Assembly (NCBI GenBank): GCA_002694885.1
Contig: NZNM01000146.1
Location: 1-35,367 of the forward strand
Source of the DNA: Opitutaceae bacterium
Lineage (GTDB): Bacteria > Verrucomicrobiota > Verrucomicrobiia > Opitutales > Opitutaceae
DNA length: 35,367 bases
Reading direction: 5' to 3'
The first letter of the stretch is position 1. Each line of letters starts with the position of its first letter. Position numbers and translations under genes: made by a program. This document shows positions 1 through 35,367 of the stretch, in pieces. Below the pieces are notes generated by a model that did no database searches, was not told the origin of the DNA, and worked only from the letters and a program-made list of their open reading frames with translations.

Positions 1-84
1 CAATTCGACGACGAACTCCGCCAGCCGCCATATCATCCCGGGACCAAAAGCGATCCTCGGGCTTGGTCTGGTAACGAATTCCAC
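1..84 (-). CDS. Iron-containing alcohol dehydrogenase, N-terminal fragment (partial)
   Basis: An open frame on the minus strand starts with GTG at 84-82, just past the stop of the aldehyde dehydrogenase gene, and runs off the window at position 1. Its 28 residues include RIAFGPGMIWRLAEF. This fits the N-terminal pattern of group III iron-containing alcohol dehydrogenases, in which an FGxG strand and turn is followed by a Leu-rich helix leading into the NAD-binding domain. If correct, the enzyme would reduce an aldehyde to an alcohol with NAD(P)H, a natural third step after the ligase and dehydrogenase encoded upstream in the same operon. The call rests on 28 residues and on context. The metal ligands lie outside the window. 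No clear Shine-Dalgarno is seen, and translational coupling is likely given the 2-base gap to the preceding stop. Confidence 0.5.
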   Translation of the reverse strand, partial: MEFVTRPSPRIAFGPGMIWRLAEFVVEL

Positions 85-86
85 GT

Positions 87-1538
87 TCAGGCTATCTTTA
101 ACGTCTTGGCTTGGATAGCCCGTCGTCGGTACAGGAATTCGAAAAGATTTCCCTCGTGAGGTTGTTCCCACTGTACCCAGTTCGTCGGCACGGAGCCGAG
201 GTTAAGTCGATCGATATCCGGACAAGCCATCAAGTCTTCCATCCATCCTTCGTCTTCGGTTACAGCGGAAACCACCAGAGTGGTGCCTATGACGTCCAGC
301 ATTTCTGATTGGGGCATCTCCACCACACTTACGAAAGGAAACATGTATTCGGTATTCGCCAAAGGATGGGAGGGGTCACTGCAGGCTATCAAGGTCGGGC
401 ACAGGAAGGTCTGTCCAAATTTCTCAATAAGTCGTGGACCATTGCGATATTTAGCGGTCAAGTCTACCGCTCCCGGCGTTTTGAGGGCATCGTCGATCGC
501 CTCATCCATCATCTTAGCGAATTCCGCGTTGGCAAATCCGCAGAGCAGAGCGTTTTCATCCTCTCGCGAGCAAGGCTCGATAGTCGCCAGCTTCCGAGCC
601 AAGGCATCTGATATTTCATCGATGTGCGATGGTACTAGAACTGAAGACGCATTGATACAGCTTCGACCGCCATTGGCGGATACAGACTCGAACATAACAT
701 CGAGATGCTTCTCCCATTCCTCAGCCATGTCCTGGCCAATGAGCACTTTGCTTCGGCCCGATCCGTGAACTTGGATATTGCTGTACTTGGCGTACTTTTT
801 AACGGTGGCGTCGCTGCCAAATACGATACCTCGACCACAAGAAAGCAGGATCGCGTCCCCTCCATCATGGGTAGTCGGATAGAAACCGAATGCCTCTTTG
901 GGGAATCCCGCTTGAATCATGGCCTGAATAATCCGGTACGGCGTCAATGGATCTTCCCGTCCTGGTTTTAAGAATACAGGCGTTTTCATCACCAAGGCTG
1001 GGAGCCACAAAGAATTGACGCCAGGCGAATTGCTAGGAAGCGTCACTCCCAAACTATCGGCTGTCGGGTAGAAATTCATGTCAATGTCGCCTAGACGGGC
1101 GCAACCCTTGTCAAAAAGCTCGGCCGGAAGACCGCGTGTCAATCCAGCCAATACAGCTCGAATGTTTTTCAACGCCGCCGCCACTTTGAACATATTGGAT
1201 CGGCAAAGCGAATGCGGTAGACCGGTCAGACCAGAGAGAGCGGTCACGTAGTCCGCCACCGTTTGCGTTTCCCCATCCATTCCGAATGGCAATTCCCCCT
1301 CCAAGTAAATTTCCGATGCCTTTTCCGCGTAATCCAGCAATGTCTCGGCAGGAATCTTTCTTAGCGACTCTCTCGCTCGCTCGATCGCCACCTTATCCCT
1401 GCGGATAATGCCGGCATTGACAACGCTCACCTCCAAACGGTTGCCTGATTTGAGCACCGTTCCGAGATCGTTCGTATCCAAACTTTTATAAGCCTCGCCA
1501 AAACGAAGTGCTGGAATGTGCGTAACATTGTCCTTCAT
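87..1538 (-). CDS. Aldehyde dehydrogenase-family acyl reductase, EhpG/LuxC-like
   Basis: 483 residues, ALDH superfamily. Visible landmarks are a LuxC-like LPSNSPG near 167-173, a cofactor-site Lys in FLKPGRED (Lys191), and the catalytic-cysteine segment GGRSCINAS with Cys294. The family normally oxidises aldehydes or, in the LuxC/EhpG branch, reduces an activated acyl group to an aldehyde. It lies 41 bases after an EhpF-like adenylating ligase and just before a probable Fe-alcohol dehydrogenase. The likely role is therefore the reductive half of a split carboxylic acid reductase, acting in the cytoplasm since no signal peptide is seen. The EhpF/EhpG pair is known from griseoluteic acid-type phenazine biosynthesis in Pantoea, but no phenazine core genes are present here, so the substrate is unknown. 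The start is ATG at 1538, with AGGGAG about 13 bases upstream. Conventional ALDH activity in the oxidative direction cannot be excluded. Confidence 0.75.
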   Translation of the reverse strand: MKDNVTHIPALRFGEAYKSLDTNDLGTVLKSGNRLEVSVVNAGIIRRDKVAIERARESLRKIPAETLLDYAEKASEIYLEGELPFGMDGETQTVADYVTALSGLTGLPHSLCRSNMFKVAAALKNIRAVLAGLTRGLPAELFDKGCARLGDIDMNFYPTADSLGVTLPSNSPGVNSLWLPALVMKTPVFLKPGREDPLTPYRIIQAMIQAGFPKEAFGFYPTTHDGGDAILLSCGRGIVFGSDATVKKYAKYSNIQVHGSGRSKVLIGQDMAEEWEKHLDVMFESVSANGGRSCINASSVLVPSHIDEISDALARKLATIEPCSREDENALLCGFANAEFAKMMDEAIDDALKTPGAVDLTAKYRNGPRLIEKFGQTFLCPTLIACSDPSHPLANTEYMFPFVSVVEMPQSEMLDVIGTTLVVSAVTEDEGWMEDLMACPDIDRLNLGSVPTNWVQWEQPHEGNLFEFLYRRRAIQAKTLKIA

Positions 1539-1579
1539 AACTTGTACTTTTCTCCCTAATTTTCCCTAATTCAAAATGG

Positions 1580-2665
1580 TTAATATACGCCTTCGATGAC
1601 TTTCTTCTTGGTCGATTCGAACGGTCGGACATCGCCTACTCCATCCCATGGAAAGCGCTCGCAAGGCCTTCTTCGAATGGCCTCGTCACGCTCGAGAAAG
1701 CGCGGCATGAAAAACTCTTTGGTCATAGTCGTCAGTTCGACCCGGCCATACTCGTCGTAGTCCATGCCCTTGGTCGAGTCCTTCGGATCCACGATTCTCA
1801 GAACCGCTCTCGGCTGCGGAGCATAGTAGGTGAGGCTATAGTTGTCTTCCGATGTCAGAGGACGACTGATAGCCAGTCCCATCAAGGTATTGCCGTATGT
1901 GGGAGCGAAATTCACTTGGCCTTCCAATGTTTCTTCAATGAGGAAGCGTACGTATTGCGGGGTCATCGTCGTTCCTCCCACGAAAACGCCTTTGATTCCC
2001 GCCTGAGGGATGGAAATGCGTTCGGCGATGGCCTCCAAGATCGTCGGCGTGGTGAACATGCAACCGATATCTCTTCCTTTGAGGATGGTGATAGCCTGCT
2101 CGACCACGTGCTCCTTGTACTTTCGAGCCATATCGAACTCTCCATCCCTGATCAAACGCTTAACCCAACGCGGATCTAGATCGATAAAATAGCAAGCGCC
2201 GCCTCGGACATTGGCCAAGTGCTCGATAGCCAAGCGCAGCCGTCGCGGACCCGTTGGGCCTACCATCAGCCAGTTCGCTCCTTTCGGGAAAAAGTCGTCA
2301 GAGTAGAAATCGCTGAATTCGGAATAATCGACTTTATAGTCCTCCCAGCCTATACGCTGCTTGGGCATTCCCGTTGTTCCTCCGGTTTCGAATACGTTGT
2401 AAGGCCGGTCGCCAAATGCTGCAGGAATAAATCGAGCGGGATCCGTATCTCGCAGAACTTCGTCATCGAAGTTTTCGAAGCGCATCACATCCTCAAAGCT
2501 GGTGACATCCGTCAACGGGTTCCAATCGGCTTCCTTGGCCCAGTCCAGCCAATAGGGGCATCCGGTTTCAGGCGAGAAATGCCATTGCACCATTTCGCGA
2601 GTGTACTGGTCGAGAGCGGCTTTCGCCGCTGCAACTGCGTCAGTTTGGTCGGTTATCTGAGTCAT
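1580..2665 (-). CDS. Acyl-adenylating ligase, EhpF/phenylacetate-CoA ligase-like
   Basis: 361 residues of the ANL adenylating superfamily. The phosphate-binding loop is ETGGTTGMPK at about 93-102, followed by an APTYGNT segment near 254-260 (A5-like) and a C-terminal EYGRVELTTMTKEFFMPRF segment near 305-323 with a Gly-Asp at 344-345. The protein is shorter than full-length CoA ligases and looks like EphF/LuxE-type activating enzymes that pass an acyl group to a partner reductase. The proposed reaction is ATP-dependent activation of a carboxylic acid, with the product used by the adjacent aldehyde dehydrogenase. Automated pipelines often name this family phenazine antibiotic biosynthesis protein, but the name should not be taken literally here. 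The start is ATG at 2665 with no convincing Shine-Dalgarno. The gap to the upstream symporter gene is 101 bases. Confidence 0.72.
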   Translation of the reverse strand: MTQITDQTDAVAAAKAALDQYTREMVQWHFSPETGCPYWLDWAKEADWNPLTDVTSFEDVMRFENFDDEVLRDTDPARFIPAAFGDRPYNVFETGGTTGMPKQRIGWEDYKVDYSEFSDFYSDDFFPKGANWLMVGPTGPRRLRLAIEHLANVRGGACYFIDLDPRWVKRLIRDGEFDMARKYKEHVVEQAITILKGRDIGCMFTTPTILEAIAERISIPQAGIKGVFVGGTTMTPQYVRFLIEETLEGQVNFAPTYGNTLMGLAISRPLTSEDNYSLTYYAPQPRAVLRIVDPKDSTKGMDYDEYGRVELTTMTKEFFMPRFLERDEAIRRRPCERFPWDGVGDVRPFESTKKKVIEGVY

Positions 2666-2766
2666 GGAAATAAAAGATAGCTAGTTGTGCGATTGTCATG
2701 CGGCCCGATCAACATCGAGCCCACCATTGTAATGAAAAGTTCTTGTTCGAAACTGGCTCAGTCGAG

Positions 2767-4287
2767 CTACGCTTTCGCCTTCTTTCTAAAGAATTTATCC
2801 AATGTTTCTTGCGACGGGGGCTGGGAAACGAGCGAACCCGCAACCATGCAAATTGCACAAGTGGCGAATACGACGGCAACTGGCATCACCCCGCCTACCA
2901 TGAAGGAGCTGTTCTTGCCGTAGCCAGAAGCCTGAAAGAGAAAGAACCAAGATGCGGCTCCCCCGATCACTGCGGCGTAGGCGCCCAGCTTAGTGGCCTT
3001 CTTCCAGTAGATCGCGGCAAACACAAGGGGGAATAACCCTGCGAATCCGCTAAAACACCAGATACCAAGAGAGAATACCTGACGTGGCTCGACCAAGGTA
3101 AGGAGGTAAGTTACGAGTACGATCGTGCAGATGAATCCTCGAGCAAGAAGAACGAGTTGCGATTCCGAAAACCGTTCCTTGCCGAAAGAATGGACGACGA
3201 TGTCTTTGGTAAACATCGTGCCGACGGCGACAAACTGGGAATCCAATGATGACATGATCGCCGCCATAATACCGGCAGTCACCAAGCCGCCAATTACTGG
3301 CGTCGCTAACTTGCCCACCATCATACCCAGCACGGCATTCGGACTCGTGCCTTCTGGAATCACCGGTGTCACGCCGTCGGGCATCACCGCCCCAGTCGCC
3401 CAAAAGCCTATTAGAATACAGGGAATCCAGGTTAGCATAATCGCCAGCGGATGACCGACTAATGTTAATTTAAACGAATTAGCCGATTTAGCTGTCAGGC
3501 AGTTTTGAAACAAGTGAGGGAACATGCCGACCGAGAGCGGGATCAGGCAGTAAGAAAGGAACTGCATCTCAGTGATATTTCCGGAGCGGACCGCTTTGGA
3601 TGGATCCGCCATGGAAGAGGCCGCTTGCAAGCCGCCAAGCTTCGTCGAAATCGTGACGAAGGCAATGAAGCCCATGATTATGAAAACGAATGTTTGGAAG
3701 GTGTTTGCCCAAGCGGCGCTGCGAACGCCGCCCGCGAAGATGTAGTAGAGGACAACGCCAGAAATAACCAAACCTGTCAGCCAAGGCGGAATGGCGCCTC
3801 CGGTTGATGCAAATAGCTCAGGGAATGCCCCTCGGGTAACGCCTTGCATTACCGATCCAGCGCCCATCAGTCCAACGAGCAAATAAGGGATGATCAGGCC
3901 GACCAAGATCGGGAATAAAAGGTATCCCAACTTACTGCTTTCAAATCGGGCTCTGAAAAACTCGATCTGGGTATGGAAGCCATTTCGCTTGCCCAGCGCC
4001 CAGAGAGGTAGGCCCACCAAGAAGAAGCAGGCTGAGTGGATGAGGGCCGACGATGAAGCAATCTTTCCGTAAGTGGCGATCCCCACTCGGTAGGACTCGC
4101 CCGTACTTCCCACCATGGCAAAAGCGGTCATGGTGGTACCGAAAATCGACATGAAAAGGACCAAGGGGCCGATCGAGCGACTGGCCACGAAATAGTCATT
4201 CGAGTTCCCGCGAAACAACCGGCTGCTAAGATAGCCCAGGCTGAGTAGCAAACCCAAGTATATGACAACGATAACAGTCTGAGTCAT
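2767..4287 (-). CDS. Sodium:solute symporter (SSS family)
   Basis: 506 residues with about 13 predicted membrane segments, starting MTQTVIVVIYLGLLLSLGYL and followed by the family-typical NDYFVASRSIGPL segment. The stretch IMSSLDSQFVAVG, in the second half of the protein, matches the Ser/Asp-rich sodium-binding segment of the LeuT-fold SSS family. The protein should couple sodium influx to uptake of an organic solute across the inner membrane. The reading frame is open for a further 53 codons upstream, but that extension is basic and overlaps the DUF3311 gene. ATG at 4287 is chosen because AAGGAGG sits 6 bases before it and it forms an ATGA overlap with the DUF3311 stop. Its position before acid-activation and reduction genes suggests a carboxylate substrate. 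That is inference. Confidence 0.9.
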   Translation of the reverse strand: MTQTVIVVIYLGLLLSLGYLSSRLFRGNSNDYFVASRSIGPLVLFMSIFGTTMTAFAMVGSTGESYRVGIATYGKIASSSALIHSACFFLVGLPLWALGKRNGFHTQIEFFRARFESSKLGYLLFPILVGLIIPYLLVGLMGAGSVMQGVTRGAFPELFASTGGAIPPWLTGLVISGVVLYYIFAGGVRSAAWANTFQTFVFIIMGFIAFVTISTKLGGLQAASSMADPSKAVRSGNITEMQFLSYCLIPLSVGMFPHLFQNCLTAKSANSFKLTLVGHPLAIMLTWIPCILIGFWATGAVMPDGVTPVIPEGTSPNAVLGMMVGKLATPVIGGLVTAGIMAAIMSSLDSQFVAVGTMFTKDIVVHSFGKERFSESQLVLLARGFICTIVLVTYLLTLVEPRQVFSLGIWCFSGFAGLFPLVFAAIYWKKATKLGAYAAVIGGAASWFFLFQASGYGKNSSFMVGGVMPVAVVFATCAICMVAGSLVSQPPSQETLDKFFRKKAKA

Positions 4288-4505
4288 TGCTCGCCTCCTT
4301 GTCCATCGTCGTCTTCGTTTGAATACGGCCAGGACAGTCTGACTACGGCAAACCAAAACGATGCCGCTACCACAGTAAACGCCATATGGTAAACCAAGCC
4401 TATCGGAACGATGCCGAGCACGAGCGAGGCATCGTCTCTCAACCAAAAGTCCTGATGGAGAACCAACAGGACTAAGAATATTGCAATAACAACAGGCCGG
4501 CTCAT
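4284..4505 (-). CDS. DUF3311-type small membrane protein paired with the symporter
   Basis: 73 residues with two membrane segments, about residues 4-18 and 27-52, and an acidic tail rich in Asp, Gly and Gln. Small two-TM proteins of the DUF3311 family are often encoded directly before an SSS-type symporter. Their role is not established and may be as an accessory subunit or assembly factor. Both ends are coupled: the start ATG at 4505 overlaps the TGA of the propeller gene (ATGA), and its own TGA overlaps the symporter ATG (ATGA). Its last codons also contain the symporter's ribosome-binding site, so the three genes are almost certainly translated as one block. Confidence 0.75.
   Translation of the reverse strand: MSRPVVIAIFLVLLVLHQDFWLRDDASLVLGIVPIGLVYHMAFTVVAASFWFAVVRLSWPYSNEDDDGQGGEQ
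4294..4300 (-). promoter_or_regulatory. Shine-Dalgarno deciding the symporter start
   Basis: AAGGAGG on the minus strand lies 6 bases before ATG 4287, inside the 3' end of the DUF3311 gene. It supports the internal ATG over the longer open frame beginning near 4446. Confidence 0.8.
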
Positions 4506-6058
4506 TCAGAGCCTTTCTTTAACGCGTAAAGGTGAGTTTGGGTCGCTACAAAGAGCGCATCGCCAGCTACCACCGGGCTGCTGTAAATGGGAGTGTAGAA
4601 CTCGATTTCCTTGAGGAGCTTCTTTTCCTTGGAAGCCTCCAGAACGACCAGTTGACCATCCTCGTTCGGCAAATACACTTTCCCATCTGCGACAAGCGTA
4701 GATCCCCAAATGCGGCTTTCAGTTGGATGCACCCAGTGCACTTCGCCCGTACCAGCATCCAAACAATGGATATCGCCATCATACTCGGCAGCGAAAATCA
4801 TTCCGTTGTAAATGCTCGGCGTGGAAACCGTTCTACCAATGTCCTTGTAGGTCCAAACAGCTTTGCCCGAAATGTCGCCTTCAAGGGAAGCGTCCACCGC
4901 GCTGAGCATGCCCACTCCATCGCCATGCTCGGGATCTTGCCCTATAAGCACAAACGCTTTATCGTCATTCACTATAACCGTGCTAATCACTTCGCTGGGA
5001 CCCGGGTAGGTTGCGTACTTGATGGGTTTGCCATCCTTCATGCGATATTCAGGAGGGTTACTGTCATAGCGCCAGACTTCCTTGAGAATCTCATAGCCAT
5101 CGGGCCCAATTACGGGCTTAGGTTCGTAAGCGTAGCAGAATCCGTCGCCTCCGCCCCAAATGATTAAGGGCTTACCTTTGATTTCGCCGTAGGCTGGAGA
5201 GCTCCAGCTCGCGTGTAGTACACGTTCGGATACCTGCGAAGCTTCCTCCCCCAGAAGCGAACCATCCGCTTTGCTCAAAGCGACCAAAGCCGGCGAAAAT
5301 GGTGCTGGAATATTGTTATGCGACCAATCAACGCCATTCGACGTAGCCACGTAAAGGATGTCGTCGACAATCAAAGGCGAGCAACTCGAAACATTGTGAG
5401 GGAACACCCCTAATTCTTCTCGCATGTCGTAAATCCAGAGGATATCGGCATGCTGATCTGTCAGCTCCACGGGGTTGCCGTCCGCCGACATGTAATTCGC
5501 TTCATCGGTAAAGGGTCCGTCGTTACCATCCGCCATTCCATCAATGTCGAGGCAAACCGCTTCGCCCCGATTGGTGACCACGTAGACTTTTCCATCTTCG
5601 ATCACCGGAGAGGAACAAAGCCCAACGTATTCCCAATCGCTCACCTTACCGGCCCCAAGCTTGGGAATGAGTAGCTGCCATTCGAATTCGCCAGTCCTTT
5701 GATTAAATGCCATCAACACGCCTCGGTCGCCGAGCTGGTTACCGTCTCTTGGCGATTCATTGTTGGTTCCTACAAATACCTTGCCTCCGCCGACTGTTGG
5801 ATTGCCGTAGGCTTGAGAACCCAGCTTGGCGACCCAGTGAACGTTCTTGGTGGTGGAGAGGTCGATCTCGTCGGTGCCCGGCTTGAAGTCTCCTGGCTCC
5901 ACATCGACAGGCAGTCCCCTAGCGTGGCCAACCATGTTGCGATCAACCGTGCCGCCCCACATGGGCCAATCCGGCTGAGAGCTCTTGTGCTGGTGGGCCA
6001 GTATGTTCCCGCCGATAGCAACGGCGAGAATTCCTGTAGCGAATTTATAAATACTCAT
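4502..6058 (-). CDS. Exported PQQ-like beta-propeller repeat protein (first copy)
   Basis: 518 residues. The N-terminus MSIYKFATGILAVAIGG is a plausible signal peptide ending near LA at 21-22, so the mature protein should be periplasmic or extracellular. It carries repeated blade signatures of the type Val-x-Asp-Gly-Lys-Val-Tyr-Val followed by a strand-closing CLDxxTGxxxW, for example CLDAGTGEVHW and AFNQRTGEFEW. These resemble the tryptophan-docking motifs of quinoprotein propellers. I see no adjacent double cysteine and cannot confirm PQQ or calcium ligands, so catalytic activity is uncertain. The family is abundant in Planctomycetes and Verrucomicrobia and is mostly uncharacterised. The start ATG has AAGGA about 3 bases upstream. 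The gene follows the second propeller gene by 6 bases and overlaps DUF3311. The propellers may bind or process the substrate of the operon outside the cell. Confidence 0.82.
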   Translation of the reverse strand: MSIYKFATGILAVAIGGNILAHQHKSSQPDWPMWGGTVDRNMVGHARGLPVDVEPGDFKPGTDEIDLSTTKNVHWVAKLGSQAYGNPTVGGGKVFVGTNNESPRDGNQLGDRGVLMAFNQRTGEFEWQLLIPKLGAGKVSDWEYVGLCSSPVIEDGKVYVVTNRGEAVCLDIDGMADGNDGPFTDEANYMSADGNPVELTDQHADILWIYDMREELGVFPHNVSSCSPLIVDDILYVATSNGVDWSHNNIPAPFSPALVALSKADGSLLGEEASQVSERVLHASWSSPAYGEIKGKPLIIWGGGDGFCYAYEPKPVIGPDGYEILKEVWRYDSNPPEYRMKDGKPIKYATYPGPSEVISTVIVNDDKAFVLIGQDPEHGDGVGMLSAVDASLEGDISGKAVWTYKDIGRTVSTPSIYNGMIFAAEYDGDIHCLDAGTGEVHWVHPTESRIWGSTLVADGKVYLPNEDGQLVVLEASKEKKLLKEIEFYTPIYSSPVVAGDALFVATQTHLYALKKGSE

Positions 6059-6064
6059 GGTTCC

Positions 6065-8380
6065 TTAGTTGTTTGGAGTGATTTTCAGATTATCGATATA
6101 TACCCGTTTTTGGGCTTGCGGAGACAACGCGTAGATAGCGGGCGCCCCTTTCGGATGAAGCTTGTCAACGGGCACTTCTATCGTCCAAGCATCTGGCTCT
6201 GGCTGGTCTCGGATCCAAGCCTTGGCTTGCACGACGCCCGTTCCATCCCCGTTGTCCTTAATTTTTGTTTTCAAGCGATACCAGGTGTTTGGCAGTACAT
6301 TGAAACGTACGGATTCCTTAAGCCGATCGTGATTGCTAGAAACCTCGAGGATGCGCCAATTGCCCACCAAGGCGATGAGATAGCGCTGATTCACCAACCC
6401 TATTGATGACATGATCCTCCGATTCCCATCAGTAAGCACGTCCGCGCTGAAGGTGTAGTCAGATAGATCCTGATGGCCGACGAAGTTCATCGTTCGCTGC
6501 TTGATCACCGAGTCCAACACATTGGTAACCACCTTTTCGCCCTCTCTCTCGATTACGCTCCATTTTACCCGGGCACCCAGCCAAGGGGACGGCGGGAAGG
6601 TGACCGATTCGCCAAGATGATTTTTTTGGGTAAGTTCAAAGCCGCTAAAATCTTCAGTGTAGTTGGCTCCAGGAACAATGCGGCCTCTGACCGACTTCGT
6701 TACGCCACCCGCAGTCACTTTTATCATTCCCGCCGCGTAAGCAGCGTCGCCATTAGCCGTCATGGTCGAACCATTAAAAGACGCTTGCAACGAACCGGAA
6801 TCCCAGCTCGCGTTATCCAGTTTTTTAATACGCTGTCCCACAGAATTTAGTCCCCACACAGTGAACTCCGTGGAATGGCCCCTCTTCAGAGCGAATTCAG
6901 CAGGAAGGACCTGCAAGTCCGCGATAGTCTTGTCCTTGATTCGGACATTCGGCTGTTTGACGCCAACAAACTTGCCTTTCTCGCTCCCGAAACAGTGCAG
7001 AGCCTCTTTCGTCTGTATGTAAACTTTGCCATCATACGCCGATGGAGCCGCCAAGCAGACCGCTCCCATATCAGCCTCGTTGAGAATCTCGCCACGATCG
7101 TCGTGAGGCTTCACGACAAATGCCTTTCCATCGTGCATCGGAACGTAGAGCTTGCCATCGGCAAAAAGCGGCGAGGCGTGCAGCTGATCTGGAGCTAGCT
7201 TAAGCGACCAGAGAGTCCCGCCCGTTTTTGCATCAACGCATAGAAGCTCCCCGGTAGCGATGGTGCTGTAGACGCGGTCTTCGTGCAAAACGGGAGAGCT
7301 GCTAAATGACACATGCTCGTCATTACGCCAAACCTCGTCCTTCTCTCCTAATAGAATCGGCTTATCGCCAGAAGGGTATTCAGTAGGAATCCGATAGCAT
7401 ACCAATCTGCCTTTTGAAGTGGTATCGATATTTTCCTTACCGTGAATGGCGATAATCTTATCGTCTTCGTAGTAGAGAATCGACGCATTGACACCTCCTT
7501 GGGAGATCGTAGCCCGCCACACGGGCTCTCCCGTTCGGGCGTTTGAGCAAATAATGCTCCCCGAGCCGGTTCCGGCCACAAAGACGCGGCGTCCATCGAG
7601 ATCGCTGAAGACAGGCGACGAGTTGGAGCTATCGACTGGCCTGATGTCAGGCGAAGAATACCAGGCGAGCTCCCCGGTGATCTTGTCGAACCCGTAAAAT
7701 CGGTCTCCTGGAGGTCCTGTCGTTCCCCAATTAGCGGTGATTCCCCGAAAGATGACATACTCTCCATCGACCACTGGACCTCCCGTTCTCCCGTTCGGAA
7801 ACGTCAACCTCCAGTACTCTTCCAGCATCGAGTGCTCCCATAATTTGTTACCATCCCGGTCGAAAGCTATGGCTAGACCCGAAGTGGGCATAAAGTAAAC
7901 GTTTCCCGTTTCCGGATCGACGCAAGGAGAGCCTATTCCATAGCGATTGTAAATGTTGTCGCTCAAGAAGTCCCGCGATCGGTACTCCCAAATTTTCTCG
8001 CCCGTGTCCGCATCCAGACAAAGGAGCGTTTCTTCCACGAGCTTGCCGTCGTTCTCTTCGTGATAGCCAAAAATGTACGCGCGACCATCGGCAAAGACCG
8101 GGGCGCCGCCACCCTTGACCGGATAGCTCCACAAATGGCTATCTCCTTCAGGCTCAAGGGAATCCGGGAGATTCTTTTCTAGTGAAACTCCCGTTTGTAA
8201 CGGTCCGCGCCAGTTGAGCCACCCATCCACCTTCTTGGCCTGGGCTTCCGGACTCAAAATAATGAGAGTCGCAACCAGAAAGCTCAGGGCGATCCCTGCC
8301 AGTGGACGTCCCTTATTGGCGAGTTTGAGCGATTCGCCGTCAATATTTTGCTGCATAGCGTTCAAGTAACAATTCTGCAT
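6065..8380 (-). CDS. Exported PQQ-like beta-propeller with Ig-like and LamG-like C-terminal domains
   Basis: 771 residues and the first gene of the operon. A hydrophobic segment at about 28-45 ending PEAQA suggests a signal peptide. Two starts are possible, ATG 8380 and ATG 8356, and neither has a clear Shine-Dalgarno. The propeller occupies roughly residues 50-480, with docking motifs CLDADTGEKIW (121-131), AFDRDGNKLW (172-181) and FDKITGELAW (231-240). Next comes a beta-rich stretch of about 90 residues resembling a bacterial Ig-like domain. A final 200-residue domain, starting near NYTEDFSGFELT and ending YIDNLKITPNN, looks like a concanavalin/LamG-type jelly-roll found on carbohydrate-associated proteins. 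The architecture suggests an extracellular binding or processing protein. No catalytic residues could be assigned. It shares blade features with the next gene, so the pair may be old paralogues. Confidence 0.8.
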   Translation of the reverse strand: MQNCYLNAMQQNIDGESLKLANKGRPLAGIALSFLVATLIILSPEAQAKKVDGWLNWRGPLQTGVSLEKNLPDSLEPEGDSHLWSYPVKGGGAPVFADGRAYIFGYHEENDGKLVEETLLCLDADTGEKIWEYRSRDFLSDNIYNRYGIGSPCVDPETGNVYFMPTSGLAIAFDRDGNKLWEHSMLEEYWRLTFPNGRTGGPVVDGEYVIFRGITANWGTTGPPGDRFYGFDKITGELAWYSSPDIRPVDSSNSSPVFSDLDGRRVFVAGTGSGSIICSNARTGEPVWRATISQGGVNASILYYEDDKIIAIHGKENIDTTSKGRLVCYRIPTEYPSGDKPILLGEKDEVWRNDEHVSFSSSPVLHEDRVYSTIATGELLCVDAKTGGTLWSLKLAPDQLHASPLFADGKLYVPMHDGKAFVVKPHDDRGEILNEADMGAVCLAAPSAYDGKVYIQTKEALHCFGSEKGKFVGVKQPNVRIKDKTIADLQVLPAEFALKRGHSTEFTVWGLNSVGQRIKKLDNASWDSGSLQASFNGSTMTANGDAAYAAGMIKVTAGGVTKSVRGRIVPGANYTEDFSGFELTQKNHLGESVTFPPSPWLGARVKWSVIEREGEKVVTNVLDSVIKQRTMNFVGHQDLSDYTFSADVLTDGNRRIMSSIGLVNQRYLIALVGNWRILEVSSNHDRLKESVRFNVLPNTWYRLKTKIKDNGDGTGVVQAKAWIRDQPEPDAWTIEVPVDKLHPKGAPAIYALSPQAQKRVYIDNLKITPNN

Positions 8381-8760
8381 AACGATCTGTTTTCAGTCCG
8401 GGTTTCCCGTCTACGGATAGATTTTGACTATTAGGGACCAAATGATGGTTCGAATTTCAATAAGGTTAACGCGAAGAGACCAAAACATTTCCCCCTAAAG
8501 ACAAATAAGAAGTGCCTGACAACCTGGATTATCACGATAAAAGCTCTAAACTCGACCAATTATCCGCTCAGTCACGAGCCAATTATCAGTCATTCCGGGG
8601 ACTTTACCGTTCCGCTCCGATCGATTGGACAATCTTTAACCAACAAGTCTGTTCCCTATGGTAACCAGGAATTTCTCTCCTTGTACCGATTGCGAAATGG
8701 AAAACGAAAAAGACCCGTCGCGAAGACGGGTCCATGAAAAATTTCTCTAACCTGAGTTCT
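8381..8760. other. Intergenic stretch upstream of the propeller/reductase operon
   Basis: 380 bp without a supportable gene. It must hold the promoter of the minus-strand operon beginning at 8380, but I could not identify a confident -35/-10 pair. Its right end holds the terminator of the DinB-like gene at 8701-8732. The short open frame at 8604-8801 overlaps that terminator and the DinB coding region and is not considered real. Confidence 0.6.
8701..8732 (-). terminator. Rho-independent terminator of the DinB-like gene
   Basis: On the minus strand an 8-bp stem GACCCGTC / GACGGGTC (8732-8725 with 8719-8712) closes a TTCGC loop and is followed by TTTTTCGTTTT. It lies 29 bases after the DinB-like stop, separating that gene from the operon beginning at 8380. 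Confidence 0.88.
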
Positions 8761-9297
8761 CTACTGGCTCCAAGGCGGAACGACGCCTGAGGAGCGAGCA
8801 TAGGCGATCAGCTGGCCCAGGTGTTCGTAAGCGTGACCTCCAACCGCTATGGCAGCTCCCATTCGATTGGAGTCTTGTCCAAAAAGCTTGATCTCCTCAG
8901 CCAAGGCAGCCTCGTCCATACTCCCAATCGCGTCTTTGACGAATTGGATCGAGCTTTTGAGCAACGCGATGGCTTCGCTATTGGAAGTGATGTTTCTGAA
9001 CTCCCTTGGATTGACGCCTTCAGGCAGTTTCTTGCCCAGAAAACGGGAACCGATTCCGTAATTTGCCTGAGCCACGTGCAAGATAGCTTCCCGGACGGAA
9101 CGGATTCCTTCGGCAGGACGCCATTCCATACCTTCATCCGAGAAAGCTTCCGCCAAGCTTATGAGCTTATCCGTTTCGGCAGTGTAGGACTTCAAATAGG
9201 TTTGAACAAAAAGCGGTTTTCCGTGATGGGCCGCGAACGAATTGGTAACGAAACCAGCTATGAGCAGGATCGGCAAGAGAGCGCTACGTAATTTCAT
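8761..9297 (-). CDS. Exported DinB-family (YfiT/DinB fold) protein
   Basis: 178 residues. The N-terminus MKLRSALLPILLIAGF to about residue 22 (SFA) is a signal peptide, so the mature protein should be exported. The rest is a four-helix DinB-like domain with the expected metal-binding histidines: His74 in AILHVAQ, and His155 and His159 in GGHAYEHLGQL (HxxxH). DinB-fold proteins bind a divalent metal, and some act as thiol-dependent transferases. The reaction here is unknown. The WRPAEG near 59-64 and PPWSQ end are typical of the family. It appears monocistronic, with its own terminator. The ATG at 9297 is the only sensible start because it gives the signal peptide. Confidence 0.85.
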   Translation of the reverse strand: MKLRSALLPILLIAGFVTNSFAAHHGKPLFVQTYLKSYTAETDKLISLAEAFSDEGMEWRPAEGIRSVREAILHVAQANYGIGSRFLGKKLPEGVNPREFRNITSNSEAIALLKSSIQFVKDAIGSMDEAALAEEIKLFGQDSNRMGAAIAVGGHAYEHLGQLIAYARSSGVVPPWSQ

Positions 9298-9503
9298 AAT
9301 TAGAATAATCGTTGGGTTGGTTTAAGGTCCCCGCGGGTGATGGGGGGAACTCGCCGAAACTTTCACGAAAGACGCTCGCCATGTCCACGATAAAGCCCCG
9401 GTCCCTTTGAAATCTGAAACTTAAATCATCAAATCGCCGTTTGCCTATGAACTGAAAGCTTCAGCAACCACCAAAACCCAATCTGCAAAGAAAGATAAAC
9501 ACT

Positions 9504-9929
9504 ATGAAAAAACTGATTTTCCTGATGACTTCTGCCGCCATTGCCTCGAGCGCGATCGGCCAAAACGAAAGGCCTAATCGAGAACGCCCCGACTTCTTCG
9601 CTCTGGCAGACAAGAACGAGGATAGCTCCGTGAGCCTGAAAGAGCTCGTTGACGCCCGTATCGCTATGATGCAGCGCCGGGCTGGCGGTCAACAAAGAGA
9701 GGGCGGTCCCAATCCGGAAGAGATTAGAAAGCGCATCGAAACCGCAATGAAGGACGCTTTCAAGAAAGCGGATGCCGATGAGAGCGGCTCGCTGTCAAAA
9801 GAGGAATTCAACGCCATGCCTCAGAGAGGCGGACCCGGTGGCCGAGGTGGTCGTGGTGGTCGTGGTGGACCCGGCGGCGCCCGAGGGGGACCTGGCGGTG
9901 GTGGCCCTCGCGGGGGCGGAAACGCTTAA
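9504..9929 (+). CDS. Exported EF-hand protein with Gly/Arg-rich tail
   Basis: 141 residues. MKKLIFLMTSAAIASSAIGQ is a signal peptide ending near residue 20. There are two calcium-type EF-hand loops: one at 36-47 (Asp36, Asn38, Asp40, Ser42, Ser44, Glu47) and a textbook one at 90-101 (Asp90, Asp92, Ser94, Ser96, Ser98, Glu101). The C-terminus from about 108 is almost entirely Gly, Arg and Pro (GGRGGRGG-like). This may be a disordered, cationic, surface or nucleic-acid/polyanion contacting tail. Such EF-hand proteins are common in Planctomycetes and Verrucomicrobia, usually with unknown roles. The DNA of the tail is much richer in GC than its surroundings because of Gly/Arg codons. It is convergent with the next gene, with only 22 bases between stops and no clear terminator. 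Confidence 0.82.
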   Translation: MKKLIFLMTSAAIASSAIGQNERPNRERPDFFALADKNEDSSVSLKELVDARIAMMQRRAGGQQREGGPNPEEIRKRIETAMKDAFKKADADESGSLSKEEFNAMPQRGGPGGRGGRGGRGGPGGARGGPGGGGPRGGGNA

Positions 9930-9951
9930 TTCCGCTTCCCAAGCCGGAAAA

Positions 9952-12408
9952 TCAATTTAACGATGTCGCCTCTTCCTCGAGAAGGGGCGATTTCTTTGCT
10001 CCCTGTTTGCGGGCCTCTGGGGCAGCTTCCGTATCTGGCTCCTCGATCACTAGGGCCTCTACTTCCATCTCCGCCTCCAAACCAAGAACCGAATCCAGCA
10101 TTCGTTTCGCTTGCTCGTGCTCCTCATTCCAAGCGAGGGTATAGCCGAACTCGCTCTTAGCTGAAGCGTAATCCTTCTCGAAATAGTGGATGTATCCGAG
10201 TACAAAGTGGGCTTTGTAGTCTCGAGGATAATCCGCCACCCATTGCGACAAGGCTTGGAAATGCTCTTCGAACCACTGCGGATTGCTGTAAAGCTCCGCT
10301 TTGCTGAAATCCACGTCCGACCACTCCGGAACGAGGTCCATTCCTCGTATCATATCGTCGTAGGCTGACCGATAGTCGCGAATGGCCACATGAGCCTGAG
10401 CTCGAGCGAAATAGAGTATGCCGTTCTCCGGCTCGGTTTCAATGGCGTCATTGAAGGCGATAACCGATTCATAGAAACGCCCGTGAGCGAATGCCGCATA
10501 GGCCCGACTTACCGGATCCGAGTCCGTGTAAATGTCTTCCGGCTCACGCTCCTCGTAGATGTTTTCGTCATAGACCTGCGTTGGCACATTTCTGTTACGG
10601 TAGTTCCCTAAATCGAGAAAGAAAAAGAAGCCATTACGACGGTATCTCGTGTAGTAGCGCCTCGGGTACGAGTTCCATCTGCTTTCGTAGTAGAAGTGCC
10701 CGCAACCATCTCCATGCGTGTAGATACCGGAGCCGTGCACATACCAGCGAACCCCATCGTAAAGGTGGCCGCAACTAGCCGAGTGCCGGTGGGCGGGAGG
10801 AAAATCGAGCCAGACGCTTCGATGTTGGTAATGCCCGCAACCGTCAAAGTGGACATGCCGCTGCGGGTAGTTGTGCCACAAGCCTCCGTAGAAATAGTGT
10901 CCGCAACCCGGACCGTGGCGATGCGCTATGCTGAAAGACAACCAGACACCGTTGCGATAATGATGCCCGCAACCGGGACCATGGCGATGAGAGCTAGGAA
11001 AATCGTGCCACCGCCTATCGTAATAGTGATGCCTGCAGGCCGGGCCATGCTTGTGACGGCGATCCAGATCGAAATGGGCAATTCGAGCAACTCCCCTGGA
11101 GCCTCTCGCCCCATGCGATGACGCCGTCTGATGGTCCATGCGCCTATTCGGCGTCCCCACGGACTGCGTGAGCTTAGAAACCGCCCCAAATGTCTGCTCC
11201 TCTCGCATTTCTTCGGTGCGGGCTACGGTTTCCGCCTGGGCATCGCGGTAGGCGCTACGCGAGCTGGCCCTGTCCTGTCGGTAAATGCCCGAAACTTGGG
11301 AAAGATCTCGAGTTAGCGCCATCGCCGTCTGCTGTTCCACTGGAGCGGTTGGCATTCTCGAGCTTGAAAAGCGGTTTCTCGTTGAAACAAGAGGATTCCC
11401 TGAGTTCCGTCCCGTCGACGATCTGGCAATAGAGTTGGTAGTAGAAGATCTCCTTGGGGCCGATGAGAGCGATCGCGAATGCTTACTGGGAATTCGAATA
11501 TCGGGAGCACTAGTCGATCTCGTTGCAGGCCTCGCCGATCTGGTCGAGGAACTGCTTGGCGTTCGATTTCTGGAAACGCCCTCCGGACTCAGTGTAATGC
11601 CGGTCGACCGTCCACGGCTAGGCACTACGGCTTCCCTAGTAGACTGCCCGCTGGAGCGGCTCGAAACGGAGCTCGAAGAATTCCGCCTTGGGGCCGAAGA
11701 GCTTACTTTGGGCGACGGCGTCGTCGGTCGCGTTCGGGAATAGCCGCTTGGGGATTTGGTAGAAGATGAAGGCGCGTTTCCGTTGTTCGATATCGAAGGG
11801 AACAGGCTTGGCAATCTGAATGAACGCGTTCGATTTCTAGCTTGTTCGTTAACCGAGGAAGATCTCCTCGGCTGAACGCTTCTGTTGCTTCGGGTAGGAG
11901 CGGAAGGCCTCGTCGAATAGCGCCTAGGAGCGGACAGGCTTGAATTTGGAGATGGACGCGGCTGCGTTGGACGGACTGTCGTTGGACGCTGCCTAGATGA
12001 ACTCGATGTTGACGGGCGGGAAACCGATGGCCGGCCGCTCGATGAAACGCGAGGTCCTGATTGGACTCTTGAATTTGAATAAGATTTAACGGGACCTCGC
12101 GCGCCCTTGTACCGAGATCCTGATGACGAAGATGACAACCTCGATGGCGGACTAGATACGCGCGATCGAGAGGGGGCGCTGGATGAGCTCGATCGACGAG
12201 GGGCGCTGATTGTTGTCGATCGCTGCCTGGATGGCATCCTGGAAACGCTGCTTCCACTAAAGACCGATTTGGAAGAAGAAGATGAAGAAGAGCCGCTGCT
12301 GGAAGAGGATCGGCTTTGCGATTTTAAAATCTTGTACTCCAACCTGAGCCATAAAGCAAAGAACCAATGCGAATGCGCCAAACCGGCGATTCCAGAATCG
12401 GGGATCAA
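9952..12408 (-). CDS. Ser/Arg-rich protein with six His/Cys 22-residue repeats and TPR-like tail (frame broken near the start)
   Basis: 818-codon frame that I do not recognise as a characterised family. Residues 30-430 are low complexity Ser/Arg/Pro, with a recurring SAPRRxSS element near 68, 159, 238 and 317. Residues 452-584 are six tandem 22-residue units with fixed spacing H-x3-C-x-H-x6-W, which may bind metal. The C-terminal third has helical TPR-like repeats (about 632-775), including RAYAAFAHGRFYESVIAF and HFVLGYIHYFEKDYASA, and an acidic end. The frame opens at TTG 12408 without a good start. In the +1 frame, ATG 12430 begins a basic then hydrophobic segment (FGAFALVLCFMAQVG) that looks like a signal peptide and would join this frame if one base near 12326-12335 were absent. 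The protein is therefore probably exported, with the break reflecting a sequence error or recent mutation. It could still start at TTG. Confidence 0.7.
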   Translation of the reverse strand: MIPDSGIAGLAHSHWFFALWLRLEYKILKSQSRSSSSSGSSSSSSSKSVFSGSSVSRMPSRQRSTTISAPRRSSSSSAPSRSRVSSPPSRLSSSSSGSRYKGARGPVKSYSNSRVQSGPRVSSSGRPSVSRPSTSSSSRQRPTTVRPTQPRPSPNSSLSAPRRYSTRPSAPTRSNRSVQPRRSSSVNEQARNRTRSFRLPSLFPSISNNGNAPSSSTKSPSGYSRTRPTTPSPKVSSSAPRRNSSSSVSSRSSGQSTREAVVPSRGRSTGITLSPEGVSRNRTPSSSSTRSARPATRSTSAPDIRIPSKHSRSLSSAPRRSSTTNSIARSSTGRNSGNPLVSTRNRFSSSRMPTAPVEQQTAMALTRDLSQVSGIYRQDRASSRSAYRDAQAETVARTEEMREEQTFGAVSKLTQSVGTPNRRMDHQTASSHGARGSRGVARIAHFDLDRRHKHGPACRHHYYDRRWHDFPSSHRHGPGCGHHYRNGVWLSFSIAHRHGPGCGHYFYGGLWHNYPQRHVHFDGCGHYQHRSVWLDFPPAHRHSASCGHLYDGVRWYVHGSGIYTHGDGCGHFYYESRWNSYPRRYYTRYRRNGFFFFLDLGNYRNRNVPTQVYDENIYEEREPEDIYTDSDPVSRAYAAFAHGRFYESVIAFNDAIETEPENGILYFARAQAHVAIRDYRSAYDDMIRGMDLVPEWSDVDFSKAELYSNPQWFEEHFQALSQWVADYPRDYKAHFVLGYIHYFEKDYASAKSEFGYTLAWNEEHEQAKRMLDSVLGLEAEMEVEALVIEEPDTEAAPEARKQGAKKSPLLEEEATSLN
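10657..11055 (-). repeat. Six tandem 66-bp coding repeats (22-aa His/Cys/Trp units)
   Basis: Units begin at residues 452, 474, 496, 518, 540 and 563 of the encoded protein. Every unit keeps His at +2, Cys at +6, His at +8 and Trp at +15. Four of the six have His-x-His with Gly or a small residue following. The only length change is one extra residue in unit 5. The DNA copies have diverged, so this is an old protein-level repeat and not a recent satellite. Confidence 0.9.
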
Positions 12409-12430
12409 CGCTAAATCTTTGGGCTCTCAT
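12335..12430 (-). pseudogene. Out-of-frame signal-peptide segment of the Ser/Arg-rich gene
   Basis: ATG 12430 has GGAG about 10 bases upstream and opens a frame reading MRAQRFSVDPRFWNRR, then the hydrophobic core GAFALVLCFMAQVG. It stays open to a stop near 12257 but loses any protein character once it enters the Ser-codon region. Skipping one base at the TTTTAAAA run (12328-12335) fuses it to the 818-codon frame. I read it as the true N-terminus of that gene, separated by a one-base insertion. The alternative is chance. Confidence 0.5.
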
Positions 12431-12829
12431 CTTATCCACACTCCATCAACCAAGAATTGGTGGCTCGATCGGGGCGATCTTTAAAACGGCTACCTCTTGG
12501 GTAACGAGTTAAGCGCTTTTCGATCTTTTAGACGATGAAAAAACCGCGCTTATTCATTTATCAGGGGCCATTATAGATAGGCTATTAGAACTCCTTTTCG
12601 ATTTATGAGTAATTCACCCTACGCAGCTGAGAGTATCCGAATTTCCATAAGCCACGCTAATAAGATTCCCGCTCGTCGATTAAGTCTCCTGCCATGTCTA
12701 CTAGACCGGGATTTGCATTTTCTCTGTTCGAGCGCTGCGATGATGAATCCGTGCTTGCTAAAAAACGGCATTCAACCTAGCTTCTTCGCCAGATTTTCAC
12801 CTAACCCTTTAACTTACGATAGCCCGATT
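12431..12829. other. Divergent intergenic region
   Basis: 399 bp between the minus-strand Ser/Arg-rich gene and the plus-strand Cys protein. It should hold promoters for both. AT-rich stretches occur around 12535-12600, but I cannot assign a -35/-10 pair with confidence. An open frame starting at 12605 runs in phase into the downstream gene. Its first 75 codons lack protein character and are treated as upstream sequence. Confidence 0.55.
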
Positions 12830-13147
12830 ATGAAAAAACTAATGATATTAATTGCGAGCCTCGCGCTCACGCTGCCTTTGATGGCCGGCGAAAAGAAGAC
12901 AGTCACCCTTGAAGGTACAGGAATGTGCGCCAAGTGCTCTCTAAGCAAGACCGATTCCTGCACCAACGCCTTGCAAGTAAAAGGTAAGGACGGGAAGGTC
13001 TTGACCTATCTATTCACCGAAAACATGGCCCACGGAAAGTACTTCTGCCAAGGCAAGACCGAAAACCTGCTCGTCACCGGAGTGGTCAAAAAAGAGGACG
13101 GCAAACTCATGATCGTCCCCTCTGCCGTTAAGGAAAAAGAAAGCTGA
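12830..13147 (+). CDS. Small exported Cys-containing protein (DUF6370-like)
   Basis: 105 residues. MKKLMILIASLALTLPLMAG is a signal peptide. The mature part has a CAKC motif (Cys33, Cys36) followed by Cys44 and Cys73, with His68 between. The remainder alternates short strands and turns, as in a small beta-rich domain (LEGTGMCAKC, LTYLFTEN, LLVTGVV). I recall similar small periplasmic proteins under DUF6370, but this is from memory. The spacing suggests a metal site or two disulphides, and the overall look is of a copper- or heavy-metal-associated periplasmic protein without a recognised enzyme activity. The start is ATG 12830, which gives the signal peptide. A strong terminator follows 30 bases after the stop. 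It appears monocistronic. Confidence 0.75.
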   Translation: MKKLMILIASLALTLPLMAGEKKTVTLEGTGMCAKCSLSKTDSCTNALQVKGKDGKVLTYLFTENMAHGKYFCQGKTENLLVTGVVKKEDGKLMIVPSAVKEKES

Positions 13148-13176
13148 GCGAGAGCCGCAAAAATAATTTCTAATAC

Positions 13177-13213
13177 AACCCGTTTCGGTAGTTCGGAACG
13201 GGTTTTTTATTTT
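13177..13213 (+). terminator. Rho-independent terminator after the Cys protein
   Basis: An 8-bp stem AACCCGTT / AACGGGTT (13177-13184 with 13197-13204) closes a 12-base loop and runs into TTTTTTATTTT. It overlaps the stop codon of the convergent minus-strand gene at 13207. Confidence 0.85.
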
Positions 13214-13932
13214 AGGACCCAAGGCGACAACGCGTTGTAGAGCAGCTGGCATTCCTCAAGGATCCCTTGCAGCTCGTTTGGGAAAGGTTCCGTTTTGGGA
13301 CGATAGGCGCCGAATCCGTTCGATCGGTGAACATTGTGGTACCAATGAGGCGCCCAGACGCCGTCTGGTTCTTTGGTTCCTGCCGGCCAACTTAGCATCG
13401 ATTCAGAAAAAGGGATATCCAATTTGGCGCAGAGTTTTACTAGGGTTGTTTTCGGCGACTGGAGCAGAACCTTGGAATCGATCACAACCGGCTCCTGTCC
13501 CAATGCGAGAATGGCATCGCAAAGCTTCTTGAGCTTCGGATAGCCTGTATCCGAAATCTTGAACTCCGGAATCGTATTCTTGTAGGACATCAACATTTCT
13601 TTGGGATCGCGAGTTAGCAGTACGTTATTCAGCGATCCGAGAAAACCCCACTCAAGCTCGACCAAGTGATGGGCCATATTCTTGAAAAAGCGAATGGGCG
13701 ATTTGGAAGGCCCCAGAAATAGTTCCTGGATCACCTTTTCTCCCCTATTCTCCTGGGCCGCTATGATCTCGCTCTCCGCTGGATGCTCAGGGCGGGCTTT
13801 CTCATGAATCAGGTAGTGAGCATATAAGGGCTCGTCATAGGCTTCCGTATCATTGCGCTGAGCAAATGAATACATCAGGGCCGTCGATACATTTCGAGGG
13901 CCCGACCAAAGGCTAATTCTTTTGGTTTCCAT
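13207..13932 (-). CDS. Sulfotransferase-like P-loop protein
   Basis: 241 residues. The N-terminal ISLWSGPRNVSTALMYSF (about 6-23) matches the 5'-phosphosulfate-binding loop of sulfotransferase-family proteins. LLTRDPKEMLMSYKN (about 105-119) matches the 3'-phosphate-binding segment with Arg and Ser. The family transfers sulfate from PAPS, but the acceptor is unknown and no PAPS-synthesis gene is in the window. The gene is the last of a three-gene operon with a class IV aminotransferase (3 bases between stop and start) and a DMT transporter. From memory, plant proteins annotated as branched-chain aminotransferase-like carry a similar sulfotransferase-like domain fused to an aminotransferase. 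That supports a functional link between these two separate genes. No signal peptide. Confidence 0.75.
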   Translation of the reverse strand: METKRISLWSGPRNVSTALMYSFAQRNDTEAYDEPLYAHYLIHEKARPEHPAESEIIAAQENRGEKVIQELFLGPSKSPIRFFKNMAHHLVELEWGFLGSLNNVLLTRDPKEMLMSYKNTIPEFKISDTGYPKLKKLCDAILALGQEPVVIDSKVLLQSPKTTLVKLCAKLDIPFSESMLSWPAGTKEPDGVWAPHWYHNVHRSNGFGAYRPKTEPFPNELQGILEECQLLYNALSPWVLK

Positions 13933-13935
13933 TGC

Positions 13936-14862
13936 TCAAGCGGTCGCTTTGGCGATGTAGGCGCCCACTTCCTGATCGTACAAATCGATCAATCGCTGCG
14001 TCATGGGACCCGGATAAGAACCTTTGGCCACAGGGCGGCCGTCGATTTCCGAGACCGGCGTGATTCCCCCGAAGGTACCGGTAACAAAGGCTTCGTCCGC
14101 GCTGTACACGTCCACCAGGGAGAAGTCCTTCTGCACCGCAGGTATCCCCCCCAGTTCACTAACAGCGAGAACTTTGCCTCGGGTCACTCCATTCATGCAG
14201 TATTTTCCTGTTGAAGTCCAAACCTCGCCGCTACGGACGATGAAGAAATTGGTGGCATTGCAGGTGGATACGAATCCATTAATGTCCAGCATGAGCGCTT
14301 CGTCGGCTCCCGCCCCAATCGCTTGGCTTAGAGCGACCACTTCGTGTAGCTTGCTATGGCAATTCAATCGGGGATCCAAATAGTCCGGAGAGCCGCGACG
14401 AATAGCTGAAGTGTATAGGCGCACTCCTGATTTTCTAACATCGGGATTCGCTGTCTTGTATTCAGGAATAATGACGATATTGGGAGGGGTGATCGTAAGC
14501 CGCGGATCTTGAGACGGGGTTTTCTTGTTTCCTCGCGTCACCATGAGGCGCACATGGATTCCATCTGTCATGCCATTAGCCTCTATCGTCTCAGTTAACT
14601 TGCCTTTCAACGATTCGAACGTCTCACCGATATCCATGAATATCATACGAGCCCCTTCGAAAAGGCGATTGATATGCTCTTCCAGAAAAACGAATACGCC
14701 TTGTTTAAAGCGAACCCCTTCCCAAACGCCATCGCCGACGAGGTACCCGCTATCGAACACCGAAATTTTGGCTTCATCCCTCGGGGTCATCACCCCGTTT
14801 ACGTAAATTAAAACCGACGCGTTTCTTTCGTCTTCCAAGCTGTCGTGCGTTCCTCGAACCAT
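13936..14862 (-). CDS. Class IV (branched-chain/D-amino acid type) aminotransferase
   Basis: About 308 residues from ATG 14862. The frame is open to a TTG at 14883 that overlaps the transporter's stop, and neither start has a clear Shine-Dalgarno. Fold-type IV features, in numbering from the TTG, are VFDSGYLVGDGVWEG (42-56), the active-site lysine in RLNCHSKLHEV (Lys178), and GFVSTCNATNFF (203-214). In this last segment the Glu that normally contacts the PLP pyridine nitrogen (G-x-V-x-E) is Thr207, confirmed by reading the DNA. Later come TSTGKYCMNGVTRGKV and VTGTFGGITPV, which bind the phosphate and carboxylate. The enzyme should exchange amino groups on a branched-chain-like or D-amino acid, or be a lyase of the same fold. 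The substitution may alter the chemistry or be a clade trait. It is coupled to the sulfotransferase-like gene downstream. Confidence 0.85.
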   Translation of the reverse strand: MVRGTHDSLEDERNASVLIYVNGVMTPRDEAKISVFDSGYLVGDGVWEGVRFKQGVFVFLEEHINRLFEGARMIFMDIGETFESLKGKLTETIEANGMTDGIHVRLMVTRGNKKTPSQDPRLTITPPNIVIIPEYKTANPDVRKSGVRLYTSAIRRGSPDYLDPRLNCHSKLHEVVALSQAIGAGADEALMLDINGFVSTCNATNFFIVRSGEVWTSTGKYCMNGVTRGKVLAVSELGGIPAVQKDFSLVDVYSADEAFVTGTFGGITPVSEIDGRPVAKGSYPGPMTQRLIDLYDQEVGAYIAKATA

Positions 14863-14879
14863 AGCCGCATCATTCAAGT

Positions 14880-15806
14880 TCAACGAATGCTGTCAACCGA
14901 CTGCTTGCCCATAAATCCCCGTTTTCCTTTGAGGTAGGAATTGAGAAAGATCATCGCTACGATAAACGCGGCTCCGTAATAGAATTCCAAAGACATTGTT
15001 TCGCTTTCCGGCCAAATAGCCAGGGCCAGAAGGATAGCGTAAATCGGCTCTAGATTGATGGCCATTACGAAGCTGTAGGGAGTAATTCGCCGAATCAGCT
15101 GGATGCTTAGCATGAAGGAAAAAGCCGTGCACACAACACCTAGGATGGCTAGCCAAAGCAAGTCCAGTGGCTTCGGAAGCACGGTTTGAGGCTCCACTTG
15201 GCTCAGAACTCCCAAGCAAAGGCTGGCTAAGCAAAACGCTCCTAACAGCTCGTAAAAAGTCATCACTCTCGGATCCAACCTCCTGACCAGCAATCCATTT
15301 AGCACTGTGAACCAAGCTGCCAGAGCCGCGGAAATTCCGCTCAATAGCATTCCTGCCGCGAATTCGAACTCGAAGCGAAAGACGAAATAGAACCCGAGAA
15401 CAATTCCCAGACCAATCAAGGGTTCGCTCCAAAAAATCCGTCTACGATACAGGATTGGCTCTATGAAGGAAGTGAACAAGGCCACGCTGGAAAAGCAGAC
15501 CAAGCTTACGGACACATTGGATCGCTTGATCGCTTCGAAAAACGTCAGCCAATGAGCTCCCAATATCAATCCGACACCCATCAGAGCGAGCGCGGTTCGC
15601 CGATCTATCGCCAGACTGCGCTTCGCGATACCGAAAATCAGCAACAGGGCAAAAAGAGCGATCAACAATCGATACCAAACCAGGGCATAAGAGCCTAACG
15701 AAATGAGCTTACCGAGAATTCCAGTAGTTCCGAAGATAAACACCGCAAGATGAAGCCATATCTGATACTTGTATTCCTCTCTCACGGGATCGCCAAAATA
15801 CGCCAA
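14880..15806 (-). CDS. DMT-superfamily (EamA) transporter
   Basis: 308 residues with about ten membrane segments in two repeats, beginning IWLHLAVFIFGTTGILGKLI. Typical EamA features include Gly-Ala-His-Trp-Leu near 84-88 and a second-repeat segment with NLEPIYAILLALAIWPE. EamA proteins export or import small metabolites such as amino acids. Which direction applies here is unknown. The start is uncertain: the longest frame begins at TTG 15806 and GTG 15785 is an alternative, with no ATG before the first membrane segment. It leads the operon with the aminotransferase and sulfotransferase-like genes. Its TGA overlaps the possible TTG start of the aminotransferase (TTGA), so transport and transamination of a common compound is a reasonable inference. 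Confidence 0.85.
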   Translation of the reverse strand: MAYFGDPVREEYKYQIWLHLAVFIFGTTGILGKLISLGSYALVWYRLLIALFALLLIFGIAKRSLAIDRRTALALMGVGLILGAHWLTFFEAIKRSNVSVSLVCFSSVALFTSFIEPILYRRRIFWSEPLIGLGIVLGFYFVFRFEFEFAAGMLLSGISAALAAWFTVLNGLLVRRLDPRVMTFYELLGAFCLASLCLGVLSQVEPQTVLPKPLDLLWLAILGVVCTAFSFMLSIQLIRRITPYSFVMAINLEPIYAILLALAIWPESETMSLEFYYGAAFIVAMIFLNSYLKGKRGFMGKQSVDSIR

Positions 15807-15863
15807 TCTTTGCGCAACTAATAATCAAGGCAATCTTAGTAACAGTTAAAACTTGTTTGATAA

Positions 15864-15945
15864 GAAACACCTATTTGTTTGGCAGAGACAATACGTGTGA
15901 CACGAGCGTTGTTCGAGGGCGCGTATAGGGTGTAACATCGCTCTC
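15864..15945 (+). repeat. Intergenic repeat, copy A
   Basis: 82 bp. The first 50 bases match copy B (from 16130) at 38 positions by hand alignment without gaps, including CACCTATTTG and CACGAG-x-GTTGTT. Both copies end with TAACATCGCTCTC. The central palindrome seen in copy B is degraded here. Confidence 0.75.
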
Positions 15946-16103
15946 TGGGGAATGGGCATTGACGTGAATTTAGGTCAAATCTGTTTGATCTACAGCTAGT
16001 AGCAGATCGAAAGACACAGCAGGTTTGAGGCTGTAGCGTGTTTGCAAAATGGCTGACTCCCTTGATTCCCAGCTGATTGCTTCGAGCCTTTTGTCTCGAC
16101 GAT

Positions 16104-16357
16104 TCCCGCAGTCGCGGGAGGACGGGCAAGAGACACCTATTTGCCTCTCAGAGGCAACAAGCGAGGCACGAGTGTTGTTTCAAAGTATTCTCTTTCGAAC
16201 CGGCAAGGAGAGGTTTCTAACATCGCTCTCCCGCAAATGCGGGATCGCTAGTTCCTTCACTCGCTCTGCGGAGTTCAGGAAACAGGTATCCGCTTCGCGG
16301 ATAATAGTTTTGGAACCAAGGCCTCGCTACTTGAGTCAAGGCCTGCGCGACGTCGCG
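16104..16357 (+). repeat. Hairpin cluster containing intergenic repeat copy B
   Basis: Repeat copy B spans 16130-16230. Perfect inverted repeats are TCCCGC-AGTC-GCGGGA (16104-16119), TTGCCTCT-C-AGAGGCAA (16141-16157), TCCCGC-AAAT-GCGGGA (16229-16244), TATCCGC-TTC-GCGGATA (16287-16303) and the self-complementary CGCGACGTCGCG (16346-16357). The first and third share the same stem with different loops. AAGGCCT occurs twice, at 16318 and 16338. This density suggests extragenic palindromic or small non-autonomous elements. Confidence 0.75.
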
Positions 16358-16390
16358 AAAGGGGCGCGATGCTGAATGGTGGAGAATTTC

Positions 16391-19300
16391 CTAGTTGCTA
16401 GCAACCGGATCCGCTTCCGCTCGCTCGGGAGTTTTCTCCGCATTGGTCTGCCATCTCCAATAGGCGCGAAAAAGACGCTTCAAGTCATCAAGTATCAGCG
16501 TATTAACCGGTACAAGAATCAGTGTGATCACGGTAGCGAAGACCACGCCCCAGCCCAGAGATATGGCCATAGGAATCATGAACTTGGACCCCCGGCTCTG
16601 TTCGAACATCAAAGGAAGCAAACCCGCAAATGTAGTCATCGATGTTAGCAGGATGGGGCGGAACCGCCGAACGCCTGCCGCCCTAACCGCCTCGCCCAGC
16701 TTTACGCCTTCTTTCACTCTGGCTGAGATGAAGTGCACCATGATAAGACTATCATTAACTACCACTCCGGAAAGAGCCAAGAATCCTAATTGCGACATGA
16801 TATTCACCGTTACTCCATCGTCCCAAATTGCTCCAAGTATCCAATCCATGATCACATGTCCTAGGATAGCTCCAACAATCCCAAACGGAATTACGGCCAT
16901 GACGACGAACGGCTTGACGTAGCTTTTGAATGGAATCGCCAGCAACACATAAACACCTAGGACGACGAGTATTGTATTGAAACGAATATTACGAGCGTCT
17001 TCCTCTTGTTGCCTAGCGTTACCAGACTTGACGTAGTTCATTCCCGTATACTGATCGACTAATCCAGGAAGAAAGTCGCGCTCTAGCTCCATAACAATGG
17101 AATCCACATCAATCTCGTCGGACTCCGCTTCGGCCGATACTGTCAATTGCCGCATACGATCGACTCGATAGATAGCTGGTAAACTCTTGCCTGGCTTGAT
17201 TTCAGCGACCGTGTCGAAGGGCACTTCCGTCCCGTTGGGCGTCCGGATCATCATCGAGTCCAAGGTGGCCAACGACTTTCTCTGGGCCTCGGGATAGCGA
17301 ACCATAACACGTACATCGTTGCGCCCCCTCTGTATGCGCTGGGCCTCCGTTCCGAAGAATGCTTGACGCACCTGGCGTGCCAGATTGTTAGCGGTGATCC
17401 CTAGATACTCCGCTTGCGGCTTGAGCTGCAACTCGAATTCCGCCTTAGCGCTCTCAAAGGAATCGGTAATCTCGGCCAAGCCTTGATACTCAGTCAGCTT
17501 GTCTTGCAGCTGGCTAGAGGCAGCTATCAGGTCATCGAAACTGGGACTCGTAAATCTCAGATAAACCCCTGATCCGCCACCACGGAGGAAGCCCAGCGAC
17601 AGCCGCTCGGCATCGGGCACAGGGCCAATCGCTTGCCTAAGATAAGCTGTCGCCTCGGAACTGCCGTAATTGAAACCGTGCACTTCGAAGGGAGTGAGCT
17701 CGATAACCACCTCGCCTAGCTCCGCCACCCCGACTGCCCGTGTTCCATAACTTCGATACATCGGTTGACCACCCGCGGTGGCGAAAACATTGCGGATCAT
17801 CTCAGTGCCGAACTCTTCATTGACCTTTTCCTTGTAGTCCAGGGCAATTTTCTCCATCCGGCGAATATGGGAATCCGTCGTCTCAAACGGCGTTCCCGCG
17901 GGCATTTGCAGGCGTATGGTGACTTGGTCGCTCGGTATTCTCGGATAGAAACTGGATTGTATCCGATTAGTTTCTACGAGACTCCAAACGATCGCCAAAC
18001 CTCCTACGAAAACTGAGAACGTTACGTACCGATTTCTCAAGCAAACGTCTAGTACGGGACGGTAGAACCGTTCGATCCCTCGCTCTAGTCCGGTAGCTAT
18101 TCTTCGCTGAATTCGGGTGATGAAATTGGTTTTGGAGTCGTTTCCGCCCGTTGCCCCTATGTTTTTACAGTGCTTGAGGTGAGCCGGAAGTATCAACTTG
18201 GATTCTATCAACGAGAACAGAAGCACAGGGATCACCACGTAGGAAATCTGCTTCAGATTGTTGCCCATGAATCCGGTCATGGCCTGAAGCGGGTAGAAGG
18301 CGACAATCGTGGTAAGCACGCCAAACACGACCGGAATAGCGACTTCCTGTGTACCTTTCACCGAGGCATCTAGCGGCGTTTCCCCATCTTGCATGCGGCG
18401 AAAAACGTTTTCGCCCGTGATGATGGCGTCGTCGACCACAATACCCAAAACGAGAATGAATGCGAACAATGTGCTCAGGTTGAGGGAAACGTTCCACAGG
18501 TAGAACATAATGAAGGCCCCTGAGAAAGCGATGGGGATGCCTAAGCTGACCCAAAAGGCTAGCGAGGGCCGCAAGAAAAGCGACAGCACGATTAGCACGA
18601 GGATGAAGCCGGTAATTGCGCTTCCCGCTAGCGTCGACAGCCGCTGCTTCACCCGCTCGGAGTCATCACTCCAATAGCTCAATAGAACGCCCTCTGGCAA
18701 CGTGGGCTGTTTCGCTTCGAGGTAGGCCTTAACCTCATTGGCCAAGACGATTAGATTCTGGTCGCCCGAGCGATAAACGTCCAGAACAACGCATCGCCGT
18801 CCATTGTAGTTGGAAATCAATGGCGTTTCATCGAAACCATCATTAACCTTGGCAACATCCTCCAGTGTCAGCCGGGTCCCATCCTCCCGAGTATAAACCA
18901 CGATCTTTGAGAAATCTTCGTAGTTATATGCTTGGTTAGAGGTTCTTAAAAGAATATCGCCCGCGTTGGTCCTAACGCTGCCCGCCGATAGATTGACCGA
19001 AGAATTTCTCACCGCTTGAACAATCTGATCGAAAGTAAGTCCATGCCGTTTTAGCGTTTCCTCCGAAACTTCGATCCCGATTTCGTAGGGACGCGCCACT
19101 TTCATGGATACGAGAGATATATTTGGAAGCGCTGTGAGGTCGTCGCGGACAATTTCCCCCAGCTCCATGAGATCCTTTTCTCCCAGATTTCCGGAAATGA
19201 CCACCGCCATAAGACGCTCCGTAAAGGTGTCCTGGCTCACGCGGGGCCGTTCCGCTTCAACAGGGAACGTGTTGATCGAGTCAACACGGTCCTTCACCTG

Positions 19301-19624
19301 ATCAAGGATCACATTCATGTCGTAACCCTCTTCGATCTCCAAAGTCACGCGCCCAGAGCCTTCCGAGGCTCGGCTCTGCATTTCCTTGATCCCGGCTACG
19401 TCGAAGAGGGCCTCTTCCAAGCGCATGACGATCGACTCTTCAACTTCGGCGGGCGTGGACCCGCGGTAAGTAACACCCACTTCGATCTCCCGCTGCAGGT
19501 AGTCAGGCCATTCCCTGAGAACCACTTTGTTCAAACCTAGGTATCCGCCCGTCAACACGATGGCAAACATGAGGATATTCGCCGCTACACCGTTGTTGGT
19601 AAACCACTCTATAATCCTATGCAT
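16391..19624 (-). CDS. RND-family efflux pump, inner-membrane permease
   Basis: 1077 residues, the usual length for an AcrB-like RND transporter. A first membrane helix (about 12-32) is followed by a large periplasmic loop. Helix 4 contains LGIVVDDAIITGENV with the proton-relay pair Asp398-Asp399. A second periplasmic loop precedes helix 10, GVVVNDSLIM, with Asn957-Asp958 where AcrB has its relay Lys. This ND version is common in a large branch of RND pumps. The C-terminal membrane bundle includes RRFRPILLTSMTTFAGLLPLMF. It exports drugs, lipids or other toxic compounds using proton flow, together with the adaptor encoded 20 bases upstream. No outer-membrane channel gene is adjacent. ATG 19624 gives the standard N-terminus, MHRIIEWFTNNGVAANILM. 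Confidence 0.93.
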   Translation of the reverse strand: MHRIIEWFTNNGVAANILMFAIVLTGGYLGLNKVVLREWPDYLQREIEVGVTYRGSTPAEVEESIVMRLEEALFDVAGIKEMQSRASEGSGRVTLEIEEGYDMNVILDQVKDRVDSINTFPVEAERPRVSQDTFTERLMAVVISGNLGEKDLMELGEIVRDDLTALPNISLVSMKVARPYEIGIEVSEETLKRHGLTFDQIVQAVRNSSVNLSAGSVRTNAGDILLRTSNQAYNYEDFSKIVVYTREDGTRLTLEDVAKVNDGFDETPLISNYNGRRCVVLDVYRSGDQNLIVLANEVKAYLEAKQPTLPEGVLLSYWSDDSERVKQRLSTLAGSAITGFILVLIVLSLFLRPSLAFWVSLGIPIAFSGAFIMFYLWNVSLNLSTLFAFILVLGIVVDDAIITGENVFRRMQDGETPLDASVKGTQEVAIPVVFGVLTTIVAFYPLQAMTGFMGNNLKQISYVVIPVLLFSLIESKLILPAHLKHCKNIGATGGNDSKTNFITRIQRRIATGLERGIERFYRPVLDVCLRNRYVTFSVFVGGLAIVWSLVETNRIQSSFYPRIPSDQVTIRLQMPAGTPFETTDSHIRRMEKIALDYKEKVNEEFGTEMIRNVFATAGGQPMYRSYGTRAVGVAELGEVVIELTPFEVHGFNYGSSEATAYLRQAIGPVPDAERLSLGFLRGGGSGVYLRFTSPSFDDLIAASSQLQDKLTEYQGLAEITDSFESAKAEFELQLKPQAEYLGITANNLARQVRQAFFGTEAQRIQRGRNDVRVMVRYPEAQRKSLATLDSMMIRTPNGTEVPFDTVAEIKPGKSLPAIYRVDRMRQLTVSAEAESDEIDVDSIVMELERDFLPGLVDQYTGMNYVKSGNARQQEEDARNIRFNTILVVLGVYVLLAIPFKSYVKPFVVMAVIPFGIVGAILGHVIMDWILGAIWDDGVTVNIMSQLGFLALSGVVVNDSLIMVHFISARVKEGVKLGEAVRAAGVRRFRPILLTSMTTFAGLLPLMFEQSRGSKFMIPMAISLGWGVVFATVITLILVPVNTLILDDLKRLFRAYWRWQTNAEKTPERAEADPVASN

Positions 19625-19644
19625 CGCGATCGGGCTCCTATCTA

Positions 19645-20907
19645 TTATCGAACAACCTGCTTGGCGTCAGCGCCTTGATGCGCAGATTTGTTTGCTACAT
19701 CAATTCCGTCTTCGGACACAACCGCGACCTTCATCCCTTCCGAAGGAAAGCTCAGATGGGTCAGACAAACGCGGTCTCCCGGGTTCAGTCCGCTGCTTAC
19801 GACCAAACTCTCCTCGTCGCTCCACTCAATCTCAATAGATTTCCGCCTCAAGATTCCGTCATCTTCAATGACAACCACGTACTCATTTTTCCGGTACAAC
19901 TCTCTCGGAATGACAATTACATCCTCCAAAACTTCTCCTTCAATCTGAGCCTGCACGAAAGAACCTACCTTTAACGGCGGCCTGCCATCACCTTGCTTCC
20001 GGTAGGGGTCATCCACTTGAGCAACGAAAAACAATTGTCGCGACTGAACGTCGAAAGCCCCTTCCGCACGCACGATACGCCCCGCCCAATGCAGAGTTTC
20101 GTTACCAATCGTCGTGGTCAGATTCACTGTGGGCATTGGCAGTACGGGATTCGAGTCGTTGCGATAAAGTTCAGGAACATTGATGTATCCAATTTCCCGT
20201 TCGCTAAGTGGTAAACGTATCTCCGCGTAGTCGACCGCGTAGATTTCGGCCAATACGCTTCCCGAATTAACGAACTGTCCTATGTCGACCCGCTTTTCCA
20301 ATATTCGACCGGCGTAGGGAGCCGTGATGGTAGTGCGTTCCAAGTTCAGGCTAGCATTCTCCACTCTAGCTTCGGCCGAAGCGACATCCGCCTTGGCTTG
20401 AGCCAACTGAGGCTTGCGACTTACGAGTTCTGGCGGTTCGACTCCCGGATTGAGACGTTCCCAATCCGTCCGGGCTTGGGCCGCGTTCGCTTCTTCCTCG
20501 GCCAAGGCCAATCGGGCTCGAGCCAGCGTCGCTTCAGCAGAAAGAACCGCGGTCTCATAGTCCCGCTTGTCAATCTCCAGCAAGGTTTCCCCTTGTTCAA
20601 AAAATCCGCCGACCCGAAACGCAGGAGCCACGTTTACCACTTTCCCTCTAACTTCGGAGACGAGCGAGCTCTCAGTCCGGGCTTGGACCGTTCCTTGAGA
20701 ATGAAGCCAAACTTGGTAGTCGATCGGCTCCAGAGTGTAAACACTCACTTCTGGTAAGGTTTCCTTCTGGGGGAATTTCCGGGGCGCCGGCTCCGACCAA
20801 AAAATCCAGTAGCATATCCCAGCGGACACGGCTAGGACGACTAAGGGAGGAAGCATGCGTAGGATGAACATGGTACCGTTAACAAAGTGGTGATTATAGA
20901 TATACAT
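19645..20907 (-). CDS. RND efflux periplasmic adaptor (HlyD/MFP family)
   Basis: Up to 420 residues. An N-terminal membrane anchor (about 15-32, LPPLVVLAVSAGICYWIF) is followed by a barrel-sandwich half (VSEVRGKVVNVAPAFRVGGFFEQGETLLEIDKRDYE, split over about 83-118), an alpha-helical hairpin rich in Ala, Glu and Arg (about 118-190), and the returning half TTITAPYAGRILEKRVDIGQ (about 192-211). Beta-barrel and membrane-proximal domains follow. It bridges the RND pump and an outer-membrane channel. The start is uncertain between ATG 20907 and ATG 20871, and neither has a good Shine-Dalgarno. The pump gene follows after 20 bases. Upstream, 128 bases separate it from the divergent YkvA-like gene. 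Confidence 0.92.
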   Translation of the reverse strand: MYIYNHHFVNGTMFILRMLPPLVVLAVSAGICYWIFWSEPAPRKFPQKETLPEVSVYTLEPIDYQVWLHSQGTVQARTESSLVSEVRGKVVNVAPAFRVGGFFEQGETLLEIDKRDYETAVLSAEATLARARLALAEEEANAAQARTDWERLNPGVEPPELVSRKPQLAQAKADVASAEARVENASLNLERTTITAPYAGRILEKRVDIGQFVNSGSVLAEIYAVDYAEIRLPLSEREIGYINVPELYRNDSNPVLPMPTVNLTTTIGNETLHWAGRIVRAEGAFDVQSRQLFFVAQVDDPYRKQGDGRPPLKVGSFVQAQIEGEVLEDVIVIPRELYRKNEYVVVIEDDGILRRKSIEIEWSDEESLVVSSGLNPGDRVCLTHLSFPSEGMKVAVVSEDGIDVANKSAHQGADAKQVVR

Positions 20908-21035
20908 TCAGCCAGCTGTCAATTGGGCCAACTATTTTCGCTTGAGCAGCTTTCTTATCGATCCGAGGCCGTCCAAACTCCCATTTGACAAGATTTCCAC
21001 GTCCAATCACCGTACCGAAATATAGCCATCGTGAT

Positions 21036-21398
21036 ATGAGCAATCTCGTACCCAAACAACCCGACTACTCCAACAACTACAGCGAGAACGGACTTTGGGA
21101 AAAATTAACCCAATTCGCCAAATCAGCCGGACGCGAGCTCGTCGAAAAAGCGCTCATACTGTACTACGCGGCATCCGATCCCGATACCCCACAGAAGGCT
21201 AAAGCGATCATCTTCTCGGCCTTAGGTTACTTTATCCTGCCCTTGGACGCGATCCCAGACATCACTCCGCTTCTCGGATTTACAGACGACCTGGGCGCCA
21301 TCGCTCTAGCTCTGGCCACCGTCGCCGCTCATATAAAGCCCCAACACAGACTGGCAGCCAGAGAGAAAACCGAAAAGTGGTTCGGCGAAAGCGAATGA
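21036..21398 (+). CDS. DUF1232 / YkvA-family protein
   Basis: 120 residues from ATG 21036. An in-frame upstream extension to 20985 looks non-coding. The diagnostic segment lies at about 55-90: AKAIIFSALGYFILPLD, followed by AIPDITPLLGFTDDLGAI. This has a membrane-associated helix and the Pro-Asp-x-Ile-Pro-Asp pattern of the family. Function is unknown. Members are widespread single-gene proteins thought to be membrane-associated. It appears monocistronic and is followed by palindromic intergenic sequence. Confidence 0.85.
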   Translation: MSNLVPKQPDYSNNYSENGLWEKLTQFAKSAGRELVEKALILYYAASDPDTPQKAKAIIFSALGYFILPLDAIPDITPLLGFTDDLGAIALALATVAAHIKPQHRLAAREKTEKWFGESE

Positions 21399-21413
21399 TG
21401 CTTTCCTTGGTAG

Positions 21414-21540
21414 GGCTGCTTGTCCCCAAGCAGCCGAATCGCTAGTCATTGTTGAAATTTTGCTAGATCGATGTGGCCGCTCGGCCCGCCCCGCTGTAGT
21501 TGCAGCGTAGGCGTGAGATCGGCCGCTACCCCATCGAGAT
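21414..21540 (+). repeat. Extragenic palindromic sequences
   Basis: A perfect 9-bp hairpin GGCTGCTTG-TCCC-CAAGCAGCC (21414-21435) is not followed by a T run, so it is a weak terminator candidate. A second hairpin is CGCTG-TAGTTG-CAGCG, starting near 21492. It lies inside a longer imperfect inverted repeat whose arms are near 21467-21486 (ATCGATGTGGCCGC) and 21518-21540 (GATCGGCCGCTACC). The block sits between convergent genes, the usual location for REP-like elements. Confidence 0.6.
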
Positions 21541-21553
21541 ATATCGAGAACCT

Positions 21554-22309
21554 CTACTTCAGCTCCATAGTCACTGGGCAGTGATCCGAACCCATTACAT
21601 CCGCGAGAATCTCGGCGGAAACCAATCGTGGCCTTAGAGATTCGGAAATCAGGAAGTAGTCGATGCGCCACCCAACGTTTCGAGCTCGCGCATTGGCTCG
21701 GAAACTCCACCAGGAATAGTGCCCATTTCCCTCGGTGAATTCACGAAAGGTATCTATAAATCCCGATTCGACTATTGAGCCGAAATCCGCCCGCTCCTCG
21801 TCCGAGAATCCGGCGTTCTTCCGATTGGTCTTGGGGTTGGCCAGGTCGTCCTCCGTATGAGCCACATTGAGATCGCCGCAAAAAATGACTGGCTTGCTCC
21901 CCTGCAATTCTAGCATGCGGTTGAGAAAGGCTTCGTTCCACTGTCTGCGGTAGGGCAATCGTTTGAGCTCATTCTGAGCATTGGGCGTGTAGACATTGGT
22001 CAGAAAGAAGTCATCGTATTCCAACGTAACCACGCGGCCTTCGCCATCGTGTTCGTCGATATCCAAACCGAAAACAACCGATAGCGGTTCGTGGGGTGTA
22101 ACGATGGCCGTTCCCGAGTACCCCTTCTTTTCGGCTTCGTTGGCGAATACTTTCAAGTCGCTGCGCCAGCCCAGTTCCTCGACGATTTCTCTCGTGGCTT
22201 TGGTTTCCTGCAAGCAAATGAAATCGGCGTTCGAAGAATCCATGAAATCCATCGCCCCCTTCTTAATCGCGGCCCGAATTCCGTTTACGTTCCATGAAAT
22301 GAACTTCAT
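21554..22309 (-). CDS. xth: Exodeoxyribonuclease III (AP endonuclease)
   Basis: 251 residues, full length for the ExoIII/APE family. Active-site residues are all present: Asn7 and Asn9 in WNVNGIR, Glu35 in LQETK, Tyr107 in NVYTPN, Asp146 and Asn148 in GDLNVAH, and Asp241-His242 in GSDHCPV. The substrate-binding WRIDYFL is at 214-220. The enzyme cleaves DNA at abasic sites and removes 3'-blocking groups in base-excision repair, using a divalent metal. It seems to be a single gene, convergent with the YkvA-like gene and divergent from the PLP enzyme. ATG 22309 gives the canonical MKFISWNVNGIRA start. Confidence 0.96.
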   Translation of the reverse strand: MKFISWNVNGIRAAIKKGAMDFMDSSNADFICLQETKATREIVEELGWRSDLKVFANEAEKKGYSGTAIVTPHEPLSVVFGLDIDEHDGEGRVVTLEYDDFFLTNVYTPNAQNELKRLPYRRQWNEAFLNRMLELQGSKPVIFCGDLNVAHTEDDLANPKTNRKNAGFSDEERADFGSIVESGFIDTFREFTEGNGHYSWWSFRANARARNVGWRIDYFLISESLRPRLVSAEILADVMGSDHCPVTMELK

Positions 22310-22384
22310 CAGCCCGGTGATAGGCCTAACGACCGCCCAAGCAACCGTTTAGTTGGATCCGCAAAGGCAATTTCACCGGCTCCA

Positions 22385-23941
22385 ATGACAAGATCGGCGC
22401 TCGACACCAGCAGAGCGAATTCTAAAGTCGCGGCCACTTCGATGATTTCTGACCAGCAGATTCCATTGGGCAAACGCATTCCCGACGAACTTCACGCCGT
22501 TTCTGTAAGCATACCGACCATGGCGGACGTGATCGGCTACGAGGAGCGCGATCCGGACACGCTCGCCAAAATGGCCGCTGGATACCCCCGTTTCGTCAAA
22601 CACGAGTGCCTCCAGCAAATCGAATCCTATTGGCAGGCGTTTTTCGATCGGCCAAATCTTCCTATCTGGCTTACTGCTTCCGAACAAATCGCTCAAGAGC
22701 TCGAAGCCTATTTGCAATGCCCAGAATCCAAGTTCCTCAAACATCAAGATGTATCCGGGATTTGCCTACCGAATGACGAGGATCTCAACTTGCGAGCAAA
22801 ACTCTTCCTGCGCCACATTGGCGGCTATCTTTGTTCACGAGAAGCGGAGGATTACCTGGTAGCTAACGGGTTGGGCGAATACGGGAAAAAGGAAACGTCC
22901 TATGAAGGCGACTCCCAGGAAAAAGTTCTCAACGCGCTATCTCCTCTCCTGGGAGCGCATTCCCCCAATCATGTGGCTCTTTCCGGCTCTGGAATGAACG
23001 CCATTTATTCCGTTTTCCAAGCCGTAAACGCGATCCAATCGCCAAAAGGCCGCAATTCATGGATTAAGCTGGGCTGGCTGTACGCGGACACCATGCACAT
23101 CCTCGACAAGCTGTCGCCCGAGGGAACTAGAAACTGCGAACTGCTGAACGTATTCGATATCGGCGAATTAGAAGAACTTCTCAATAGCAAACCTTCGGAG
23201 TTCGCCGGCATAATAACCGAATTCCCCACCAATCCGCTCATCCAATCCGCAGATCTAGAGCGTATCAGAGACCTCGCGACAAAATTCGGCGTCTATCTCG
23301 TTATCGATCCCACGGTTCTCTCTCCGAGAAATGTGGACGTGTCCCCGTATGCGGATATCATTGTCAACAGTTTGACGAAATACGCCGCCAATCAGGGCAA
23401 CGTAATCGCGGGAGCCGCCAGCGTCACTCCGAAATGCCCCGAGAGTGAAGCCCTCATCGAAAAGATACGGGAGCAAATTATCCCTCCTTACCCGCGTTCG
23501 CTCGACTGCTTAGCCAATCAGTTCGGCCACTATCCGGAGCACATCGAAACGGTCAACGCATCCACCGAACAGATCGTCGCGTTTTTGGAATCCCATCCGA
23601 AGGTGAAAAAGACGCATTGGGCCAAGGAATCACGATCTAAGATCAATTTTGCCAAGGTCGCTCGCCACGAGAATGCCATAGGCGGAATGCTCGCCTTTGA
23701 TTTGAACGTTGATTTGCCCGAGTTCTTTGATCGCTTGCGGATAGCGAAGGGTCCCAGCTTTGGGATGGTCCATTCTCTCGCTTGTCCGTTTATGTACTTG
23801 GCCCACTACGATCTCGTCACTACGAACGATGGACGGGACTACCTCCAATCGGCAGGCATCAATCCGGAACTGATTCGATTCAGTGTCGGGACCGAGAAGG
23901 TAGACGAAATCATCGGCGCCTTAAGCGAAGCCCTGAAATGA
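22385..23941 (+). CDS. PLP-dependent Cys/Met-metabolism enzyme (cystathionine gamma-synthase-like)
   Basis: 518 residues from ATG 22385. ATG 22442 (Met20) is also plausible and would give MISDQQIPLGKRIPDELH. Fold-type I features are SGSGMNAIYSVFQA (200-213) for phosphate binding, EFPTNPL (279-285), Asp308 in VIDPT contacting the PLP nitrogen, and the PLP lysine 332 in NSLTKYAANQGN. SIPTMADVIGYEE near 42-54 is typical of the long cystathionine gamma-synthase variants found in fungi and some bacteria, which use an activated homoserine and cysteine. The C-terminal KGPSFGMVHSL (about 455-465) is also typical. It probably takes part in trans-sulfuration or methionine biosynthesis, though the exact substrate is uncertain. 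No neighbour from that pathway is seen. Confidence 0.85.
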   Translation: MTRSALDTSRANSKVAATSMISDQQIPLGKRIPDELHAVSVSIPTMADVIGYEERDPDTLAKMAAGYPRFVKHECLQQIESYWQAFFDRPNLPIWLTASEQIAQELEAYLQCPESKFLKHQDVSGICLPNDEDLNLRAKLFLRHIGGYLCSREAEDYLVANGLGEYGKKETSYEGDSQEKVLNALSPLLGAHSPNHVALSGSGMNAIYSVFQAVNAIQSPKGRNSWIKLGWLYADTMHILDKLSPEGTRNCELLNVFDIGELEELLNSKPSEFAGIITEFPTNPLIQSADLERIRDLATKFGVYLVIDPTVLSPRNVDVSPYADIIVNSLTKYAANQGNVIAGAASVTPKCPESEALIEKIREQIIPPYPRSLDCLANQFGHYPEHIETVNASTEQIVAFLESHPKVKKTHWAKESRSKINFAKVARHENAIGGMLAFDLNVDLPEFFDRLRIAKGPSFGMVHSLACPFMYLAHYDLVTTNDGRDYLQSAGINPELIRFSVGTEKVDEIIGALSEALK

Positions 23942-23992
23942 CAGGAACTCCCTTCGCCCTCCAAATATCGATTGCTCACTAGCTCGTTGCCC

Positions 23993-24579
23993 ATGGAAAA
24001 TCCTCTCTCGAAAAACGCCTTTCTGGTCAGCGAACACGTTGGCCTCTTCAAAGCCGCGAACAATTTTGATATTCTCGATCCGGATACCGGACAGATCGTT
24101 TTGGAGTGCCGGGAGGAAAAGCTCGGCTTCTTCACCAAACTCCTCCGTTTCTCAGACTACAAGCGCTACACTCCCTTTCACATCGAAATTAGAGAACCTC
24201 AAGGCCACACGCTCATCCATATCAAGCGAGGCGTTTCCCTCTTCTTGTCAAACGTCGAGGTCCGAGACTAAGAACAGGTCTTGCTAGGGCGCTTCAAGCA
24301 GAAGTTCTTTCCATCGGCGGGAAGTTCGATGTTCTCAGTCCCGACGACGATATTCTCTGCCAGCTAACCGGCAAATGGACGGGTTGGAATTTCTCGTTCG
24401 GATACCAAGGCGTCGAGTTTGCCCGCGTATCCAAAGAATGGAGCGGGATTGGAAAAGAGTTTTTCACGAGCGCCGACAACTACATTCAATCCATCGACTC
24501 GAGCGTGGAGGGAGATAGCCCGCTTCGGTCGCTTATTATGGCTGCCGTCATGTGCATCGACATGGTTCTGAAGGAGTGA
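23993..24579 (+). pseudogene. LURP-one/phospholipid scramblase-like gene with stop codon and frameshift
   Basis: ATG 23993 opens a frame reading an N-terminal half-domain typical of LURP-one-related/scramblase-like proteins: LVSEHVGLFKAANNFDILD and then TPFHIEI. It hits TAA at 24269-24271. The same frame continues the family pattern as EQVLLGRFKQKFFPS. Then the pattern moves to the -1 frame (about 24305-24312) as IGGKFDVLSPDDDILCQL, GKWTGWNFSF and FTSADNYIQ, ending at TGA 24577. One G-to-T change (GAA to TAA) and one lost T would restore an intact protein of about 195 residues. An intact version would be a small cytoplasmic beta-barrel protein of uncertain role. Sequencing errors could mimic this, but two independent ones within 45 bases are less likely than decay. 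Confidence 0.75.
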
Positions 24580-24612
24580 ACATAGTTGCTCGTCATAAAT
24601 ATTGAATTGAAT

Positions 24613-24630
24613 TACCCGTGAAAACGGGTA
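24613..24630 (+). other. Hairpin with GNRA tetraloop ahead of the DUF5069 gene
   Basis: TACCCGT-GAAA-ACGGGTA forms a perfect 7-bp stem with a GAAA loop, ending 11 bases before ATG 24642. No T run follows. It could fold in the leader and limit ribosome access, or be the stem of a weak terminator for the upstream pseudogene. Confidence 0.5.
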
Positions 24631-24641
24631 CATCCACGCCT

Positions 24642-25091
24642 ATGTCAAGAAATGGTAGACCCGATACTGGAGAGATCCACTATGATCTGCCATCGCCTTA
24701 TATTCCGCACGCCAATGGCTTGCTCCACTTGCCCCGATTCATCGCCAAAGCGAAACGCCACGTGAAAGGCGAATTGGGGAAGTCCTATTTGCGAAATTAC
24801 AAACGCGGATTCGATCGATTCTTATGCCTCCATCTAAATGTCGATCCAGATGGGATAGAAGAAATCGTTCGCTCAAGCGCAAACGATGAAGAAATTGACA
24901 AACGACTTGCTGAAATTCTTCCCGAAGACTTGGAGGTAGCCAAATGGAATCGCGAACTCGTGCAGAAGGGCATGAGCAAAATGGGCCGCGAATCGCTTGA
25001 GCAAACGAAAAACAAGATGGGGATCGCAGACCGAGATGACCTGATCAGCTTTGCCGACATGATAGAATTCGACGAAGAGCGAATCCCGTAA
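24642..25091 (+). CDS. DUF5069 domain protein
   Basis: 149 residues from ATG 24642. A GTG at 24618 lies inside the preceding hairpin and is less likely. NGLLHLPRFIAKAKRHVKGELG (about 25-46, in two parts GLLHLPRFIAKAK and RHVKGELG) is the family's defining segment. A helical domain follows, with an acidic NDEEIDKRLAEILPED stretch and VAKWNREL near 99-106. DUF5069 proteins are mainly found in Planctomycetes and Verrucomicrobia and have no known function. There is no signal peptide or membrane segment, so it is cytoplasmic. The glycosidase-like gene follows after 28 bases and may be cotranscribed. Confidence 0.8.
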   Translation: MSRNGRPDTGEIHYDLPSPYIPHANGLLHLPRFIAKAKRHVKGELGKSYLRNYKRGFDRFLCLHLNVDPDGIEEIVRSSANDEEIDKRLAEILPEDLEVAKWNRELVQKGMSKMGRESLEQTKNKMGIADRDDLISFADMIEFDEERIP

Positions 25092-25119
25092 TCAAATCTA
25101 TCCAGTACCAACTCCTCAT

Positions 25120-26667
25120 ATGAATGAACCAACCGATCGCGAATCCATTCTCACCTCTGGCACAGTCATTCCGGTTTTCGGCTGCCACGAAATTTCGTTT
25201 ACAGCAGGCCGCTTAGATTGTCCCGAACTGCCGTTAGTCGTATCTTACACGCTACCAAGCGGAGCTATCAAGACGACCCGCGGATTCGCAACCAGCGACG
25301 GGAAGATGAAAGCCCGCGCCTACGTGGACGAAGAAGGGTTCTGGTCCTGGGAGGCGAAGAACTATGAAGGTCGGCTTCTCGAAGCGGCTTCCTTCAAAGC
25401 AGTGGCGTCTTCGCTTCCCGGAAAGATCAGAATTTCCCCCGTAGATCCTCGCCAATTCCAATACGCTAATGGTAATTGGTATTTGCAATTTGGTGACAAT
25501 GAATACAGACTTCTCGATCGAAAAGAAGCTAAGTGGAAATCGTGCATCGACCAAGCGGCGCAAGCAGGATTCAATCGTCTTCGGGTTTGGCTCTGTCCAC
25601 CCGAGGACACTCTGTTTGATGCCGGTGGCAGTCGGCTCGATCTAGAGCTTTGGGAAGGCATAGAAGAGAGATTGCTGTTCGCATTGCGGCGACACCCTGA
25701 GCTGCAGTTCGAAATCTCCCTTTTCGGAGTCGACCACAATGAGCTCGCTCGCTATGGGGACGGAGACCCCAACGCGCATCTACGCATGCGCTACGCCATC
25801 GAACGGTTCGGGCCACTCCCCAATGTCCACTGGAATATTGCCAGCGATATGCCCGATTCTGATTCTTCTTTGCTTCAGGGAGCGGTAGCGGTTGCCCAAG
25901 CAATTTCGGAATCCGATCCATGGAATTCCTTGGTAACCGTCACCGGACAACGGTTCGAGCCACCTCCGCTAGGCGGTCAGAAGTCCATCGCCTTCCGATC
26001 TATCCAGTCGCTTGGCCAGGTCACTGGAGAAGCGGTAATATCCGCCCGCGCCGCAGAATCCAAGCCAATCGCCTTGGTCGAGGATCGATCAGAATACGCC
26101 TTGAAACCGCGATTCCCCAGGTATTTCTTCCGGCGCCTGTTTTGGAGCACCTTACTTTCCGGAGGCTTCCCAACCTACTCGGGACTCGATACCTCAAAAA
26201 GCTCGGATCGCGGTAACGCCTTTATCAACGGCTACTACGATGCTTGCAACTCGGGAGATCTCCGTTTTGGCGCCCACGATATTCTCAACATCCGCAAATT
26301 CTTCACGGAAACCGGAATTCGTCTAGAAAATTGGCGTCCTAACGACCTTCTCTCCGGAGACAATCCCCTCCTCGTCAAATCAGCTGTTTCGGGTGACGAA
26401 AGCAACGTAATCGCCTACATCGCCAATCCTCAATTTCACGAGAATCACAATCCCAATGGATTTGCCGGCAGTTATTCCGACGAAATAGCTGACGCCAACG
26501 AAACATTCACTACCTTCACTCTAGAACTTCCCTTTTCCGATGGCACAGCTAGTTGGTTTAACCCAGTATCTGGCGAGTGGCGAGGCGAGGCGCAAATAAC
26601 CCGGAATTCGACCACTTTACTCACACCGGAACCAGGCGATTGGATTGTTTGGGTAAAGCGAGCATAA
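25120..26667 (+). CDS. DUF5060/DUF4038-type glycoside hydrolase-like protein
   Basis: 515 residues without a signal peptide. An N-terminal beta-sandwich of about 100 residues (DUF5060-like) includes FTAGRLDCPELPLVVSYTLP and GFWSWEAKNYEG. It is followed by a TIM-barrel-like domain with QAAQAGFNRLRVWLCP (about 146-161) and NVHWNIASD (about 235-243). This last segment aligns with the conserved Trp and Asp segment of apiosidase-like DUF4038 enzymes. IALVEDRSEYA (about 316-326) may hold the second acidic residue. A C-terminal beta domain ends TASWFNPVSGEW and DWIVWVKRA. Such proteins act on plant or algal polysaccharide side chains. The lack of an export signal suggests a cytoplasmic substrate such as an imported oligosaccharide. 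Activity is unverified. Start ATG 25120. Confidence 0.72.
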   Translation: MNEPTDRESILTSGTVIPVFGCHEISFTAGRLDCPELPLVVSYTLPSGAIKTTRGFATSDGKMKARAYVDEEGFWSWEAKNYEGRLLEAASFKAVASSLPGKIRISPVDPRQFQYANGNWYLQFGDNEYRLLDRKEAKWKSCIDQAAQAGFNRLRVWLCPPEDTLFDAGGSRLDLELWEGIEERLLFALRRHPELQFEISLFGVDHNELARYGDGDPNAHLRMRYAIERFGPLPNVHWNIASDMPDSDSSLLQGAVAVAQAISESDPWNSLVTVTGQRFEPPPLGGQKSIAFRSIQSLGQVTGEAVISARAAESKPIALVEDRSEYALKPRFPRYFFRRLFWSTLLSGGFPTYSGLDTSKSSDRGNAFINGYYDACNSGDLRFGAHDILNIRKFFTETGIRLENWRPNDLLSGDNPLLVKSAVSGDESNVIAYIANPQFHENHNPNGFAGSYSDEIADANETFTTFTLELPFSDGTASWFNPVSGEWRGEAQITRNSTTLLTPEPGDWIVWVKRA

Positions 26668-26723
26668 TCGTCTTCTCGAATCGACGGCCCAGTCAGTCCT
26701 ACCGCCTTAGCTGCGGTCCAACA

Positions 26724-27191
26724 ATGGATAAGGCTCTCATCCTTCAAAAAATCATCGAATCATTGGAGGCCGATCTCGACCAGGCCACAGCCGCCGCCCG
26801 AGATTCGGCCGATTCCGCCACTCACGAGGAATCTAGATCCGAGGGCAAGTACGATACTCGAGGTCTCGAAACCTCCTACTTGGCTAGCGGACAGGCCCAG
26901 CATGCGCTGGAATTGAGGGAAACCCTGGCAGCCACTCGCGCGTTCGCGCCGCCTAAATTCGAGAGCGCTTCCCCAGTCGCGATAGGAGCCCTTGTGCAGA
27001 CGCTTTCCACTCAGGGGCGAGAACTCTTCTTCGTTAGTCCCGCTTCCGGGGGCATGGACATCCAAACCACTGACGGGCAGACGCTTACTGTAATTAGCCC
27101 CAAGTCTCCAATCGGACGCGAGCTAATTGGCAGCAAGGCGGGTGACCGCATATCCGCTGGCGGAGGAAAGACGGTCATCCGTGTTTCCTAA
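26724..27191 (+). CDS. GreA/GreB-like small protein
   Basis: 155 residues from ATG 26724. The frame extends upstream into the previous gene but without protein character. The N-terminus is a charged coiled-coil helix (about 1-70) with EESRSEGKYDTRGLETSYLA at 36-55. The C-terminus is an FKBP-like domain ending SPIGRELIGSKAGDRIS. This layout matches a family of Gre-factor relatives sometimes mislabelled 3-oxoacyl-ACP synthase. Gre factors insert a coiled coil into the RNA polymerase secondary channel to stimulate transcript cleavage, using acidic tip residues. The tip here is less clearly acidic, so an alternative role such as an Rnk-like regulator is possible. Confidence 0.75.
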   Translation: MDKALILQKIIESLEADLDQATAAARDSADSATHEESRSEGKYDTRGLETSYLASGQAQHALELRETLAATRAFAPPKFESASPVAIGALVQTLSTQGRELFFVSPASGGMDIQTTDGQTLTVISPKSPIGRELIGSKAGDRISAGGGKTVIRVS

Positions 27192-27211
27192 TTCAGGCGA
27201 TCAATGCCGCC

Positions 27212-28000
27212 CTACGGAATAATTAGCCGCATGCCCGGCTGCAGTTGAGATTCGCTGGGCAGTACGCCACGATTGGCATCCAAAATCTCCCTCCAACGAC
27301 TTGGATCGCCATACATTTGGCGGCTGATTTTGTACAAACTGTCCCTTTCTTGGACTGTGTAAATGCGACGCCCTTGGGAGGTTTGAGTATTGGGACGGTT
27401 CGGCTCCAGACGGTCGCGAGACTGCCCTATGGAATTGTCCACGATTCCACTCGATCCAGGAGTTTGCGAAAACGCGCCTGAAGAGAGCGCTCCACTGGAT
27501 TTCTGTTTCCGGAACTCCTGAAGCTGAATTTTCATAGACTCGCTCTCTTCGCGCAATTGCTCAATTGTATCCAATAATTTGAGACGATAATCCTGGGCGT
27601 CGACAGTCATTAGCAATTCCTTTTTCGCCGTGCTCACAAGATCTTCTACTCGCGCCATACCCGCATCCCGCTGAGACGATTGCCGCTGGCGTTGCTTGAT
27701 CGCTATGTATCGCTTGAAGTGGTAAATCGCGGAGATGGGGTCCTTTATATGGTTCAAATGTATCAGGCCCGCTTCCAAATGGGATTCCGGGGCAACACCA
27801 TCCCTCTTGGCGATGAGCTTGTTAAAGTTCGACAAGGCCTCGCTGTTGAGGTCCCGAGCCAGGAGGTCCTTGGCTCTCCTGTAGATCGGATCCTCGGTCT
27901 CATCCAGCACTTCAAGAGTCACGCTCTCCGAACAGCCATAAAATAGAGCCGCGGCCAGAAGAAGAAAAATATGTTTTGATGCCGAGAATGTTCTCATCAT
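27212..28000 (-). CDS. LysM-domain lipoprotein with coiled coil
   Basis: 262 residues from ATG 28000. The frame is open for 20 further codons upstream, but those would place the hydrophobic signal segment unusually far in. Residues 11-22 are hydrophobic and end in FYGC with Cys23, a plausible lipoprotein site. A helical TPR-like part (about 38-105) and a coiled coil (about 138-167) follow. The LysM domain at 212-262 (IYTVQERDSLYKISRQMYGD and MRLIIP) binds peptidoglycan. The protein is likely anchored in the outer membrane and touches the cell wall. AAGGAGG lies 11 bases upstream of the ATG, a slightly long spacing. It is convergent with the GreA-like gene and divergent from the sugar isomerase. 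Confidence 0.85.
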   Translation of the reverse strand: MMRTFSASKHIFLLLAAALFYGCSESVTLEVLDETEDPIYRRAKDLLARDLNSEALSNFNKLIAKRDGVAPESHLEAGLIHLNHIKDPISAIYHFKRYIAIKQRQRQSSQRDAGMARVEDLVSTAKKELLMTVDAQDYRLKLLDTIEQLREESESMKIQLQEFRKQKSSGALSSGAFSQTPGSSGIVDNSIGQSRDRLEPNRPNTQTSQGRRIYTVQERDSLYKISRQMYGDPSRWREILDANRGVLPSESQLQPGMRLIIP

Positions 28001-28011
28001 GCTTTCACTCG

Positions 28012-28018
28012 CCTCCTT
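28012..28018 (-). promoter_or_regulatory. Shine-Dalgarno of the LysM lipoprotein
   Basis: AAGGAGG on the minus strand lies 11 bases before ATG 28000 and favours that start over the upstream in-frame extension. Confidence 0.65.
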
Positions 28019-28119
28019 ATATGAGAGGGACTCTAGACCACATTCCAAGTCTAATACCATCTTTAACAGGGTATTAATCTAAAGCGAGCCCTCGAGCAGA
28101 GGATCGCATTTCTCCATTG

Positions 28120-29100
28120 ATGAATAACGACGAAATAATCGCCAAAGGTAGACGCTGCATCGACATCGAAGCGGAAGCCCTTCGTCAAACCAGCACCCGG
28201 CTAGGCGACGACTTCGCCCAAGTAGCCACCGCGGTTTTCACGATACTGAATGATGGGAAGAAGCTGATTTTCTCCGGGATCGGGAAAAGCGCGGATATCG
28301 CTCGCAAGCTCGTCGGCACCTTCAACAGCATCGGCGCCCCTTCCACTTTTTTGGATCCCGTCAATGCATTGCACGGCGATATGGGGCTCTGTCGCAAAGG
28401 CGATGCCCTCCTGGCTTTCAGCAATAGCGGGGAGACCGAAGAACTTCTTAAGCTGGTTCCTCTGCTCAAGCGCTTCGATACCTTGGCGATCGCCATAACC
28501 TCTAAATCCGATTCTACTTTGGCCATTCTCTGCGATTACTCCCTGACTTATTCAGCCGAGAAAGAAGCCTGCCCCCTCGACCTGGCACCGACTGCGAGCT
28601 CCACAGCATCCATGGCTATAGGCGATGCCTTGGCAATGGTCACGTTGGAATGGAGGGCTTTCAGTCGGGAGGATTTCGTGAAATTCCATCCCGGCGGTAG
28701 TCTGGGTAAATCGTTTGCCGCCAGCGTGGACGATATCATGCGCTCAGAGGGGCAGTATGCCCAGGCCTCCGACGACGCGACGTGCCAGGAATGCCTGGAA
28801 CGCATGACCAATTCAAACAGCGGCTGTATTGCCCTGACTGATTCTGCTGGGGCCCTCAGTGGTGTATTCACGGACGGCGATGCTCGAAGATTAATACTGA
28901 AAGACGCGAATTTTCTCGATAAACACGTATCCGATTACATGACACGGAACCCCATAACGATCAAACAGGGCTCGCTGGCTATAGAGGCGCTGCGGATATT
29001 CGAAGCTCAAAATATCGACGATTTGATCGTGGTAGATAGCGACGGGCGACCCGCGGGGGTCATTGATGGACAGGATTTGACAAAAGCTCGTATCGTCTAG
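28120..29100 (+). CDS. kdsD: Arabinose-5-phosphate isomerase (KpsF/GutQ type)
   Basis: 326 residues from ATG 28120, which directly follows a TTG codon. The SIS domain carries GIGKSADIARKLVGTFNSIG (about 53-72) and NALHGDMG (about 82-89), plus SNSGETEELL and FHPGGSLGKS. Two CBS domains follow (about 205-326) with VFTDGDARR and VIDGQDLTK. The enzyme converts ribulose 5-phosphate to arabinose 5-phosphate for Kdo synthesis, so the cell makes a Kdo-containing lipopolysaccharide or related glycan. The length matches the family. No other Kdo gene is adjacent. The neighbours, a LysM protein and a polyprenyl synthase, are envelope-related in a loose sense. Confidence 0.94.
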   Translation: MNNDEIIAKGRRCIDIEAEALRQTSTRLGDDFAQVATAVFTILNDGKKLIFSGIGKSADIARKLVGTFNSIGAPSTFLDPVNALHGDMGLCRKGDALLAFSNSGETEELLKLVPLLKRFDTLAIAITSKSDSTLAILCDYSLTYSAEKEACPLDLAPTASSTASMAIGDALAMVTLEWRAFSREDFVKFHPGGSLGKSFAASVDDIMRSEGQYAQASDDATCQECLERMTNSNSGCIALTDSAGALSGVFTDGDARRLILKDANFLDKHVSDYMTRNPITIKQGSLAIEALRIFEAQNIDDLIVVDSDGRPAGVIDGQDLTKARIV

Positions 29101-29293
29101 TCCAAGCCAAGGGTTGATAGTTCGCGGGCGACCTGGTACCACAACCATTGATATCTTACCGCAAAACCAGGCGGGGACGAACGAGTTAAACCATAATTTT
29201 TGTTTCGGAATTTTCGAAATCGCAGTCATGTTACGGATAAAATCGTCCCTCTAGGCTGATAGCCTCAGACGGACTGAAGTCAGAAAATCATCC

Positions 29294-30331
29294 ATGAGCC
29301 ACGCATCCAATATGCCTTGTCAGAGCAACCCGGAATTGCTGACTGAGCTATTCAACCTCCTGCAACCGCACTTGGCGGAACTGGACGATTTCCTGAAGAA
29401 GCAAATCGGCAGCTTCGAGGAGGAGATTCGCGATCATGTGGCCTACTGCATCGATACCAGTGGCAAACGTATTCGCCCGTCGCTAATTTTCTTCAGCGGA
29501 TGGGCAGGAGACAAGATCGTCAGCGAGAGGCTAGTGAAACTCGCTGCAGTGATCGAAACCGTGCATCTCGCAACATTGGTTCATGATGATATCATGGATG
29601 AGGCCGACATTCGTCGCAATCGGCCTACTGTGGCGAAGATTCACGGCAATTCCACGGCCGTGCTCCTGGGCGACGCTCTATTTTCCCATGCTGTCTATCT
29701 CGCCACCCAGTTTCCCACCTCGGAAGTGAGCGAGCGCGTCGCCATCGCTATGCGAAATGTTTGCACCGGGGAAATTCTGCAAACCATGCAGCGAGGGGAC
29801 CCGGACATTAGTCTGGCAACCTACCGGCGAATCATCGACCTTAAAACAGCGGAGTTGTTTCAGGTCGCCTGCTTTCTCGGCGCCCGCTTAGCGGATCGTC
29901 CGGAGGACTACGTTCAGGCTGTCGGGAAATTCGGGCGCCATCTGGGCATTGCCTACCAAATTTACGACGATCTCACGGACCTCATTGGCTCCGAGGAGAA
30001 GATCGGCAAGACTCTCGGTACGGATATTGCAACGGGTAAGCCGACCCTACCTATTATCCTCCTCAGAGAGAAATTGGATGATGAGGAAGAAGCTCGCTTA
30101 CGGCAAACTTTGTCCGGCGAATGCGATGCCGACATCGACTTTTGGCTTTCCAAGTTATCTGAAACCGGAGTGGTTTCCAACGTTCGGGAAGCAATATTCC
30201 AGGAGATCGAGAAAGCGCGTGGAAGCTTAGCCCCATTTTCCGGCAGCAGAGACGTCGAACTGCTACATACGCTAAGCGAATTGCTCTGGAACCAGGTCGA
30301 CGCCCTCCAGTCCCACCGGGTTACTGTCTAG
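29294..30331 (+). CDS. Long-chain polyprenyl diphosphate synthase
   Basis: 345 residues. GKRIRPSL is at 57-64. The first Asp-rich motif is DDIMDEADIRR (98-108), and the second is YDDLTDL (224-230) with Asp225, Asp226 and Asp229. The residues four and five before the first motif are small (Ala93, Thr94), which in this family allows long products such as octaprenyl or heptaprenyl chains. The enzyme condenses isopentenyl diphosphate onto an allylic primer, for quinone side chains or undecaprenyl-like carriers. The product length cannot be fixed from sequence alone. Start ATG 29294. There are 193 bases of upstream sequence with a small AGGCT-GAT-AGCCT hairpin, which may include its promoter. Confidence 0.93.
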   Translation: MSHASNMPCQSNPELLTELFNLLQPHLAELDDFLKKQIGSFEEEIRDHVAYCIDTSGKRIRPSLIFFSGWAGDKIVSERLVKLAAVIETVHLATLVHDDIMDEADIRRNRPTVAKIHGNSTAVLLGDALFSHAVYLATQFPTSEVSERVAIAMRNVCTGEILQTMQRGDPDISLATYRRIIDLKTAELFQVACFLGARLADRPEDYVQAVGKFGRHLGIAYQIYDDLTDLIGSEEKIGKTLGTDIATGKPTLPIILLREKLDDEEEARLRQTLSGECDADIDFWLSKLSETGVVSNVREAIFQEIEKARGSLAPFSGSRDVELLHTLSELLWNQVDALQSHRVTV

Positions 30332-30427
30332 ACGCGCTCCTCAGAAATTGTCGAAACTGACCCATATTTAACGATGGAGCCTAGACAATGCCTCTAAAGC
30401 GTGTAGCGTAACTCGAAAGTCCAGTCC

Positions 30428-31057
30428 ATGAGCTTAACCAAAGCCATCGCCAAATCGCTGGTTTCTTCTCCCGAAAGGCAGAAGGAAGCAGATGAGGATC
30501 TTGCCATCGTGGGCAAGATTCAGAATGGCGACGTGGACGCCTTCGATGCCCTGATTCTGAAATACCGGGAACGCGTCTACTCGGTAATTTACAATCTGAC
30601 CTCCAATCGAGAAGATGCCTCCGATTTGACCCAGGAAACCTTTATCAAGGCCTTCCAGTCGATCAACCGATTCAAAGGCAAGTCCAGCTTCTTCACCTGG
30701 CTCTACAGAATAGCTCTTAACACTTCACTCACTTATCTGCGGAAGAACAAGCTGCGACGGTTTTTCAGCTTCGAGAAGATGGTAGATGAGGATCATTCCG
30801 AAGGTTTCATCGAAAACATGACCGCTGACTCGGATTCAGACAAAGCAGCCCTGATGTCCGAGTTACAGGAAAAACTAAATGACGCCTTCCAAAAATTGTC
30901 CGTAAAGCACCGCACCGTCATCACACTCTTCGAGATCGATGGCCTAAGCCACAAAGAGATCGCTGAGATTGTCGGCGCATCTGTCGGCACTGTCCGATCC
31001 CGCCTCCACTACGCGAAACAATTTCTCCAAGGTGAACTGAAGGACTATCTGCGCTAG
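30428..31057 (+). CDS. ECF-type RNA polymerase sigma factor (RpoE-like)
   Basis: 209 residues. Region 2 (about 39-105) contains YRERVYSVIYNLTSN, DASDLTQETFIKAF and FTWLYRIALN, the typical ECF pattern. Region 4 (about 145-205) has LSVKHRTVITLFEIDGLSH followed by the helix-turn-helix EIAEIVGASVGTVRSRLHYAK. It should direct polymerase to envelope-stress-type promoters. It heads a tight three-gene cluster with a one-TM protein (13 bases later) and an HtrA/PDZ-like protein, resembling sigma factor, anti-sigma and periplasmic sensor arrangements. ECF factors often control their own operon. The 96-base upstream region contains GAAACT but no convincing -10, so autoregulation is not shown. Confidence 0.93.
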   Translation: MSLTKAIAKSLVSSPERQKEADEDLAIVGKIQNGDVDAFDALILKYRERVYSVIYNLTSNREDASDLTQETFIKAFQSINRFKGKSSFFTWLYRIALNTSLTYLRKNKLRRFFSFEKMVDEDHSEGFIENMTADSDSDKAALMSELQEKLNDAFQKLSVKHRTVITLFEIDGLSHKEIAEIVGASVGTVRSRLHYAKQFLQGELKDYLR

Positions 31058-31070
31058 ACTACCCTATCTG

Positions 31071-31649
31071 ATGCTCTCGAAAAAGCCTACAAATTCAGCT
31101 AATGAAGACCGCTTAAGCGAACTGATTCGCCTTAAGAAACTAGAGCGGCCCGATGGCAAGTTTTGGGATCGATTCGATAGGGAACTCCGGAATCGCCAGC
31201 TTACAGCGCTCGTCCAAACGAGATCCTGGAGAGAGCGAATCGGAAGCATGGCTTTGGTCGCTCTGCGCAAATCAGCTGTATTTGCGGCAATGGCCAGTGT
31301 CCTGGCTTTGGGGCTTTTAACCGCATATAAAACGGGCTTGTATCCAGGGGCAAATCTCGAGCCGCATAGTCAAACAGTAGAAACGCCTGTCGCTCAAAAC
31401 GAGAACCTCGCTGTCGAATCCCCTATTTTTGTAGTCGTTAATACAGCGACTTCGACTGGTAGCGTCGTAGCGGATGCATCGCCTGTCCATCTCGGATCCC
31501 CCACCTACGAGATGCACCGGATTACAAAGCAATCCGTTCCCGCCAGCTACCAAATCATGGCTGAACCCAAACAATTTAGGGCGAGTCAATCGACAGCTGA
31601 CCAGCAAAGCCTGGGCGCGAAAATCATCCGTACTGGAACCCATTTCTAG
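31071..31649 (+). CDS. One-TM protein, probable anti-sigma factor
   Basis: 192 residues, not recognised beyond its layout. A charged cytoplasmic N-terminus of about 58 residues includes RLSELIRLKKLERPDGKFWD and RFDRELRNRQLTALV. A single membrane helix (about 67-87, RKSAVFAAMASVLALGLLTAY) and a roughly 100-residue Ser/Thr/Pro-rich periplasmic tail follow. Short basic-acidic N-terminal helices before one TM are typical of membrane anti-sigma factors, though no zinc-binding HxxxCxxC is present. It starts 13 bases after the sigma factor and ends 3 bases before the PDZ protein, so cotranscription is near certain. The function is inferred from context. Confidence 0.7.
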   Translation: MLSKKPTNSANEDRLSELIRLKKLERPDGKFWDRFDRELRNRQLTALVQTRSWRERIGSMALVALRKSAVFAAMASVLALGLLTAYKTGLYPGANLEPHSQTVETPVAQNENLAVESPIFVVVNTATSTGSVVADASPVHLGSPTYEMHRITKQSVPASYQIMAEPKQFRASQSTADQQSLGAKIIRTGTHF

Positions 31650-31652
31650 ATC

Positions 31653-32714
31653 ATGGGCAGGTGGTTAACGCATCGCGCCTGGATTCGCGCGGGCGCTGCA
31701 GGACTGATTGGGTTAGCAATTTTCGGGGCCTTCCCGAATCAACAGGCCAACGCGACAGGAGCCATCCTCGACTTGCAGTCTACGATGCAAGCCATCTATC
31801 AAAGTCGTCAAGATGCCGTCGTTCGAGTCAAAGTGGCTACCGAAAAGCGAGAGGCCGACAAAGATCCTCAAGTCGTACTGCGAGTATTCTCCGGTTTCTT
31901 CATTAGCCAAAACGGACAGGTTTTGACTAGCCATTTGCCGCCCGATGAAACTACTCGGGTTTGGATCGAACTAAATGGCATCTCCTATTTAGCGGATGTC
32001 GTTGGAACGGATCCTCGAACCAATGTCGCGTTGCTGCAAGTAATCAATCTACCGAGAAATTTCGGTATCATAAATTTGGATCCAGAAAAAGAGAGGCGAG
32101 AGATTGGCTCTCTTGCTTTTGCAGTGACGAGTCCTCTCGACTTCAGACCTACACCCAAATTCGGCTTGGTCACGGGATTCGAAAGCCATTTCGCCGAGGT
32201 CGTGTTTCCCCTCACCTACACTCGCCTTAGTATTCCAATCGGTCCAGCAGAAGGCGGCTCCCCCGCCTTTGACGCAAGCAATGAGCTCATCGGAATCGTC
32301 ATGGCCACCCTGCCGGAAGTAGAGTCGTCTTATATCATTCCAACCAAAGCTCTAGCCCAAATTGTCGATCAACTGAAATCGTATCAGAAAGTAAGAAACG
32401 GTGTACTTCCCGTAGAGTTCGAAGAGAAAGCCGACGAATATAACATCGATCGACAAGTGCTGGTTAAATCGATCGTGGCGGGAAGCCCAGCCGAACGAAG
32501 CGGCCTGCAAGCCAAAGACCTTATTGTCGCAATCGATGGCCAACCCATCGCCAATCTTAACGATCTTCGAGATCGTGTGTTTTTCAAAAACCCGGGCGAC
32601 TTTCTTCTTTTCACCATAAAACGAGAAGACAGGGAACTGGAATTCGCCATTCTCTTGGAGCCGGAAGAAGACCACCTGCCAGAAAACGCTTCCAGCAACG
32701 TGTCGGGCAACTAG
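31653..32714 (+). CDS. HtrA/DegP-like PDZ protein with degenerate catalytic triad
   Basis: 353 residues. An N-terminal hydrophobic segment (about 13-26) is followed by QANA, giving a signal peptide or anchor. A trypsin-like HtrA domain (about 45-240) and one PDZ domain (about 250-337) follow. The PDZ domain has KSIVAGSPAERSGLQAKDLI and the substrate-groove region VLVKSI. The protease signatures are altered. VLTSHL (90-95) replaces the usual LTNxHV with the His shifted. DPRTNVALLQV (120-130) has Asn124 where HtrA has catalytic Asp. GPAEGGSPAF (197-206) replaces GNSGGPL, losing the nucleophilic Ser position. It is probably an inactive periplasmic sensor or chaperone. Its place after the sigma factor and putative anti-sigma suggests a role in sensing envelope stress. 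Confidence 0.82.
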   Translation: MGRWLTHRAWIRAGAAGLIGLAIFGAFPNQQANATGAILDLQSTMQAIYQSRQDAVVRVKVATEKREADKDPQVVLRVFSGFFISQNGQVLTSHLPPDETTRVWIELNGISYLADVVGTDPRTNVALLQVINLPRNFGIINLDPEKERREIGSLAFAVTSPLDFRPTPKFGLVTGFESHFAEVVFPLTYTRLSIPIGPAEGGSPAFDASNELIGIVMATLPEVESSYIIPTKALAQIVDQLKSYQKVRNGVLPVEFEEKADEYNIDRQVLVKSIVAGSPAERSGLQAKDLIVAIDGQPIANLNDLRDRVFFKNPGDFLLFTIKREDRELEFAILLEPEEDHLPENASSNVSGN

Positions 32715-32732
32715 TCGACCTGAACTTTGCCC

Positions 32733-33152
32733 ATGAGTTTCTACCAGAGCGAGCTGTCAGTCAGAACTACCGGGAAAGGCACCTACGACCTGACAGCGCA
32801 AACTCAGGAAGCCTTGGCCAATTCCGGGACTAGCAATGGTATTTGCGTAGTCTTTTGTCGACACACAAGTTGCAGTTTGGTGCTGATGGAAAACGCGGAC
32901 CCGTCGGCTAGACGCGATCTTGAGAACTATCTCGATCGGCTCGTGCCAGACGACGACCCGCATTTCACTCACACCTACGAGGGTCCCGACGATATGCCTA
33001 GCCACATAAAAATGGCCCTTACAAGGAGCTCCGAATCCATCTCTTTTAGGAATGGCAAATTGCAGCTCGGCACTTGGCAGGGACTTTTTCTATGGGAGCA
33101 TCGGGTACAACCCCACCAACGATCAGTGCTGGTTACAGTAATCGGGGAATAA
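32733..33152 (+). CDS. yjbQ: YjbQ family (UPF0047) protein
   Basis: 139 residues from ATG 32733. A TTG two codons upstream is possible but unlikely. Family signatures are FCRHTSCSLVLMENADPSAR (41-60), THTYEGPDDMPSHIK (79-93) and LGTWQGLFLWEHR (112-124). E. coli YjbQ has secondary thiamine phosphate synthase activity in vivo when overproduced, and the conserved His and Asp cluster binds metal, but the true role is unknown. It is cytoplasmic. It follows the PDZ gene by 18 bases, so it is probably read through from the sigma-factor cluster without an obvious functional link. Its stop is followed by the terminator of the convergent secretin gene. Confidence 0.93.
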   Translation: MSFYQSELSVRTTGKGTYDLTAQTQEALANSGTSNGICVVFCRHTSCSLVLMENADPSARRDLENYLDRLVPDDDPHFTHTYEGPDDMPSHIKMALTRSSESISFRNGKLQLGTWQGLFLWEHRVQPHQRSVLVTVIGE

Positions 33153-33240
33153 ACATATTCGCGATTCGTCAGGTAGCAGACGATCTACGAGCGCCCACAA
33201 TCCAAATACAAAATGCCCCCTTGGCCTGCGCTCCGCCTAT

Positions 33241-33276
33241 CAAAATAAAACAGGCCTCTTCCGAAGAAGAGACCTG
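33241..33276 (-). terminator. Rho-independent terminator of the secretin operon
   Basis: On the minus strand CAGGTCTCTTC-TTCG-GAAGAGGCCTG (33276-33251) forms an 11-bp stem with one T-G wobble and a stable TTCG tetraloop, followed by TTTTATTTTG. It sits 26 bases after the secretin stop. Confidence 0.9.
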
Positions 33277-33302
33277 CTGACTAAATTTGTATCGAGATAG
33301 AC

Positions 33303-34946
33303 TTATTGGTTCATGACCGCGTCCGGACCGATCCCAACATCTTCCATCTGCGAGGCAGAGAAGACGTCCTGGAAGTCAGCGTCCTCCGCTGAAAGGATCT
33401 TAGCAGTGATGAAGATAAGCAAATTCATCTTCTGGCCATCCTTTTCCTTGTGTCGGAAAGCTGCTCCGAATCCAGGGATCTGGCTCAAGATCGGCACCTT
33501 GCTCTCGTTTTCAATATCGCTGGCTTGCAGCAATCCACCGAGACCCATTGTATATCCATCTTTCAGGGATAGTTGAGTCTGAGTGCGACGAGTCGAAATG
33601 ATCGGAATACTGGCTCCGCTGGCTCCACCGAATTCGCGCTCGCCAGTACGGCTGCTAACTTCCGGAGTGACTTTCATGGTGATCAATCCTTCATTGTTGA
33701 CGGAAGGTTTAACCTTGAGGATTACGCCAATATCCTTGTATTCGAATCCGCTGACTTCGAATGTTCCACGCTCCTCATTGTACTGATAATTCGGAATTGG
33801 GAACTGTTCGCCGACCGAGATTTCCGCTTCCTGGTTGTTCAAGGTAACCACGGTTGGATGAGATACCAATCGGCTATTGCCCTGCTCTTTCAAAGCGCTG
33901 AAAATGTACCCAATCTGACTTGTGGAGAAGATGGCGCTTGTAGTCTTTTGCAAATTGCCTCCATAAACCAACGACGTTAGATTACGAACAGCATCCTGCT
34001 GGACTAGAGAGTCGGATACCGTCGAGGCATCCATCAAAGTCTGGCCAGAAAGATTGTTGATAAACTGACCATTGCGAATGCCCGGCTTACCCGAGACTGA
34101 AGTATCGCCAACTGATAGATCGATGTCACCGAAATTCGTTTCTCGGTTGTTCTCCGTACCACGATCATTGGATCGAGAACGAGAATCGAGATCGTTATAC
34201 TGACGTCTAATGCCATCTGCGGTAACTTCGAACTCTTCCAAGCTATTCCACTTAACGCCGATCTTCGATACGTCGTTATTCGTCACTTCCACGAAACGCG
34301 TTTCGATCATCACCTGCATGGTTGGCTTGTCCAAACGCTCGATGATCCGCTGGATGCTAGTCATACGGGATTGACGCTCAGTGACAATCAATCCGTTGGT
34401 GCGGGCATCGATTTGGACTTTGCCGCCTTTTTCCGCATCCACCATGCTCGTAACCGTAGGAGCGATCTCAGCCGCATCCGCGTAGTTAAGCATGAAGATA
34501 TCGGTAATCGGAGGCTCGAAATTCAACGTATCATTCGAGATGATCTGAATAATGTTACCCTCCTCAACGTAAGTGTAGCCGATCGGCGACAGGACCACAT
34601 CGAAGATCTGCCTCCAAGACACGTCGCGCAACTTGATAGAAGTTGTTCCCTGCAAATCCTCTGGAATCACAATGTTCAACATGTAAAGATCAGCTACATT
34701 TCGCAGAACCGTTCGGATCTCTTCGTTCGGGAAATCAACGGAAATCATATCCGATTCGCCCAAAGAAAGTTCATTGCTTAATGGAGAGACGCCAATGCTT
34801 CCCCCCGTATTTCCGCTTTGGCTCGAATCGCCTTCGCCACTAAGGACGGAATCATCGAACTGCCTGCCGACGTTCGACTGACCGACCTGTCCGTATGCCG
34901 CGAATTGCAGGCACGCGAACAGTATAGTATTTATCGTTAATCGCAT
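33303..34946 (-). CDS. Secretin (PilQ/GspD family)
   Basis: 547 residues from ATG 34946. A TTG four codons upstream is an alternative. MRLTINTILFACLQFAAYG is a signal peptide. An STN/AMIN-like region starts near 68 (ISVDFPNEEIRTVLRNVADL) with the secretin N-domain NIVIPEDLQGTTSIKL (91-106). A second N-domain contains LNYADAAEIAPTV (about 153-165), TNGLIVTERQSR (183-194) and IIERLDKPTMQVMIETRFVEV (split over 201-221). The C-terminal beta domain has SHPTVVTLNNQEAEISVGEQ, VILKVKPSVNNEG, LGGLLQ and KVPILSQIPGFGAAF. It forms the outer-membrane ring for type IV pili or type II secretion. It is the last gene before a terminator and 18 bases after a partial gene, as in pilMNOPQ-like operons. Confidence 0.93.
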   Translation of the reverse strand: MRLTINTILFACLQFAAYGQVGQSNVGRQFDDSVLSGEGDSSQSGNTGGSIGVSPLSNELSLGESDMISVDFPNEEIRTVLRNVADLYMLNIVIPEDLQGTTSIKLRDVSWRQIFDVVLSPIGYTYVEEGNIIQIISNDTLNFEPPITDIFMLNYADAAEIAPTVTSMVDAEKGGKVQIDARTNGLIVTERQSRMTSIQRIIERLDKPTMQVMIETRFVEVTNNDVSKIGVKWNSLEEFEVTADGIRRQYNDLDSRSRSNDRGTENNRETNFGDIDLSVGDTSVSGKPGIRNGQFINNLSGQTLMDASTVSDSLVQQDAVRNLTSLVYGGNLQKTTSAIFSTSQIGYIFSALKEQGNSRLVSHPTVVTLNNQEAEISVGEQFPIPNYQYNEERGTFEVSGFEYKDIGVILKVKPSVNNEGLITMKVTPEVSSRTGEREFGGASGASIPIISTRRTQTQLSLKDGYTMGLGGLLQASDIENESKVPILSQIPGFGAAFRHKEKDGQKMNLLIFITAKILSAEDADFQDVFSASQMEDVGIGPDAVMNQ

Positions 34947-34964
34947 TGCAGTATTCAAATCTCT

Positions 34965-35367
34965 CTACTTTAGTTTAATCTCCAATTCAGCATCCTGGAA
35001 ACGGAGATTGTATCCGTTTCTTAGAACATTCGTTATTTCTAACATGTATTTTTTTTTATTATACACTACTGGGACTATCTCCCCGGATTTCACTTTATCC
35101 TCTTTGAACATCAGGTAGCAATCTCCCCCAATCGAGAATATCCCCGTCGGGTTGACATTCTCTGCAAGCAGGGGAATCAACTCGGCGGCAGGAATCTCTT
35201 TCTCCGCAACTTCTACTACCTCTTCAGCAACAACCTCCGGTTTTTCCTCGGTTTTGAAAGGATCTCCTACAGACGCGATCATCTCTTCGCCCAGGAGAAC
35301 TGGCTCTTTCGCTAGTAGCCTTGCAGCCAACTCTATCTTCTCCTGCCGATGTTCGGGCTCCTTAACC
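34965..35367 (-). CDS. Partial gene upstream of the secretin (PilP/GspC-like candidate)
   Basis: The frame is open from the right edge of the window to TAA at 34965, 134 residues visible, so the start lies outside. The visible N-part is a charged helix with QEKIELAARLLAKEPVLLGE and then Asp-Pro-Phe (SVGDPF), followed by an acidic Glu/Val/Pro linker. The C-terminal about 75 residues are beta-rich (GIFSIGGDCYLMFKEDKVKS, then GEIVPVVYNKKKYMLEITNV). This resembles the small C-terminal domains of PilP or GspC that dock onto the secretin. A DPF segment before a linker is also seen in such pilus proteins. Identity is inferred mainly from position 18 bases before the secretin start. Confidence 0.6.
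   Translation of the reverse strand, partial: VKEPEHRQEKIELAARLLAKEPVLLGEEMIASVGDPFKTEEKPEVVAEEVVEVAEKEIPAAELIPLLAENVNPTGIFSIGGDCYLMFKEDKVKSGEIVPVVYNKKKYMLEITNVLRNGYNLRFQDAELEIKLK

Follow-up and report, generated by a model that had tools for sequence, protein, structure and literature searches.

What might a protein do with a run of short repeats that each carry His, Cys, and Trp at fixed places? The question is raised by one gene in a 35,367-nucleotide stretch of DNA from an Opitutaceae bacterium, the whole of which was analyzed and is here called the window. The minus-strand frame of this gene, 9952-12408, translates into 818 residues, and six units lie within 10657-11055 at spacings of 22, 22, 22, 22, and 23 residues. 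Here 'array' refers to these units together, and the unit motif is H-x-H-x3-C-x-H-x6-W.

A preliminary description had reported six phased units at 10657-11055 with a single inserted residue and with H+2, C+6, H+8, and W+15 in every unit, and translation bears this out to the base, as the four residues are present in 6/6 units. Its count of three potential metal ligands per unit overlooked a His at +0, which is present in five of the six units (Tyr in unit 6) and constitutes a fourth candidate ligand.

All units are read from the minus strand. Unit 1 (10990..11055) is HKHGPACRHHYYDRRWHDFPSS and unit 2 (10924..10989) is HRHGPGCGHHYRNGVWLSFSIA. Unit 3 (10858..10923) is nearest to unit 4 of seven-unit orthologues, and units 4 (10792..10857), 5 (10723..10791, the one with 23 residues), and 6 (10657..10722, with Tyr at the first ligand position) correspond to orthologous units 5, 6, and 7, respectively, so that the window array is without orthologous unit 3. 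When the 155-residue region was shuffled 20,000 times, the core H-x3-C-x-H-x6-W occurred once in 109 shuffles and twice in none, against six times in the real sequence.

The array and its protein

The domain order is a Ser/Arg-rich linker of ~400 residues, the array, and a TPR-type domain. The low-complexity linker (11089..12318, minus strand) was delimited by translation and by linker composition in homologues, and the helical domain behind the array (10051..10542, minus strand) by Pfam, PDB profile, AlphaFold, and Foldseek.

No Pfam TPR match of the C-terminal domain reaches its curated score; TPR_2 (E 7.3e-05) scores 23 bits versus a gathering score of 27, and TPR_16 scores 20.4 bits versus 32.7. 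The family profile matches TPR chains among PDB sequences (best E 6e-16), AlphaFold models the domain as helices with mostly good confidence, and Foldseek retrieves TPR structures (best E 7.2e-05 for a designed TPR, probability 1.00). By these predictions, the domain with its paired antiparallel helices is a TPR fold. It resembles that of TPR proteins, to which the window protein adds the array and the linker.

A signal-peptide-like stretch at 12332..12430 (minus strand) is in another frame than the array, within 12257-12439, while the long frame opens at 12408. In the homologues, judged by eye, the N-terminus is signal-like and in frame with the array, except that L045 is cut by the contig end. 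The frame break in the window copy is either a real break or an assembly error, and the window protein and its homologues are probably exported.

The array itself was compared with several libraries. With E 1 as the limit, neither Pfam nor NCBIfam has a family that matches the window array, and PHROGs gives nothing for the window array or L031 and a match at E 1.1 for L036. Across 13 arrays, the strongest Pfam match was GFP (E 0.0076, 3 members), which was taken as chance. PDB sequences yield no convincing match of the array profile and none with a two-unit profile; a mannose-binding protein at E 0.27 was likewise attributed to chance. No relative was retrieved from phages or viral contigs, nor from plasmids, whose single match (E 0.8) was discounted in the same way. 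The titles and abstract openings of open-licence literature revealed no work on such a repeat. The earlier statement that this is not a described domain therefore holds for the Pfam, NCBIfam, PHROGs, and PDB-sequence libraries. Judged by sequence, the array is a tandem repeat of putative metal-binding type with its own motif, uncatalogued in the libraries searched.

A string of sites for haem or a redox cofactor was also considered, as each unit offers His and Cys of the axial-ligand type plus Trp. However, the 818-residue frame has six Cys, all inside the array and all in C-x-H, with CxxCH absent from the window protein, and no cytochrome family in Pfam or NCBIfam was matched. We regard such a string as most improbable.

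Conservation and selection in the family

The family sample of 200 genomes was searched with the array and, separately, with the TPR part. The array search matches 17/200 genomes, which are the own genome, 15 orthologues, and G084, and the TPR-part search also matches 17/200, which are the own genome, the same 15 orthologues, and G101. G084 (array match E 0.0024) was dropped, having neither the motif in its locus (L017) nor a TPR match. G101 (L106, G101:C20) holds a remnant of an array gene with internal stops; one stretch resembles the beginning of the L032 frame (E 6e-4) and directly adjoins another that resembles the last 69 residues of L032, and the linker and the array are gone.

Genome contigs were scanned as well. 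A first scan with window-specific peptides detected no relative. A second scan with patterns located in the TPR part returned 12 loci, among them three Pelagicoccus records, Verrucomicrobiae bacterium DG1235, and Opitutaceae MAGs.

Counted by C-x-H...W, seven units are present in 11/15 orthologues. HxHx3CxH is intact in all seven units of 10 of these 11, and L031 has one unit with Tyr as the second His. L037 has six units. The ligand set conserved per unit in the orthologues is absent from L043, L044, and L045; Cys-bearing units number one in L043 and none in L044 and L045, and by eye six units of these three orthologues have degenerated, with Cys gone in 6/6 and Trp kept in 5/6. A midpoint-rooted tree of the TPR domain has seven-unit members in both of its well-supported halves, so seven is the likeliest ancestral number. 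Same-position units of different genera show an identity of 0.45 versus 0.26 at non-ligand columns. On this comparison, the array is old and has been preserved unit by unit.

Column conservation was examined in 69 units from 10 proteins, which are the window and 9 of the 12 loci (L053, L055, and L057, with degenerate arrays, were omitted); each of the nine orthologues yielded its full seven units. The most constant columns are H1 (68), H3 (67), C7 (69), G8 (66), H9 (69), and W16 (69), while neighboring columns vary. The columns of Cys, the CxH His, and Trp are favored by the search because the units were located via C-x-H and W.

Codons were compared among the 11 seven-unit orthologues, leaving out the window, L037, and L043-L045, with 385 comparisons per column whose pairs are not independent. 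Nonsynonymous differences were 0 at H1, 10 at H3 (all from the one L031 unit), and 0 at each of C7, H9, and W16, as opposed to 18-313 at the remaining columns. Synonymous differences were 182, 191, 118, 174, and 0, respectively, Trp having a single codon. Differences among the His and Cys codons are frequent yet nearly all synonymous, which points to selection on the side chains and not to DNA-level repetition. As far as codon comparison goes, these 11 orthologues are subject to strong purifying selection at the ligand columns.

This selection, together with the orthology of units by position, speaks against the idea that the array has no lasting use and is being lost. The window, L037, L043, L044, and L045 do have fewer units, G101 is reduced to its remnant, and the signal-like start of the window copy is out of frame. 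As a general account, loss nevertheless has a low probability; it is largely refuted for the seven-unit lineages and possible for single lineages such as that of the window.

The preliminary description had also proposed a Cys-linked surface rod, in which the Cys of each unit would pair with that of a neighboring unit. One Cys per unit at a fixed spacing would suit such an extracellular rod, as would the signal-like N-termini of the homologues. Yet disulfides would not require the three His that are conserved alongside the Cys. Moreover, the whole frames of L041 and L042 each contain seven Cys, all in the array, and this odd number cannot all pair within one chain. The rod is therefore disfavored, and we assign it little probability.

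Metal binding as the preferred reading

Structure prediction says little about the array with confidence. When it was modeled by AlphaFold with the TPR domain, array blocks had mean pLDDT of 27-47, and a three-unit model, for which segments of one protein served as additional alignment rows, had a mean of 47. Hairpin strands, also of low confidence, are nonetheless found in 6/6 units of the array model and 3/3 of the three-unit model.

These recurring strands could also belong to an array that has no metal: its aromatic beta-hairpins would bind a polymer (for instance peptidoglycan or an exopolysaccharide), much as choline-binding or WG-type repeats do, and His and Cys would make structural contacts. 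That Trp outlasts Cys in the degenerate L043-L045 would fit this, and the scaffold may accordingly stand without metal. The setting in genus g20 is also of an envelope type, as the array gene directly follows DUF58-like and transglutaminase-core genes in 4/7 loci and is separated from them by one gene in a fifth. A MoxR-type ATPase gene is present in 4/7 loci of this genus (L037, L038, L039, and L042). The family scans behind these neighbors covered one or two loci and were extended by BLAST clusters, and the DUF58-like gene is below the cut-off (E 0.0014 for L036).

However, the three His and the Cys are as strictly conserved as Trp, which polymer binding alone does not require. Choline-binding, WG, and WXXGXW proteins have short repeats with Trp, Gly, and Tyr, as the array does, but the His/Cys tetrad is found only in the array, and none of these Pfam families matches any of the 13 arrays up to E 10. 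Polymer binding is thus an unlikely account, although less so than the rod.

We consider instead that the array strings small metal-binding beads along a secreted protein, ahead of its TPR-type domain, and give this reading, whose metal binding is inferred from sequence, a probability of roughly 0.6. The HxH and CxH pairs, separated by a three-residue turn that is often GPG, would offer three His and one Cys per unit to one transition-metal ion. By ligand type, zinc or copper is presumably the likeliest metal. One metal per unit held in this way is suggested by the conserved ligands together with the genomic context described below. The Y-x-x-G-x-W stretch would form a beta-hairpin that packs on the metal site, which is suggested by the recurrence of the hairpin strands. 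On an exported protein, the Ser/Arg-rich linker would be long and flexible, the TPR-type domain could dock to a partner, and the array would hold or buffer metal in the envelope or outside.

The same motif was sought outside the family, using array profile A2, which was built from family members only. In a phylum sample of 387 genomes, two places are matched at E<=0.001. First, G710 (L068/L070, E 2.9e-6) encodes a small lipoprotein-like protein in which two units, HIHTTSCGHYHHHNKW and HTHAFGCGHRFVSGIW, accompany a lipobox-like LLVSSC. The same strand carries, upstream of it, an ECF-type factor with sigma-70 regions 2/4 (2.2e-13), a weak zf-HC2 anti-sigma candidate below the cut-off, an LTXXQ protein above its cut-off (2e-07; its Metal_resist match, 2.6e-06, falls just short), and a second LTXXQ-like protein that does not reach the cut-off (0.0011). 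Several hundred bases separate the gene from its neighbors. In the class of G710, the array profile matches 1/197 genomes, with no second case, and the two-unit profile matches 4/197 at E<=0.01, three of them weakly. Incidentally, a His/Lys/Arg-rich, signal-like protein adjoins the two-unit lipoprotein (L070:5472-5771) and has no Pfam match up to E 1.

Second, G553 (L069/L107, E 4.3e-4) has five 23-residue HxHGPGCxH copies in the N-terminus of an RND adaptor (L107:2058-3584). The adaptor matches RND_mfp (2.6e-20) and CzcB/NccB (8.8e-20), both below their cut-offs, and HlyD_D23 above its own; it adjoins a pump that fits CusA/CzcA best (2.3e-190, 634.8 bits versus a cut-off of 701.45). The G553 copies have no Trp, and the two-unit profile does not recover them at E<=0.01. 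From their sequence they may be a convergent His-rich tail, but even so the locus shows the company that the HxHx3CxH motif keeps.

Other matches were weaker. In an order sample of 273 genomes, the sole other match outside the family at E<=0.001, G292/L062 (2.7e-4), runs through two stops and is in no known metal context. Weak outside matches with stops in frame, L062, L064, L065, L066, L072, L080, L081, and L082, were set aside, and around L081 and L082 (L109 and L108, respectively) no ORF has the motif. L073, L074, and L079 are weak matches with E 0.004-0.009. Among 254 non-overlapping ORFs (99,958 residues) in 21 loci around matches, 16 contain HxHx3CxH; 14 are family members and two are the outside proteins of G710 and G553.

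The proposal of a metal-storing or metal-sensing module in the preliminary description has gained indirect support as regards metal, from purifying selection on the ligand columns and from two outside matches in metal-type loci; the metal could serve storage, sensing, or structure. Against it, metal families are absent from the scanned neighbors, a subset, of the family's array genes. His-rich profiles are also drawn to metal loci in any case, which counts against the argument from context.

Known metal proteins share some of these traits. The CzcB/CusB-like adaptor of G553 resembles the array in its tandem HxHx3CxH at a 23-residue period and its signal-like N-terminus, but differs in lacking Trp and Y-x-x-G-x-W, in its downstream domain, and in its weak profile match (4.3e-4). 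LTXXQ/Metal_resist envelope proteins include ZraP, CnrX, and Spy and have a helical fold. The G710 locus, with its two-unit version of the repeat, contains one gene of this kind plus a weaker candidate, but no LTXXQ/Metal_resist profile matches the repeat. CusF is a periplasmic Cu(I)/Ag(I) chaperone in which Trp caps the metal; it folds as one small barrel, has Met/His ligands, and lacks a tandem array. CusF and the array both have metal-ligand residues, putative ones in the array, and an invariant Trp, in a protein that is exported or, for the array, probably so, but only the array is made of tandem repeats.

A more specific form of the metal-binding reading is conceivable, though doubtful. 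Each 22-residue unit would be an autonomous mini-fold around one metal, with HxHx3CxH as the site and the Trp hairpin as its lid; six or seven such beads would sit on an exported TPR protein, and the two-unit lipoprotein would belong to a metal-stress regulon in another class of the phylum. If so, few tandem metal modules would be smaller than this unit. If the metal-binding reading is right, an uncatalogued and easily recognized metal-binding repeat would be added to the bacterial envelope, in Pelagicoccus and relatives, and its short bead, whose ligand set is defined, would lend itself to study or design in isolation; tandem HxHx3CxH would also suggest metal handling in unannotated exported proteins.

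Neighbors of the array gene

Neighbors of the array gene differ between genera. In genus g1, an oxidoreductase of the GFO/IDH/MocA type precedes it in 7/8 loci, the window being the exception. The window also contains an RND pump with its adaptor (16391-20907, minus strand; pump 16391-19624), and the cluster of the pump is present in 4 of the 17 loci compared. This pump was rejected as a metal pump because multidrug-type models fit better (best 2.3e-137), with CusA/CzcA in fourth place (8.3e-81).

The convergent neighbor on the plus strand (9504-9929) is an EF-hand protein with a Gly/Arg-rich tail, and its BLAST cluster is found in 6/17 loci. Lanmodulin is among its weak NCBIfam matches (E 4.5e-5, 23.5 bits versus 135). 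On the other side, 12605-13147 (plus strand) encodes a small protein with several Cys near DUF6370 (E 5.9e-5, 23.5 bits versus 25), with its cluster in 7/17 loci; the called start may be too early. Two genus-g20 loci, L040 and L041, have another cluster adjoining the array gene, represented by a 1770-residue protein (L040:1567-6879, minus strand) that has no Pfam match up to E 0.001.
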